Shown in pieces: positions 1 through 64,000 of a DNA stretch of 64,000 bases. The position numbers were made by a program, and so were the translations under genes. This stretch comes from Clostridium bovifaecis (GTDB lineage Bacteria > Bacillota > Clostridia > Clostridiales > Clostridiaceae): the NCBI GenBank assembly GCA_009738435.1, contig CP046522.1, positions 465,249 to 529,248 on the forward strand. Direction: 5' to 3'. Position 1 is the first letter of the stretch. Every line of letters begins with the position of its first letter. Below the pieces are notes generated by a model. The model made no database searches, was not told the DNA's origin, and worked only from the letters and a program-made list of their open reading frames with translations.

Positions 1-220
1 TCATAAGGAATTTTTAGTGGACATAGTTCCTCTTGAAGATGAGGTAGTGAAGAAAAAAGCTAGTATCACAATTTATGTAGTGCAAGATGGGGATACATTA
101 TGGAAGATTGCTAAAAGATATTGTGCAACTATAGAAGATTTGGTAAAGGTTAATGAATTAGAAAATGAAAATATAATGGTTGGACAAAAGTTGCTTATTC
201 CAGGAAGAGCAATTATATAA
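1..220 (+). CDS. LysM-domain protein, C-terminal part (SipL/DUF3794-type), cut by window edge
   Basis: The reading frame is open from base 2 and ends at a TAA at 218-220, so this is the 3' end of a gene that begins upstream. The visible part is one LysM domain (core motif VVQDGDTLWKIAKRY, then DLVKVNELENENIMVGQKLLIP), which binds peptidoglycan. In Clostridium a DUF3794 plus LysM protein of the SipL kind, a partner of SpoIVA in spore coat assembly, commonly sits just before ispE. The position before ispE and the single terminal LysM fit that family, but the DUF3794 part lies outside the window. A GTG at 17 could be a start but has no ribosome binding site. Confidence 0.75.
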   Translation, partial: HKEFLVDIVPLEDEVVKKKASITIYVVQDGDTLWKIAKRYCATIEDLVKVNELENENIMVGQKLLIPGRAII

Positions 221-225
221 GAACA

Positions 226-420
226 GATTAGAAAAAACAAGTTAGAGAATTAGATGGTTAGAAATTTAGTTTAAAGTATTATATAAAATTAAACAAATTT
301 ATCTTAAAGTTACTACGGTATTTTTACTGTAGTAATTTTACTTTTTGGAAAAAATTAATAAGCTCTAACTTCTAACATACTAATAAGTGAAGCGCCTAAC
401 CTTATAAGGATAGTTGCCCA
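226..420. repeat. Modular palindromic intergenic element (GTTAG/CTAAC type), copy A
   Basis: This fills most of the 342-bp gap between the LysM gene and ispE. The left part (226-270) repeats GTTAG/ATTAG words. The right part (361-405) repeats the inverted words CTAAC and GCGCCTAACC. A terminator hairpin sits between the halves. The design matches the elements near 9.1 and 44.1 kb. No protein-coding signal is seen in the gap. Confidence 0.45.
310..346 (+). terminator. Rho-independent terminator after the LysM gene
   Basis: TTACTACGGTA pairs with TACTGTAGTAA around a short T loop, followed by a T-rich run. Confidence 0.6.
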
Positions 421-562
421 AAAACTTGGCTAATAAAAATAAAATTATAGGTATAAAATAAATATACAAATAATAGGTCTAAGCTTATAGTTTTTTGTCT
501 ATGATTTTGTGATATAATATGGAGTAGTTGAATTTGAAATAGATATTACGGGGGAAGTTTAG

Positions 563-1405
563 ATGTTAATTAAGGCATACGCTAAGATAAATATATCCTT
601 AGATGTATTAGGGAAAAGAGAAGATGGATATCATCTTTTAGAGATGATAATGCAAAATATAGAGTTATATGATGTTTTAAAAATAGAAAGGGCTAAAAAA
701 GGTATTAATATAGAATGTAATAGACCTTATGTGCCTATTGATGAGAGAAACTTAGTTTATAAGGCTGCTAAGTTATTTATAGATGCTTATAGCATACAAG
801 ACGGAGTGGATATAAGTATAAATAAAAACATTCCTGTAGCAGCTGGCTTGGCAGGTGGAAGTACGGATGCTGCTGCTACTTTAGTAGCTATGAGGGACTT
901 ATACAATATAAATGCTAGTGATGATGAGCTTAGTGAGATAGGTTTGAATATAGGAGCGGATGTTCCTTATTGTATAAAAGGGGGAACTGCTTTATGCAAG
1001 GGTATAGGAGAGAAAGTAACCCCTCTTAAATCTTTTAAAGGGCATATATTGGTTTTGGTTAAGCCTAACTTTGGTGTGTCGACCAAAGAGGTATACAAAA
1101 GTTTAGATCTAAATAAGATATATAAGCATCCTAACACATTAGAACTGATTAAGGCTGTAGAGAATGATGATATTATGTATGTAAGTGAAAATATGAAAAA
1201 TGTGCTTGAAAATGTAACTTTAAAAAAGCACACAGTCTTGAAAGAAATCAAAGAAAAAATGATTAGGAGTGGGGCATTAGGATCCATGATGAGCGGTAGT
1301 GGACCGACGATATTTGGATTTTTTGATGATACATTAAAAGCACAAAGATGCTATGATTATTTCAAAGATAAATATAATGAAGTTCACATAACAAGAACTA
1401 TATAA
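563..1405 (+). CDS. ispE: 4-diphosphocytidyl-2-C-methyl-D-erythritol kinase
   Basis: This 280-residue GHMP kinase phosphorylates the 2-hydroxyl of CDP-methylerythritol in the MEP isoprenoid pathway. The N-terminal AYAKINISLDVLGKREDGYH carries the conserved substrate-binding Lys and Asn. The ATP-binding loop PVAAGLAGGSTDAAA lies near residues 90-105, GADVPYC near 131-137, and the C-terminal motif MSGSGPTIFG is present. Length is typical. A GGGG ribosome binding site precedes the ATG. A TATAAT at about 513-518 may be its -10 box. A strong terminator follows, so it is probably monocistronic. Confidence 0.97.
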   Translation: MLIKAYAKINISLDVLGKREDGYHLLEMIMQNIELYDVLKIERAKKGINIECNRPYVPIDERNLVYKAAKLFIDAYSIQDGVDISINKNIPVAAGLAGGSTDAAATLVAMRDLYNINASDDELSEIGLNIGADVPYCIKGGTALCKGIGEKVTPLKSFKGHILVLVKPNFGVSTKEVYKSLDLNKIYKHPNTLELIKAVENDDIMYVSENMKNVLENVTLKKHTVLKEIKEKMIRSGALGSMMSGSGPTIFGFFDDTLKAQRCYDYFKDKYNEVHITRTI

Positions 1406-1447
1406 AAGGAACCATATTCTCAGAACTGTGAGGATATGGTTCTTTTT
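1406..1447 (+). terminator. Terminator after ispE
   Basis: AGGAACCATAT and ATATGGTTCT form a long stem with internal CTCA/TGAG pairing, followed by a T tract. Confidence 0.9.
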
Positions 1448-1572
1448 ATATAAAAGAAATAACCTGCATATGTAAAAAGAGCACAACCCTTATAAATGGT
1501 AAAGAATATAACCTTCGCGTGTGTATATTTTATTGGTATAAGACAAAAAATAAGCTGAGTAGGAGTGATAAG

Positions 1573-1764
1573 ATGAAAGTTATAAATTTGTTTAGAGGAT
1601 ATTTTTTAGCATTAGTTATAATACAAGGGTTGGTATTAGCCTTGATAGATTCGAAGAGCTTGAGAAAAGCAGGAATGTCTGAGGCTTCTAGAAAAGCAAA
1701 AATAATAGGAAGAGGAATAATTTTAGTAGGAGGTATGCTATTTATTTTAAGGTTAATTATATAA
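1573..1764 (+). CDS. Small membrane protein, CLC_0170-like
   Basis: This is a 63-residue protein starting at the ATG at 1573, which has AGGAGTG nine bases upstream; a longer reading from 1519 has no ribosome binding site. It has two hydrophobic segments (about residues 5-22 and 45-63) separated by a basic stretch containing KSLRKAGMSEASRKAK. It lies 46 bp before the germination receptor operon. It resembles small uncharacterised membrane proteins found beside ger genes in clostridia (CLC_0170 family, from memory). Function is unknown. Confidence 0.65.
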   Translation: MKVINLFRGYFLALVIIQGLVLALIDSKSLRKAGMSEASRKAKIIGRGIILVGGMLFILRLII

Positions 1765-1810
1765 AAGATAAATTAACTCCAAGTACTTAAAGATAAGGGG
1801 TGTGAGATGG

Positions 1811-3271
1811 TTGAAGGAAAAAATAAAGGAAAGTATATCTAGGGATATTGAAAAAGACATTGAATATATGAAAGAACTATTGAAAGATAATTCGGATATA
1901 GTATTTAGAGAGTTTCAAATTCAAGATTTAGATGCGGTTATTGTATATATAGACGGGATGGCGGATAAGTTTCTGATAAATGATTATGTATTAGAAAGTT
2001 TGATGAAAGAGGATTGCAAAATAAAAGATGTTAATGACATAAAAGACAAAGTACTGACTGTGTCTGATATGAGGGAAGTTGAAACCTTAAAAGAAGGAAT
2101 CAATGCAATGCTTTCAGGAGAAACTCTAATGCTAATAGATGGACTTGAAGTAGGATATATTATAGCTACTCGTTCTTGGCCAGCAAGAGGTGTAAGTGAA
2201 CCATCAGGAGAAACTGTAATAAGAGGTGCTAGAGAAGGCTTTACAGAGACTATAAGATTTAATACAGCTTTAGTTAGGAGGAGAATAAGAGATACTAGGC
2301 TAAGAGTAGTTCCCAAAGCTTTAGGTGAAAGGTCGAAGACAGATGTAGCTATAATGTACATAGATGATATTGTAAATGAGTCTGTCCTTGAGGAGCTGAA
2401 TAAGAGAATAGAAAATATAGAGATAGATGCTATTTTAGATAGTGGATATATAGAACAATTGGTAGAAGATGATCCTTTTTCACCATTTCCACAGATGCAA
2501 AGTACAGAAAGACCAGACGTGGTGGCGGCAGCATTGTACGAGGGAAGGATAGCTGTTTTAGTAGATAATTCGCCTTTTGCTATAGTAGTTCCAGCAACGC
2601 TTCCTAACCTATTTCAATCTCCGGATGATTATTATCAACGTTGGATAAATGCATCTTCAATAAGAATATTAAGAACCTTTGCTGTAACGCTGTCTGTTAT
2701 TTTTCCGGCCTTATATATAGCAATAACTTCATTCCATACGGCAATTATACCATCAAGGTTAGCTTATTCTATAGCGGCTTCTAGAGAAGGGGTTCCTTTT
2801 CCGGCTTTTATTGAAACCTTGATTATGGAATTCAGCTTTGCTCTTTTGTTAGAAGCGATATTGAGGCTTCCAAGACCTATAGGCTCAACCATAGGTATAG
2901 TAGGAGGACTTATCATAGGGCAGGCTGCAGTAAGTGCTGGTATAGTAAGTCCAATAATGATAATAATAACTAGTTTAACTGCTATTACCGAATTCATTAC
3001 TCCTAATCATGAAGTTTCTATTGGTTTGAGATCTGTAAGAATATTGCTTATAATTGCAGCTACAATACTAGGTCTTTACGGAATAATGTTAGGACTTATT
3101 TTACTGCTTATTCATTTAATTAGGCTTAAAAGCTTTGGTGTACCTTATCTAGCCCCAGCTGTTAATCCGGATATAAAAGATTTTAAAGATATGTTCGTAA
3201 GGTTGCCTCTTAAATATTTTAAGAAAAGACCAGATTATATGAAAACTGGAGACAAAATAAGACAAAAATGA
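1811..3271 (+). CDS. gerKA: Spore germination receptor A subunit (GerKA/GerAA family)
   Basis: This is the A subunit of an inner-membrane nutrient germinant receptor. The first 270 residues or so are the soluble GerA N-terminal domain, with the conserved RGVSEPSGETVIRGAREGF region. The rest is a multi-helix membrane part with PFPAFIETLIMEFSFALLLEA, followed by a charged tail. A TTG at 1811 lies eight bases from AGGGGTG and is preferred over the GTG at 1802, which nearly overlaps it. It heads an A-B-C operon, with the B gene 26 bp downstream. Which germinant it senses cannot be read from the sequence. Confidence 0.95.
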   Translation: MKEKIKESISRDIEKDIEYMKELLKDNSDIVFREFQIQDLDAVIVYIDGMADKFLINDYVLESLMKEDCKIKDVNDIKDKVLTVSDMREVETLKEGINAMLSGETLMLIDGLEVGYIIATRSWPARGVSEPSGETVIRGAREGFTETIRFNTALVRRRIRDTRLRVVPKALGERSKTDVAIMYIDDIVNESVLEELNKRIENIEIDAILDSGYIEQLVEDDPFSPFPQMQSTERPDVVAAALYEGRIAVLVDNSPFAIVVPATLPNLFQSPDDYYQRWINASSIRILRTFAVTLSVIFPALYIAITSFHTAIIPSRLAYSIAASREGVPFPAFIETLIMEFSFALLLEAILRLPRPIGSTIGIVGGLIIGQAAVSAGIVSPIMIIITSLTAITEFITPNHEVSIGLRSVRILLIIAATILGLYGIMLGLILLLIHLIRLKSFGVPYLAPAVNPDIKDFKDMFVRLPLKYFKKRPDYMKTGDKIRQK

Positions 3272-3297
3272 TTTGGAAAGAGCGGTGATGTATCCTT

Positions 3298-4398
3298 ATG
3301 AATAAAAAGAATATTTTGAGCCAGTACGATTTATTTGCAACCATAGTGGTAACTATAGTTGGAAGTGCTGTATTTACATATCCAAGAAGGCTCAGTGAGG
3401 TAATAGGGACGGATGGGTGGTTTGTAATTATTCTCAGTGGTCTTATATCCCTTCCATTTATATATTTAACATGTCAAGCTATTAAGGTGAATGAATATAG
3501 AAGACTGACAGAGGCGCTAGAAAGAAACTTTGGAAAAGTTTTAGGTGCAGCTATTGGACTCTATATTGTGTTAACAGGCATTTTTATAATTTCTCTAGAA
3601 ATGAGAACATTTGCAGAAGTTATTAAGATGTATCTTTTAAATAGAACACCTACGGAGTTTATAATATTGGTAATGTTTTTGGTAGGAGGCTTTCTTGTAA
3701 GGGGAGAATTAGAAAGTGTAATAAAATTTAATGAGATAGCCTTCTGGTTAATGTTTATTCCAATATTGTTATCTATTCCTTTTGTATTAAAAGGAGCGGA
3801 TTTTACAAATGTATTTCCTATCCTTACTCATGAACCATTAGAATATATAAAGGCTACAAGGGTAAGCTTGTTTAGTTTCTTAGGCTTTTCAATATTATAT
3901 ATGCTAATACCTATGGCAAAGCACAAAAAAGATGTAGTAAGGGTTACATTTAGGAGCGTTGCTTTTATAACTGGATTTTATATTGTTATAACTTTGTCAG
4001 CTTTATTTGTGTTTTCTAAGGAATACAATTCTCAACTGCTTTGGCCAACAATAACCATGCTTTCTACTGTAGATATCCCAGGAACCTTTATAGAGCGTTG
4101 GGAAGGCATAGTTATGACGTTTTGGATAATATTTTATTTCACTACTTACGTGAACTTATACTATTTTAGTTCAGAGATAATTAGAGATGTATTTCATTTA
4201 GAAGATGTGAAGGTTTCATTAGTATTAATAACACCTATAATATACATACTATCCTTGTATCCAGAAAACATAGCTGAAGTGTATAGTATTCAAAATAAAT
4301 TTATTCCGTATATAGAGCCTATAATAATTGGGATATTGCCTATTGCTTTATTGATTACTGGATTTAGTAAAGCGAGGAGAGTTAAAGATGAAGCTTAA
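3298..4398 (+). CDS. gerKB: Spore germination receptor B subunit (GerKB/GerAB family)
   Basis: This 366-residue integral membrane protein has about ten predicted helices and belongs to the amino acid/polyamine/organocation transporter-like GerAB family, which forms the germinant-binding subunit. The N-terminal start KNILSQYDLFATIVVTIVGSAV is typical. The gene overlaps the start of gerKC by 11 bases, which implies translational coupling. The order A-B-C is standard for clostridial receptors. Confidence 0.95.
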   Translation: MNKKNILSQYDLFATIVVTIVGSAVFTYPRRLSEVIGTDGWFVIILSGLISLPFIYLTCQAIKVNEYRRLTEALERNFGKVLGAAIGLYIVLTGIFIISLEMRTFAEVIKMYLLNRTPTEFIILVMFLVGGFLVRGELESVIKFNEIAFWLMFIPILLSIPFVLKGADFTNVFPILTHEPLEYIKATRVSLFSFLGFSILYMLIPMAKHKKDVVRVTFRSVAFITGFYIVITLSALFVFSKEYNSQLLWPTITMLSTVDIPGTFIERWEGIVMTFWIIFYFTTYVNLYYFSSEIIRDVFHLEDVKVSLVLITPIIYILSLYPENIAEVYSIQNKFIPYIEPIIIGILPIALLITGFSKARRVKDEA

Positions 4399-5572
4399 AA
4401 AAGGAGTAGTTTTAATTTTGGCTTGCTGTTTTCTAAGTGGATGTTGGGATAAAGTAGAGATAGATAGAAGAAGCTTTATATCAACTATTGCAGTGGATAC
4501 AGGTAAAGATATAGGCGATGAAGAGAAATTTAAAGAAATAAGATCAAATGAAGTGTTTAAAGAAGAGGATTTTAAAAAATTAAATGTTACCTTTGGTTTT
4601 CCGGATATTAGTGAACTGGGACCTCAAAAAGGAAGTACGGCAAAAGAACAGATTGTAACGACTGAAGCTTTTTCTATGCAGGACTCGGTAACTAGGCTAG
4701 CCTCTAAAATGAGCAGAAGTGTATATACAGGACATTCAAAGCTCTTGATATTGAGTGACCAAATAATGGAGTATCCTGAAACTGTAAAAGAGGTGTTTGA
4801 TTTTCTAGAACGGCAACCTGATATTAATAGAATGATGTTGGTAGTTATAGCAAAAGGTAAAGCTGAAGACTTTGTAAACTTCCAACCTAGTATGGAAAAG
4901 AATATCGAATCTTATATAAGCGGGCTTATGGAAAGCGGTATTAGTAATTTCAATGTTCTTCCTACCAGGATGAATGATGTTTTGATATCTTCTTATAAAA
5001 ATAAAAATGCTATAATACCTACTATAGAGTTTGATAAGGTAGATAAAAATAAACTGATTATATCGGGGGTAGCTTTAATAAAGGACTATAAACTAGATGG
5101 GTATTTAACTCCATCAGAGGATGCTTCTCTAGAGATATTAAGAGGAAAAATAAAGGGTGGAAAAGAAGTTATATTAAAAGAAGGGCACCCAATAGAATTG
5201 CAAATAACAGGAATAAAGAGAAACATAAGTTTAGTAGATGATGCTAACCCCCAAAAATTAAAGTTTACTATAGATGTGTTATTAGAAGGACAGTTAAAAG
5301 GATATTATATAGATAGTGATATATTTTCAGAAGGTGAAATTGAAAAAATTCAAGATAACTTCAATGACGTAATAGAGAGAAAATGTGAGAAGGTAGCTAG
5401 AATAATACAGGAACAGCACACAATAGATGCTATAGGACTGAAAGAGTATGTTGAAAAGTTTAGACCAGGGCTATACAAAAGGATAAAAAATAATTGGGAA
5501 GAAGTTTATAAAAATGCGAATATAGATGTAACTGTAAGTACTAAGGCAAGAAGACTTGGAATTACGAAATAA
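4388..5572 (+). CDS. gerKC: Spore germination receptor C subunit, lipoprotein (GerKC/GerAC family)
   Basis: A signal peptide ends in the lipobox LSGC, so Cys19 is expected to be lipidated. It is followed by WDKVEIDRRSFISTIAVD, the conserved GerAC start. Length (394 residues) and the three-domain layout fit Ger(x)C proteins, with a C-terminal region around the EQHTIDAIGLKEYVEKFRP segment. The start overlaps gerKB by 11 bases. The operon ends at a terminator at 5663. Confidence 0.95.
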   Translation: MKLKKGVVLILACCFLSGCWDKVEIDRRSFISTIAVDTGKDIGDEEKFKEIRSNEVFKEEDFKKLNVTFGFPDISELGPQKGSTAKEQIVTTEAFSMQDSVTRLASKMSRSVYTGHSKLLILSDQIMEYPETVKEVFDFLERQPDINRMMLVVIAKGKAEDFVNFQPSMEKNIESYISGLMESGISNFNVLPTRMNDVLISSYKNKNAIIPTIEFDKVDKNKLIISGVALIKDYKLDGYLTPSEDASLEILRGKIKGGKEVILKEGHPIELQITGIKRNISLVDDANPQKLKFTIDVLLEGQLKGYYIDSDIFSEGEIEKIQDNFNDVIERKCEKVARIIQEQHTIDAIGLKEYVEKFRPGLYKRIKNNWEEVYKNANIDVTVSTKARRLGITK

Positions 5573-5662
5573 AGAGCTGTGTGCTAAGGAAGTGTAGCTT
5601 CCCGCTATAATGTTTCACAATTTAAAAACATAACAAATAAAAGAATGTATGAGATTTATAGA

Positions 5663-5703
5663 GATTGAGAAAAATTAAGCTTTATTTTTCTCAATCTTTT
5701 TAT
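5663..5703 (+). terminator. Terminator after gerK operon
   Basis: GATTGAGAAAAA pairs with TTTTTCTCAATC around a short loop, followed by TTTTT. Confidence 0.85.
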
Positions 5704-5780
5704 GTATAGGTGTATATATTTAAAAAAAGCCGTCAATAATTTAAAACATAACAGATAAAATAAATTGGGGGACAAGGTTT

Positions 5781-6542
5781 ATGAAAAGAATAATTGCTAT
5801 TATGTGCTTTTTAACTATACTGTTTGGAATTATATTAGGAGTTTCTTATATGAGAGCTGATGCAAGTCAGAAAACTATTGCAAATAAGCTTATAAGGTTT
5901 CATGTTATAGCAAATAGTGATACTACAGAGGATCAAGCTTTAAAATTGAAGGTAAGAGATGAAGTACTAAAATACATAACTCCAAAGCTTAAAAATGCTA
6001 AAGACATAGAAGACTCAAGAAAGATACTGGAATCAAATAACGTAATCATAAAAGAAATTGCTAAGAAGGTGGTTAAGGAAAATGGATACACCTATACTGT
6101 CAACACAATGCTATCTCATGAAAATTTTCCAGTTAAAAGTTACGGAAATATAACTCTGCCACAGGGAAATTATGAAGCCTATAGAATTATAATAGGAAGT
6201 GGCGAAGGACATAATTGGTGGTGTGTAATGTTTCCGCCATTATGCTTTACAGATATAACAAAGGGAGAAATAGCATATGAGGAAACGGAAAAAGAAATGA
6301 AATCAGTCTTAACGCCAGAGGAATATAAACTTGTAGACAATAGAAATAATGAAGAAATAGAGAGTAATGAAGTAGTGTTCAAGTTTAAAATTTTAGAAGG
6401 AATAAAGAGCATATATAGAAAAGTCCAGAAAACTAGTTTTTTTGGACTTTTGCATTTTGCATTTCTTTTAATATGTTATTTTGAGAAAGACAATACATTA
6501 AATTATATATGTCATTTCCAGAACGAGGTTTTATGTAATTAG
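5781..6542 (+). CDS. spoIIR: Stage II sporulation protein R (pro-sigma-E processing signal)
   Basis: SpoIIR is made in the forespore and secreted to activate SpoIIGA, which processes pro-sigma-E in the mother cell. A signal-anchor helix (residues 2-24) precedes the hallmark IRFHVIANSDTTEDQALKLKVRDEVL, and NWWCVMFPPLCF is also typical. The GGGG ribosome binding site fits the ATG. Oddity: the recognisable protein ends near residue 214, but the frame stays open through the bidirectional terminator and 110 bases into the opposite-strand gene, giving 253 residues. A TAG in the terminator loop (6434) is out of frame by one base, so either a small indel or a real tail is possible. Confidence 0.9.
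   Translation: MKRIIAIMCFLTILFGIILGVSYMRADASQKTIANKLIRFHVIANSDTTEDQALKLKVRDEVLKYITPKLKNAKDIEDSRKILESNNVIIKEIAKKVVKENGYTYTVNTMLSHENFPVKSYGNITLPQGNYEAYRIIIGSGEGHNWWCVMFPPLCFTDITKGEIAYEETEKEMKSVLTPEEYKLVDNRNNEEIESNEVVFKFKILEGIKSIYRKVQKTSFFGLLHFAFLLICYFEKDNTLNYICHFQNEVLCN
6419..6451. terminator. Bidirectional terminator between spoIIR and the glycosyltransferase
   Basis: AAAAGTCC and GGACTTTT form the outer stem and AAAACT/AGTTTT the inner stem. The CTAG at the tip supplies the TAG stop of the minus-strand gene. Confidence 0.8.
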
Positions 6543-7596
6543 CGTAATTATGTTTTATCTTTTGCAATACAAAAGAGTTCATCAATAGGTCTTCGATGAT
6601 TGAACTACAGCCCTTTATGTTATCTAAATAAATGGCTAAATTACGTTTGGTCAAAAATTCGATGTTTTTTTCTTCTTGGCCAGGAATAGGAGAAAATAAG
6701 ACGAGAGGAATGGAAGAAAGCATAGCCTCTGTTATTGTTATTCCTCCTGGTTTTGTGAAGAGCAAATCACAAGCTTGCATGTATTTATTTATTTCTTTAG
6801 TATACTTTAAGACTTTAATGTCTTTAGAAAAGGAAGGCTTTAGTTTGATTAATTGGCTGTACAGTCTAGTATTCTTACCTGTTATAACAATTAGTTGAAA
6901 ATCATTGTCTATTTTATCTAACTCTTTGCATAAATCGAGAATTTTGCCCATGCCTAAGCTGCCGCCCATTACTAAAAAGGTAAGCTTATTAGGAGATAAG
7001 TTTAAAGAACTTAGTGTCTGTATCCTATCGTACTTCTGAAGAAAATCTGGATTAATTGGAATGCCAAAGTCATAAACTTTACTTTTATCCATTCCCTTTT
7101 CTGCAATATCCTCAATTAGACCTTGATTTGCTGTAATATATGCATCTATACCGCTATGCAACCAAAAGTTATGAGGGGCATAGTCTGTAATTATTGTAAT
7201 AATAGGAACATCTAATCCGCACTTTATTTTCAATATAGATAACATTTCTGTAGGTATAGGGTGAGTTGACAATATAGTATCTGGCTTAAAGTCATCTATA
7301 AGTTTTTTTAGTTTAATACACAATAGATTATTGAATTTAGAGCTCAATTGAAAAGAAGATAACTTATTACTAGAATCTATGACGTAATATAGCTTCCTGT
7401 ATAGGCTAGGTTTAATCTGTACCGCCTTTAAATAACTTCCTATAACTATTTTATTTAGCAAAGGACTTATGTAGGTTAATGTATCAACTATCATAACTTC
7501 TGAAGAGTTATCATTTGCTAATATGTATTTTTTCATTGCTAATGAGGTTTGATGATGGCCTTCGCCAGCAGAAATTGAAAAAATTAGTGTTCTCAT
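6433..7596 (-). CDS. MGDG-synthase-type glycosyltransferase (UgtP-like)
   Basis: This 387-residue GT28-type glycosyltransferase probably transfers a sugar from a UDP-sugar to diacylglycerol at the inner face of the membrane. The N-terminal MGDG synthase domain begins with FSISAGEGHHQTS, which contains the conserved Gly-His loop. The C-terminal domain has FLVMGGSLGMG and the nucleotide-sugar site TKPGGITITEA (about residues 285-295), then PIPGQEE. Length fits UgtP and clostridial relatives. It converges with spoIIR and is divergent from ypeB. Sugar and lipid specificity cannot be read from sequence. Confidence 0.85.
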   Translation of the reverse strand: MRTLIFSISAGEGHHQTSLAMKKYILANDNSSEVMIVDTLTYISPLLNKIVIGSYLKAVQIKPSLYRKLYYVIDSSNKLSSFQLSSKFNNLLCIKLKKLIDDFKPDTILSTHPIPTEMLSILKIKCGLDVPIITIITDYAPHNFWLHSGIDAYITANQGLIEDIAEKGMDKSKVYDFGIPINPDFLQKYDRIQTLSSLNLSPNKLTFLVMGGSLGMGKILDLCKELDKIDNDFQLIVITGKNTRLYSQLIKLKPSFSKDIKVLKYTKEINKYMQACDLLFTKPGGITITEAMLSSIPLVLFSPIPGQEEKNIEFLTKRNLAIYLDNIKGCSSIIEDLLMNSFVLQKIKHNYANYIKPRSGNDIYNLMYCLSQNNILKEMQNAKVQKN

Positions 7597-7723
7597 TTTT
7601 GTTCACTCTTTCTATATCATTAATATCGTTGGTAATAGTATAACCAAAATGTATAACAAAAATTATTAGAACAAATACTAGTCATAGGAATTATATGATA
7701 ATAAAGGGGAGGAAACATTAAAT

Positions 7724-9082
7724 ATGAGTAAAAAGAGAATTGCTTACACTATAGCAGTAGCTTTTATAGTGGTTTTTTCAACTACTTTTGCTATCTTAAT
7801 GACACTTGAAAGAACAGATTATAGAAATTATCTACAAGGTGAGTATTCTAAAAGTATGTATCAATTGATAGATTCAGTAAAAAATATAAAAACTGATTTA
7901 TCTAAGTCATCAATTGTAGGTTCTAAGGAACAGGGACTAGTCGCTTTTGGAAGTATTTCGAAATATGCAGATATAGCCAATGATAAAATTCATTCATTGC
8001 CTATACCGCAAGAAGATTTAGATGGAACTAGTAAGTTTCTAACCCAAGTAAGCGATTTTGCTTATAGTATTGTTAGAGCCTCATCTCAAGGAAGAGACCT
8101 ATCTGATAAAGATTATGAGAACATAGAAAGTTTAAAAAATGAAGCTGATTATTTGCTAATTCAATTAAATGAAGTTCAGCAAGATATAAATGAAGGTAAG
8201 GTTAAATGGGGAGAGATAAGAAAGAAGGTTAGCTTAGGCTTAAATAAGGCTAACGAAAGTTTGGTATCTAGCAAGTTTAAAAACATACAAACCCAAGTTG
8301 TTCAATATCCAGCTCTAATATATGACGGACCTTTCTCGGAGAATATTTTAGAGGTAAAGCCAAGGATATTAGGAATGAAGGAAGTTACAGAAGCTGAAGC
8401 TAAAAGTGTTGTAAAAAATCTTCTAGGCGCTAATAGAGTGGAAACTATAACAAGAAGAGAAGACGGAAAAACCAAGATACTTTCTTACAGCTTTAATGTT
8501 TCGCTAAAGGGAAGAGAAAAGGGTGAAGAGGTCGTATGCGAAGTAAGCAAGAATGGAGGAAAAGTTGTTTACTTAATTGATAATAGAGGCGTAGAGGGTG
8601 CGAAGATAGATGTAAAAAAGGCTGCTGCATTGGGTAGTGATTACCTAAGCAAACTAGGTTATAAAAATATGCAACCAACTTATACAATGAAGCATGACAG
8701 TACTGTAACTGTAAGTTATGTATATCATGAAAAGGATATACCAATATATCCTGATCAAATAAAGCTTAAAATAGCTTTAGACAATGGAAATATAGTAGGA
8801 ATAGAATCTCAACAGTATTTGGTATCCCATACTGAAAAAAGGGATATACCTAAGCCTAAGATTTCTAAAGATAAGGCAAGGGAAAAGGTAGGAAAGAATC
8901 TTAAGATAACATCAACAGGCTTGGCTATAATACCAACTGAAAATAATAAAGAGGTTCTTTGTTATGAGTTTGTTGGAAAACATAGAGATGAAGATTTTAT
9001 TGTATATATAAACGCAGAAACTGGATATGAACAAAAGATTCTTCAAATTATAAAAACCCTAGATGGAGAACTGACAATATAG
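7724..9082 (+). CDS. ypeB: Germination protein YpeB
   Basis: YpeB keeps the spore cortex lytic enzyme SleB stable and in place. An N-terminal membrane helix (about residues 7-27) is followed by a long helical region and C-terminal PepSY-like repeats, with AGLAIIPTENN-type strands near the end. Length (452) is usual. The GGGGAGG ribosome binding site fits the ATG at 7724. Family members are usually co-transcribed with sleB, but here no sleB lies on either side; the upstream neighbour is a divergent glycosyltransferase. Confidence 0.92.
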   Translation: MSKKRIAYTIAVAFIVVFSTTFAILMTLERTDYRNYLQGEYSKSMYQLIDSVKNIKTDLSKSSIVGSKEQGLVAFGSISKYADIANDKIHSLPIPQEDLDGTSKFLTQVSDFAYSIVRASSQGRDLSDKDYENIESLKNEADYLLIQLNEVQQDINEGKVKWGEIRKKVSLGLNKANESLVSSKFKNIQTQVVQYPALIYDGPFSENILEVKPRILGMKEVTEAEAKSVVKNLLGANRVETITRREDGKTKILSYSFNVSLKGREKGEEVVCEVSKNGGKVVYLIDNRGVEGAKIDVKKAAALGSDYLSKLGYKNMQPTYTMKHDSTVTVSYVYHEKDIPIYPDQIKLKIALDNGNIVGIESQQYLVSHTEKRDIPKPKISKDKAREKVGKNLKITSTGLAIIPTENNKEVLCYEFVGKHRDEDFIVYINAETGYEQKILQIIKTLDGELTI

Positions 9083-9216
9083 AAGTATTTTGCAACGCAA
9101 AATATTTCAATGGAGGAGTGGAGAACTTTAAATGAGAGTATCTCTCCGCTTCCTCTATTTTGCGCTTTAGCGCCTCCACTTCTCCACTAAGAAAATTGCG
9201 GCGCAATTTTCTTATA
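9083..9216. repeat. Modular palindromic intergenic element (GTGGAG/CTCCAC type), copy B
   Basis: Both ends are small hairpins: ATTTTGC-AAC-GCAAAAT at the left and GAAAATTGC-GGC-GCAATTTTC at the right. Between them the left half reads GGAGGAGTGGAG and the right half reads GCGCCTCCACTTCTCCAC, its inverse, with the hairpin GCGCTTTAGCGC. The element directly abuts the broken end of the antiporter gene. Confidence 0.6.
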
Positions 9217-10301
9217 TTGCTATTGAATATATCATTTGCAATAGGAAGATTATTTGTAAGGGCATAAGTAGCAAATACAATAGAAGCAGCACCTCTAAGT
9301 CCAACCCAAGAGACTAGTGCTTGCTGTTTTAAGGGAGCTTTAAACCAACTTAATATGCTGAAAACTGCAATAGGACGCGCTATTAAAACCATAAATATTG
9401 CAATTATAAGCCCGCTTGTAAAAACTGATGGCAACTGAGATGGAAAAACTAATAAACCTAAAGTGAAGAATAAGATAATCTGCATTAGCCATGACAATCC
9501 ATCAAAGAAATGGACAAGATTCTTTTTATGTGGAATCTTGCTATTGCCCATAATAATTCTGATTATATAAACTGCCAAAAATCCGTTTCCGCCAATCAGC
9601 TCACTTAAGGAGTACCCAAGTAACGGCATTGATATTACAAGAATTGAGTATAATCCATCTACGTTTAGGTGAATGCGTTTTAGTATAAATACTGACACTA
9701 CTGAGATAGCAAATCCAATAGCAAGGCCGAAGATTGCCTGATGAGATAATAATTCTACTATTGATTGTTAGTGATTATTCGTTATTAAAGAGATGGCGAC
9801 TATGGTTAACATGTATGACATAGGATCATTACTTCCGCTTTCTATTTCAAGCATAGAAGCTAATCCACCTTTGAGGTTTAACCTCTTAGATCTTAAGATG
9901 GAGAATACAGATGCAGCATCTGTGGAAAAAACTACTGCGCCTAAAAGCATTCCTTCGAGGAGAGTTACATTTAGTACGAAGTGTGAGAATATGCCAACTA
10001 AGAGTGCTGTCAGCATAACTCCAACTGTTGCTAAAAGTATTGCTTGAGGAGCTATAGGTTTTGCTAATTTCCAGTTAGCTCCGAATCCCCCACAAAACAT
10101 AATAAATACTAAAGCAATATTACTTATCTGCTGAGCAAAAGTTGAATTGTCAAAATATATTCCCCCGATGCCATCAGAACCCAACAGCATACCTAATGTT
10201 AAAAAAATTAATAACGTAGGTACTCCGAATCGATATAATAATTTGCTAGAGAGCACGCAAGTAAGCAATACTATACCGCATAATAATAGTGTTTGTACCA
10301 T
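9217..10301 (-). pseudogene. Cation/proton antiporter (NhaP/CPA1 type), remnant
   Basis: Reading on the minus strand from 10301, the first 177 residues give a CPA1-type antiporter with the motif STDAASVFSILRSKRL and ESGSNDPMSYML, the ion-binding region. An in-frame TAA (9768-9770) interrupts it after TNNH. The same frame then continues with QSIVELLSHQAIFGL and further helices up to WVGLRGAASIVFATYA. Homology stops at about 9217, where palindromic element B begins, so the last helices and any C-terminal regulatory domain are missing. A nonsense codon plus a lost 3' end argue for true decay; no frameshift is needed to join the halves. Confidence 0.85.
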
Positions 10302-10609
10302 GAAAGTCCCCCTTTATGAAAGTTTTAGAAATATCAGAATTCCTATACAATTGCTAGTATTATATCATGAATAGTATGTTACTGGATATTAATTTAGTTA
10401 CAAGCTTTAAGGATTTACCAAATATTCATTGAAAATTAATTAAAAATTTATACATACTTGATAGCTATTAATAGCAGTGATTAATAAGTGTGATTATTCA
10501 TTATTGAAAATATTGAAAACATAATTTTGAGAAATTAAAGAACTACAAAAAAGGTTGCGAATAACATATTGTAGATGAAGAAAAAAGATGATGAAAGGAA
10601 ATGGGAATT
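10302..10609. other. Intergenic gap between antiporter remnant and chemoreceptor
   Basis: This is a divergent AT-rich spacer without an open frame of note. It should hold the promoters of both genes. A TAAA at 10536 followed 17 bases later by GCGAATAA faintly resembles a motility sigma promoter, but the spacing is not right. I see no hairpin with a T tract. Confidence 0.4.
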
Positions 10610-12319
10610 ATGAAAGATATAAAAAGTATAAAAATAAAGATAATATTACCTGTATTTTGTATGGTAACTATTTTTATTGCAGTTATGATTTTTCAAATTG
10701 TTTCGTTGAATGGTAATTTAGGGCGTGTAAGGGAAATGAATGAGAAGGCTTTTGCGACGGTATCAAAGTCAGAAGAACTAAAGCTTAACGTTGTACAAGT
10801 TCAACAGTGGCTTACAGATATTAGTGCAACAAGAGCGGCAAAAGGTTTTGATGATGGCTTTGAGGAAGCAGAAAAGCATGCTAAAAGTACTAAGAAGATT
10901 TTTGAGGAGCTTAAAAAATCCAATCCTGAAGATAAGGATGCCATAGAAAACATAGAAAATAAATTTGAACCTTATTATGAAATTGGAAAGAAAATGGCTA
11001 ATGCATATATTGCTGGCGGCCCTGAAAAAGGAAACCTAAGCATGCTGAAATTTGATGAAATGGCTAAAAGTGTGAATGGGTCCGTGGATAAGTTTAAAGA
11101 TGGTGCATATCGGCGTATAGACATATCCATTAAAAATATAGAGCAATCAATATATAAATCATTAGTGTTAATAGTTGTATCAATCATTATAAGTATTATG
11201 GTATTAGTTATTATCTGGAGTTATATGTCAAGAGGCATTGTTAAACCAATCAGCAATGTACTAGACAAACTAAAGGATATAGCAAGTAGCGAAGGAGACT
11301 TGACAAAACATATTAATGCTACAAGTAATGATGAAATTGGTCAGCTGGCAAATAATATAAATTTAGTGCAGGATTCATTTAGAAATATCATAAGTACTAT
11401 TATAAATGAGTCATTTGAGATAGAGGATATAGTTAAGAAGAACAATGAAAGCATATTTAAATTAGCGGAACAAATAGAGGAAGTATATGAAACTACGGAA
11501 GAAATGTCAGCAAGTATGGAAGAAACTGCTGCATCTACAGAAGGAATGTTAACAACTGCTACAAAGATTGAAGAGGTTATTCAAATCGTTGATACAAAGG
11601 CTCAAGAGGGAGCTTCCGTTGTAGAAGAAATTCGAACCCGAGCAGAAAGATTAAAGAAGAATGCGGTAATATCAGAAAATAGTGCAAGACAAATGGGGAA
11701 TGAAGTTAAAGAGAGACTAAGAGCTGCGATTGAACAATCAAAGGCAGTAGAGCAGATTGATTTATTAACAGATTCAATATTTAAGATTGCATACCAAACT
11801 AACCTTTTAGCATTAAATGCTGCCATTGAAGCTGCTAGGGCTGGAGAAGATGGAAAAGGCTTTGCTATAGTTGCAGAGGAAATTAGAAAGCTAGCGGAAA
11901 ATTCTAAGCACGCTGTGAATGAAATTCGAAAAGTTACTAGCCAAGTTATGGAGTCTGTAGAAAATTTAACGGAAAGCTCCGAGGGTGTGGTTGAATTTAT
12001 TAATACAAATGTAGTTAAAGATTATGAAATTTTAGTGAATATTGGTGGTCAATATTATAAAGATGCTGAGTATATTGAAGGATTTGTTTCACATTTAAGT
12101 AATGCATTGAATGAAATAGCTATTGAAACAAGTAAGATGATAAAATCAATTAATGAGATTGTAATTTCTAATAATGGAGTATCTAATAGTACTCAAAATA
12201 TTACTAGGAGTATCGGTATAGTATCAGAAAAGTCAAATGATGTGCTTAAGTCCATAAATGCTGCTAAAGAAAACGTCGAAAAACTGACGAAAGTAATATC
12301 GCGATTTAAAATTAAGTAA
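10610..12319 (+). CDS. Methyl-accepting chemotaxis protein
   Basis: This is a transmembrane chemoreceptor signalling to CheA/CheW. Helix 1 spans about residues 8-28, a roughly 150-residue extracytoplasmic four-helix-type sensor follows, then helix 2 near 185-205, a HAMP linker ([20 protein letters not shown]) and a long coiled coil. The signalling tip [20 protein letters not shown] is conserved. The ATG at 10610 (MKDIKS) lies about ten bases from AAAGGA and is preferred over the ATG at 10601. The ligand is unknown. It stands alone, with no che genes nearby. Confidence 0.93.
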
Positions 12320-12407
12320 CCAGCAACCAGTCAAAGACTGAAGGTGGCGATTCTAATTTCAGCTTTGCTTGATAACCAATTTTGCTTTGCAAAACTACTG
12401 GGTTGGT
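12318..12407. repeat. Modular palindromic intergenic element (ACCAG/CTGGT type), copy G
   Basis: Two AACCAGY words follow the chemoreceptor stop. They are the inverse of the ACTGGTT heptamer arrayed at 22.5 and 45.6 kb. The right end is a double hairpin (AACCAA with TTGGT outside, TTTTGC-TTT-GCAAAA inside). It may also end transcription, although it lacks a clean T tract. Confidence 0.4.
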
Positions 12408-12522
12408 ATATAATTTGAAATGAATTAGTATTTGCATTAAAATATGATACGTATTCATATAATGAAGTTAAGTATAAGCTAATTTTGGTGAAGTGATTAT
12501 AAAGTTATGAGGAGATGGAAGT

Positions 12523-13554
12523 ATGAAGAAGAAAGTAGCAATTCTTTTTGGAGGACAATCAACAGAACATGAAGTATCACGTGTTTCGGCATCTTCAGTA
12601 TTAAGAAATATCGATCTAAGCAGATATGATGTATATCCAATAGGAATTACAAAGGATGGAAAATGGTTTGAATATACAGGAGCAATCGAAAAAATAGAAA
12701 ATGGAGAATGGGAAAAAGATGAGTTTTATAAAACACCAAATGGCCAAGGAATTCTTTTTAATAGAGAAGTAGACGTTGTTTTCCCAGTGATGCATGGATT
12801 ATATGGAGAAGATGGTACAATCCAAGGATTGTGCAAGCTTTTAAGTATTCCTTGCGTGGGGCCTGGAGTTATGTCTTCAGCAGTGTGTATGGATAAAGTT
12901 TATACTAAATATCTGCTTGAAAATTTCGGGATAAAGCAAGCTGACTATGTGGTTGTAAATGCTTATGAATATAGAAGCAATAAAGAAAGCTTAATAGAAC
13001 AAATTGAGAATAAATTAGGATATGCAGTATTCATTAAGCCTTCAAATAGTGGTTCTTCAGTAGGAATAAGCAAGGCCCATAACAGAGAAGAACTAGAAAA
13101 GGGTCTTGAAGATGCATTGAAATTCGATAGAAAAGTACTAGTAGAGGAAGCTGTTAATGCAAGAGAAGTAGAAGTAGCTGTTCTAGGAAATGATGAGCCT
13201 GTGGCTGCAACTCCAGGTGAAATAATCCCTGCTAATGAATTTTATGATTATGAAGCAAAGTATTCTAATGCAGAATCTAAACTTTTAATACCTGCAGCTT
13301 TAGATGAAAGTAAACTTGAAGAAGTAAGACAAGAAGCTATTAAGATATATAAGATTTTAGATTGCGCAGGGTTATCAAGAGTTGACTTTTTAGTGGATAA
13401 AGATACTGAAGATGTATATCTAAATGAAGTAAACACTATACCAGGGTTTACTAAGATAAGCATGTATCCTAAGATGTGGCAGGCAGATGGAAAGTCTTAT
13501 AATAACTTAATTAGTGAGCTTATAGAACTTGCTATTGAAAGAAATAATTTATAA
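12523..13554 (+). CDS. ddl: D-alanine--D-alanine ligase
   Basis: This ATP-grasp enzyme makes D-Ala-D-Ala for the peptidoglycan precursor in the cytoplasm. The N-terminal KKVAILFGGQSTEHEVSRVSA carries the conserved Glu of the D-Ala site. FPVMHGLYGEDGTIQG, FIKPSNSGSSVGISKA and the C-terminal magnesium-binding LNEVNTIPGFT are all present. The 343-residue length fits the DdlA/DdlB family. GAGGAGATGG precedes the ATG. I see no signs of D-Ala-D-Lac or D-Ala-D-Ser specialisation, though that would need a structural comparison. Confidence 0.96.
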   Translation: MKKKVAILFGGQSTEHEVSRVSASSVLRNIDLSRYDVYPIGITKDGKWFEYTGAIEKIENGEWEKDEFYKTPNGQGILFNREVDVVFPVMHGLYGEDGTIQGLCKLLSIPCVGPGVMSSAVCMDKVYTKYLLENFGIKQADYVVVNAYEYRSNKESLIEQIENKLGYAVFIKPSNSGSSVGISKAHNREELEKGLEDALKFDRKVLVEEAVNAREVEVAVLGNDEPVAATPGEIIPANEFYDYEAKYSNAESKLLIPAALDESKLEEVRQEAIKIYKILDCAGLSRVDFLVDKDTEDVYLNEVNTIPGFTKISMYPKMWQADGKSYNNLISELIELAIERNNL

Positions 13555-13582
13555 TTAACAAAGGACTTGAAAGGGGAACATT

Positions 13583-14566
13583 ATGACAAAAGCATTAGCT
13601 CTTATATCGGGGGGATTAGATAGCATATTAGCTGCTAAGCTCATTAAAGAACAGGGAATAGAAGTTATAGGAATAACCTTTAAGTCATATTTTTTTGGCC
13701 CGGAAAATGCTAAAAGAATGACTAAACAGATAGATATACCATTGGAAATCGTGGATTTTTCAGAAGAGCATTTTAAGGTAACTAAAAACCCTAAACATGG
13801 ACATGGAAAAAACATGAACCCGTGCATTGACTGTCATGCAATGATGATGAGATATGCAGGAGAGTTATTAAATGAATTTAATGCTGACTTTATTATAACA
13901 GGAGAAGTGCTAAATCAGAGGCCTATGTCTCAGAATAAAGCTTCTTTAAATATAGTAAAAAAAGAATCGGGCTTTGCAGATAAAATATTAAGACCTCTTT
14001 GTGCAAAGGCTCTGCCTCCAACAGAAATGGAATTGAATGGATTGGTAGACAGAGAAAAGCTAATGGGCATAACAGGCAGAAGTAGAAAAATTCAAATGGA
14101 ACTTGCTGAAAAGTGGGGAATAGAGGATTATCCGTCGCCAGCTGGTGGATGTAAGCTGACAGATCCTAATTTTTCGGTAAGGCTTAGGGAGCTAGTAGAG
14201 CATAAAGAAGAACCTACTCAAAGAGATATAGAGCTTTTAAGGATAGGAAGGCATTTTAGAGTTTGTAAAAATGCAAAAGTTATATCAACAAGAACAGCAG
14301 AAGAGGGAACGCTATTAAAATCATACCTAAATGAAGATGATGTGGCTTTTTTAGTTAAAGACTTTAATGGTTCCATGGTAGCTATAATAGGAAATGCTGC
14401 AGAGAAGGATATAGAATTTGCAGCTAAGGTAGCTGGGAGATATTCTAAGGGAAGAGAGCAAGGCAAGCTTGATGTTATTTATGGACAATATGGAAAACCA
14501 TATAACAAGTTCTTAGAAATAAAACCAGCAACAGAAGAAGAATTATTAAAATATATAATAGGTTAA
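13583..14566 (+). CDS. PP-loop ATP pyrophosphatase, tRNA-thiolation (ThiI/MnmA)-like
   Basis: The N-terminal ALISGGLDSILAAKLIKEQG is the PP-loop that adenylates a substrate. MNPCIDCHAMMMRYAG supplies a CxxC pair, followed by FIITGEVLNQRPMSQN and YPSPAGGCKLTDPNFS, motifs found in ThiI- and MnmA-related thiolases. The protein is 327 residues and lacks the THUMP domain of full ThiI. Homologues are often annotated as a ThiI-type or uncharacterised tRNA sulfurtransferase. Substrate is not certain; a sulfur-transfer role is inferred from the Cys motifs. It is 28 bp after ddl and 21 bp before the DUF1934 gene, so probably one operon. Confidence 0.75.
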   Translation: MTKALALISGGLDSILAAKLIKEQGIEVIGITFKSYFFGPENAKRMTKQIDIPLEIVDFSEEHFKVTKNPKHGHGKNMNPCIDCHAMMMRYAGELLNEFNADFIITGEVLNQRPMSQNKASLNIVKKESGFADKILRPLCAKALPPTEMELNGLVDREKLMGITGRSRKIQMELAEKWGIEDYPSPAGGCKLTDPNFSVRLRELVEHKEEPTQRDIELLRIGRHFRVCKNAKVISTRTAEEGTLLKSYLNEDDVAFLVKDFNGSMVAIIGNAAEKDIEFAAKVAGRYSKGREQGKLDVIYGQYGKPYNKFLEIKPATEEELLKYIIG

Positions 14567-14587
14567 GAAGGGAGGAATAGTACGCAA

Positions 14588-15004
14588 ATGGATGCAATTA
14601 TTTCTGTGGGAAGTAAGCAAATTGGTAATGAAGATGAAGCTGTAGAAGTTATAACTAAAGGAAAGTTCTATAAAAAGCAAAATTGCTATTATGCAGTGTA
14701 TAATGAAACTGAAATTTCAGGAATGGAAGGTACTACAACTACACTAAAAATTAAACCAGATAAGTTTAGTCTAATAAGAATGGGAAGTACCAATGCTAAA
14801 GTAGATTTTGAAAACAAAAGCAGTAACGTATCCTTGTATAATACTCCTTATGGGCCTTTGGAACTAGTAGTACAAACAAATAAACTAGACATAGATGTAG
14901 ATGACAATGGAGGAAAAGTTTTTATAGACTACAATATGACATTGGCAGGACAAAAACCTTTAAAGACCATACTAAACATAGACATAAAGGTAAAAAAGCT
15001 ATAA
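14588..15004 (+). CDS. DUF1934 domain protein (YwiB-like)
   Basis: This 138-residue predicted beta-barrel protein of the calycin-like DUF1934 family contains ISGMEGTTTTLKIKPDKFSLIRMG and the strand NTPYGPLELVVQTNKL. In many Firmicutes it lies beside argS or rpoE/pyrG, and here it is near pyrG. Function is unknown. An AAGGGAGGAA ribosome binding site precedes the ATG. It ends the ddl operon at a terminator. Confidence 0.85.
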   Translation: MDAIISVGSKQIGNEDEAVEVITKGKFYKKQNCYYAVYNETEISGMEGTTTTLKIKPDKFSLIRMGSTNAKVDFENKSSNVSLYNTPYGPLELVVQTNKLDIDVDDNGGKVFIDYNMTLAGQKPLKTILNIDIKVKKL

Positions 15005-15025
15005 ATATTTAAATTATTAAGCTGC

Positions 15026-15068
15026 AAAATCACGTAGAATACCACTTGTGGGGCTATGTGATTTTTTT
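15026..15068 (+). terminator. Terminator after DUF1934 gene
   Basis: AAAATCAC with TAG pairs to CTA with GTGATTTT around an inner CCAC/GTGG stem, followed by a T run. Confidence 0.8.
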
Positions 15069-15142
15069 ATTCTTAAAATAATATTGAAGAAAAAGTTTAA
15101 TTTTAATTTATATGGATAATAATTTTAGAGGAGGTGAAATCT

Positions 15143-15388
15143 ATGTATGTAATGAGTAATTATGAAAGAATAATAGAAATAATATGTTCTATGAAGGGCA
15201 TAGACAAGGAAGAGCTTTTTAAAATATTAGAAGATAGAGAATTTAAATATCTTTTATTTTTACTTCTAAAAAGATATAAATGCGATGATATAAATAAAAT
15301 TAGTAAGGATTTCTCAATAAATAGTAGAAGAACTGTTAACTATAATGTAAAAAAAGCTCAAGAAAAGTTTTTTAAACAGAGAATTTAG
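15143..15388 (+). CDS. Small helix-turn-helix protein resembling DnaA domain IV
   Basis: The ATG at 15143 is eight bases from GAGGAGGTG, giving 81 residues. It is all helical: YERIIEIICSMKGIDKEELFK, then a second helix pair, then FSINSRRTVNYNVKKAQEKF. The layout follows the C-terminal DNA-binding domain of DnaA (start helix, basic connector, helix-turn-helix, recognition helix). The DnaA signature GRDHSTV is replaced by SINSRRTVNY, so origin-box binding is doubtful. No other domain is present. It sits between DUF1934 and pyrG. Function unknown; the DnaA likeness is my reading of the pattern. Confidence 0.6.
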   Translation: MYVMSNYERIIEIICSMKGIDKEELFKILEDREFKYLLFLLLKRYKCDDINKISKDFSINSRRTVNYNVKKAQEKFFKQRI

Positions 15389-15578
15389 GGAAGTATATTT
15401 TCAAGTAGAAAAGAAAATTGAAGAAGCCAATTGATATAAATTCAAAAAACACAAAAAAGACTAGCACAATTACAAAGAATGTGATATCATATTATTTATG
15501 TTTTTGATTTAAGCATATAAACACCCCATTTTATAGGGTAATTTCTATTATAATGGCTATTAAATAGTATGTCAATAG

Positions 15579-17207
<1,629 letters not shown>

Positions 17208-17443
17208 AGACTGTATCTTAAGAGGTTGTCTATTTTGTAAAGTTTAGAAATAATTCCGTTAGGATTTTAACTTCTTATTACAATGAAATCTTCAGTTTAA
17301 ACTTATAATATATAATAGAGAAATTAATGTAATGTCAAAAAAGCATTGGTTTCTTTATTTTTTTTATTGTCGTAAAATTTATACTCTGCATTGAAGGAAA
17401 TATTAAATAAATATAGAATCTAATTATATGGAGGTGGGAATGA

Positions 17444-17791
17444 GTGTTAATAGATACTGTAGTTAGCGCTGCCTTTAAAAACAGTTTAGGGCAATATGAT
17501 ATAAAAAGAATATCTATATTTAATATTACAGATATGTATAAGTACTTTAATTGTATAGAAGTTAATTCTGTATTAAGTAGAGAAATTCAGCTTAAAATTA
17601 AATGTCCTATATGTGAAGAGCATCATTATTATTGCTATGATATTACTCATCTTATAAAAGGAAGTATGGTAATTGGCGGATGTGAGAAATTAGGTTATCC
17701 AGTATTTTTTATAGGAAATAAAGAAAAGGTAGAAGAAAAAATAAATAAATATAAAGAAGTAAATGAAAAAATATATGCAATGTTCCAATAG
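17444..17791 (+). CDS. Conserved hypothetical protein with CPIC motif
   Basis: This is a 115-residue cytoplasmic protein I do not recognise. It starts at GTG 17444, six bases from GAGGTGG. Residues near 50-65 read KCPICEEHHYYCYD, a possible zinc site (CxxC, HH, C). GGCEKLGYPVFFIG follows, and the C-terminus is a charged helix. It stands alone between pyrG and rho with its own terminator, which suggests independent expression. A zinc-ribbon-like fold is inferred only from the Cys/His spacing. Confidence 0.6.
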   Translation: MLIDTVVSAAFKNSLGQYDIKRISIFNITDMYKYFNCIEVNSVLSREIQLKIKCPICEEHHYYCYDITHLIKGSMVIGGCEKLGYPVFFIGNKEKVEEKINKYKEVNEKIYAMFQ

Positions 17792-17807
17792 ATTGAATAT
17801 AGTGCAA

Positions 17808-17845
17808 GTAATCTGGCAATATTATAGACAGATTGCTTTTTATTT
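17808..17845 (+). terminator. Terminator after the CPIC protein gene
   Basis: GTAATCTG and CAGATTGC pair (one wobble) around a 13-base loop, followed by a T-rich run. Confidence 0.65.
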
Positions 17846-17966
17846 TGAAAAAAGTAGATAAAAATATAAAATAGGTTATAATCTTAAGAGGCATTACACA
17901 TCAAATATTTCAATCTAAATTATTTCCCAAGGGTATATATATATAACAAAATACGGAGGTGCTATT

Positions 17967-19424
17967 TTGACCAATAAGGATTTGAATGCTATGACGGTTG
18001 TTGAGCTGAGAAAGATAGCTAAGAATTTAGGTATTGTGGGAAGCTCAAAATTAAAAAAATCAGAACTAATAGATGAGATTAGTAAGAACTCTCCAGCGTC
18101 TATAAATAAGAATGGGGTAGTGCTAAGAGAAAAAATAAGTCCTAAAAGTGTACATAGCGTAACAAGTGAAGTTAACGAAGATGTTAAGGAAAAAGCTGAT
18201 GTTGTACATATAGAAGCAAAGGAACCAGATAACCTTAATGAAAATGATGAATCGGAAAGCAACGTAGATAAAGAAAAAAACCTAAAGGAAATGATAAATG
18301 AATCAAACAGTGCAAAAGGTGTGCTGGAAATTATTGAAAATAATAATTATGGATTTTTAAGAGGAGAAAACTACTTAACTGGACCTAAAGATATCTATGT
18401 ATCTCCATCACAAATAAGAAGGTTTAATCTGAAAACTGGTGATGAGGTAGAGGGAAAAATTAGAACAGCTAAGGAAGGCGAGAAGTTCCAAGCTCTTATA
18501 TATGTTGAAAGAATAAATGGAGAAAATCCAGAAAAGGCTGTAAGAAGACAGAGATTTGAAAAGTTAACTCCTATTTATCCTAATGAAAGAATAAAGCTAG
18601 AAACAAGTCAATTAGACTTATCTTCCAGGCTTATGGATGTAATTTCCCCTATAGGGAAAGGTCAAAGAGGAATAATAGTTGCTCCACCAAAAGCTGGAAA
18701 GACTACCCTTCTAAAAAAAATCGCTCACAGCATAACTGAAAATCATCCAGAATCCAAATTAATAGTATTATTAATAGATGAAAGACCAGAAGAAGTTACA
18801 GATATGCAAAGATCAATTAAGGGTGAAGTTATCTACTCTACTTTTGACGAGGAACCAGATCATCATACAAAAGTCGCATACATGGTACTTGAGAGAGCTA
18901 AAAGGATGGTTGAACAAGGACAGGATGTCATAGTTCTACTAGACAGTTTAACAAGACTTTCAAGAGCGTATAATTTAACTATCAACCCAACTGGAAGAAC
19001 TCTATCTGGAGGGCTTGATCCAGGAGCATTAATAATGCCTAAAAAATTCTTTGGTGCTGCAAGAAATATTGAAGAGGGCGGAAGTCTTACAATACTTGCA
19101 ACAGCTCTTGTAGATACCGGCAGCAGGATGGATGATATGATTTTTGAAGAATTTAAGGGAACAGGTAATATGGAAGTTCACTTAGATAGAAAGCTTGAAG
19201 AGAGAAGAATATTCCCAGCTATAGATATTTATAAATCGGGAACTAGAAGAGAAGATTTGCTTCTTACATCAGAAGAATTAGAAGCTGCATTTACTATAAG
19301 AAAAGTTCTATATAAAGAGAATAATACAGGGGCTGTAACAGAAAAGCTTATAAATTTACTTTCAAAAACAAAGAATAATAAAGAGTTTTTAGGAATGTTT
19401 AATAAGGAAAAATGGGAAAGATAA
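17967..19424 (+). CDS. rho: Transcription termination factor Rho
   Basis: This is a hexameric RNA-dependent ATPase that ends transcription. Residues 3-40 form the Rho N-terminal SAP-like helices ([17 protein letters not shown]). An acidic, low-complexity insert of about 70 residues follows. The cold-shock-type primary RNA site has [20 protein letters not shown]. Walker A is [12 protein letters not shown] (near 237-245) and Walker B is [12 protein letters not shown]. The start is TTG 17967 after CGGAGG. The acidic N-terminal insert makes it longer than E. coli Rho (485 versus 419). It converges with rpmE. Confidence 0.97.
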
Positions 19425-19441
19425 AATCTTTCCCATTTTTT
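19408..19441. terminator. Bidirectional terminator between rho and rpmE
   Basis: AAAAATGGGAAAGA pairs with TCTTTCCCATTTTT around a short loop; both strands show a T tract. Confidence 0.9.
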
Positions 19442-19445
19442 AATA

Positions 19446-19661
19446 TTACTTGTTGTCTTCTTTTAAGTTGTATTTTCTCATGAACTTTTCAACTCTTCCA
19501 CCTGTATCTAAAACTTTTTGTTTTCCAGTATAGAATGGGTGGCAGTTAGAACATACATCGACTTTAAGTTCTGCTTTAGTTGAACCAGTAGTAAAAGTAT
19601 TTCCACAAGCACATTTAACTACTGTATCATGATGATATTCAGGATGTAATCCTTCTTTCAT
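19446..19661 (-). CDS. rpmE: 50S ribosomal protein L31 (zinc-binding form)
   Basis: This is a 71-residue large-subunit protein. The metal ligands are visible in KCACGNTF and [19 protein letters not shown], so it is the C+ zinc-containing type. That form is normally replaced by a Cys-free paralogue under zinc limitation, and no such paralogue is seen here. The GAGGTGA ribosome binding site is close to the start. Confidence 0.97.
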
Positions 19662-19848
19662 TATATTTCACCTCGCTTAAGATATTATTCTTAATATAGA
19701 ATAATTCAAACCGAATCGTCAACTCTTAGAATTATATCATAACATAAATTAAATATCAATAAGAAATAAGTAAAACGGCGTACTACTTATTTGATGCTAG
19801 ATCCATAGGTAGGTATTTGCTTAAGGCATCAGTAACTTTTAAGGGGAT

Positions 19849-20537
19849 TTAGGGGCAGAGAATATAATACCAAGGATACCACCATTTAAGGCTATAAAGA
19901 ATTCCCGTTTTTTTCAATATAATTGTCGCTATAGATAAGATTGATATAAAGATTATGTATTTTATCCATTTATGCTTCAAGTTAAGTTTCACAAGTAAAA
20001 CTTGAATGAAACTAATGCACAGATAGTAAATGGAAGCAAATGCAGTAGTGTCATGTGCTGGATCTTCAAACCATCCAGGACGGTAATATCTGTTTGAGAA
20101 CAACATTATAGGGATGATTTGGAATGTACCTGAGGTTGGACATATACATAAAAATAAGAATAAAGAGTGTAGAAAACCTTTTATCTGAAGTTTTACGAAT
20201 AAAAATTCAACTCCAGCAAGAAGGATTGTAAAAAGAATCATCCAAAGCTTACCTAATTGAAAGGTAGATATAAACGTTGATATTACAGGCACTGTCAATA
20301 AATTTGATGCTAGGGCGGCTATATTACTATCATAATATATACTATATTTTACAAACCTTGGATAGTACTGGTAGCTTTCTCCGAAGATATATATTATAGT
20401 TTCTATAATATAAGCGCATTGGACTAGCACTAAAAATATCGATAAACTCTGAATAATTCCTTTTTGTAGCAGATAAAAATAAGAAGGACTAAACTAAAAA
20501 TAATTAAGCCTAAGTACCAGTAAGGATTAGAATTCAT
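19849..20537 (-). pseudogene. Membrane protein (CBO0543-like), frameshifted
   Basis: On the minus strand an ATG at 20537 (after AGGAGG) opens MNSNPYWYLGLIIFSLVLLI and runs 36 codons to a stop. A single extra base in the five-base homopolymer at 20461-20465 would join it to the 193-residue frame that begins with QSLSIFLVLVQCAYII. The joined protein has about six hydrophobic helices and ends with WWYPWYYILCP. It resembles uncharacterised CBO0543-type membrane proteins of Clostridium and Bacillus (low certainty). The break is a one-base homopolymer loss, typical of a read error. Confidence 0.6.
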
Positions 20538-20747
20538 CCTAAATGCCTCCTAGATATCGTCTTTCTAATAGTATCATTCTCCAAGAGAAATTTATGCTAA
20601 AGCAAAAGTCATAGGTTGTTGATATCTAAGAGCAATTATCTAGAAATTAAACCTGTCTTTTACTAGTTAAAGGAGTATGCATCTAAAATAAATTAGTGGT
20701 ATAATAACTTAATATGAGAATGCTAAAGGTGGAGGGCGCAAAAGCAG

Positions 20748-21353
20748 ATGAGTAAATTGTATTTTAGATATGGAGCCATGAATAGTGGTAAATCAACAAA
20801 CCTATTACAGGTAGCGCACAATTATGAAGAAAGAGGAATGAAGGTTATTATAATAAAACCCAAAACGGATACCAAGGGTGGGAATACAGTGGTTTCTAGA
20901 CTAGGAGTAACAAGAATTGTGGACATGCTTCTAGATAAAAATGAGGATATATATAAAAGGGTAGAGGCTTGGTGTGAAGAAAATGATAAGGTTGACTGTA
21001 TATTAGTGGATGAAGTTCAATTCTTTGCAGAAAACCAGATTGATCAGTTTTTGAAGATTGCTGTAAAGATGGATATACCTACAATATGCTATGGGCTTCG
21101 TACGGATTTTCAAATGAATGGATTTGAAGGAAGTACAAGGCTGCTTTTATTAGCCCATAGTATAGAGGAATTAAAAACTATCTGTACTTGTGGCAAAAAG
21201 GCTTTATTAAATGGAAGAAAAATAAATGGAAAGTTTGTATTTGAAGGCAAGCAAATAGCGATAGACAATGAAGATAATGTTGAATATGAAGCGCTCTGCC
21301 CTAGATGTTACTTTGAGTATAAAGATAAACATACACATAAAAGTAAGAAATAG
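20748..21353 (+). CDS. tdk: Thymidine kinase
   Basis: Type II thymidine kinase phosphorylates thymidine for salvage. Walker A is GAMNSGKST (residues 8-16) and Walker B with the catalytic Glu region is CILVDEVQFF. CYGLRTDF precedes the lasso loop. Structural zinc ligands are in CTCGKKA and CPRCYFEY. At 201 residues it is full length and undamaged, although frameshifted genes lie on both sides. GGTGGAGGGC precedes the ATG. Confidence 0.96.
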   Translation: MSKLYFRYGAMNSGKSTNLLQVAHNYEERGMKVIIIKPKTDTKGGNTVVSRLGVTRIVDMLLDKNEDIYKRVEAWCEENDKVDCILVDEVQFFAENQIDQFLKIAVKMDIPTICYGLRTDFQMNGFEGSTRLLLLAHSIEELKTICTCGKKALLNGRKINGKFVFEGKQIAIDNEDNVEYEALCPRCYFEYKDKHTHKSKK

Positions 21354-21382
21354 ATGTGATTTATCAGAAAAGAGGTGAAGGT

Positions 21383-22343
21383 ATGAGTAAAAGAACTTCA
21401 GTTGGAGGGCAAGCAGTAATAGAAGGTGTAATGATGCGTGGGAGCAAAGGCGTTGCTACCGCTGTTAGAAAGAGTGATGGTGAGATAGAAATTGATTTTA
21501 AAGAGTGTATTCCTCTTACTAAAAAAAATAAGGTGTTTTCTCTTCCTATAATAAGAGGGTTTATTACACTTATTGATTCCTTGATATTAGGAGTAAAAAC
21601 ATTGAATTATTCTGCATCTTTTTTTGAAGAAGAGGAAGATGAAAAGCCATCAAAAATAGATTTATGGATAGAAGATAGATTTAAAGATAAGACTAATGAT
21701 ATTATAATGGGTGTATCTTTGGTTTTTTCTCTAGCCTTATCTATACTATTATTTTTTATAATTCCTACTTTTGCAGCTAATGGTTTTAAAAAGATGAGTA
21801 TTGAGAACACTATTGTTTTAAATATACTTGAAGGAATAATAAGGGTTGCTATATTCTTAATATATATATCTTATAAGTAAAATGGAAGATATTAAAAGAG
21901 TTTTTCAATATCATGGAGCAGAACATAAAACTATATTTTGCTATGAAAATGAGGAAGAGCTAACTCCTGAAAATGCAAAAAAGCAGGGAAGATTGCATCC
22001 TAGATGTGGAACAAACTTCTTATTTTTAGTTATGATAGTAAGTATTATTTTATTTTCTTTAACAGGATGGAACTCTATATGGGAAAGAATAATGTATAGA
22101 GTGATACTTCTTCCGATAGTTTCGGGAATTACGTATGAGCTTATTAAATGGATGGGAAGCAGCAGTAAGGGTGTTAGTAAAGTTTTATCATATCCAGGGC
22201 TTATGCTCCAAAAGCTTACAACTAAAGAGCCAGATTTGGAGCAGCTGCAAGTTGCTATTCAGTCGCTTCAGGTTGCAGAAGGCTTGGAAACGGTGGAAAG
22301 TCTTAAAAGGCAGAGGAGCAGTGGAGTAGTGGAGCAAGTTTAA
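21383..22343 (+). pseudogene. DUF1385 membrane protein (YqhQ-like), frameshifted
   Basis: The ATG at 21383 follows AAGAGGTG and opens KRTSVGGQAVIEGVMMRGS, the hallmark of DUF1385. The first frame stops at 21880 inside a membrane helix. The second frame resumes at once with MEDIKRVFQYHGAEHKTIF and contains RLHPRCGTNFLFLVM. The two halves join across an AT dinucleotide tract at 21860-21875 by a net shift of +1 (or -2). The C-terminal tail (DLEQLQVAIQSLQVAEGLE) is rich in short repeats. Family members precede prmC and prfA in many clostridia. Function is unknown. Confidence 0.85.
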
Positions 22344-22590
22344 GGAAACAGTTTAAAATGGAAAACGGATAATGGAAAATGAAAAACTTAAAGGATAGGT
22401 TAGATTATAAAATGTAAATCGCTAGTCACTAGCCACTAATCGCTAAAATAAGTCATAAGCAGAAAACAATAGCGACTAGAGGTTAGTGACTTTTTTTCTA
22501 AACTGTACACTTTAAACTCAGCAACTTAAAATAAAGTTGGTTACTGGTTACTGGTTACTGGTTACTGGTTACTGGTTACTGGTTACTAAA
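22344..22590. repeat. Modular intergenic element with heptamer array, copy E
   Basis: The gap between DUF1385 and prmC contains inverted word blocks (TCACTAGCCACTAATCGCTA at 22425-22445, AGCGACTAGAGGTTAGTGAC at 22471-22491) that can form a long hairpin followed by TTTTTTT. The gap ends in a GGTTACT array. Confidence 0.55.
22539..22587 (+). repeat. Tandem heptanucleotide array, 7 x GGTTACT
   Basis: Seven perfect head-to-tail copies of GGTTACT end seven bases before the ribosome binding site (GAGGTGG) of prmC. A second array of the same unit lies at 45601-45635. Confidence 0.95.
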
Positions 22591-22607
22591 AAGAGGTGGT
22601 GATATTT

Positions 22608-23463
22608 TTGAATATAGGTAAAGCCTTAACTGAGGCATATAAACTTTTAAAAAATGCTGACATAGATACATATATGCTTGATTCACAACTTCTTCTTCAA
22701 AAGGCTTTAAAGAAGGATAAATTATTTATAATGATAAATAGAAACTTTGAAATTAGCAGTGAAGAAGAAAAAGAATATTTCAAGATGGTAGAACTAAGAA
22801 AAAATAAAATGCCTGTGAAGTATATATTAGGTGAATGCGAGTTTATGGGATTAAACTTTAGTGTAAGAGAAGGAATACTGATTCCAAGAGGAGATACAGA
22901 AATTTTAGTGGAAGAAGTTATAGATAGAATAAATGAGAATAAATATAGAGAAGTCTGTGATGTATGCTGTGGCAGCGGAGCTATAGGAGTTTCTATAGGA
23001 AAGCTCGTAGAAGATACTAGGGTTTATTGTTATGACATATCTGATATAGCCTGCCAAGTTACCGAGGAAAATATAAATAAATTAGAAGTAAGTGATAAGA
23101 TAAGAGTGTTCAAGAGTGATTTAATGGATGGATGAAGCGATAATAAAGGACAGAAAGTTTGATGTGGTAGTATCTAATCCCCCTTATATAAGAAAAGATA
23201 TTATTCCAACTCTTATGGAGGATGTTAAAAACTATGAACCGCATCTTGCATTAGATGGAGGGAAAGATGGATTAGACTTTTATAGAAAGATAACAGAGCA
23301 GAGTCTTCAGGTTCTAAATGAAGGTGGGCTTTTAGCTTTTGAAATAGGATATGACCAAAAAGAGGAAGTTCAGGCTATCTTAAGTGAGAAAGGATTTATG
23401 GAAATCAAGTGCATTAAAGATTTAGCAGGGCTTGATAGGGTGATAACGGGAGTTAGGAACTAA
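22608..23463 (+). pseudogene. prmC: Release factor glutamine methyltransferase PrmC, frameshifted
   Basis: PrmC methylates the Gln of the GGQ motif of release factors. The start is TTG 22608, eight bases after GAGGTGG. The N-terminal helical domain and the SAM motif VCDVCCGSGAIGVS are in the first frame. The second frame carries VVVSNPPYIRKD, the catalytic NPPY motif, and ends with LAGLDRVITGV. The frames switch at 23122-23133, where GGAT is written twice (ATGGATGGATGAAGC); removing one four-base copy restores SDLMDEAIIKDRKF. Everything else is intact, so the gene is probably functional in the real organism. Confidence 0.9.
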
Positions 23464-23469
23464 AGTCCA

Positions 23470-23640
23470 AATTAATATATTAATGCCTATAAGGAGCTCA
23501 AAATTAGACATATTCATATATAAAAAGGAGGAGTGTATAAGTTTTCAAAAATGAGACATCAACTCCCTAAAGCTTAACTTTTTATAAATTTAGCTCTCTA
23601 ATCTCTAACTATTAATTGACAATTGTCAATTAGCGAGTGT
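23470..23640. repeat. Intergenic palindromic element, copy F
   Basis: Left words include GGAGCTCAAAATTAG. Right words include AAAGCTTAAC, TTTAGCTCTCTAATCTCTAAC and the perfect palindrome ATTGACAATTGTCAAT (23615-23630). A near copy of the palindrome (GGCAATTGTCAATT) occurs at 45574-45588. Confidence 0.4.
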
Positions 23641-23686
23641 TTGTTATAATAATTAAATGTGAAAATAGAGATTACGGAGTGATAAA

Positions 23687-24539
23687 ATGTTAGATAAATT
23701 AGACTTTATAGAAAATAAATATGATGAATTATCTATAAAAATAAGTGACCCGACAGTAATGGCTAATCAAAATGAGTGGAGGAAGCTTTGTAAGGAGCAT
23801 TCAGAGCTTGAGCTTGTAGTTAATAAATATAGAGAATACAAAAATACATTAGAAGAATTAGAAGCTAATAAAGAAATGTTAGGAGAAGAAAGCGACAAAG
23901 ACATGAAAGAGATGATTCAAGAGGAAATAAGGTCTCTTGAGGAAGCTAAGTTAAATGTAGAAGAGGAGTTAAGAGTATTGCTTCTTCCAAAAGATCCCAA
24001 TGATGATAAAAACGTATTTATAGAAATAAGAGCAGGTGCTGGAGGAGAAGAAGCTGCACTATTGCATCTAACCTATTTAGAATGTACACAAGATATGCTG
24101 AACGTCATGGATGGAAATCCGAATTCATGAGTTCTAATGAAACAGATATTGGTGGGTTCAAGGAAGTTGTATTCATCAGCTGTAAGAATGACGCATTTAC
24201 CAACAGGAATGGTAGTTTCTTGTCAGGATGAAAAATCTCAGCTTAAAAAAAAGAAAAGGCTTTAAAAATTTTAAAAGCTAGACTTTATGAAAAGGCTGAA
24301 CAGGAAAGAAATGCTGCTATCCCGCAGATAGAAAGAGCCAAGTAGGTAGTGGAGATAGAAGTGAAAGAATAAGAACTTATAACTATCCACAAGGAAGAGT
24401 ATCAGACCATAGAATAGGAGTTACTGTGTATAAACTAGATGCATTTCTTGATGGAGAAATGGATGAAATAATAGATGCTTTAGTAACAGCAGAACAAGCA
24501 GAAAAGATGAAGGGTATGGCAATAATCAATAATCCATAA
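23687..24539 (+). pseudogene. prfA: Peptide chain release factor 1, multiply disrupted
   Basis: The first 124 residues are normal RF1 up to [14 protein letters not shown]. Four lesions follow. A T is missing near 24061, after which another frame gives [20 protein letters not shown]. About 80 codons are missing at 24168 between GGFKEVVFI and [11 protein letters not shown] base is lost near 24250 after DEKSQLK. A further shift lies at about 24322, before [18 protein letters not shown], after which the true C-terminus [10 protein letters not shown] is reached. The large deletion removes both the stop-codon-reading PxT motif and the GGQ motif. RF1 is essential, so this copy is either mis-assembled or not the working gene. 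Confidence 0.92.
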
Positions 24540-24780
24540 GAAAACTATAGAGGTGTAGCTATGAATATAAATAAAGCCATTAGAAGCAAAAAAAGTCTAG
24601 TAGGGATTTATGCTATCTATGGGCTTTATTTTTATTTTACTTCCGACTATTGTATATATTTCTAAGACTTTTTCTGCATTTTTACTCATATACCTGGCTA
24701 TAATAGAGATTTTGGTAATAGTAGTAATGTTAATTAAACTTGATAAAGAAACCTTGAAATTTGAGTACGGAAGTAGGTTG

Positions 24781-24953
24781 AAAGTACACAATGGAATTTT
24801 TAGGGATAGGTATAGTATAGATTGTGATAAGGTAGAAGTTGTACACACAACAAAGAAGGAAGATTAGAGATAATAATAGTATTAAAGTCAAGGTTAAGAA
24901 GTAAAAGGATAAAAAGGGTAGATTCTAAGTTTTTAAAAAACAATAGTTGGGCT
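24781..24953 (+). repeat. Tandem duplication, copy 1 (173 bp)
   Basis: Nearly identical to 24958-25131. The differences are almost all insertions or deletions (for example AAAAAGGG versus AAAAGGG, AAAAAACAATAG versus AAAAAACATAG, GAAGATTAG versus GAAGAGAATTAG). Confidence 0.95.
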
Positions 24954-24957
24954 TAAA

Positions 24958-25131
24958 AAAGTACACAATGGAATTTTTAGGGATAGGTATAGTATAGATT
25001 GTGATAAGGTAGAAGTTGTACACACACAAAAGAAGGAAGAGAATTAGAGATAATAATAGTATTAAAGTCAAGGTTAAGAAGTAAAAGGATAAAAGGGTAG
25101 ATTCTAAGTTTTTAAAAAACATAGTTGGGCT
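24958..25131 (+). repeat. Tandem duplication, copy 2 (174 bp)
   Basis: Second copy of the segment at 24781. Four bases separate the two. The reading frame of the affected protein is only continuous if one copy is removed and indels are corrected. Confidence 0.95.
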
Positions 25132-25203
25132 AATAAATACTGTAATATAAAAGGTGAAAATTCTACAACAGAATATTATTATATAATATAAATAAAGGAG
25201 GAT

Positions 25204-25301
25204 ATGTTAAATATAAGCTTTTAGATATAGTATATAGATACTGTACAAGAGCTCACTTTACAGAAAGCTCCATAAAAAATATAAAAGAATATAGAAATTA
25301 A
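25204..25301 (+). pseudogene. Possible very small protein, start disrupted
   Basis: AAAGGAGG at 25195-25202 is followed by ATG at 25204, but that frame stops after six codons. With one base added after the ATG, the sequence reads VKYKLLDIVYRYCTRAHFTE and on to KEYRN, about 32 residues. The strong ribosome binding site and surrounding indel damage make a broken tiny gene plausible. No family is recognised. Confidence 0.25.
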
Positions 25302-25354
25302 AGAATAAACTCCTATTTTCTAAAATAATATAAATTAGAAATGGGGGTTTTATT

Positions 25355-26083
25355 TTGGAAAGTAAAATTGTTTTAATAGTGGCTTTTGCTAGTTTGCTTT
25401 CGCTAGCAGGCACCATGTTGGGTGCGTCAATAGGTATATAATAAGAAGACCGTCAAAGAGGGTAATAGGGAGTATAATGGACTTGCAGCAGGGCTTATGC
25501 TTTCCATAATTATGTTAGATTTAATACCAGAATCGATAGCTAAAATAAATTTTTTAACACTATTATATTTTGCATAATTGGAATTTTTATTATTATGTTG
25601 GTAGACATGCTCAGTGGGGATGAGGGGAAAATTTTTAATGACAGCCATACTAAGGCTGCTTTTATGGCTGCGATAGGTCTCATGATTCATAATTTCCCAG
25701 AAGGCATTATAATGGGAGCGGGGTTTTTAGCCAATGCAAATCTTGGAATCAAAATGAGTATGCTTATAGCTATTCATGATATTCCAGAAGGAATTGCAGT
25801 TTCAGCTCCTCTTATGGCATCTAGAGTTAAAGTGTCTAGAATATTAAGCTATGCGTTTATAACAGCATTTCCAACCTTAGCGGGAGCAGGGCTTGGAGTG
25901 TACATAGGTAATATTTCTGATGTGGTTTTAGGTGAATGCTTAGGTGTTGCTTCTGGAATAATGCTTTATGTAGTTTTTGGACAAATGCTTCCAGAGTCTT
26001 TAAGATTATGGAGAGGAAAAACTGTAACCTTCAGCTTATTGCTAGGATTGATATTAGGTCTTGTAATTACTAACGTGTTATAA
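25355..26083 (+). pseudogene. ZIP family metal transporter, frameshifted
   Basis: A TTG at 25355 after GGGGG opens ESKIVLIVAFASLLSLAGTM. Three single-base losses (about 25437, about 25473 in ATGGACTTG, and about 25548 in a T6 run) move the frame before GIFIIMLVDMLSGDEG. After that the frame is clean. The ZIP signature is present: HNFPEGIIMGAGF and HDIPEGIAVSAPL, whose His and Glu residues bind zinc or iron. Eight helices are expected, as usual. All three lesions are one-base deletions, two in or next to homopolymers, so the gene may be intact in reality. Confidence 0.85.
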
Positions 26084-26134
26084 TAAAATACATAAAGAGA
26101 CATTCTAAATTTACAATTTAGTCATGGCCCTTTA

Positions 26135-26157
26135 TTCCTCTGACTAAAAGGAAGAGG
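26135..26157 (+). repeat. CCTCTGACTA hairpin, copy 1
   Basis: CCTCT pairs with GGAAGAGG around the conserved loop TGACTAAAA. Related copies lie at 34541 and, inverted, at 57491. Confidence 0.65.
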
Positions 26158-26200
26158 GGGGTTATAATAATGAATTCTAATAGTAAAGAAGTGAATAGAT

Positions 26201-27253
26201 ATGGATACTAAAGTAAAATATTTAGATGCTAATAAGCCTGATAATAAAATAATAGAAGAAGTAGGAAAAACGATAAGAGAAGGTGGGCTTGTAGCTTTCC
26301 CTACAGAAACCGTATACGGGCTTGGAGCTAACGCATTAGATTCCGAGGCGGTAAAAAAGATTTTTATTGCCAAAGGAAGACCTCAGGATAATCCTCTTAT
26401 TGTCCATGTGGCAAGTACTAAAATTGATGAGTTTGTACAGGAGGTTCCTTATATTGCAAGGAAGATGATGAACAAATTTTGGCCAGGACCATTAACATTA
26501 ATAATGAAAAAGTCTTCTAAAATTCCTGATGTAACAAGTGCAGGGCTTGATAGTGTTGGAATTAGAATGCCTTCAAATCCTGTAGCTAACGAATTGATTA
26601 AAATGGCTGGAGTACCTATAGCGGCTCCTTCAGCTAATATTTCAGGGAAACCTAGCCCTACTAATATAGAAAGATGTATAGATGATTTAATGGGAAAAGT
26701 TGAGTACATAATAGGAGGAGAAAATTGCGATGTAGGTCTTGAGTCTACTATTGTGGATTGTACTGTGGAGCCTCCATGCGTATTAAGACCAGGGGGGATT
26801 ACTTTAGAAATGCTAAAGAAAATTAACCAAGATATATATAGACCCTGCTATTATGAAAAAGGTAGAAAAAGATTTTAAGCCTAAGGCACCAGGAATGAAG
26901 TATAGACACTATGCTCCAAAAGCTCCATTAAAAATTGTTAGTGGCAATTTGCAAAAAACTATTGCAAAATCAATGAAATGGTGCAAAATTATATGGATGA
27001 TGGCAAAACAGTTGGAATTATGGCAACTGATGAGAGTATAGAGAGCTATCCTAGAGGCGTAATTAAATCTTTAGGAAGTAGAAAAAATTTAAGCAGTATA
27101 GGGAAAAATTTATTTAAGACTTTAAGAGAATTTGATGATGAAAATGTAGACATAATATTATCAGAGGCCTTTGAGGAAAAAGAAATAGGTATTGCTGTCA
27201 TGAATAGGCTAAAAAAAGCAGCAGGTTTTGATATAATTTATGTTAATAACTAA
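26201..27253 (+). pseudogene. tsaC: L-threonylcarbamoyladenylate synthase (Sua5/YwlC), frameshifted
   Basis: This enzyme makes threonylcarbamoyl-AMP for the t6A37 modification of tRNA. The YrdC domain is complete: FPTETVYGLGANALDSEAV, KGRPQDNPLIVHV, and PSANISGKPSPT. GIRMP and GLESTIVDC follow. The C-terminal Sua5 domain, with PGMKYRHYAPKAPL, is split over two further frames. The shifts are at about 26838 (a TA pair missing in GATATATATAGA) and about 26968 (an A missing in GCAAAATC). The last part ends in KAAGFDIIYVNN. The ribosome binding site at the ATG is weak. Confidence 0.9.
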
Positions 27254-27264
27254 TGGAGGGCAGT

Positions 27265-27708
27265 ATGAAGATTTTATTTGTTTGCACGGGAAATACATGT
27301 AGAAGTTGCATGGCGGAAGCTATCTTTAATAAGTTATCTGATATAGAGGGCGTTGAAGCTTATTCTGCAGGAATCTCTATTATGCCTAGAAGCAAAACAT
27401 CTAAAAATGCTGCTATACTTATAAAGGAAAACTTTAATTTAGATATTAGTGAAAGAGAAGCTGTTCAGCTAACAGAGGAAGACCTAAGAAAGAGCGACCT
27501 CATTTTAACCATGACTACTTATATGAAAGAGCTTATATGTGAAGCTTTTCCACAATATCAAAATAAAATATATACTTTAAATGGATACGTGGATCTTGAA
27601 AATGACGTAATGGATCCTTATGGTGGGGATATGAAAACATATAAGACCACATTTGATATGTTAAATAAAGGTGTGGAATTATTGTTGCATAAATTAAAAG
27701 GAAGATAG
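27265..27708 (+). CDS. ywlE: Low molecular weight protein-arginine/tyrosine phosphatase (YwlE-like)
   Basis: This 147-residue phosphatase has the P-loop VCTGNTCRSCMAEA near residues 7-20 and the general-acid loop DPYGGDMKTY near the C-terminus. The Thr after the catalytic Cys is typical of the arginine phosphatase YwlE, which opposes McsB, where tyrosine phosphatases usually carry Leu or Ile; assignment to Arg specificity is inferred from this. The ATG at 27265 lies a few bases from GGAGGG and is preferred over 27253, which overlaps the tsaC stop. Confidence 0.88.
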   Translation: MKILFVCTGNTCRSCMAEAIFNKLSDIEGVEAYSAGISIMPRSKTSKNAAILIKENFNLDISEREAVQLTEEDLRKSDLILTMTTYMKELICEAFPQYQNKIYTLNGYVDLENDVMDPYGGDMKTYKTTFDMLNKGVELLLHKLKGR

Positions 27709-27738
27709 TGGTAAAACATACTGGTATCTTCTTTTTTT
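27701..27738 (+). terminator. Terminator overlapping the ywlE stop
   Basis: GAAGATA pairs with TATCTTC, followed by TTTTTTT. The ywlE stop codon lies inside the hairpin. Confidence 0.8.
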
Positions 27739-27768
27739 GTATAAAACATGATTTGAGGAGGAATTGTT

Positions 27769-28218
27769 ATGAAAATAGCTATAGGATGCGATCATGGTGG
27801 ATTTAGACTAAAAAACGCTGTAATTGAGCATTTGGAAAAAAGAGGAATGGAAGTTAAGGACTTTGGTACATATACTGAAGAGTCTTGCGATTATCCTGAA
27901 TTTGCACAAAAAGTTGCAGAAGAGGTTGTAGCTAAGAATTATGAATTTGGTATAGTTATATGTGGGACAGGAATAGGAGTAAGTATTACAGCTAATAAGG
28001 TTCCAGGCGCAAGAGCAGCCTTATGCCATGATACATTTAGCGCTCACGCAACTCGTGAACATAATAATGCCAATATACTTGCTATGGGAGAAAGGGTAAT
28101 AGGAGTTGGTCTTGCTCTAGAAGTAGTAGATACTTTCTTAGGAGCAGAATTCGAAGGTGGAAGGCATGAAAGAAGAATTGATAAGATTGCAGAAGTAGAG
28201 AAAAAATATTATAAGTAG
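27769..28218 (+). CDS. rpiB: Ribose-5-phosphate isomerase B
   Basis: It interconverts ribose-5-phosphate and ribulose-5-phosphate in the pentose phosphate pathway. The N-terminal IAIGCDHGGFRLKNAV, the catalytic Cys in IVICGTGIGVSI (near residue 65) and HDTFSAHATREHNNANIL with the ring-opening His are all present. The 149-residue length is standard. It has a strong GAGGAGG site and sits between ywlE and upp, the usual Firmicutes order. Confidence 0.96.
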   Translation: MKIAIGCDHGGFRLKNAVIEHLEKRGMEVKDFGTYTEESCDYPEFAQKVAEEVVAKNYEFGIVICGTGIGVSITANKVPGARAALCHDTFSAHATREHNNANILAMGERVIGVGLALEVVDTFLGAEFEGGRHERRIDKIAEVEKKYYK

Positions 28219-28293
28219 GAAACGTTTTAATAAATTTAAAAATCAACATGATTTATAAATAGAATAAAATGTATAAACTAGGAGGAAATTTTT

Positions 28294-28921
<628 letters not shown>

Positions 28922-28925
28922 GGAT

Positions 28926-28976
28926 AAAAAAAGAACTAAGTTGCAGATAAATTATCTGCAACTTAGTTCTTTTTTT
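28926..28976 (+). terminator. Strong terminator after upp
   Basis: A perfect stem joins AAGAACTAAGTTGCAGATAA and its inverse around a minimal loop, with A tract before and T tract after, so it may act on both strands. Confidence 0.95.
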
Positions 28977-29114
28977 ATTAATTTTTTAGTCAAAGTTATA
29001 CAAAATATATTCTTTTTTTAAAGTTTTTTATTAAATCTTTCAATTATTTGATTTATGGTATAGAATAATATAGGATAGAAGTACTACAAGCTTTTTTAGG
29101 AGTGGAGAAAGATT

Positions 29115-29603
29115 ATGGACAGAATAGATAAACATAATTATTATTTAGATATTTGTGAAACTATATTAGAAAGAGGAACTTGCCTTAGGCGAAATTTTGG
29201 AGCAATAATCGTAAAATATGATGAAATTATGTCATCAGGATACTCAGGGGCACCTAGAGGAAGAAAGAACTGTTCGGATTTGGGATATTGTAGAAGAGAA
29301 GAGTTAAAGGTAGAAAGGGGAACTAGATACGAGCTTTGCAGGTCTGTTCATGCAGAACAAAATGCAATTATCTCTTCAAGGAGACAGGATATGATAGGGT
29401 CAACTTTATATCTTGTAGGTAAGGAAATGAACAATGGAGATCTAGTAAAAGATGCATCACCTTGTTCTCTGTGTAAAAGATTTATAATAAATGCTGGAAT
29501 ATCTAGGGTGATTATAAGAGATACAAAAATAGATTATAGAACTATAGATGTTCAAGAATGGATAGATAACGATGATTCACTAAAAGGAGATGGATCATAC
29601 TAA
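29115..29603 (+). CDS. Deoxycytidylate (dCMP) deaminase
   Basis: This zinc-dependent deaminase converts dCMP to dUMP for thymidylate synthesis. The zinc/catalytic motif CRSVHAEQNAI (His79, Glu81) and the second motif SPCSLCKRFI (two Cys ligands) are present. SSGYSGAPRG is the nucleotide-binding segment. At 162 residues it matches ComEB/dCMP deaminases. It lies 24 bp before tagO. Short and undamaged, it marks the end of the indel-rich stretch. Confidence 0.93.
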   Translation: MDRIDKHNYYLDICETILERGTCLRRNFGAIIVKYDEIMSSGYSGAPRGRKNCSDLGYCRREELKVERGTRYELCRSVHAEQNAIISSRRQDMIGSTLYLVGKEMNNGDLVKDASPCSLCKRFIINAGISRVIIRDTKIDYRTIDVQEWIDNDDSLKGDGSY

Positions 29604-29627
29604 CAAAAGGAAGGTTAGAATTAAATT

Positions 29628-30656
29628 ATGGATAGTATAAAAATTTTAACGCTGATTTCGGTACTGATATCATTTTTATTAACACCTTTTATTAAAAAGT
29701 TTGCTTTTTATATTAAGGCTCTAGATATACCAAAGGATAAGAGAAAGATACACAAGGAACCAATACCTTTGCTTGGGGGCATTGCTATATATATTTCATT
29801 TTTAATTACAATGATATTAAAGGAAGGTTCCTTAAATAAATCGGAAACAGGGATACTTATAGGAGCTACTATAATTGTAATTGGTGGGTTAATCGATGAT
29901 TTGAGAGACTTAAAACCCTGGATGAAATTAGCTTTTCAATTAGCAGGAGCAATAATTCTTATAGTATTTGGAGTTCATATAATCCGTATAACGAATCCGT
30001 TTCCTACAGGAAGTTCGTATTTGAATTTGGGATATTGGTCCATACCTATAACTATACTATGGGTAGTTGGAATTACTAATGCATTGAATTTAATAGATGG
30101 CGTGGATGGGCTTGCAGCAGGAGTAGCATTCATATGTTCATTTACAATTTTTATTATAGCAGTTTTAAATGGTAGACGAGAAGCTGCACTTTTAACCGCG
30201 ATTTTAAGCGGAGCTATATTCGGATTTTTACCGTATAACTTCAATCCTGCATCAATATTTATGGGAGATACAGGTGCTCAGCTGTTAGGATTTTTGTTAG
30301 CGGCGATATCTTTAGAAGGAACAATAAAATCGGCAACTACATTTGCAATAGCAGTGCCAATTTTAGCTTTTGGACTTCCTATATATGACACTTTATTTGC
30401 AATGATTAGAAGGAAGGTAAATGGAAAGCCTATAATGCAGGCAGATAGAGGACATTTACACCACAGGCTTTTAGATATGGGATTAAGCCAAAGGCAGGTA
30501 GTAATAATAATGTATTTAATAAGTGCAGTATTAGGTGGAATTTCAATAATTGCAATGCAAATCAGTACACCAAGATCATATTTTTTACTTACTGTAGTAA
30601 TAATAATAATTGGATTAATTGCTTGGAGAGTAGGATTCTTTAAACATAAAGAGTAA
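29628..30656 (+). CDS. tagO: Undecaprenyl-phosphate GlcNAc-1-phosphate transferase (TagO/WecA)
   Basis: This 342-residue integral membrane enzyme of the MraY/WecA family starts wall polymer synthesis by loading GlcNAc-1-P onto undecaprenyl phosphate. LDIPKDKRKIHKEPIPLLGG, the magnesium motif GGLIDDLRDLKPW, LIDGVDGLAAG, IFMGDTGAQ and RGHLHHRLLDMGLSQRQ are all in the expected order between about ten helices. wecB, which makes the next sugar donor, follows 45 bp downstream, so an operon for teichoic-type polymer linkage is likely. Confidence 0.93.
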   Translation: MDSIKILTLISVLISFLLTPFIKKFAFYIKALDIPKDKRKIHKEPIPLLGGIAIYISFLITMILKEGSLNKSETGILIGATIIVIGGLIDDLRDLKPWMKLAFQLAGAIILIVFGVHIIRITNPFPTGSSYLNLGYWSIPITILWVVGITNALNLIDGVDGLAAGVAFICSFTIFIIAVLNGRREAALLTAILSGAIFGFLPYNFNPASIFMGDTGAQLLGFLLAAISLEGTIKSATTFAIAVPILAFGLPIYDTLFAMIRRKVNGKPIMQADRGHLHHRLLDMGLSQRQVVIIMYLISAVLGGISIIAMQISTPRSYFLLTVVIIIIGLIAWRVGFFKHKE

Positions 30657-30701
30657 ATATGCTTTAGAAAATTTTAGATTCGTATAATAGGGAGTGAAAA
30701 C

Positions 30702-31823
30702 GTGAAAAAGATAAAAGTTATGAGCGTCTTTGGAACTCGGCCAGAGGCAATAAAAATGGCTCCGCTTGTTAAAGAACTAGAAAAAACTGATGGAATCCAA
30801 TCTGTAGTATGTGTTACAGCACAACATAGAGAGATGTTAGACCAAGTTCTAACTCTTTTTAGTATAAGCCCTGATTATGATTTAAATATAATGAAGGAAA
30901 AACAGAGTTTAAGCAGTATCACAACAAATGTTTTAGAGAGTTTAGAAGATATATTTAATAAAGAAAAGCCAGATATAGTTTTGGTTCATGGAGATACTAC
31001 AACTACATTTGCTGCATCTCTTGCGGCTTTTTACAACAAAATAAAAGTTGGACATGTGGAAGCTGGACTTAGAACCCATGATAAATATTTTCCATTTCCA
31101 GAAGAGATGAATAGGAAGCTTACAGGAGCAATAGCAGATCTGCACTTTGCACCAACTCTTAGAAATCGAGATAACTTGCTCAAAGAGGGCATATTAGAAA
31201 ATAGAATATTTGTAACTGGAAATACAGTTATAGATGCTATGAATTATACTATAAAGGAAAACTATATTTTTGATAATGAGATATTAAATAGTGTTGACTT
31301 TAACAAAAGAGTTATAATGGTTACTGCACATAGAAGAGAAAATTGGGATAAAGGAATAGAAAATATATGTAAGGCCTTGCTGAAAATTAAAAGAAATAAT
31401 GAAAATGTTGAAATTATTTACCTGGTACATTTAAACCCTATTGTAAAAGAAATTGTATATAAACATTTACAAGGAGTAGATGGAATACATCTGCTATCTC
31501 CTCTAGATACTAAGGATACTCATAATTTAATGAAAAAATGTTATCTTATAATGACTGATTCAGGTGGAATACAAGAAGAAGCTCCTCATCTTGGGAAACC
31601 GGTTTTAGTACTTAGGGATGTAACTGAAAGAATAGAAGCTGTAGAAGCTGGTACTGTAAAAATTGTAGGAACTAATACAGGAAATATAGTTAAGGAAGCT
31701 AATATTTTATTAAATAATGAGGAAGAATACTATAGGATGAGTAAAGCAGTAAATCCCTATGGTGATGGAAAAGCTTCGATTAAAATAGTTGAAACTATAT
31801 TGAAAGATGTTGTCGAAAAATGA
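30702..31823 (+). CDS. wecB: UDP-N-acetylglucosamine 2-epimerase (non-hydrolysing)
   Basis: It converts UDP-GlcNAc to UDP-ManNAc. The 373-residue protein starts at GTG 30702 after GGGAG. KVMSVFGTRPEAIKMAPLVK, VTAQHREMLDQV, LVHGDTTTTFA, VEAGLRTHD, VTAHRRENW and TDSGGIQEEAP are all conserved. UDP-ManNAc is the donor for the ManNAc of wall teichoic acid linkage units, which fits the tagO neighbour. A 16-codon frame at 31836-31886 between this gene and thl has no recognisable meaning. Confidence 0.95.
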   Translation: MKKIKVMSVFGTRPEAIKMAPLVKELEKTDGIQSVVCVTAQHREMLDQVLTLFSISPDYDLNIMKEKQSLSSITTNVLESLEDIFNKEKPDIVLVHGDTTTTFAASLAAFYNKIKVGHVEAGLRTHDKYFPFPEEMNRKLTGAIADLHFAPTLRNRDNLLKEGILENRIFVTGNTVIDAMNYTIKENYIFDNEILNSVDFNKRVIMVTAHRRENWDKGIENICKALLKIKRNNENVEIIYLVHLNPIVKEIVYKHLQGVDGIHLLSPLDTKDTHNLMKKCYLIMTDSGGIQEEAPHLGKPVLVLRDVTERIEAVEAGTVKIVGTNTGNIVKEANILLNNEEEYYRMSKAVNPYGDGKASIKIVETILKDVVEK

Positions 31824-31909
31824 TAAGGATTTAATATGGGATTACTTGAGAACTTTTTAACGAAAGCTGATGTGAGCATGGAATAACATTAGCTGAGGAG
31901 GAGACTTAA

Positions 31910-33088
31910 ATGAGAGAAGTAGTAATAGCAAGTGCCGTTAGAACTCCTATTGGAAAATTTGGAGGAACCTTAAAAGATGTTACAGCAGCGGAAATGGGAG
32001 CTATAGTTATTAGGGAAGCACTCCAAAGAGCGGGAGTTGTTCAAGAACAAGTAAATGATGTTTTAATGGGTCAAGTGCTTCAAGCAGGGCATGGTCAAAA
32101 TACAGCAAGACAGGCAGCGATAGGAGCAGGCATTCCTGTAGAAGTTCCTGCTATGACAATCAATATGCTTTGTGGATCTGGGCTTAGAACAGTGAGCATG
32201 GCAGCGCAGTTTATAGGTAATGGAGATGCAGATGTTATAGTTGCAGGTGGGGTAGAAAGTATGTCATCAGCACCATATTTAGCAATGAACGCTAGATGGG
32301 GAATGAGAATGGGTGATGGGAAACTTGTAGATTCTATGATTCATGATGGATTAATGGATGCGTTCAATTACTATCATATGGGAATAACTGCAGAAAATAT
32401 AGCAGAACAGTGGAATATATCAAGAGAAGAGCAAGATGAATTTGCGCTAAGATCTCAAACATTAGCTCAAAGGGCAATAAAAGAAGGAAAGTTTAAAGAT
32501 GAAATTGTCCCTGTAAGAATTAAGAGTAGAAAGGGAGAGATTATCTTTGATACTGATGAATATCCAAAAGATAATACAACCAAAGAATCTCTGCAAATAT
32601 TAAAACCAGCTTTTAAGAAAGATGGAACAGTTACGGCTGGAAATGCATCAGGATTAAATGATGGAGCTGCTGCATTAGTTGTTATTAGTGCAGATAAGGC
32701 AAAAGAACTAGGTGTAAAACCTATGTATAGAATATTGTCTTATGGTTCTAAAGGAGTAGATCCATCAGTTATGGGATATGGTCCAGTTGGCGCTACAAAA
32801 ATAGCACTTGAAAGGGCAGGGCTAACTATAGATGATATAGACTTAATAGAATCTAATGAAGCTTTTGCAGCTCAAAGCTTAGCAGTTGCTAGAGATTTAC
32901 ACTTTGATATGAATAAGGTAAATGTGAACGGAGGAGCTATAGCACTTGGCCACCCAATTGGATGCTCGGGTGCAAGAATACTAGTTACTTTGTTATATGA
33001 GATGGAAAAAAGACAATCTAAAAAAGGATTAGCCACTCTTTGTATAGGCGGTGGAATGGGCACCTCGCTCATTGTTGAAAAAATATAA
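31910..33088 (+). CDS. thl: Acetyl-CoA acetyltransferase (thiolase), copy 1
   Basis: It condenses two acetyl-CoA to acetoacetyl-CoA, the first step to butyrate/butanol. The active nucleophile is Cys88 in [21 protein letters not shown] supplies the His and [10 protein letters not shown] the second Cys. At 392 residues it is full length. It has a GAGGAGGAG site and no obvious promoter in the 86 bp after wecB, so it may be read from upstream. It is the less codon-biased of the two tandem copies and carries Cys where copy 2 has Ala in GHPIG(C/A)SGA. Confidence 0.96.
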
Positions 33089-33111
33089 AAACCTGCATTT
33101 GCGGGTTTTTT
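33087..33111 (+). terminator. Terminator after thiolase copy 1
   Basis: AAAACCTGC pairs with GCGGGTTTT around ATTT, followed by TT. The stem begins at the stop codon. Confidence 0.85.
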
Positions 33112-33206
33112 GTTTGGAATAAATAAGATATACAATAAAGAAAAATAATGGAAAAAATATGCATATATTAAATAATAGCGTATATTATAGTGCACATAGC
33201 TAGATA

Positions 33207-33224
33207 TTGTTATCATGTTAACAA
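33207..33224. promoter_or_regulatory. Rex-type redox operator upstream of thiolase copy 2
   Basis: TTGTTATCATGTTAACAA matches the clostridial Rex consensus TTGTTAANNNNTTAACAA at 13 of 14 fixed positions. It lies just upstream of a good sigma-A promoter. Rex is an NADH/NAD-sensing repressor known to control thl, crt and adhE operons in Clostridium. Confidence 0.8.
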
Positions 33225-33242
33225 TAATAAGGAAATTAAAAG

Positions 33243-33271
33243 TTGATTAGATAGGAATTCAGCAGTATAAT
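33243..33271 (+). promoter_or_regulatory. Sigma-A promoter of thiolase copy 2
   Basis: TTGATT and TATAAT are separated by exactly 17 bases. The start of transcription should fall near 33278, about 49 bases before the ATG. Confidence 0.8.
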
Positions 33272-33326
33272 AAAAATGATTATACTTAACAAAAAATAAA
33301 GTGATTAAAAATAGGAGGGTTTTAGC

Positions 33327-34502
33327 ATGAGAGAAGTAGTTATTGCAAGTGCAGTAAGAACAGCTATAGGAAGCTATGGTGGAGCTTTAAAAGATGTACC
33401 AGCAGCAGAATTAGGTGCAATCGTTATCAAAGAAGCTTTAAAGAGAGCTGGAATTGAAGGAAATCAAGTTGACGAAGTTATAATGGGGCATGTTTTACAA
33501 GCTGGACAAGGCCAAAACACAACTAGACAAGCATTAGTAAATGCAGGTTTACCTGTTGAAATACCATGTTTCACAATGAATATGGTTTGTGGATCAGGAT
33601 TAAGAACAGTATCACTAGCAGCTCAATTGATAAAAGCAGGAGATGCAGATATCATAGTTACTGGTGGTATGGAAAACATGTCACAAGCTCCTTACCTAGT
33701 TCCAAATGGAAGATGGGGACAAAGAATGGGAGATGGAAAACTAGTTGATGAGATGATAAAAGATGGTTTATGGGATGCATTTAATCAATATCATATGGGA
33801 ATAACAGCTGAAAATGTTGCAGAGCAATGGAATATTACAAGAGAAGAACAAGATACACTTGCAGCAAGATCTCAACAATTAGCAGTAAAAGCAATAGAAG
33901 AAGGCAGATTTAAAGACGAAATAGTTCCAGTAGTAATTAAAACTAAAAAGGGAGAAAAAGTAGTTGATACTGATGAGTATCCAAAGGCTGGAACAACTGC
34001 TGAAGGATTAGCTAAGTTAAGACCAGCATTTAAGAAAGATGGAACAGTTACAGCAGGAAATGCTTCAGGAATCAATGATGGAGCAGCTGCACTAGTTATC
34101 ATGAGTGCTGAAAAAGCAGAAGAATTAGGAATTAAGCCATTAGCTAAGATAGTATCTTATGGTTCAAAGGGTGTAGACCCATCAATAATGGGAGTTGGTC
34201 CAATAGGTGCAACTAGAGCAGCTCTTGAAGGTACTGGATTAACAATCGATGATATCGATTTAGTAGAAGCTAATGAAGCATTCGCAGCTCAATTCTTAGC
34301 AGTAGGAAAAGACTTAGGATTCAATTTAGATAAAGTTAATGTAAATGGAGGAGCTATAGCACTTGGACACCCAATTGGAGCATCTGGTGCTAGAATTCTT
34401 GTAACATTACTTCACGAAATGCAAAAGAGAGATGTTAAGAGAGGTTTAGCTACTCTTTGCATAGGTGGAGGAATGGGAACTACTCTTATCGTTGAAAGAT
34501 AA
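33327..34502 (+). CDS. thlA: Acetyl-CoA acetyltransferase (thiolase), copy 2, probably the main one
   Basis: This 391-residue thiolase is colinear and closely similar to copy 1. Cys88 in [10 protein letters not shown], His in [13 protein letters not shown] and Cys in [10 protein letters not shown] complete the catalytic set. The coding sequence uses a narrow codon set (GGA, GCA/GCT, CCA, AGA), as in highly expressed genes, much more than copy 1. It has its own promoter and a Rex-type operator, an AGGAGG site, and a terminator at 34596. The location before atp genes matches thlA of solventogenic clostridia. Confidence 0.97.
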
Positions 34503-34540
34503 GCAGACATCTCAAATCTCTGATTTGGTGATAGTCGCTT

Positions 34541-34565
34541 ACTCCTCTGACTATAGAAGAGGAGT
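34541..34565 (+). repeat. CCTCTGACTA hairpin, copy 2
   Basis: ACTCCTCT pairs with AGAGGAGT around the loop GACTATAGA. It is flanked by AGACATCTC (34503) and GAGACATCT (34573). Confidence 0.7.
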
Positions 34566-34595
34566 TTCCGGTGAGACATCTTAAATATATAACAT

Positions 34596-34631
34596 AAAAA
34601 GTGATTGCATGTTAAATGCAGTCACTTTTTT
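34596..34631 (+). terminator. Terminator after thiolase copy 2
   Basis: AAAAAGTGATTGCAT pairs with ATGCAGTCACTTTTT around GTTA, followed by T. Confidence 0.9.
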
Positions 34632-35098
34632 GTTATAACTTTTCGCTATGGTTAAATAAAAGTTGATTTTTACACTCGACTAATAGTGTCCTTTAATATT
34701 TTAAGGTTATATTTTGAACTTAGAATTACATTCGACACAGTAGAAAAGCAACCATTTCTTAAAATATAGCCTTATAATAAACATTTTAGTAATATTTTTT
34801 ATTATAAATATTGCATGAAAATTGATACGTTTATTCAAACTATATTAAATACAATTAATTAATATATAACAAAAGTAAGGCTAGTAAGGCAATGTTAATA
34901 CAGAATGAAAAATTTGGGTTCAAATATTTACAATCGATAGTATATTCTGAAAATTATGAAAATAGGGTATGCTATTAGAAACACATCGAAAAAAGTTGAA
35001 AAATATGAAATTAAATACAAATGGACGATAACTAATGAATATTAGTTTAAAATCTTTGTTTTTGAGCCATTATAAGATATTACTGGGTATTTTGAGGT
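34632..35098. other. Intergenic region before the atp operon
   Basis: About 470 AT-rich bases between the thiolase terminator and the atp promoter. I see no open frame, RNA gene or clear operator in it. A T-rich run (34791-34805) and several A/T tracts suggest intrinsic curvature but nothing more specific. Confidence 0.4.
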
Positions 35099-35126
35099 TT
35101 GAATGTATTAATAGGAGTTATATAAT
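35099..35126 (+). promoter_or_regulatory. Putative sigma-A promoter of the atp operon
   Basis: TTGAAT and TATAAT are 16 bases apart. The -10 box lies 34 bases before the atpI ATG. Confidence 0.6.
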
Positions 35127-35159
35127 AGAGTTTATTATATTAAAATTTAAGGAGGAAAA

Positions 35160-35546
35160 ATGGAAAGAAACGACGAGATTCAACAAATGTTAAAAAATAT
35201 GGTATATTTAGATCTAATTGTTGGACTTGTTCTTGGGATTTTAGTTTATTTAATAAATCCTAATTATGTACTTATATGTTTGCTGGGATTTTTTTTAGCT
35301 ATTGTTAGTTTTTATATAAATAGTTATACAGTTAAATATATCCTTACTAGGAATAAAGAGAATAGTAAGGTTTTAATCATTTTGGGCTACTTTTTGAGGA
35401 TATTTCTAGTAGGTATAATAGGAGTAGTATTATTTACACATAATAGATTTAATATAATAGCTTATACGTTAGGTTATACCTTTCGTTTTTTATCCTTAAT
35501 CCTTTATGGACTATCGCTAAAAAGTAATAATGAAGGGGGTGAATAG
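35160..35546 (+). CDS. atpI: ATP synthase protein I
   Basis: This 128-residue membrane protein with four predicted helices is the first gene of the atp operon. AtpI assists assembly of the c-ring. Sequence conservation in this family is low; the assignment rests on position, size and hydrophobic profile. GGAGG precedes the ATG. Its TAG stop directly abuts the atpB ATG. Confidence 0.8.
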   Translation: MERNDEIQQMLKNMVYLDLIVGLVLGILVYLINPNYVLICLLGFFLAIVSFYINSYTVKYILTRNKENSKVLIILGYFLRIFLVGIIGVVLFTHNRFNIIAYTLGYTFRFLSLILYGLSLKSNNEGGE

Positions 35547-36230
35547 ATGGTGGAGGGGAAAGAGATAATTTATCTTAACTTATTAGGATATAAGATTAGT
35601 ATATCAGAAGTAATAATTGTTCAGTGGGCAATAATATTAATTTGTTTAATTTTTTCTGTTATGGCAAGAGGTATACTAAAAAATGTTCCAGATAAAAAAC
35701 AAAGTATGGTAGAAATATTTGTTGAAGGAATTAATAATCTAGTAAGAAACACTATGGGAGAAGAATCTTTAGAATTTGTTCCTTATGTGGGAACCGTAGT
35801 TATATTTCTTCTAATGATGAATATTTCAGGTATATTTGGCATTGAACCACCTACAAGGGACTTTAGTGTTACAACGGGGGTTGCCGCTATAAGCTTCATA
35901 GTGATTCAAGCTTATGCTATAAGAAAACATGGCTTAAAGGATTACTTTTTGGGATATGCAAGACCAATAGGTATTTTACTTCCTATAAACATAATGGAAA
36001 GAATAATGCTTCCGGTATCTCTAAGCTTAAGGTTATTTGGAAACATTACTGCAGCAGCAGTTATTATGGAGTTAATATATAATGGACTTGCTAAAACACC
36101 ATTAGGAATAGGACAATTAGTAGTACCCATTCCATTACATTTTTACTTTGATGTCTTTGATGGCGGCCTTCAAATGCTTATCTTTGTAATGCTTACAATG
36201 ATAAACATAAAAATAATATCAGAACACTAA
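35547..36230 (+). CDS. atpB: ATP synthase F0 subunit a
   Basis: Subunit a forms the ion half-channels against the c-ring. The essential Arg is in [13 protein letters not shown], and [20 protein letters not shown] lies in the earlier helix pair. At 227 residues with about six helices it is typical of Firmicutes. The ribosome binding site GGGGG lies inside the end of atpI, which indicates coupled translation. Confidence 0.95.
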
Positions 36231-36282
36231 TTCATATGCAAAAGTAGATTTAAATAAAATTTTATTTAGGAGGAGTAAATTT

Positions 36283-36537
36283 ATGATAAGTTCAGAAGCA
36301 TTTGTAGCAGGTATGTGCGCAATAGGAGCAGGTATAGCATCTCTTGCATGTATAGGAGGAGGAATTGGAACAGGAAATGCCACAGCAAAAGCTGTAGAAG
36401 GCGTAGCAAGACAGCCGGAAGCTAGCAGTAAAATAATGACTACTATGATAGTTGGTAGTGCTTTGTCAGAAGCAACAGCAATTTATGGTTTTTTAATAGG
36501 AATATTATTGGTGTTAAAGATTGGAAATCTAATATAA
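36283..36537 (+). CDS. atpE: ATP synthase F0 subunit c
   Basis: This 84-residue helical hairpin has the ion-binding Glu in the second helix ([10 protein letters not shown]) and the polar loop EGVARQPEA. Sodium-type c subunits carry Gln in the first helix and Ser after the Glu. Here the matching positions are Thr (GGGIGTGNA) and Ala (SEAT), so proton coupling is more likely. That is an inference from Ilyobacter-type ligands. It has its own AGGAGG site, as expected for a subunit needed in many copies. Confidence 0.95.
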
Positions 36538-36584
36538 AATGAGTTTGGCAAAGGATAAGCCTGAAGGGAGGCTTTAGCTATAAA

Positions 36585-37067
36585 ATGATTGAATTTACTA
36601 TACCAACGTTTGTGTGGACAATAATAAATTTTTTAGTGCTTTTAGGGATTCTTTCGTATTTCTTATTTAAGCCTGTTAATGAAATTATTAATAAAAGAAA
36701 TAAGGAAATTGCGGACAATATAAAAAAAGCAGAAGAAGATAGAAAAAGAGCGCAAGAACTTAAGAGCGAAAATGAAAAGGAATATAAGTTAGCAAAAGAA
36801 GAAGGCAAGAGCTTAGTTGAAGATTATAAAGAAAAAGCTGAAAAGGTATCTCAGGAGATTGTTTCTGAAGCTCGTAGAGAGGCTGAACTTATTCTTGAAA
36901 GAGCGAGAAAAGAAATAGAGAGAGAAAGAGAAAAGTCAGAATACGAAGTTAAGATAAAAACAGTAGACTTAGCTATAGAGTTATCTAAGAAAGCTTTGGA
37001 AGAATCTATAGATGAAGCTAAGCATAGAGAATTAATTGGAGATTTTATTGCTAAGGTAGGTAACTAA
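36585..37067 (+). CDS. atpF: ATP synthase F0 subunit b
   Basis: It is the peripheral stalk subunit. One N-terminal membrane helix (about residues 6-28) is followed by a long, highly charged helix with many KAEE/EKAE repeats that forms a dimeric coiled coil. At 160 residues it is standard. Only two bases separate it from atpH. Confidence 0.95.
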
Positions 37068-37069
37068 TT

Positions 37070-37606
37070 ATGTATGAGTATTTAGATAGAAGGTATGCTC
37101 TTGCTTTATATGAGGTTGCTGAGAAGAATGGTAAAGTAGAAGAATATATACAAGAGTTAAAAGAAATAGTCAACTTAATCAAGAATAATGAGGAACTCTT
37201 AAGCGTAGTAAAGCACCCAGAAATAACAACTTCTCAAAAAAAGAGAGTTTTCAAATCTATATTTAGAGGGAAGATTGATGAATATATATTGGGCTTTCTA
37301 TTAATACTTATAGAAAAAGATAGAATTCTGTATCTAGAAGAAAAGCTTAATGAAATGGAAAAAATTCATTTAGAAAGACAAAACATCTTAGTAGCCAATA
37401 TTAAGAGCGTAATCCCGTTAAATGAAGAGGAGAAGAAAGCTTTAGAAGAAAGTTTGAAGAGAAAGTATAATAAAAATATTCTTCTAAAAGAAGAGATAGA
37501 CAAGAGTCTAATTGGCGGCGTTTATATAAGAGTAGGTGATGACGTTATAGACGGCACTATAAAGTCTAAATTTGAAGAAATCAGAAAAAGGATAATTCAT
37601 AGTTAG
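37070..37606 (+). CDS. atpH: ATP synthase F1 subunit delta
   Basis: It links F1 to the b stalk. The N-terminal [20 protein letters not shown] is the six-helix domain that binds the alpha N-terminus. The C-terminal [20 protein letters not shown] is the conserved family signature. Length 178 is normal. Confidence 0.95.
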
Positions 37607-37629
37607 GATAATAGAAAAGAGGTGGGCGT

Positions 37630-39138
37630 ATGAACGTAAAACCCGAAGAAATTACTTCAATTATAAGAAAAGAAATAGAAAGATATGAGCACAAAATTCA
37701 AACTATAGACTCAGGTACTATAATACAAGTAGGAGATGGGATTGCAAGAGTCTATGGACTAGATGATTGTATGGAGGGAGAACTTTTAGAGTTCCCTAAC
37801 GATATATATGGAATGGCTCTAAATCTAGAGCAAGATAATGTTGGATGCGTTTTACTTGGTCAAGAAAAAGGTATTAAAGAAGGGGACGTTGTAAAGAGAA
37901 CAGGAAGGGTAGTTGAGGTTCCTGTAGGAGAAGCTTTAATAGGAAGAGTTGTAAATTCATTAGGTCAGCCTCTTGATGGAAAAGGACCGATCAAAGCTTC
38001 AGAAAAGCGTGAGATAGAGGTTGAGGCTCCAGGAGTTATTGAAAGGCAGTCCGTTAAAGAACCTCTTCAAACTGGTATAAAAGCTATAGACTCAATGGTC
38101 CCTATTGGTAAAGGTCAAAGAGAGCTTATAATTGGAGACAGACAAATAGGTAAAACTTCTATTGTAATTGATACTATACTTAACCAAAAGGATAAGAATG
38201 TTAAATGTATTTATGTTGCTATAGGACAAAAGCAATCGACTGTAGCTCATATAGTAAATACTTTAACTCAAATGGGAGCTATGGATTATACTATAGTAGT
38301 ATCATCCACGGCATCTGATTCAGCACCTCTTCAGTTTTTAGCACCTTATGCTGGATGCAGTATGGGAGAATATTTTATGCATAAAGGAGAAGATGTGCTT
38401 ATAGTTTATGATGATTTATCAAAGCATGCAGTAGCATATAGAACTATGTCCCTATTGCTTAGAAGACCACCAGGAAGAGAAGCATATCCAGGGGATGTAT
38501 TCTATATACACTCAAGGCTTTTAGAAAGAGCTGCGAGGCTTTCAGATAAGCTAGGGGGAGGGTCTCTTACGGCACTTCCAATAATAGAAACTCTTGCGGG
38601 AGATGTTACAGCGTATATACCTACAAATGTAATCTCTATTACCGACGGTCAGATATTCTTGGAAGCAGAGCTTTTCTATTCAGGTCAAAAACCAGCAGTA
38701 AATGCAGGTATTTCAGTATCTCGTGTTGGTGGTAATGCGCAAATCAAGGCTATGAAGCAGGTTTCGGGAACTCTAAGATTAGAGCTTGCTCAATATAGAG
38801 AACTAGCAGCATTTGCTCAATTTGGCTCTGACCTTGATAAAGAAGCAAAAACTAGGCTTGAAAAAGGAAAGAGATTAGTTGAGATATTAAATCAAGACCA
38901 ATATAATCCTATGCCAGTAGAAAAACAAATTATGATTTTATATGCTGCTGTTAACAACTATTTATCTGATATTAAGGTATCAGATATTAAATCCTTCGAA
39001 AAAGAATTTTTAGAGTATATAGATACTCATCATAGAAATCTAGGTAAGGAAATAGTAGAGAAACAAGAGTTAACAGATGAAATAAAATCAGAATTGAATA
39101 CTTCTATAGAAGAGTTCAAAAAGATTTTTTTAGCATAG
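37630..39138 (+). CDS. atpA: ATP synthase F1 subunit alpha
   Basis: This is the non-catalytic nucleotide-binding subunit. Walker [10 protein letters not shown] lies near residues 169-177 and [14 protein letters not shown] is the Walker B region. The Arg finger region with [19 protein letters not shown] is intact. 502 residues. The ribosome binding site is AGAGGTGG. Confidence 0.98.
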
Positions 39139-39164
39139 CATATATGGGCCTTAGGAGGTAAAGT

Positions 39165-41442
<2,278 letters not shown>

Positions 41443-41457
41443 TAGGAGAGAACTCAA

Positions 41458-41859
41458 ATGTCAAAGTTGTTTAAATTAAAGATAGTTACCCCACAAAAAG
41501 TTTTTTTTGAAGAGGAAGTGAAGGGGCTGGATACAGAAACCATAGAAGGGAAACGAGGGATTCTCCCTATGCATTCTCCTCTGATAGCTATATTAAAGCC
41601 TACTGTATCAAAGATTACAAAAGAAAGTGGAGAAGAAAAAGGATTTTTTTCTTCTACAGGAATTTTGAAAGTAAGCAATGAGGAAGTAACTATGCTTTGT
41701 GATGCTGCAGAGTGGCCAGAGGATATAAATAGGAAAAGAGCTGAAGAGGCAAAGGCTAGAGCAGAAGGACGGCTAGAAGAAAAAGATAAGATAGATATAG
41801 AAAGAGCCAAATTAGCAGTGCTTAGAGCAGTGAAAAGGCTTGAAGCGTCAGAAGTGTAA
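41458..41859 (+). CDS. atpC: ATP synthase F1 subunit epsilon
   Basis: It is the regulatory rotor foot. The N-terminal beta sandwich (FKLKIVTPQKVFFEEEV, GILPMHSPLIA) is followed by two C-terminal helices rich in RAEEAKARAEGRLEEK that can brake hydrolysis. 133 residues, last gene of the operon. Confidence 0.96.
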   Translation: MSKLFKLKIVTPQKVFFEEEVKGLDTETIEGKRGILPMHSPLIAILKPTVSKITKESGEEKGFFSSTGILKVSNEEVTMLCDAAEWPEDINRKRAEEAKARAEGRLEEKDKIDIERAKLAVLRAVKRLEASEV

Positions 41860-41873
41860 GTGCTTATATTGTT

Positions 41874-41928
41874 AGACATTATAATAAGTTATCTATTAAG
41901 GATACCTTATCATAATGTCTTTCTTTTT
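41874..41928 (+). terminator. Terminator of the atp operon
   Basis: AGACATTATAATAAG pairs with CTTATCATAATGTCT, followed by TTCTTTTTT. Confidence 0.85.
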
Positions 41929-42026
41929 TGGCACACTTTTGTTAGAAGAATTATATATTAATAATATATCCGAAGTATATATTATTAATTCGTTGTCCAT
42001 AATCTAAAGAGAAAGGCGGGATATTT

Positions 42027-42719
42027 ATGGAAAAGAAAAAGAAGATATTAATTTTATTTTTAACCTTGGTAGCTATGATATTAAATTATAAAATATCCTA
42101 TGCATATAAAAACGTAAATTTACTCCAAGAAATGGTTAAAACAGCTGAAGGAGAGATCGTAGAAAGTGGAGTAAGAACGCGTTTTAAGTCTAGTAGAAAT
42201 GGACAAGAATTAACTGAATACTTCATGGATAAAGTTAATTATAAAGATACTAAAGTGAAATCTTATAAAAATAAAGAAAATTACTATATTAATTTTGAAG
42301 AAAAGGGCACCAAAGGATTTATAACGATAGCAAGCTCTAAAGGAGAGAACATAGTAACCATAGATATTGTTCAAAAGTGTAGTAGCAATGAGCTGGATGA
42401 AATTAAAAGCAAGATAGAACTTATTACTGCTCCTGTATCACACAAAGATAAGGAATATTATGAGTATTTAAAAGTGAGATTACCTAATAAGGATTTAGCT
42501 AGCATAAACCAAGAATTGATATCTGTATTAAAAATTAATGGAGCAGTAAATACCAGCTCAATAGAACTGAATAATGGATTTAGTACCTGCGCATATACGT
42601 ATAGATATAAACCAAGGAACAACAATGGTAAGCAAATGGATTTGAATTTTGCATTAAGTAGTTATACATCGGGAAAATATTTAGTTATTGGAACTCCTGA
42701 GATAGTTATAACCTACTAG
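42027..42719 (+). CDS. ywmB: YwmB family protein, exported
   Basis: This 230-residue protein has an N-terminal signal/anchor (KKKKILILFLTLVAMILNY) and a two-lobed alpha/beta domain like YwmB, a family named after its TATA-box-binding-protein-like fold. In Bacillus and Clostridium ywmB lies between atpC and murA/spoIID, exactly as here. Its function is not established. Its proximity to spoIID suggests a cell-envelope or sporulation link, which is only inference. Confidence 0.8.
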   Translation: MEKKKKILILFLTLVAMILNYKISYAYKNVNLLQEMVKTAEGEIVESGVRTRFKSSRNGQELTEYFMDKVNYKDTKVKSYKNKENYYINFEEKGTKGFITIASSKGENIVTIDIVQKCSSNELDEIKSKIELITAPVSHKDKEYYEYLKVRLPNKDLASINQELISVLKINGAVNTSSIELNNGFSTCAYTYRYKPRNNNGKQMDLNFALSSYTSGKYLVIGTPEIVITY

Positions 42720-42749
42720 CTAAGGAACAATAGAATGGAGAGGATATAA

Positions 42750-44009
42750 ATGAAAAAGATAATAGTGAAAGGTGGAAAAAAGTTAAGTGGTGAAGTGAGT
42801 ATCAGTTCAGCTAAAAATGCTGTCCTTCCTATAATAGCAGCTAGCATATTAAATGGTGAGAAAACTACCATAATTGATGCCCCGATGCTTCAAGATGTAT
42901 TTGTAATAACCGATGTTTTAAAATCAATTAATGCTGATATAAATATAGATAGAATCAATAAAAAAATAGTTATAGATACTTCTAAGGTAATAAGCGGGGA
43001 GCCTGATAGCGAATTAGTAAGGAAGATGAGGGCATCTTTTTTGATTATGGGACCTATGATTGCAAGGTTTGGAAGATTTAAAATATCTTTACCAGGCGGG
43101 TGTAACATTGGCAGTAGACCTATAGATCTTCATCTAAAAGGCTTTACATCTCTTGGAGCACAAGTTAGCTTTGGGTACGGTCATGTTGAAGCATATGCAA
43201 GTAAATTAATAGGAAATAAGATATATCTAGATTTTCCTTCTGTTGGAGCTACAGAAAACATAATGATGGCAGCTGTATTAGCAGAGGGAGAAACCGTTAT
43301 AGAAAATGCTGCGGGTGAGCCAGAAGTACAAGACTTGGCAGAATTTTTAAATTCAATGGGAGCTCAGGTAAGTGGTGCGGGAACAGACACAATTAGAATT
43401 ACAGGTGTTAAGGAATTAAGAAGCACCAGCTATAAGCCTATACCAGATAGAATAGAGGCAGGAACTTTTATGGTTGCAGCAGCAATTACTAAAAGTAAAT
43501 TGAGGATAAATGGAGCAAGAGAAGAACACTTAAATCCTATTATTGCTAAGCTAAGAGAAATAGGAGTTTGCATGGAGAAGGGAGAAAATAGCATAATCGT
43601 GGATGGGGATAATGAATTCAAGCATGTAGATATAAAGACAATGCCTTATCCAGGATTTCCGACAGATATGCAAGCTCAAATGATGAGTTTATTATCGATA
43701 GTAGAAGGAACTAGTATTATAACCGAGACTATTTTCGAAAATAGATTTATGCATGCTGGCGAACTTAAAAGAATGGGTGCAAATATAAAAATAGATGGCA
43801 GATCCGCAATAATAGAAGGAGTAGAGAGGCTTACTGGTAGTGAGGTCAAAGCGACAGACTTAAGAGCTGGGGCTGCTCTTATACTTGCAGGGTTAGCTGC
43901 AGATGGATACACAAAAATAGGGGATATATATCATATAGATAGAGGGTATGTTAGTATAGAAGAAAAATTTTTAAGCTTAGGAGCAGATATTACAAGAATT
44001 GAAGAATAA
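42750..44009 (+). CDS. murA: UDP-N-acetylglucosamine 1-carboxyvinyltransferase
   Basis: It is the first committed step of peptidoglycan synthesis, adding enolpyruvate to UDP-GlcNAc. The catalytic, fosfomycin-reactive Cys118 is present in [15 protein letters not shown], so fosfomycin sensitivity is expected at this residue. The N-terminal [20 protein letters not shown] and the C-terminal [17 protein letters not shown] are conserved. 419 residues. It is 30 bp after ywmB. Confidence 0.96.
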
Positions 44010-44022
44010 TATAAGAATTTTG

Positions 44023-44248
44023 CGAAGCAATTTCCTTAGGTTAGGGCACAAGTGCCAGTTAGGCAGCAGAGCCGCAGTTAGAAAAGAATGTTAGATATTA
44101 GGAAGTTAAGAGTTAGGTTAAAGTGCAAAGCTTAGAGTTTTCAACCATTAACTTTAACTTTGTTTTCTAACTTTCTAATCTTGCGCTTTAGCGCCTAACT
44201 CAGGCTTTAGCCTCTAACCTGAAATAAATTGCTTCGTAATTTATTTTT
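44023..44248. repeat. Modular palindromic intergenic element (GTTAG/CTAAC type), copy C
   Basis: This is the clearest copy. The left arm reads: hairpin TTTGC-GAA-GCAA, GGTTAG, hairpin GGCAC-AA-GTGCC, AGTTAG, hairpin GC...GC, AGTTAGAAAAG. The right arm is the inverse in the same order, with hairpins AGGCT-TT-AGCCT and GCGC-TTTA-GCGC, ending in ATTGCTTCGTAAT. It fills most of the 330-bp gap before spoIID. No coding potential is seen. Confidence 0.75.
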
Positions 44249-44339
44249 AACACGATTTACTTAAAGGTGGGTTATATTTTTCAGTAAGCAATAATAAGAT
44301 AGTATTGATTCTAAATTTAGAGAATAGGGAGAAAAACAT

Positions 44340-45374
44340 ATGCAGAAGATTATTATTGCTATACTTTCTAGTATATTATTTATTATACTACTTTCTATAA
44401 TAGTTGTTGGAATAGATACTAAATCAAATATTAGAAAAGCACCTAAAGATATAGTTAATCAATTGGGGAATGATAGTGTGAAAATAAAGTCAAGCTATAG
44501 CGATGAAGAATTGAAGATAGACGTTTATATAACCAAAGAAGGTAAAATAGATAAGATGGATATAGAAGACTATGTATTAGGAGTAGTTGCTGCTGAGATG
44601 CCAGCTGAGTTTGAATTAGAAGCTTTAAGGGCACAGGCTATAGCAGCTAGAACTTATGGACTTGCCCATAAAGAAAATTTTGGAGGCAAAAAAGGTCCAA
44701 AGGCATATGGAGCGGATGTAAACGACACTACAGAGTTTCAAGTGTTTATGTATAAAGAAGATAGAATGAATTCTTGGCCTAAAAAGAAGAAAGAAGAGTA
44801 TTGGGAGAAGTTAACTAAGGCTGTTAAAGAAACAAAAGGAGAGGTTTTAACTTATAATGGTGAGCTTGTAATGGCACCTTATTATTTTTCAACTAGTAGT
44901 GGGAAAACAGAGGATGCAGCAGATGTATTTAGTCACGAAATACCATACTTGAAAAGTGTTGAAAGCCCTGGAGAGGAACGATCACGAAAGTATAAAAGTG
45001 AGTTTAAATATACCTATAATCAGCTTGCAGATATATTGAATAAATGGAATCCTAGTTTAAAAATAAAATCTGACACATTAAAAAAACAGATATTAATACT
45101 AGAAAGAAGTGATGGTGGAAGCGTATCTAAAATGAAGATTGGAGAGGAGTACGTATCAGGTCAAAAGTTCAGAACTGTATTAAATTTAAACTCTGCCAAC
45201 TTTGATATAAAGTTTGAGTTAAACAATGTAGTGATTACTTGCAATGGATATGGACATGGGGTTGGAATGAGTCAATGGGGAGCAGATGCTATGGCCAAGG
45301 AAGGGTATGATTATAAAGATATACTTAAGCACTATTATCAAGGAACGGACATAACAAAGCTACAGGTTAAGTAG
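44340..45374 (+). CDS. spoIID: Stage II sporulation protein D, peptidoglycan lytic transglycosylase
   Basis: SpoIID is a mother-cell membrane-anchored enzyme that, with SpoIIP and SpoIIM, drives engulfment. A single N-terminal helix (about residues 3-24) is followed by the SpoIID domain: EDYVLGVVAAEMPAEFELEA with the catalytic Glu, LRAQAIAARTY, and the C-terminal GYGHGVGMSQWGADAMAKEG. 344 residues. The AGGGAG site fits the ATG. The genes downstream (spoIIQ, spoIIID) are sporulation genes but separately terminated. Confidence 0.95.
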   Translation: MQKIIIAILSSILFIILLSIIVVGIDTKSNIRKAPKDIVNQLGNDSVKIKSSYSDEELKIDVYITKEGKIDKMDIEDYVLGVVAAEMPAEFELEALRAQAIAARTYGLAHKENFGGKKGPKAYGADVNDTTEFQVFMYKEDRMNSWPKKKKEEYWEKLTKAVKETKGEVLTYNGELVMAPYYFSTSSGKTEDAADVFSHEIPYLKSVESPGEERSRKYKSEFKYTYNQLADILNKWNPSLKIKSDTLKKQILILERSDGGSVSKMKIGEEYVSGQKFRTVLNLNSANFDIKFELNNVVITCNGYGHGVGMSQWGADAMAKEGYDYKDILKHYYQGTDITKLQVK

Positions 45375-45502
45375 ATACAAGATATGTTAGGAGTTAGAGA
45401 AGTGGGTTAAAGCTTAAAGTAGAGGTGCTAAGGCGTTGAGTGGAGAAAACGGAGAAGTTTAGCAAGTTTAGAAAGGTAGTGTAAAGTTTAGAGTAGAAAG
45501 TT
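45375..45502. repeat. Intergenic word-repeat element, copy D
   Basis: Runs of GTTAGGAGTTAGAG, GAGTGGAGAAAACGGAG and AAGTTTAG/AAGTTTAGAG words in one orientation only, looking like the left arm of elements B and C. It leads straight into the spoIID terminator. Confidence 0.45.
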
Positions 45503-45547
45503 CAAATGCTGAATTAAGCAAAGCTTAATTTAGCATTTGTTTTTTTA
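45503..45547 (+). terminator. Terminator after spoIID
   Basis: CAAATGCT plus AATTAAGC pairs with GCTTAATT plus AGCATTTG in a stem of about 16 pairs, followed by a T7 run. Confidence 0.9.
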
Positions 45548-45600
45548 TTTAAAAAAAGAAAAATATCCATCATTGGCAATTGTCAATTTAAAATAGCCCT

Positions 45601-45635
45601 GGTTACTGGTTACTGGTTACTGGTTACTGGTTACC
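45601..45635 (+). repeat. Tandem heptanucleotide array, 4.9 x GGTTACT
   Basis: Four perfect GGTTACT units plus a last unit GGTTACC. It lies upstream of spoIIQ and is the same unit and orientation as the array at 22539. Confidence 0.95.
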
Positions 45636-45765
45636 GAAAAAGGTGTGGTTTTTGTTCTTAAAAGTAAAATAGTGTCTAAAAATAATGAAAAATAAGGAAA
45701 TATTTTTTCATAAAACAGGTATTTTTTATTCTCCAAAGGACAAACTACAAAAAGGAGGTGTTTTT

Positions 45766-46521
45766 ATGGAAAACAAAGATAATAAGAAAAGTGTTTCAAA
45801 TTTCTTCAAGAGGGAGGGTTTTTATGTAGTTTTATTTGTTTGCTTATGCATAGTAGCAACAGTTACTGCAATAACAACAAGAAATAACAAAAAGGTAGAT
45901 AATAAACCACAAACTACACAAAATCAGAAATCTAACCCTGAAAAGCCAAATAGTGTTTCTTTATCACAAAAGGATAAGGAAATTAATAATGCAGTTCAAG
46001 TAAAGCAAAATGAAAATGGAAAAAAAGGTGAAACAGGAATTAAAATCTCCTCAAAACAAGAAGCAGCAGTATCAACAACTTCACAGCCGAAGTTTATAAA
46101 ACCTGTTGAAGGTGAAATAGTAATGAAATATTCACAGACACCAATATGGTGGGAAACTTCAAAGTCATATAGACCTAACTTTGGTATAAACGTAAAAGCC
46201 AATGTTGGTACAGTTGTAAAAGCTGTTGCTAATGGAGAAGTTAAAGCAGTAGATGAAAATGGTTCTTTTGGAACTTCAATCACTATCTACCATCCTGAAA
46301 ATGGGAAGACCACATTTTATGGAAACTTAGATAAAGAAGTGAAGGTTAAGAAAGGTGATAAAGTCACTCAAGGACAAGAAATAGGGAAGATAGGAAAGAG
46401 TTCTCTAAGAGGAATGTCAGAAGAAATAGGAAACAACTTCTTACACTTTGAGATCCTTAAGAATTCAAAAGAGGATCCACAGTTTGCAAGTGAAAACCCA
46501 GAAAAGTATATAAAGTATTAA
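45766..46521 (+). CDS. spoIIQ: SpoIIQ-like M23/LytM protein, active site degenerate
   Basis: It is a forespore membrane protein that meets SpoIIIAH across the intermembrane space during engulfment. The ATG at 45766 lies six bases after AAAGGAGG. One membrane helix (about residues 19-39), a low-complexity linker of about 75 residues, and a C-terminal LytM domain follow. The metal ligands are mostly lost: HxxxD reads NFGIN and HxH reads FLH, so only one His remains. It is therefore expected to be a structural, non-hydrolytic protein like Bacillus SpoIIQ. The gene is 252 codons. Confidence 0.88.
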   Translation: MENKDNKKSVSNFFKREGFYVVLFVCLCIVATVTAITTRNNKKVDNKPQTTQNQKSNPEKPNSVSLSQKDKEINNAVQVKQNENGKKGETGIKISSKQEAAVSTTSQPKFIKPVEGEIVMKYSQTPIWWETSKSYRPNFGINVKANVGTVVKAVANGEVKAVDENGSFGTSITIYHPENGKTTFYGNLDKEVKVKKGDKVTQGQEIGKIGKSSLRGMSEEIGNNFLHFEILKNSKEDPQFASENPEKYIKY

Positions 46522-46533
46522 TCTAACAGTAAC

Positions 46534-46565
46534 AGCCATTTTCCGATTTTATTCGGAAAATGGCT
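46534..46565 (+). terminator. Perfect hairpin after spoIIQ
   Basis: AGCCATTTTCCGA pairs with TCGGAAAATGGCT around TTTTAT. A T tract is missing, so termination is uncertain. Confidence 0.5.
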
Positions 46566-46643
46566 AAATAATAAAGGTCATATAGTAATTTAAAAGGTTA
46601 TAAGTGCATATTTATAAATATATAAGGTTAAGGAGGTAGCACT

Positions 46644-46898
46644 TTGAAAGATTACATTGAAGAAAGAGTTCTTGAAGTTGCAAGATATATAATAGAATCA
46701 AAAGCTACTATAAGAAAAACAGCTAAGGTTTTTGGTGTAAGTAAAAGTACAATACACAAAGATATGACAGAGAGGTTACCTAAAATAAATCCTCAAGTTG
46801 CTAAAGAGGCGAAAGATGTATTGGATTTAAATAAATCAGAAAGACATATAAGAGGTGGAAAAGCCACGAAAATGAAGTATAAGACTCTAGAAGGGTAA
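46644..46898 (+). CDS. spoIIID: Sporulation transcription regulator SpoIIID
   Basis: This is a small mother-cell DNA-binding protein acting with sigma-E. At 84 residues it is typical. The helix-turn-helix is in ATIRKTAKVFGVSKSTIHKD (about residues 22-41), and the basic C-terminal helix KINPQVAKEAKDVL follows. The start is TTG 46644 after AAGGAGG. It lies between spoIIQ and mreB, the common clostridial order. Confidence 0.96.
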   Translation: MKDYIEERVLEVARYIIESKATIRKTAKVFGVSKSTIHKDMTERLPKINPQVAKEAKDVLDLNKSERHIRGGKATKMKYKTLEG

Positions 46899-47028
46899 AA
46901 TATTCCTATTTTAACTCAAAAAAAAGGATTTTTTGTAATCCTATGGAATAAATAAAGACAAACGTATATAATGAGTATAGATAAATTAATTAAGTAGAAT
47001 CTACAAAAGAGCAGGAGTGAAAATAGGG

Positions 47029-48060
47029 ATGTTTTTTAGAATGAGCACAGATATGGGAATAGATCTAGGAACAGCTACAGTGCTAGTTTACATTAAAGGG
47101 AAAGGTATTGTTCTAAAGGAGCCTTCAGTAGTTGCAATCGACAGAAATGCTAATAAAGTGTTAGCTGTTGGAGAAGAAGCTAGACAAATGATAGGAAGGA
47201 CTCCAGGCAATATAGTTGCTATTCGTCCATTGAGGGATGGGGTAATATCTGATTATGATATAACAGAAAAGATGTTAAAGCATTTTATAAGAAAAGCATG
47301 TGGAAAGAGAAAAGTAGGAGCACCAAGAGTAGTGATTTGTGTTCCATGTGAAGCTACTGAAGTGGAAAAGAGAGCTGTTAAGGATGCAGCAGTTAACGCT
47401 GGAGCTAAGAAGGTATTCTTAATAGAAGAGCCTTTAGCAGCAGCTATTGGATCTGGATTGGATATAACAAAAGCAAGTGGCAATATGGTAATAGATATTG
47501 GTGGAGGCACTACTGATATTGCAGTTATTTCTTTAGGAGGAATGGTTGTAAGAAGTTCTATCAAGGTTGCTGGAGATAATTTTGATGATGCCATAATAAG
47601 ATACATAAGAAAAAAGCATAAGCTTATGATAGGTGAAAGAACAGCAGAAGATTTAAAAATGAATATAGGAACTGCGTATAAAAGAGAAGATGATGTGACC
47701 ATGGAAATAAGGGGTAGAGATTTGATAACAGGTCTTCCTAAAAATATAAGTGTATCCTCAGAAGAAATGAGAGAGGCACTAAGTGAGTCTGTAAATGCGA
47801 TTGCAGAATGTACTCACTCAGTGTTAGAAAAGACGCCACCAGAACTAGCGGCAGATATAGCTGATAAAGGTATTATGATGACAGGTGGAGGGTCGCTATT
47901 ACATGGATTGGATAAGCTAATAGCTGAGGTAACAAAGGTTCCCGTATATGTTGCTCAAGATTCCGTTTCATCAGTTGCTCTTGGTACAGGAGAAGTTTTG
48001 AATTTTCTAGACAAAATAGATGCAGCTTACAAAGGTCAAGATATCAACTTAATAGATTAA
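47029..48060 (+). CDS. mreB: Rod-shape protein MreB/Mbl (actin-like)
   Basis: It forms membrane-bound filaments that guide cell wall elongation. The ATG at 47029 opens MFFRMSTDMGIDLGTATVLV, with an N-terminal amphipathic stretch, and the GTG at 47017 overlaps the AGGAG site and is less likely. Phosphate-1 motif GIDLGTATV, phosphate-2 VIDIGGGTTDIAVIS and adenosine motif IMMTGGGSLL are all present. The copy next to spoIIID corresponds to the Mbl/MreBH-type paralogue in Bacillus. No mreC/mreD genes follow. Confidence 0.93.
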   Translation: MFFRMSTDMGIDLGTATVLVYIKGKGIVLKEPSVVAIDRNANKVLAVGEEARQMIGRTPGNIVAIRPLRDGVISDYDITEKMLKHFIRKACGKRKVGAPRVVICVPCEATEVEKRAVKDAAVNAGAKKVFLIEEPLAAAIGSGLDITKASGNMVIDIGGGTTDIAVISLGGMVVRSSIKVAGDNFDDAIIRYIRKKHKLMIGERTAEDLKMNIGTAYKREDDVTMEIRGRDLITGLPKNISVSSEEMREALSESVNAIAECTHSVLEKTPPELAADIADKGIMMTGGGSLLHGLDKLIAEVTKVPVYVAQDSVSSVALGTGEVLNFLDKIDAAYKGQDINLID

Positions 48061-48075
48061 ATTTATACTTGTTAT

Positions 48076-48115
48076 AAAAAGCTCCATAACCATGTGGTTG
48101 AGGAGCTTTTTATAA
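48076..48115. terminator. Bidirectional terminator between mreB and yyaC
   Basis: AAAAAGCTCC pairs with GGAGCTTTTT, with an inner ACCA/TGGT stem. Confidence 0.9.
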
Positions 48116-48120
48116 TTAAG

Positions 48121-48672
48121 CTATAAAATATTCTCGCTATTTTGCGAGTGTAGTTGAGAAAGATAATAGGAATGAATAAGAGAATGAGTAATAACTTTAG
48201 CCATACCAATAATTAAATCTAAACGTATATTCCTATTTGTGAATAACTCGTTATTGTCGCTAGAGTCCACAATCCCTATTATGGAGGTCTCGCCGACTTC
48301 AGGAAGAAACTTACCCACGCCTTTTCCGGGATGTATAGGATAGTCTCTAGCCTGTATTTCTCCTATATTTTTAATATCGCCTAAACAAGCATCTACACCT
48401 ATTATATTTGATGAAGGGTGTATTTTTTTTATTTCTTGTAGTTTCTTATCTATATTTAAAGCGTGTATAGGTTCTGAAATAGTTCCATATACCTTGAGAG
48501 GAAAGTTTTGAGTTTTAAGTAATGTTCCAACCAAGGGTCCCAGGCAATCACCTATACATCTATCTGTACCTATGCATACAATTATTGAATTATTATCAAT
48601 ATAATCCTTTAAGAAGTATGCAATCTCATAATATGATAAGTTGTCTTTGTAGTGGACTCTGATTTTATTCAA
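48121..48672 (-). CDS. yyaC: Spore protease YyaC-like protein
   Basis: This minus-strand gene starts at TTG 48672, eight bases from AAGGAGG; a GTG nine bases earlier overlaps that site. The 183-residue protein has CIGTDRCIGDCLGPLVGTLL, IIGVDACLGDI and IHPGKGVGKFLPEVGETSI, the conserved segments of the YyaC family. YyaC is related to the germination protease Gpr fold; its substrate is not established. Confidence 0.88.
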   Translation of the reverse strand: MNKIRVHYKDNLSYYEIAYFLKDYIDNNSIIVCIGTDRCIGDCLGPLVGTLLKTQNFPLKVYGTISEPIHALNIDKKLQEIKKIHPSSNIIGVDACLGDIKNIGEIQARDYPIHPGKGVGKFLPEVGETSIIGIVDSSDNNELFTNRNIRLDLIIGMAKVITHSLIHSYYLSQLHSQNSENIL

Positions 48673-48781
48673 AACCGACACCTCCTTGATAATTTATATG
48701 AAAAATAAATTTATAATATGATGAAATAAGAGAATAAAAAAAGTAAAATATGAAATAATTCACAAATAGAGGTGGTGGAAA

Positions 48782-49363
48782 GTGAATAATAAGTATTTAT
48801 CTCTTATAGTAGCGCTATGTACATTAATAAGCAGCTCTATTATGATAGGTTTTGATGTTAAACAAAACAATGCTAAGGATAGCAAAATTGCTGAAAGTAA
48901 TTTTAATAGAAACGAAGAGAAGGCGGCTGTCACTAAGAAGTCTATAAGTAAATCTAATAAAAAAGATGTACATATAAAAGAAAAAGAAGCAGTTGAGAAT
49001 AAAGAAGGATATGATTTTGACATCGACAAAAAGAGCAAATATGAAATTCTAATGAATGAATATATGAATTCAAGCCTAGATACATATGAAAACTATTTAT
49101 ATAAAGAGGAAAATGAAGATGCCCCTGTTTTTAAAGTATCTACTGATGTAATGAGGGAAGAAGTAACTTTAAGAGATAAACAGAAGCTATTCATAATAGC
49201 AACAAAACTATCACCCTACGATTTCGCTAAAATAAGAGAATATCTTTATTGGAAGGACGAAGAAGAAGCAGCAAGAAGAATTATAGCTCTAATTAAAGAA
49301 AAACTAGACTATAAGGACTATGAGAAAGTCAAGAGCATTTTGGGAAGATATATTTATATGTAA
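48782..49363 (+). CDS. Hypothetical exported or membrane-anchored protein
   Basis: This 193-residue protein begins at GTG 48782 after GAGGTGGTGG. A hydrophobic N-terminus (about residues 5-23) is followed by a lysine- and glutamate-rich linker and a C-terminal helical domain with DKQKLFIIATKLSPYDFAKI and EEEAARRIIALIKEKL. I do not recognise the family. The ends resemble small helical domains found at the C-terminus of clostridial anti-sigma-like or spore proteins, but no motif decides it. It is followed by about 295 bases before the tRNA array. Confidence 0.65.
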   Translation: MNNKYLSLIVALCTLISSSIMIGFDVKQNNAKDSKIAESNFNRNEEKAAVTKKSISKSNKKDVHIKEKEAVENKEGYDFDIDKKSKYEILMNEYMNSSLDTYENYLYKEENEDAPVFKVSTDVMREEVTLRDKQKLFIIATKLSPYDFAKIREYLYWKDEEEAARRIIALIKEKLDYKDYEKVKSILGRYIYM

Positions 49364-49577
49364 CGTAGAAGTATAGATAAAATTTAAAGTATAAAACAGA
49401 GTATGAAATTTGATATTTTCTTGTAATGGAGACTAAATTCATTATTGACTGCGTTTTAATGAATGTAAACTAATAATTAGCGATTAAAAAATATATAAAT
49501 ATACAAGAAAAGCGAAGGAAAGTGACGAAAATTAAAGAAATGCAAATTAAACTTCGTATAAAGGTGGTTTAGGGTGG

Positions 49578-49606
49578 TTGAAATAAAGTTAATATCAAGT
49601 TATACT
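49578..49606 (+). promoter_or_regulatory. Promoter of the tRNA array
   Basis: TTGAAA and TATACT are 17 bases apart, about 53 bases before the first tRNA. Confidence 0.75.
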
Positions 49607-49617
49607 AATATTCGTTG

Positions 49618-49633
49618 AGCGGGTCAGCCCGCT
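49618..49633 (+). other. GC-rich hairpin in the tRNA leader
   Basis: AGCGGG-TCAG-CCCGCT forms a compact stem just after the expected transcription start. It stands out in the AT-rich region. Confidence 0.7.
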
Positions 49634-49658
49634 GGAAACAATAAATAAATAAAGGTAT

Positions 49659-49734
<76 letters not shown>

Positions 49735-49739
49735 ACAAC

Positions 49740-49824
49740 GGAGGAGTTCCCGAGTGGCCAAAGGGGGCAGACTGTAAATCTGTTACGTTTCGTTTCGATG
49801 GTTCGAATCCATCCTCCTCCACCA
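49740..49824 (+). tRNA. tRNA-Tyr (anticodon GTA), copy 1
   Basis: 85 bases with long variable arm and encoded CCA. Acceptor GGAGGAG/CTCCTCC, anticodon loop CTGTAAA. Identical to 49965-50049. Confidence 0.98.
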
Positions 49825-49834
49825 TAAAATAAAT

Positions 49835-49910
49835 GGGCGCATAGCTCAGCTGGGAGAGCATCTGCCTTACAAGCAGAGGGTCACAGGTTCGAGCCCTGTT
49901 GTGCCCACCA
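49835..49910 (+). tRNA. tRNA-Val (anticodon TAC)
   Basis: 76 bases with encoded CCA. Acceptor GGGCGCA/TGTGCCC, anticodon loop CTTACAA. Confidence 0.98.
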
Positions 49911-49964
49911 TTTATTAATATAGTTAGTTGGTTCTAGATACAATTTTACTTAAAATTTAATTAT

Positions 49965-50049
49965 GGAGGAGTTCCCGAGTGGCCAAAGGGGGCAGACTGT
50001 AAATCTGTTACGTTTCGTTTCGATGGTTCGAATCCATCCTCCTCCACCA
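49965..50049 (+). tRNA. tRNA-Tyr (anticodon GTA), copy 2
   Basis: 85-base exact copy of the tRNA at 49740. The identity stops at the gene ends. Confidence 0.98.
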
Positions 50050-50052
50050 CGA

Positions 50053-50084
50053 AAAGGACATCTGTACAGATGTCCTTTGTTTTA
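50053..50084 (+). terminator. Terminator of the tRNA array
   Basis: AAAGGACATCTG pairs with CAGATGTCCTTT, followed by GTTTT. Confidence 0.9.
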
Positions 50085-50138
50085 TGTTCTAAAATTTTAC
50101 TTATGAACATAAAATATACAATAATTCTATTGACATTA

Positions 50139-50167
50139 TTGACACTGGTATGCTACTGTGATAATAT
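50139..50167 (+). promoter_or_regulatory. Promoter of the metK riboswitch transcript
   Basis: TTGACA and TAATAT are 17 bases apart. Transcription would begin near 50174, about 30 bases before the aptamer. Confidence 0.75.
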
Positions 50168-50205
50168 TAGTTTGCTTAAAATTAAATAAAAGATAAGACC
50201 AAAAA

Positions 50206-50303
50206 CTTATCAAGAGAGGTGGAGGGAATGGCCCTGTGAAACCCAGCAACCAGTACGATTTGTACCAAGGTGCTAATTCCTGCAGCATAGTCTGCAAGAT
50301 AAG
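50206..50303 (+). ncRNA. SAM-I (S-box) riboswitch aptamer
   Basis: P1 pairs CTTATC (50206) with GATAAG (50298). The core has AGAGGTGGAGGGAATGGCCC, GAAACC and CAGCAACC, then AAGGTGCTAATTCC, all S-box consensus blocks. It senses S-adenosylmethionine, the product of the downstream enzyme, and should switch transcription off when SAM is plentiful. Confidence 0.97.
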
Positions 50304-50327
50304 AAATATCAAGTGTTAATCTATGAC

Positions 50328-50358
50328 CTCTTCGAATAAGAAGAGTTTTATTTTTTTT
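50328..50358 (+). terminator. Riboswitch expression-platform terminator
   Basis: CTCTTC pairs with GAAGAG around GAATAA, followed by TTTTATTTTTTTT. It is formed when SAM is bound. Confidence 0.85.
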
Positions 50359-50377
50359 GTGAAGGGAGAAGAGTAAA

Positions 50378-51553
50378 ATGAGAAGATTATTTACTTCAGA
50401 GTCAGTTACAGAAGGACATCCAGATAAGATGTGTGACCAAATTTCTGATGCTATATTAGATGCGATTTTAGAGAAAGATCCTTATGGAAGAGTAGCTTGT
50501 GAGACAGCGGTTACTACCGGGATGGTTATGGTTATGGGAGAAATATCAACAAGCTGCTATGTTGATATTCCAAAACTTGTAAGGGAAGTGGTTACAGACA
50601 TTGGATATACAAGAGCTAAATACGGGTTTGATGCAGAGACTTGTGCTGTATTAACTTCAATAGATGAACAGTCAGTAGATATAGCTATGGGTGTAAATGA
50701 AGCTTTAGAATCAAGACAAGGACAAAAAGATGATACAGAAGCTGTAGGTGCTGGAGATCAAGGAATTATGTTTGGATTTGCATCTAATGAAACTCCAGAA
50801 TATATGCCTCTTCCAATAAGTATGGCACATAAGCTCGCTAGAAGATTAACAGAGGTTAGAAAGAATGGTACATTACCATACTTAAGACCGGATGGGAAAA
50901 CTCAGGTTACAGTAGAGTATGAAGATGATAAGCCAGTTAGAATAGATGCGATAGTTGTATCTACACAGCATGATCCAGAAGTTACTCAAGAGCAAATACA
51001 CAAGGATATTATGGAACATATTATAAAGCCTGTAATTCCTAATGAATGGTTAGACGATAACACGCATTATTATATAAATCCAACAGGAAGATTTGTAATT
51101 GGAGGACCTCACGGAGATACAGGACTTACAGGAAGAAAAATTATAGTTGACACATATGGCGGATATGGAAGACATGGCGGCGGAGCTTTCTCAGGAAAGG
51201 ATCCAACAAAGGTTGATAGATCAGCAGCATATGCAGCTAGATGGGTTGCAAAGAATTTAGTTGCAGCAGGAGTTGCAGATAAGTTAGAGATAGGTTTAGC
51301 TTATGCAATAGGTGTTGCTCATCCAGTATCACTTTTAGTTAACACTTTTGGAACAGGTAAAATTGAAGACGATAAAATAGTAGAAATAGTGAATAAAGTG
51401 TTTGATTTAAGACCTGGTGCTATAATCAAAGATTTAGAACTAAGAAGACCGTTATACAGACAAACAGCAGCTTATGGACACTTTGGAAGAACTGATGTGG
51501 AGCTTCCATGGGAACATCTAAGCAAGGTTGAGGAAATTAAAAAGTATATATAG
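50378..51553 (+). CDS. metK: S-adenosylmethionine synthetase
   Basis: It makes SAM from methionine and [35 protein letters not shown] and [20 protein letters not shown] are the family signatures. At 391 residues it is full length. GAAGGGAG precedes the ATG. Expression is controlled by the SAM-I riboswitch in its leader, giving product feedback. It is closed by a strong terminator, so it is monocistronic. Confidence 0.99.
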
Positions 51554-51583
51554 TAATTTGAAAAATAACATTCATTTAAAATA

Positions 51584-51632
51584 TAAACAATAAAAAGCTA
51601 ATGCTGCAGTAGGCATTGGCTTTTTATTGTTT
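51584..51632 (+). terminator. Terminator after metK
   Basis: AAACAATAAAAAGC...GC pairs with the inverse ending TTTTTATTGTTT, around CTGCAG. Confidence 0.9.
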
Positions 51633-51741
51633 ATTCACATAAATTTGTGGAGAAAATAATAAATATGTTAGAATGGTTGAGAGAAGCAGAAGTTATATTC
51701 TATAATTAGCTTATGAAAATGAAAGTTTTAGGGGAGATTTT

Positions 51742-53991
51742 ATGACTGAAATACAAGGAAGGGTAGAAGACATAGTATTTAAAAATGAAGATAATGGCTA
51801 TGTTGTAGCTCATATAAAAGACAGAAGACAAAAAATTACCATAACTGGATGTATGCCTTTTATAACAGAAGGACAAAATTTAAAAGTACAAGGAGAATGG
51901 TTTAAACATCCTCATTTTGGACAACAATTTAAGGTTACTTCTTGTGAGGAAGTAGTACCAAATTCTCTAGAGGGAATAGAAAAATACTTATCTTCTGGTG
52001 TTATTTCTGGTATAGGGCCTGTGACAGCCAAGAAAATTGTAGAGCATTTTGGAGATAAAACCCTAGAAGTATTAGATGAAAATATTGAAAGACTAAAAGA
52101 AATAGAGGGAATAGGAAGTAAGAAGGTAGAAACTATTTCAAAATCTTATTCTAAACAGAGAGAAATAAGGAATATAATGATATTTCTTCAGGCCTATGGG
52201 GTTACTGTAAAACAGTGTGTAAAAATTCATAAAAAATACGGAGCTAATTCTATTAAAATAGTAAAAGAAAATCCATATACTCTTACAGATGACATATCGG
52301 GAATTGGATTTAAAACAGCGGATAAAATAGCAAGAAGCCTAGGCATAGAGAGTAATTCTCCCTTTAGAATTCAATGTGGAATAAGGTATATAGTAAATCA
52401 ATTTTGCGGCATGGGAAATACATATATGCCTCTAGAAAAACTATTGAAGGAATCAGAGGAGATACTTGGAGTATCAGAGGATGAGATAATAAACAATATA
52501 CAAGAATCTATGTTGAATGGAAAGTTAAGAGTAGAGACAATAAATAGTAAAGAGGCTGTCTTTACAATGCCATATTATTATTGTGAGCTATCTGTCACAA
52601 GTAAAATTTTGACTCTAACCACTAGTAGTTATGATGATATTAAAATAGATATAGAGAGTGAAATTAAAAAATTCGAAAAGGATAATAATATCAAATTTGC
52701 TTCTACCCAAATAGAAGCTATAAAAGGGGCTTTCGGAAATGGAATAGAAATAATAACAGGTGGGCCGGGTACGGGAAAAACCACAATAATAAAATGTATA
52801 ACAGAAGTATTTGAGAATGCATCTATGACTGTATTTATGGCAGCTCCCACAGGAAGAGCAGCAAAAAGAATGAGTGAAGCAACAGGAAGAGAGTCTAAGA
52901 CCATTCATAGATTATTAGAGATGGGTTTCAGTGATGAGGAAGATATGGATTTTTTGAGAAGCGAAGAATCCCCTCTTCAATGTGATGTGTTAATAATTGA
53001 TGAAGCCTCTATGATTGATATTTTGCTTATGAACAATCTTCTAAAAGCTATACCTATGGGAACAAGACTCATAATAGTGGGAGATGCGGATCAACTTCCA
53101 TCAGTGGGGCCAGGGAATGTATTAAGAGACTTGATTGAAAGCAAATGCGTGAAGGTTGTAAGGTTAAAAGATATATTTAGACAGGCAGAGGAAAGTATGA
53201 TTGTAGTTAATGCTCACAAGATAAACAACGGGGAAATGCCTATATTAAATAAAAAGAATAAGGATTTTTATTTTTTAAATTGTGAAGAACAAGAGAAGAT
53301 ATTAGATACTTTAGTAGAACTTATGAACGAAAGATTGCCAAAGTTCAACAAAAACTGGAATAATATTAGGGATATACAAATACTTTCTCCAATGAGAAGA
53401 GGACTTTTAGGAATAGAAGGATTAAATAAAAAGCTTCAAGAGATACTAAATCCAAAGGATAAAAGTAAAGGTGAAAAAGAATTTAAGGAAATCACTTTTA
53501 GGCTTGGGGACAAGGTGATGCAAACGAAAAATAACTATAATTTAAAATGGATTCGAGTAGATGGTGATGGAGAACCAGAGGGGTTAGGAGTCTTTAACGG
53601 AGATATAGGATATATATGGGAAGTTGATGAAGAGAAAATAGCTGTAGTTTTTGATGAGGAAAGAAAAGTTATCTATGATAATATGTATCTAGATGAACTG
53701 GAGCTTGCATATGCAATGACAGTGCATAAAAGTCAAGGCAGCGAGTTTCCAGTAGTCATTATGCCTATGTTTATGGGCCCTCCTCTTCTTATGAATAGAA
53801 ATCTATTTTATACAGGTATAACAAGAGCCAAGCAAATGGTAGTATTGGTAGGATTTCCAAAGGCTGTTAACTTTATGATTAATAATAACAAAAGTTTTGA
53901 TAGGTATTCTGCATTAAAATGGAGGATATTGAATATACTAGAAGGTGATATTGTTAATCATGAGGATTTATTTCAAGGGGATGAGGAATAG
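51742..53991 (+). CDS. recD2: ATP-dependent RecD2-type DNA helicase
   Basis: This 749-residue SF1B helicase acts 5' to 3' without RecBC and is linked to repair and replication fork maintenance. An N-terminal OB-like region (EIQGRVEDIVFKNEDNGYVV) is followed by helix-hairpin-helix repeats (SGIGPVTAKKIVEHFG, EGIGSKKVE). Walker A is GGPGTGKTT (residues 340-348), motif II DEASMID, motif III VGDADQLPSVGPGNVL. The C-terminal motif YAMTVHKSQGSEF is intact. It lies two bases before the ComFA-like gene, suggesting co-transcription. Confidence 0.96.
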   Translation: MTEIQGRVEDIVFKNEDNGYVVAHIKDRRQKITITGCMPFITEGQNLKVQGEWFKHPHFGQQFKVTSCEEVVPNSLEGIEKYLSSGVISGIGPVTAKKIVEHFGDKTLEVLDENIERLKEIEGIGSKKVETISKSYSKQREIRNIMIFLQAYGVTVKQCVKIHKKYGANSIKIVKENPYTLTDDISGIGFKTADKIARSLGIESNSPFRIQCGIRYIVNQFCGMGNTYMPLEKLLKESEEILGVSEDEIINNIQESMLNGKLRVETINSKEAVFTMPYYYCELSVTSKILTLTTSSYDDIKIDIESEIKKFEKDNNIKFASTQIEAIKGAFGNGIEIITGGPGTGKTTIIKCITEVFENASMTVFMAAPTGRAAKRMSEATGRESKTIHRLLEMGFSDEEDMDFLRSEESPLQCDVLIIDEASMIDILLMNNLLKAIPMGTRLIIVGDADQLPSVGPGNVLRDLIESKCVKVVRLKDIFRQAEESMIVVNAHKINNGEMPILNKKNKDFYFLNCEEQEKILDTLVELMNERLPKFNKNWNNIRDIQILSPMRRGLLGIEGLNKKLQEILNPKDKSKGEKEFKEITFRLGDKVMQTKNNYNLKWIRVDGDGEPEGLGVFNGDIGYIWEVDEEKIAVVFDEERKVIYDNMYLDELELAYAMTVHKSQGSEFPVVIMPMFMGPPLLMNRNLFYTGITRAKQMVVLVGFPKAVNFMINNNKSFDRYSALKWRILNILEGDIVNHEDLFQGDEE

Positions 53992-53993
53992 AT

Positions 53994-55016
53994 ATGTACT
54001 CAAAAAATATAAATCCTAGTAGTATAGAAAAAAGATTAAGGAGAGAAATAGCTGAGTGGGCTTTAGGGAAAGAAAAGTTCTTAAACATAACCTCTCCGCC
54101 TTATAACTTAGTACAAATTTTCTCAGATGTTATACTAAGGAATATAAATTCTCATAGAAAAGTTTTATATATCACAAATGAAGATAGCAGCAATGTTCAT
54201 ATTATAAATCATATGAAGAAAGAATACGATTTTAAAGGATATACTTATTATAAAGAAAACAGTCAGTATGAGAACAGTCCTTTTATTATTTCAAAGCACA
54301 ATACGCTCCATGATATTAAAGATAAGTTTGACTTAGTAATTTACGATGATATAAAGAGCTTTTCCTTTCATACAAAACAAGAGGTTGCTGAGGCATCAAT
54401 TAATATGTGTAGGAAGGATGGAAAGATAATCAGCTATTCAATAGAAAAGATATTTGACCACAGTAGGGAGATAATTTTGCCTGTAAGAGGAAATTGTTCC
54501 CCTTTAGTAGAACCTAAATTTATATCAACGAGGATAGACATTAATAAGGATATACCTTATGTAGCTTACGAGTATATAGAATGGTCTATAAATTCAGACC
54601 GTAAGGTTATTGTATATGTTCCAGATGCAACTAAGGTACAAAATGTACATGAATACTTATCCAAATATTGCAGCAAGTTTAGTAGAGGAACTCTTCCGTT
54701 TATTAAGAATAAAAGTGAAAAGAGAGTACTATATAATTTTGTAAAAATGAAGAAGGGTATAGTAATCACAGATCATTTTAATGATGTTCACTTTGATTTA
54801 AGGAATATAAATGTCATGGTATTTTTTGCAGATAACAAGTATTTTGACTATAAAAAGTTAGTATATCTTTGTGGGAAGGTAGGGAGAAATGAAAGTAACC
54901 ATAATGGTGAGGTTGTATTTTTAGGTAATTATGAAACTGAAGATATGGATAAGGCTAAAAGTATAACTAGACATTTCAATAAAGAAGCATGGGATATGAA
55001 TTTATTAAGAATCTAA
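53994..55016 (+). CDS. ComFA-like helicase relative, ATPase motifs degenerate
   Basis: This 340-residue protein sits exactly where comFA lies, directly before comFC. ComFA is the DNA-uptake translocase. Traces of the helicase fold remain: FDLVIYDDI at the DEAD position, VIVYVPDATKVQNVHEYL at motif IV, and VYLCGKVGRNESNHNGEVVF, like the motif VI of ComFA (GRVGRxxxxxNG). The P-loop site instead reads NITSPPYNLVQI, without the GxGKT, and the N-terminal zinc-Cys cluster is missing. It probably does not hydrolyse ATP. The family assignment rests on context and motif VI; an independent function is possible. Confidence 0.6.
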   Translation: MYSKNINPSSIEKRLRREIAEWALGKEKFLNITSPPYNLVQIFSDVILRNINSHRKVLYITNEDSSNVHIINHMKKEYDFKGYTYYKENSQYENSPFIISKHNTLHDIKDKFDLVIYDDIKSFSFHTKQEVAEASINMCRKDGKIISYSIEKIFDHSREIILPVRGNCSPLVEPKFISTRIDINKDIPYVAYEYIEWSINSDRKVIVYVPDATKVQNVHEYLSKYCSKFSRGTLPFIKNKSEKRVLYNFVKMKKGIVITDHFNDVHFDLRNINVMVFFADNKYFDYKKLVYLCGKVGRNESNHNGEVVFLGNYETEDMDKAKSITRHFNKEAWDMNLLRI

Positions 55017-55669
55017 AGTATTTAACCAGCTGCTTTTTAGATTTAATATATAATTCGGGAGAAGAGTGCATAGCATGTGGAGAATATGCGAATAGTAAAA
55101 GCTTATTATGTGAAAGATGTAATTCATCAATAAAGCTATGCAATAAATCTTTTGAAATTACAATTCACGGGCATAGTATGAGCTGTTATAGTTCTTTTTA
55201 TTATTCGGGACTGGGGAAAGAATTAATAGGAAGATTAAAATATAAAAGCGATTTTAGAGCTGGAGATGCGTTGGTAGAATATATGCTGTATACAATTAAA
55301 TTTAACGATGTGAAATTTGATACAGTTACCTATGTTCCGTGCAGCAAAGCAACTATGAAAAAAAGGGGATACAACCAAAGCCAGTATTTAGCTAAAAAAA
55401 TTGGACATAATACTAATACTAAAGTACTCACATTATTAAAAAAGATTAAGCACACTAAGGATCAAATAGGATTAAGTGGAGAGGAAAGGTGGGAGAATCT
55501 GCAGGGGGCTTTTTTGGCCATAAATGAAAATGAGATAAAAAATAAAAAGATATTATTAGTAGATGATGTTATAACTACGGGGGCTACAGCTTTTTATTGC
55601 TCAAGGCTTATGATGGAAAAAGGAGCTGTGAGCGTATGTATACTGACAGGAGCAAAGAGTAGTATATAA
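54989..55669 (+). CDS. comFC: ComF family phosphoribosyltransferase-like protein
   Basis: The start overlaps the preceding gene by 28 bases, so translation is likely coupled. The N-terminus has a four-Cys zinc finger (CIACGEYANSKSLLCERC). The PRTase core follows with VTYVPCSKATMKKRGYNQSQ and the PRPP loop KILLVDDVITTGAT. 226 residues. ComFC is required for transformation in naturally competent Gram-positives, but the family is wide-spread in non-competent species; competence here cannot be concluded. Confidence 0.92.
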   Translation: MGYEFIKNLKYLTSCFLDLIYNSGEECIACGEYANSKSLLCERCNSSIKLCNKSFEITIHGHSMSCYSSFYYSGLGKELIGRLKYKSDFRAGDALVEYMLYTIKFNDVKFDTVTYVPCSKATMKKRGYNQSQYLAKKIGHNTNTKVLTLLKKIKHTKDQIGLSGEERWENLQGAFLAINENEIKNKKILLVDDVITTGATAFYCSRLMMEKGAVSVCILTGAKSSI

Positions 55670-55983
55670 GTAGAATCCGTAAGTTTTACCAAAGGTTTTA
55701 TCTTAACTGAAGCTTAGGAATTATCGTATAGTAGATAAATACCCCTAAATTCTATTATATCACAAAAACAATAAATTATCTCTATTAGAGTGAATGGGTA
55801 AAAAGGAAGTAAAAAGAGTAAAAAGGGTTATGAGCAATTTAAATTGATTTAATTTTCTGCAAATTACTTTTGTTATGTTTGTTATAAGTGAAAATAAGTA
55901 ATACAATATAAGAAAATAAGTAATATTAATTAACAAATCTTCATAAGACATAATAGAATATATACAAGGAAGGGGCTGACTTT
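55670..55983. other. Intergenic region before hpf
   Basis: AT-rich gap of 314 bases. It contains a direct repeat GAAAATAAGTAAT (55890 and 55912, start to start 22 bases) before the hpf start, and a run of GTAAAAAG words near 55798-55830. No open frame or terminator hairpin is evident. Confidence 0.5.
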
Positions 55984-56520
55984 ATGAACATAACAGTAAG
56001 CGGCAAAAATATTGCTATAACAGATGGGTTGAGGGAGGCAGTAGAAAGAAAATTATCCAAACTAGAAAAGTATTTTAGTCCCAGTGTAGAAGTGGATGCA
56101 ACTCTAAGCGTTCAAAAGAATAGACAAATAGTTGAAGTTACAATACCATTTAATGGAGTTATACTAAGGGCAGAAGAAGTGAATGAAGATATGTATGCAG
56201 CTATAGATATAGTATTAGAGAAACTAGAAAGACAAATAAAAAAGCAAAAAACTAAATTGGAAAAAAGAAAGTATGGAGATGCTTTAAAGTTCCAATTCAT
56301 ACCTGAATATATTCCCGTTGATGATGAGGATGATATAGAGTCTAAGATAGTAAGAACAAAAAAATTTGCAGTAAAACCAATGAGTGAAGAAGAAGCTGTC
56401 CTTCAGATGGAGCTTTTAGGACATAATTTCTTTGTATATAAAAGTGCAGATACAAACGAGGTTAATGTGTTATATAAGAGAAAAGATGGACAATATGGAT
56501 TAATAGAACCAGAATTTTAA
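55984..56520 (+). CDS. hpf: Ribosome hibernation promoting factor, long form
   Basis: It dimerises 70S ribosomes into 100S particles in stationary phase. The N-terminal S30AE domain (NITVSGKNIAITDGLREAVE onwards) occupies about residues 1-105. A linker leads to the C-terminal dimerisation domain with KPMSEEEAVLQMELLGHNFF and YKRKDGQYGLIEPE. At 178 residues it is the long Firmicutes form. An AAGGAAGGGG site precedes the ATG. Confidence 0.96.
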   Translation: MNITVSGKNIAITDGLREAVERKLSKLEKYFSPSVEVDATLSVQKNRQIVEVTIPFNGVILRAEEVNEDMYAAIDIVLEKLERQIKKQKTKLEKRKYGDALKFQFIPEYIPVDDEDDIESKIVRTKKFAVKPMSEEEAVLQMELLGHNFFVYKSADTNEVNVLYKRKDGQYGLIEPEF

Positions 56521-56523
56521 TAG

Positions 56524-56547
56524 AAAAAGGAGGGAAACCTCCTTTTT
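56524..56547. terminator. Bidirectional terminator after hpf
   Basis: AAAAAGGAGG pairs with CCTCCTTTTT around GAAA. Confidence 0.9.
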
Positions 56548-57307
56548 ATTTATGCATAAATAAAGATAAATTTTTGAAGTTATCTACTACCAAGTCTGAA
56601 TCATAGGGAGATTTTATATAGCTCTCAAAGGTAGTACCATTGTTCAAGACTAAAATAAGTTTGCACCCAGATCTTTGAAATTGAGCATAATCATCTCTTA
56701 ATATGTGAGTAATAACTACACATCGTTTAGGTTGAATGCTTAATTGTTTAAAGACATTATAGCTATTATATATTGTAGGTGCATCAGGAATTAAAATTCT
56801 ATCTTTAAATTGTTCTTTAATATTTTTTATAATGCAGTGAGTTTTACAAGTATTGCAATTTAATGATCTATGAGAGCAAATATTAGAAGAAAAGGATACA
56901 TAAGCCTTAGAATTCGATATTAGATTTAAATCCTCTTCTTGTAATTCCTTTGATGAAATGATTATAAATCTAGGTTCGGTATGATCTATTTGAATTTCTA
57001 AATCAGTAAAGTCACGAGAATCCTTAGATAAACTTATAGAATGTGCAGAAAAGCTTCCGTATATCTCCTTATAATAATTTATGAGAAGATAGTTAGGTGT
57101 CATTACATTGCTATATTTACAAGGAATATCTTTTTGGATTAATTGATTATAAAATTCATGTCTGCTTATATCACAGTTATGAGTAAAGTAATAGCAATCT
57201 TGTACATTAAGTTTTTTTATAAAGTCTAGAGCTTCGGGAGCTGCGCTTCCATTCCCCAATAACAAACTTTCAATATAGAAAATAAAGTATGGCTGTTCAG
57301 GTAACAT
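56546..57307 (-). CDS. HAD-like (NagD-type) protein lacking the catalytic aspartates
   Basis: This 253-residue protein has the outline of a NagD/PNPase sugar phosphatase: FYIESLLLGNGSAAPEALDFIKKL matches the usual DLDGTLxxG..PGAxEFLxxL, and the C-terminal PDAPTIYNSYNVFKQLSIQP matches the KPxxxxxxxALxxLG region. Motif I is IES, not DxD. The motif IV site reads VITHILRDDYAQFQRSG where VGDxxxTDxxxAxxxG is expected. It also has a five-Cys/His cluster CSHRSLNCNTCKTHC. Probably non-catalytic, perhaps metal- or RNA-binding; this is inference. It converges with hpf. Confidence 0.55.
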   Translation of the reverse strand: MLPEQPYFIFYIESLLLGNGSAAPEALDFIKKLNVQDCYYFTHNCDISRHEFYNQLIQKDIPCKYSNVMTPNYLLINYYKEIYGSFSAHSISLSKDSRDFTDLEIQIDHTEPRFIIISSKELQEEDLNLISNSKAYVSFSSNICSHRSLNCNTCKTHCIIKNIKEQFKDRILIPDAPTIYNSYNVFKQLSIQPKRCVVITHILRDDYAQFQRSGCKLILVLNNGTTFESYIKSPYDSDLVVDNFKNLSLFMHK

Positions 57308-57613
57308 AATAAATTTCCTTCCCTATGTAAAGTGGTTAAAAATAGTATACAAAAAAAAAAAACAAATACAAGAAACTACAAAACTACAATTAAATTTAAA
57401 CAACGATATATCTTGGATTATTTACACAGTATAATGTTGAACCCTATTAAATTAGGTGTTATAATCAATAAGTATAGTAAATTATGAAACTTCTCTTCCA
57501 TGTAGTCAGAGGAGAACTAAAAGAATAAGTAAACATACCAAGTTTTAAAGTTGGAACGTTTGCTTGGAAATTTTATATGAATTATAAAATATTGTTAGTG
57601 AGGATGAAGATAA
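57308..57613. other. Divergent intergenic region before secA
   Basis: 306 bases between the HAD-like gene and secA. It holds an A13 run (57351-57363), hairpin repeat copy 3 (57491) and the AGTGAGGATG start region of secA. A TATAAT at 57459 could serve a secA promoter, but I could not pair it with a good -35. Confidence 0.4.
57491..57516 (-). repeat. CCTCTGACTA hairpin, copy 3 (inverted)
   Basis: On the minus strand it reads TTCTCCTCTGACTACATGG followed by AAGAGAA. TTCTCCTCT-type and AGAGAA arms pair around the conserved TGACTA loop. Compare 26135 and 34541. Confidence 0.65.
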
Positions 57614-60118
57614 ATGGGATTATTTGACAAGATATTTGGCACATATAGTGATAGAGAACTAAAAAAGATCATTCCTATGGTTGATAAAATTATATCATAT
57701 GAAGAAACGTTTGAAAAACTAACTGATGAAGAATTGAAGAATAAAACTTTTGAGTTTAAAGAAATGCTTCAAAATGGGAAAACTCTAGAAGATATACTTC
57801 CAGAAGCCTTTGCAGTTGCAAGAGAAGCTTCATGGAGAGTGCTTGGAATGAAGCACTTTAGAGAGCAGCTTATGGGAGGAATAGTGCTTCACCAAGGCAG
57901 AATTGCTGAAATGAAAACAGGAGAAGGTAAGACATTAGTTGCAACTCTTCCAGCGTATTTAAATGCTCTATCAGGAAATGGAGTTCATGTAGTTACTGTA
58001 AATGATTATCTTGCTAAAAGAGATAGAGATCAAATGAGTCAGCTATATGGTTTCTTAGGACTTACTACTGGAGTTATAATCCATGACTTAGATAATGATG
58101 AAAGACGTGAAGCTTATAATTCTGATATAACTTACGGAACAAATAATGAGTTTGGGTTTGATTACTTAAGAGATAACATGGTTGTGTATAAAGAAGAAAG
58201 AGTTCAAAGACAATTAAACTTCTGTATAGTAGACGAAGTTGACTCTATCTTAATTGATGAAGCTAGAACTCCTCTTATAATTTCAGGTGAAGGAGAAAAG
58301 TCTACAGATTTTTATAGAGTAGCAGACTTTTTTGCAAAATCTTTAAAAGAAGAAGATTATACAGTAGATGAAAAAACTAAATCTGTTATTTTAACGGATT
58401 CTGGTGTGGATAAGGCAGAAAAGTTCTTCCATGTAGAAAACTATGCAGATGCAGATAATATGCAGATTCAACACCACGTAGTTCAAGCATTAAAGGCTAA
58501 TTATAATATGAAACGTGACATAGATTACATGGTAAAAGATGATGAAGTTATAATTGTTGATGAATTTACAGGAAGACTTATGGAAGGTAGAAGATATAGT
58601 GACGGTCTTCATCAAGCTATAGAAGCTAAGGAAGGGGTTAAGATTCAAAAGGAGTCAAAGACTCTTGCGACAATAACTTTCCAAAACTACTTTAGAATGT
58701 ATTCTAAGCTTTCAGGTATGACAGGGACAGCTCAAACAGAAGAGGGAGAATTTAGAGAGATCTACGGTCTAGACGTAATAGTTATTCCTACTCATAAACC
58801 TGTAGCAAGAATGGATTCTCCAGATGTAGTATATAAATCCGAAAAGGCTAAATTCAAAGCAATAGTTAATGAAATAGAAGAAACTTATAAAAAAGGCCAG
58901 CCAGCTCTTGTAGGTACTGTAAGCATAGAAAAGTCAGAATTGCTTTCAGATATGCTAAAGAGAAGAGGAATTCCTCACAGAGTTCTTAATGCTAAATATC
59001 ATGAACAAGAAGCTGAAATAATATCTCATGCTGGTGAAAGAGGTAATATAACTATAGCTACGAACATGGCAGGGCGTGGTACGGATATTAAGCTTGGAGA
59101 AGGAGTAGAAGAGCTTGGTGGTCTTAAAGTAATAGGTACTGAAAGACATGAATCAAGACGTATAGATAACCAGTTAAGAGGACGTTCTGGCCGTCAAGGA
59201 GATCCTGGTTTCTCAAGATTTTATGTGTCTTTAGATGATGATTTAATGAGAATATTTGCATCGGAAAGACTTCAAGGAATTGTTGAGAAGTTAGGCTTAA
59301 GCGATGAAGACGCTATAGAGAGCAGGATGGTTTCAAGCGCTATAGAAAATGCTCAGAAGAAAGTTGAAGGAAATAACTTTGACATAAGAAAGAATGTATT
59401 ACAGTACGACGATGTTATGAATCAGCAAAGAGAGGTTATCTACAAACAAAGATCACAGGTTCTACAGGGAGAGTCTTTAAAGGAAGATATTCAAGAAATG
59501 ATAAGAGCCGTTATAGCCGAAACTATTAATGCTCATATGTCAGGAGTAGATGAGAATCTTGAAGAAGATATTGCAAAACTTATTGCTTACCTAGAAGATG
59601 TATTCCTACCAAAGGAAACTGTAACTGTAGATGAACTCAAGGTGATGTCAGATGAAGAAATAAAAGAAAAACTTACAGCTATTGCAGAAGAAGTATATGC
59701 TGAAAAAGAAGAAGCTATTGGTTCAGAGCAGATGAGAGAGATAGAAAGAGTTATTCTTTTAAGAGTTGTTGATAGTAAGTGGATGGACCATATTGATAAT
59801 ATGGATCATTTAAGACAAGGTATGGGACTTAGAGCATACAGACAACAAGACCCTGTTCAAGCATATCAATTTGAAGGCAGCGAAATGTTTGAGGAGATGA
59901 TTAGCAGTATAAAGGTTGATACTGTAAAATATTTATTCCATGTTCAAATTGAAAAAGCTCCTGAAAGAGAAAGAGTTGCTAAAGAGACTTCAACAAATAT
60001 GAGTGGAGACGATTCGCTTAAAAAGGAGCCAGTAAAGAGAAAAGAGGATAAGGTTGGAAGAAATGATCCTTGTCCATGTGGAAGCGGAAAAAAATACAAA
60101 AATTGCTGCGGAAAATAA
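57614..60118 (+). CDS. secA: Preprotein translocase ATPase SecA
   Basis: SecA drives protein export through Sec[23 protein letters not shown] contains Walker A (near residue 105) and [19 protein letters not shown] is Walker B. The preprotein cross-linking domain and [15 protein letters not shown] follow. [16 protein letters not shown] and [11 protein letters not shown] are helicase motifs. The C-terminal zinc/SecB-type tail is [20 protein letters not shown]. 834 residues. It is followed by prfB, as in most Firmicutes. Confidence 0.99.
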
Positions 60119-60125
60119 TCTGATT

Positions 60126-60152
60126 AAAAAATCCAGCTTCGCTGGGTTTTTT
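60126..60152 (+). terminator. Terminator after secA
   Basis: AAAAAATCCAGC pairs with GCTGGGTTTTTT around TTC. Confidence 0.9.
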
Positions 60153-60207
60153 AATTAAGCAGATATCCCCAATTACTAATACAAAAAATTTAAGAAAGGG
60201 TGATTTT

Positions 60208-61312
60208 ATGATAATTCAGTTGGAAGAATGTAAAGGAAAAATTGCTGAATTAAAGGCAAATTTAGATGAAGTGAGGGTTTCACTTTGACATAGCTCTAAC
60301 GGGAAAGAGGCTATCAGAACTAGAGAACAGAATGCAGGAGCCTAATTTTTGGGATGATATAAATGTTGCTCAAGAAGTAACCCAAGAAGCTAAAGGATTA
60401 AAAGATAAATTGGATAGTTACAATAATACAAAATCTAAATTAGAAGACTTAGAAGTTTTGATAGAAATCAGCATTGAAGAAGATGATGAGTCATCCATAG
60501 ATGAAATTATGAATGAAATAAAGGAAATACAAGACGTAATAGAGGGCTTTAAGATACAAATTCTCCTCTCTGGTGAATATGATAAAAATAACGCTATAGT
60601 GAGCCTTCATGCAGGAGCAGGAGGTACAGATGCTCAAGACTGGACACAGATGCTTCTTAGAATGTATACAAGATGGTCAGAAAAAAAAGGCTATAAGGTT
60701 GAGATTATAGATTTAATCCCAGGAGATGAAGCCGGAATTAAAAGTGTAAGCCTAAAGGTATGTGGTGAATTTGCATATGGCTATTTAAAAGCAGAAAAAG
60801 GAATACATCGTTTAGTCAGGATTTCTCCATTTAATGCTAATGGTAAGAGACAAACTTCTTTTGCTTCTCTTGAAGTACTTCCAGAGCTTACAGAAAGTCA
60901 AGATATTGAGATAAAATCTGATGATCTAAGGATAGATACGTATCGTTCAGGCGGCGCTGGAGGTCAGCATGTTAATAAGACTGATTCAGCTGTTAGAATA
61001 ACGCATCTTCCTACAGGAATAGTTGTTCAAAGTCAAGGTGAAAGAAGTCAGTTTCAAAACAAGGATACCGCTATGAGTATGCTAAAGTCAAAGTTAGCTG
61101 AGCTGAAAGAAAGATGGCATAAAGAAAAAATAGAAGACCTTACTGGAGATCTAAAGGATATAGGCTGGGGAAGTCAGATAAGATCTTATGTATTTCAACC
61201 CTATACTATGGTGAAGGACCATAGAACTAATGCGGAAATCGGAAATGTAAATTCAGTTATGGATGGAGAAATAGACTTATTTATAACAGAATTTTTAAAG
61301 TGGAGTAAGTAA
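60208..61312 (+). CDS. prfB: Peptide chain release factor 2, with programmed +1 frameshift
   Basis: RF2 ends translation at UGA and UAA. The ATG at 60208 (after AAGAAAGGGTG) opens 26 codons ending in AGG GTT TCA CTT TGA. The in-frame UGA at 60286 with CTT before it and C after it, plus an upstream GTGAGGG that resembles a ribosome binding site, is the classic autoregulatory slip site. Slipping one base gives DIALTGKRLSELENR, joining the long frame. The SPF codon-recognition motif (RISPFNANG) and the GGQ motif (SGGAGGQHVNKT) are present. When RF2 is scarce, the slip makes more RF2. Confidence 0.97.
60277..60289 (+). promoter_or_regulatory. prfB programmed frameshift site
   Basis: GTTTCACTTTGAC: slippery CTT, stop TGA (60286-60288) and a following C. 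The upstream element GTGAGGG ends three bases before TCA. Confidence 0.95.
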
Positions 61313-61374
61313 ATTTGTAATTCAATTATATCTTCTCACTCATTTAAAGCGTGAAAAGTAATCAATAGAATTTT

Positions 61375-61440
61375 AAAGCTATGTTTTAAATTGCTGTTTT
61401 TAGGATTATGCGAAACCAACAATTTAAGCATAGCTTTTTC
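61375..61440. terminator. Long hairpin terminator after prfB
   Basis: AAAGCTATGTTTTAAATTG pairs with CAATTTAAGCATAGCTTT (one bulge), followed by TTCTTTT. It probably also ends the convergent gene. Confidence 0.8.
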
Positions 61441-61473
61441 TTTTAGTTTTTAAAAGTAACATTTAATGTAAGT

Positions 61474-61827
61474 TTAGCACACGCCGCCGCAACCATCTTC
61501 TGCAGGTTGTTGTACACTACAGTTGTCATCATCATGGTGGTGATGAGTATATCTAGCAAAAGTGTGTACAATTTGTCCACAATTACTATCTAAAGTTGCT
61601 GTGTTTATTAATCTATATCCAAGAGTTAAAAGTCTATCCATGGCTTGGGCACAACTAGCTCCTCGTGGTATTCTTCTATCAGAAGAACTTTCTACTACAA
61701 CACAGTCATCGTGGTAGTTGCGGTGGTCATGGTTACAGTTATTCCAGTTGCTCCAACTGCCACAGTCCCAACCCCAGCTGGTATTTACTCTGCAAACCAA
61801 GATTATAATATCAACATTTGACTGCAT
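61474..61827 (-). CDS. Cysteine- and histidine-rich small protein of unknown function
   Basis: A good AAAGGAGG site 13 bases before the ATG supports this 117-residue gene. The N-terminus MQSNVDIIILVCRVNTSW is a hydrophobic strand. It is followed by a W/N/C/H-rich stretch (WDCGSWSNWNNCNHDHRNYH), then AMDRLLTLGYRLINTATL and QIVHTFARYT, and ends in THHHHDDDNC and EDGCGGVC. Nine Cys and many His suggest metal binding or cross-linking. The strand-helix-strand part faintly recalls DUF4177. I do not recognise the family. Confidence 0.7.
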   Translation of the reverse strand: MQSNVDIIILVCRVNTSWGWDCGSWSNWNNCNHDHRNYHDDCVVVESSSDRRIPRGASCAQAMDRLLTLGYRLINTATLDSNCGQIVHTFARYTHHHHDDDNCSVQQPAEDGCGGVC

Positions 61828-62125
61828 ATATTTTGTAAACCTCCTTTTAATCTATAAATGAGTGAGACAATCCAAAAAAACAGCTTGTCTTAATATTATA
61901 TTATGATTAATCTTATATAGTGGTTACAAATACCGTTAAGATATGTAGTGAAAATACAGATGGAAAGGTGTAGGAATTTGTATAAAATATTTGGATATTA
62001 TATGAATAGCACCAAGTCAAATCAATATTTGAGGTATATTTCAATTAATAAAAGATTATATTTTCAAAATAATAAGCCAAACTATTATTGTTGAGTTCAA
62101 TGATATATTAAAGGAGGAATTTTAA
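61828..62125. other. Divergent intergenic region before the DUF1657 gene
   Basis: 298 AT-rich bases serving both flanking genes as promoter space. No hairpin, repeat or open frame of note. Both flanking ribosome binding sites are strong (AAAGGAGG). Confidence 0.4.
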
Positions 62126-62329
62126 ATGCCTACAGGAAATAAATTAGAGCAAGCATTAGCCGGCGCTAAAGGATTATCAGCACAATTAAAGACATTTGGA
62201 TTAGATACTGATAATCAAGACGCTAAACAAATGTTTAATCAATTAGCTACAAACGTAGATAACGTAGCACAAGCACTTCAAGGAAGATTAGACTTTGTAA
62301 AACAAGAAGAACCTCAATATAGAGGTTAG
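62126..62329 (+). CDS. DUF1657 domain protein
   Basis: A 67-residue, mostly helical protein with TGNKLEQALAGAKGLSAQLK and NQLATNVDNVAQALQGRLDF. It has a strong AAAGGAGG site. DUF1657 proteins in Bacillus and Clostridium often lie in spoVA-like clusters carried by mobile or spore heat-resistance modules; here it stands alone. Function is unknown. Confidence 0.85.
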   Translation: MPTGNKLEQALAGAKGLSAQLKTFGLDTDNQDAKQMFNQLATNVDNVAQALQGRLDFVKQEEPQYRG

Positions 62330-62346
62330 AAAAATCTTGCTGCTCC

Positions 62347-62400
62347 TTTATTTGTTAAGAGGCCTTTTGGCTAATTAACAAGTAAGGGAGTTAATTTTTT
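62347..62400 (+). terminator. Terminator after the DUF1657 gene
   Basis: CTCCTTTATTTGTTAA pairs with TTAACAAGTAAGGGAG around an inner GGCC stem, followed by TTAATTTTTT. Confidence 0.75.
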
Positions 62401-62543
62401 ATAATGTTGAACTGTTAAATATGTTTTAGTTATAATAATTACATAAGATCTTACTTATAATTAAATAATAATATTTAATTATAAGTATTTAATAAGTAAG
62501 AATTTATATAGCTATTAGTGATATGAATGAGAGGAATTAAGGG

Positions 62544-63230
62544 ATGATTAAGATAAAAAAAGAGGATTTATTAAAGATTCCTATGTTTTCGAAGCTTCAA
62601 GAGGGCACTTTAGAAAGATTAACGGCCATTGCTTATAAAATTGATTTAAAAAAGGGAGAAAAATTATTTTTAGAAAGAGATAACGTAGATAATATATATG
62701 TTGTTCTAAAAGGAAAAGTGAGTATGTATAGAAGTAATGAGGAGGGGCAAAAAAAAGTAGTATATATACTTGACGATGGACAGGCGATTAATGAAGTGAT
62801 TCTTGATAGAAAACCTGCCTCTATAGGATGTGAAGCTTTCGAAGCTTCTCAAATAATAGCATTTCCTTGGGAAGAACTTTTAAATGTTATGGAAAATGAT
62901 TTCAACCTAACTAAAGAAATGATGAATATGATGGCTAAAAAAATAAGAAGATTGTATCGGCAGTTAAAGAACACAGTACCTATTAAAATGGATAGGAAGG
63001 TAGCAGCAAAATTGTGGAAACTTTCACGAGATTATGGAATACCAGTTGAAGAGGGAACTTTAATAAATTTAAAGATAACTATAACATATCTAGCAGACAT
63101 GCTAGGTTCCCCAAGAGAAACTATATCAAGGTCTGTGAAGTCTTTAGAAGAAAAAGGATTAGTAAAATATAAAGATAGAAAGATGATAGTGGATACAGAA
63201 AGGCTAGCAAAGTATTATAGGGAATTATAA
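62544..63230 (+). CDS. Crp/Fnr family transcription regulator
   Basis: This 228-residue protein has an N-terminal cyclic-nucleotide-binding-type beta roll (KGEKLFLERDNVDNIYVVLKG), a long dimer helix and a C-terminal winged helix. The recognition helix region is YLADMLGSPRETISRSVKSL, the usual Crp consensus. No Cys cluster for an iron-sulfur centre is visible at the N-terminus, and the cAMP phosphate-binding RSA motif is not preserved, so the effector is unknown. A CRP-type palindrome directly downstream suggests that it regulates the next gene. Confidence 0.9.
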   Translation: MIKIKKEDLLKIPMFSKLQEGTLERLTAIAYKIDLKKGEKLFLERDNVDNIYVVLKGKVSMYRSNEEGQKKVVYILDDGQAINEVILDRKPASIGCEAFEASQIIAFPWEELLNVMENDFNLTKEMMNMMAKKIRRLYRQLKNTVPIKMDRKVAAKLWKLSRDYGIPVEEGTLINLKITITYLADMLGSPRETISRSVKSLEEKGLVKYKDRKMIVDTERLAKYYREL

Positions 63231-63259
63231 GTTTTTTATGAGTATGTGATTTTTATGAC

Positions 63260-63285
63260 GAGTATGTGATAAAAATCACATACTC
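63260..63285. promoter_or_regulatory. CRP-type palindrome, overlapping a terminator stem
   Basis: TGTGA-TAAAAA-TCACA (63265-63280) is a perfect half-site pair with N6 spacing, and the arms extend to ten perfect base pairs. A second copy of the left arm (GAGTATGTGATTTTTA) lies at 63240. That copy can alternatively pair with the right arm to make a 16-bp terminator stem followed by TTTTTT. The centre lies about 42 bases before a start predicted from TATTAT at 63302. Confidence 0.75.
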
Positions 63286-63344
63286 TTTTTTGATTTTCAT
63301 TTATTATATAAGCTGTAGTGATTATCTGAAAGGAGAATTATGCT

Positions 63345-64000
63345 ATGTTTAGTGAAACAATTAACAAGGTTTCAGATGCATCAGAAGGTAAGAAAAACTT
63401 ATTAGAGAAGAGCAAAAGCAAGTACTTGATTTCATCAGCTTTAGCAGGTATGTATGTTGGATTTGGAATATTACTCATATTTACTATTGGAGGGTTACTA
63501 TCAAGTGTACAATCCCCTGCAACAAAAATAGTAATGGGCTTATCTTTTGCTATAGCTTTAAGTCTTGTAATTATGGCAGGGTCTGAATTGTTTACGGGAA
63601 ATAATATGGTAATGACTATAGGATTGCTTCAAAGAAGAGTGTCGTGGAAAGATACATCAAAAGTTTGGATTTACAGCTATATAGGAAATTTGATTGGCTC
63701 AGCAATACTAGCTGGAATATTTGTTTTAGCAGGGCTTGCAAAGGATTCCACAGCGGTATTCATATTGAAAACTTCAGCAGCAAAAATGTCTGCACCTTTT
63801 ATGCAGCTATTCATGAGAGGAATCTTATGTAATATATTAGTGTGTCTTGCTGTATGGTGTTCCTTTAAGTTAAAAGAAGATACAGCGAAGCTTGTGATGA
63901 TTTTCTTATGTTTGTTTGCTTTTATAACTTCAGGCTTTGAGCACAGTGTTGCAAATATGACATTATTATCAATAGGTTTAATGATTCCTCACACTGCAGC
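63345..64000 (+). CDS. Formate/nitrite transporter (FocA/NirC family), 3' end beyond window
   Basis: The ATG at 63345 follows AAAGGAG. 218 codons are visible and the frame is open at the window edge. Five predicted helices are seen, with LAGMYVGFGILLIF, GSELFTGNNMVMTIGLLQRR, the motif NLIGSAILAG and MRGILCNILVCLAVW, then FALITSGFEHSVANM-like FAFITSGFEHSVANM, which holds the conserved pore His. The protein forms pentameric anion channels. Nitrite or formate cannot be told from this part. The upstream Crp-type palindrome suggests regulation by the adjacent Crp/Fnr protein. Confidence 0.93.
   Translation, partial: MFSETINKVSDASEGKKNLLEKSKSKYLISSALAGMYVGFGILLIFTIGGLLSSVQSPATKIVMGLSFAIALSLVIMAGSELFTGNNMVMTIGLLQRRVSWKDTSKVWIYSYIGNLIGSAILAGIFVLAGLAKDSTAVFILKTSAAKMSAPFMQLFMRGILCNILVCLAVWCSFKLKEDTAKLVMIFLCLFAFITSGFEHSVANMTLLSIGLMIPHTA

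Follow-up and report, generated by a model that had tools for sequence, protein, structure and literature searches.

The window, by which we mean the whole 64,000-nt stretch of Clostridium bovifaecis DNA analysed here, holds a composite palindrome in the gap between two forward-strand genes, which we take from their sequences to be murA (upstream) and spoIID (downstream). The element is bounded by two unlike terminal hairpins, termed here the A-end and the B-end, and these enclose two inverted arms, in which short GTTAG-containing words alternate with small hairpins, on either side of an AT-rich centre (Table 1). A sequence-only reading had described this locus as a modular palindrome of hairpins and GTTAG words, and every part that it described is present. 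The A-end hairpin looks recombinant, with an outer arm and an inner arm of two different types, and the B-end hairpin carries one mismatch beside its loop and was missed by the hairpin scan. A second member of the same superfamily lies elsewhere in the window, right behind the stop codon of a gene ending at 9082.

Table 1. Features of the palindrome, its neighbouring genes and the second member in the window.
Feature	Positions	Strand	Remarks
Whole modular palindrome	44005..44256	.	A-end left, B-end right; ~250 bp
A-end terminal hairpin, AAGAATTTTGC-GAA-GCAATTTCCTT	44013..44037	.	
Left arm: GGTTAG, hairpin GGCACAAGTGCC, AGTTAG, hairpin GCAGCAGAGCCGC, AGTTAG	44039..44081	+	GGTTAG 44039-44044; GGCACAAGTGCC 44045-44056; AGTTAG 44057-44062; GCAGCAGAGCCGC 44063-44075; AGTTAG 44076-44081
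AT-rich central part	44082..44166	.	
Right arm: GGTTAG, hairpin AGGCTAAAGCCT, AGTTAG, hairpin GCGCTAAAGCGC, AGATTAG, AGTTAG	44167..44219	-	On the other strand: GGTTAG 44214-44219; AGGCTAAAGCCT 44202-44213; AGTTAG 44195-44200; GCGCTAAAGCGC 44183-44194; AGTTAG 44167-44172
B-end terminal hairpin, GAAATAAATTGC-TTC-GTAATTTATTTT	44221..44247	.	Read by eye
Upstream gene, 419 aa	42750..44009	+	TAA stop, 44007-44009, touches the A-end
Downstream gene, 344 aa	44340..45374	+	Query for orthologous loci
Second member, GTGGAG-word class	9077..9221	.	Two terminal hairpins, loops 9094-9096 and 9200-9202

The individual words are not enriched in the 64-kb window, where GGTTAG occurs 21 times against a shuffle mean of 24.8 and AGTTAG 34 times against 52.0; the signal therefore lies in the arrangement and not in the word. 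As RNA, the 251-nt element folds at -89.4 kcal/mol (z -8.5), and the DNA fold of its other strand reaches z -6.6, with 0 of 200 shuffles equally good in either case. Across 17 elements from five families, the fold z ranges from -3.1 to -14.3 (25 dinucleotide shuffles each). Rfam covariance models gave nothing over the gathering score at the element, with RAGATH-27 and MIR408 as sub-threshold matches.

When the element was used as query, its own genome (one contig, 3.73 Mb) yielded two more full-length copies, each 87% identical to it, at 336766 and 1147030, and many partial copies besides, so that the earlier suggestion of a repeated element held. Among 24 copies inspected, the terminal hairpin TTGCNNNGCAA is common to the other copies, whereas the words are not. 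The pattern WWWTTGCNNNGCAAWWW has 89 forward-strand matches in this genome, compared with 1 for the reversed control; across 146 genomes of one taxonomic family, this one included, most have 0 to 10 matches and a few have 58, 75 or 116. A census based on blastn with five prototypes and on the hairpin scan, covering 100 stretches around matches together with the window, revealed a dispersed superfamily of 112 blastn clusters, 36 of them full-length; this count is a lower bound on a set that includes fragments and split elements, several clusters possibly belonging to one element. Full-length copies, prototypes included, number 9 for TLONG, 11 for TSHORT, 11 for GTGGAG, 3 for GTTAG and 2 for AGTAACC. 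The interior words differ between families (GTTAG, GTGGAG, AGTAACC, TAATCAC and AGNGAYT), and the terminal hairpins are held in common. Some hairpins beyond ~2.97 Mb of the genome entered the census through blast matches alone, and RNALfold over all stretches and an inverted-repeat scan were set aside because of loose borders or because they missed the window element.

A search of a species-genome collection with the hairpin-plus-word pattern, which may leave out the own genome, returned 36 stretches (Clostridium sp. K13, 8; Clostridium acetireducens, 7; C. celatum, 1; others, 20), and the 16 clostridial ones were inspected. By eye, those of K13 and of C. acetireducens, whose strain here is DSM 10703, carry other words again (AGTTAAGG, AGTTAAGAG) and often just one clear end hairpin. 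Strict hairpins in stretches sampled from further genomes numbered 2 in 112 kb of G022, 2 in 154 kb of G108, 0 in 200 kb of G021 and 2 in 200 kb of the same-genus G092. None of these six hairpins shows the anatomy of the window element, and a high hairpin count is thus not in itself a sign that a genome contains it. Both hairpins of G022, a genome of another genus, sit by eye inside other word palindromes (L282, 2687; L283, 5659), where the TTGC-type hairpin is inside and not at the ends. Plasmids searched with two queries and phages searched with one gave no match to the element, and no paper describing it was found in a search of accessible texts that had most subscription journals outside its range.

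Other repeats were noticed in the window as well. Perfect tandem heptamers stand at 22538-22587 (TGGTTAC, 7 copies) and 45599-45634 (CTGGTTA, 5 copies), with GTTAG/GTGGA words nearby; both arrays are perhaps worn AGTAACC-class elements, and a longer array lies at ~2871218-2871321 of the genome. A tandem duplication occupies 24781-25121 (spacing ~178 bp, pieces 92-100% identical), and a perfect 27-bp inverted repeat with arms 1 nt apart lies at 28924-28978.

The ends of all families, when pooled, follow a moderate consensus, CANAATATAAGAAAATTGC for the A-end or the variant TAGAAATAAATTGC / TAGAAATATTTTGC for the B-end, and the terminal hairpins have a median of -11.6 kcal/mol. Four internal hairpins were removed from 86 ends, and six ends of unclear type stay outside the A/B counts. 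Under a typing rule written after the ends had been seen, all 18 pairs with both ends typed consist of one A-end and one B-end (p 5.5e-5 when the seven TLONG pairs are treated as a single one); in two further pairs one end stayed untyped. Among solo hairpins, two are strict joins of a B outer arm and an A outer arm by rule, the others are A+A or B+B, and a few more resemble B+A joins by eye. The flanks of 21 end pairs, two of which used an internal hairpin, showed no excess identity over permuted flanks that would indicate a target-site duplication (best z 1.9 among 98 settings).

Pairing is kept in the terminal stems while base identity varies. Standard pairs make up 94.3% of the cells in 72 distinct hairpins, a percentage inflated because hairpins were collected only if 8 or more of 11 positions paired, and 120 cells are changed on both sides; 0 of 500 shuffles paired as highly, and slid control structures pair at 40-54%. 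The two inner columns, which are free of the collection rule, are AA/TT or TT/AA in 70 of 82 cases, TT/TT or AA/AA in 7, and otherwise in 5. Furthermore, inter-word segments form stems of at least 4 bp more often than shuffles do, both in the GTTAG class (12 of 71; shuffle mean 1.9, maximum 6) and in the GTGGAG class (10 of 41; mean 0.8, maximum 5), and small inter-word hairpins such as GGCACAAGTGCC, GCGACAAGGTCGC, GTGGCGGAGCCAC, ACGCTAAAGCGT and others are unlike in sequence yet paired. The compensatory changes that the sequence-only reading had anticipated are therefore found, as double changes in the terminal stems and as inter-word stems above shuffles.

The elements are concentrated at the ends of genes. 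With the border set 20 nt outward from the loop centre or at the blast border, 49 of 82 adjoining gene 3' ends lie at most 10 nt from an element, compared with 8 of 40 gene starts (p 4e-5); the remaining 33 gene 3' ends are farther away, up to 861 nt. At 29 gene ends the stop codon falls inside the border, typically as the TAA of TAAGAA or the TAG of TAGAAA, and in two genes the last codons run through the end hairpin and the orthologues end differently. Convergent gaps account for 23 of 58 elements with both neighbours known, in comparison with 20 of 167 element-free gaps (p 1e-5). In the context table, which excludes clusters under 90 bp (66 of 112 kept, 65 placed), 63 of the 65 placed elements are outside ORFs and 2 inside according to a simple ORF caller, an intergenic bias of the kind that the sequence-only reading had proposed to look for. 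A role in the nucleoid or in replication, also suggested at the outset, gains no support from orientation relative to the replichores (35 to 22, p 0.11, no significant bias). Three features had escaped the sequence-only reading: the placement on stop codons, the polarity given by unlike A-ends and B-ends, and interiors that are interchangeable. Two reports bear on function as leads only: E. coli REPs at most 15 nt from a stop codon are said, with reference to earlier work, to stall ribosomes (accessible part of PMC12306157), and clusters of hairpins that follow stop codons have been put forward as terminators (accessible part of PMC8355165).

A related species provides a view of the same gene ends. 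G047 is the closest of seven congeners searched by the downstream protein (76% identity), and its murA-spoIID gap contains an ordinary terminator and no element. At 18 other element-bearing gene ends (18 of 24 gene pieces had a usable G047 orthologue), the orthologue is followed by solo hairpins, by GTGGAG-like or GTTAG-like modules, or by a repeat family of G047's own, contents that were read by eye at nearly all 18. A repeat, defined as a blastn match elsewhere in 149 kb of G047 sequence, is present at 12 of the 18 focal ends compared with 2 of 15 control ends (p 0.004). As the 149 kb are mainly the same loci, partly overlapping, this figure reflects how far gene ends have repeats in common, not how many copies the genome holds. 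The murA site and 14 of the 15 control loci used are on one G047 contig region, and at about half of the control ends a terminator or flank common to the two species can be recognised. A G047-specific repeat (GGATTTGCATTTAGAAAAGCTTC...) was also seen soon after stop codons (L195, L197, L202, L206, L226).

The interiors and the ends of the elements vary to different degrees. Diversity per site in the interior is 0.012 in TLONG (9 copies) and 0.020 in TSHORT (12 copies), whereas in the left loop it is 0.38 and 0.41, respectively, and in the TSHORT right outer arm 0.215; the nine TLONG copies carry four different left loops. Seven of 82 terminal hairpins, including the left one of the window element, join the outer arm of one type to the inner arm of another. 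In addition, the GTGGAG interior is found in both orientations inside the A/B frame: 8 of 25 GTGGAG A-ends adjoin the CCTT module, 8 adjoin the GCGC module and 9 neither, and the six GTGGAG elements with both ends assigned are split 3 to 3. Right outer arms are identical in 7 of 9 TLONG copies and left ones in 6 of 9, and outer arms are thus in part passed on together with the payload. In TSHORT, the loop varies to some extent with how many repeat words a copy has, i.e. with the sublineage, and loop variation could come from hypermutation of hairpin loops. The data on ends, interiors and orientation fit payload exchange, inversion and loss through the terminal hairpins. No exact empty site was found in the nearest relative searched, which is too diverged to offer one, and movement itself is therefore unseen.

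Our best explanation, held with about even confidence, is a dispersed two-ended palindrome, often placed on stop codons, whose interior cassettes are exchanged by recombination within common terminal hairpins. Cassettes would swap between sites by recombination in the terminal hairpins shared among families; we infer that the outer arms and the loop tend to stay with the site and that the inner arms and the payload travel, and the palindrome would then behave as a non-autonomous REP/BIME-like cassette. In RNA, a terminal hairpin right after a stop codon is predicted to act on the ribosome, 3' decay or termination, which would make gene ends a tolerated landing place. How REP-type palindromes, a widespread form of non-coding bacterial DNA, spread and why they crowd gene ends are unsettled questions. 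Several word families with the same two end hairpins in one genome, often on stop codons, together with the other repeats at the same gene ends of a sister species, make the docking part separable from the payload, and this separation makes the exchange model testable. If interiors do swap between sites, a little-known kind of mobile DNA would have a rapidly changing home at gene ends.

A somewhat unlikely alternative is the ordinary REP/BIME scheme, in which a RAYT or another Y1 (HUH) transposase of the genome acts in trans to move entire elements and the unlike hairpins are the left and right ends read by the enzyme. The two unlike hairpin ends and the lack of target duplication agree with it, and the genome holds eight Y1-domain loci. 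Word-plus-hairpin modules (GTGGAG-GCGC..GCGC) also resemble REP heads with their hairpins (heads as given in the accessible part of PMC2817692), and one RAYT-like gene (L072) has a GTGGAG element ~1 kb away, separated from it by other sequence. However, within the 1.5 kb examined to each side, seven of the eight loci are without a TTGC-type terminal hairpin and the eighth has one ~1 kb away, and several are flanked, by eye, by other palindromes (GTGCCAGGCACC, GGTCAGGACACAATTTTT, GGGACGGTTCTTA). The terminal hairpin is likewise present in 0 of 12 legible RAYT-like loci from five other genomes (14 of 30 loci inspected). The matching transposase that the sequence-only reading had proposed to look for thus did not appear, as no Y1/RAYT gene flanked by element copies was seen at the inspected loci of the own genome or the five others. 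Moreover, the scheme leaves payload inversion within the A/B frame unexplained. Six of the Y1 genes in the own genome are RAYT-like (L069-L074, at 2574100, 179208, 2642657, 3253441, 856801 and 2708864), and several of them have flanking palindromes of their own (GGGACGGTTCTTA, GGTGCCAGGCAC.., GGTCAGGACACAATTTTT); several distinct REP systems apparently exist in this genome.

Cassette exchange may also be imagined without any transposase, a proposal that we regard as speculative and unlikely. Here the stop-codon hairpin itself would be the target for payload homing via SbcCD cutting and repair copying: the hairpin would be extruded, its loop would be cut by the host hairpin nuclease SbcCD, and another site bearing the same terminal hairpin would serve as template for repair of the break. 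Any word-and-hairpin payload could then home to gene-end hairpins, flip within its own frame, or be replaced by another family. sbcD is present in the own genome. If this proposal is true, gene ends across clostridia would form a common set of docking sites for which palindromic cassettes compete.

It is distinctly improbable that the elements are host bidirectional transcription terminators that gene conversion has kept alike and in which the words arose as by-products. The hairpin on the stop codon, the enrichment between convergent genes and the stability of the terminal hairpins would suit such an origin, and so would the sister species, where an ordinary terminator occupies the murA site and other sites carry hairpins or other repeats. 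Against this, canonical intrinsic terminators (a GC-containing stem followed by a T run) number 0 in the window element, and by the rule that we applied they are no more frequent behind element-bearing ends (13 of 49) than behind control ends (6 of 25); termination at element ends is therefore no more than a possible role. Near-identical ~270 bp copies at nine loci also exceed the needs of a terminator.

It is very doubtful that the elements are a MITE family that has long inverted repeats and belongs to a DDE insertion sequence. MITEs that use one transposase usually have common ends and different interiors, as these elements do, but the 21 end pairs compared show no target duplication, the ends are hairpins of two unlike types, and no transposase-bearing copy was noticed on reading, without a gene scan, the stretches around matches. 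Attribution to attC-like integron recombination sites (GTTAGGC/GCCTAAC words) is hardly credible: attC core boxes resemble the GTTAG words, but the same ends also enclose four further classes of words. Integron integrases over the curated cut-off numbered 0 in the own genome, with 13 sub-threshold matches, and the attC candidate was rejected.

The exchangeable palindromes share features with several known repeat systems. STRR are heptamer repeats of cyanobacteria. Like these and the TAACTGA heptamer repeats of Beggiatoaceae (PMC4679880, accessible part), the elements place short words between genes, some of them overlapping stop codons; as far as described, however, heptamer repeats are direct, mostly face start codons and are not hairpin-bounded palindromes. 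In DNA uptake, one uptake word per genome is typical. In DNA-uptake-sequence terminators, a word pairs with an inverted copy of itself, and the resulting hairpin may end transcription (PMC2267715, in part), whereas several words and a separate terminal hairpin are found here. The clostridial stem-loop repeat families, among them Clot-1 and Clop-1 (models of 74 and 93 nt, in C. tetani and C. perfringens), are likewise intergenic repeat families with a predicted common structure, and are set apart by description only, as common ends with exchangeable interiors are not described in the accessible part of that report (PMC2267715). Among the initial suggestions, a REP/BIME-like non-autonomous element fits best. 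The likeness holds for the many dispersed, mainly extragenic palindromic copies, for the inverted modules of the two arms, which make a mosaic with units in alternating orientation, and for stems that vary with pairing kept; it does not extend to a RAYT flanked by copies, none having been seen at the loci inspected. REP termini, moreover, often provide the stop codon of a neighbouring ORF (PMC3733652, accessible part). Unlike REPs, the terminal hairpin here, with the consensus TATAAGAAAATTGC, is without the unpaired GTAG/CGTC head, and the inner modules carry GTTAG or GTGGAG; and in contrast to REP/BIME units, these elements are ~150-280 bp composites with two unlike terminal hairpins and five word classes in one genome.
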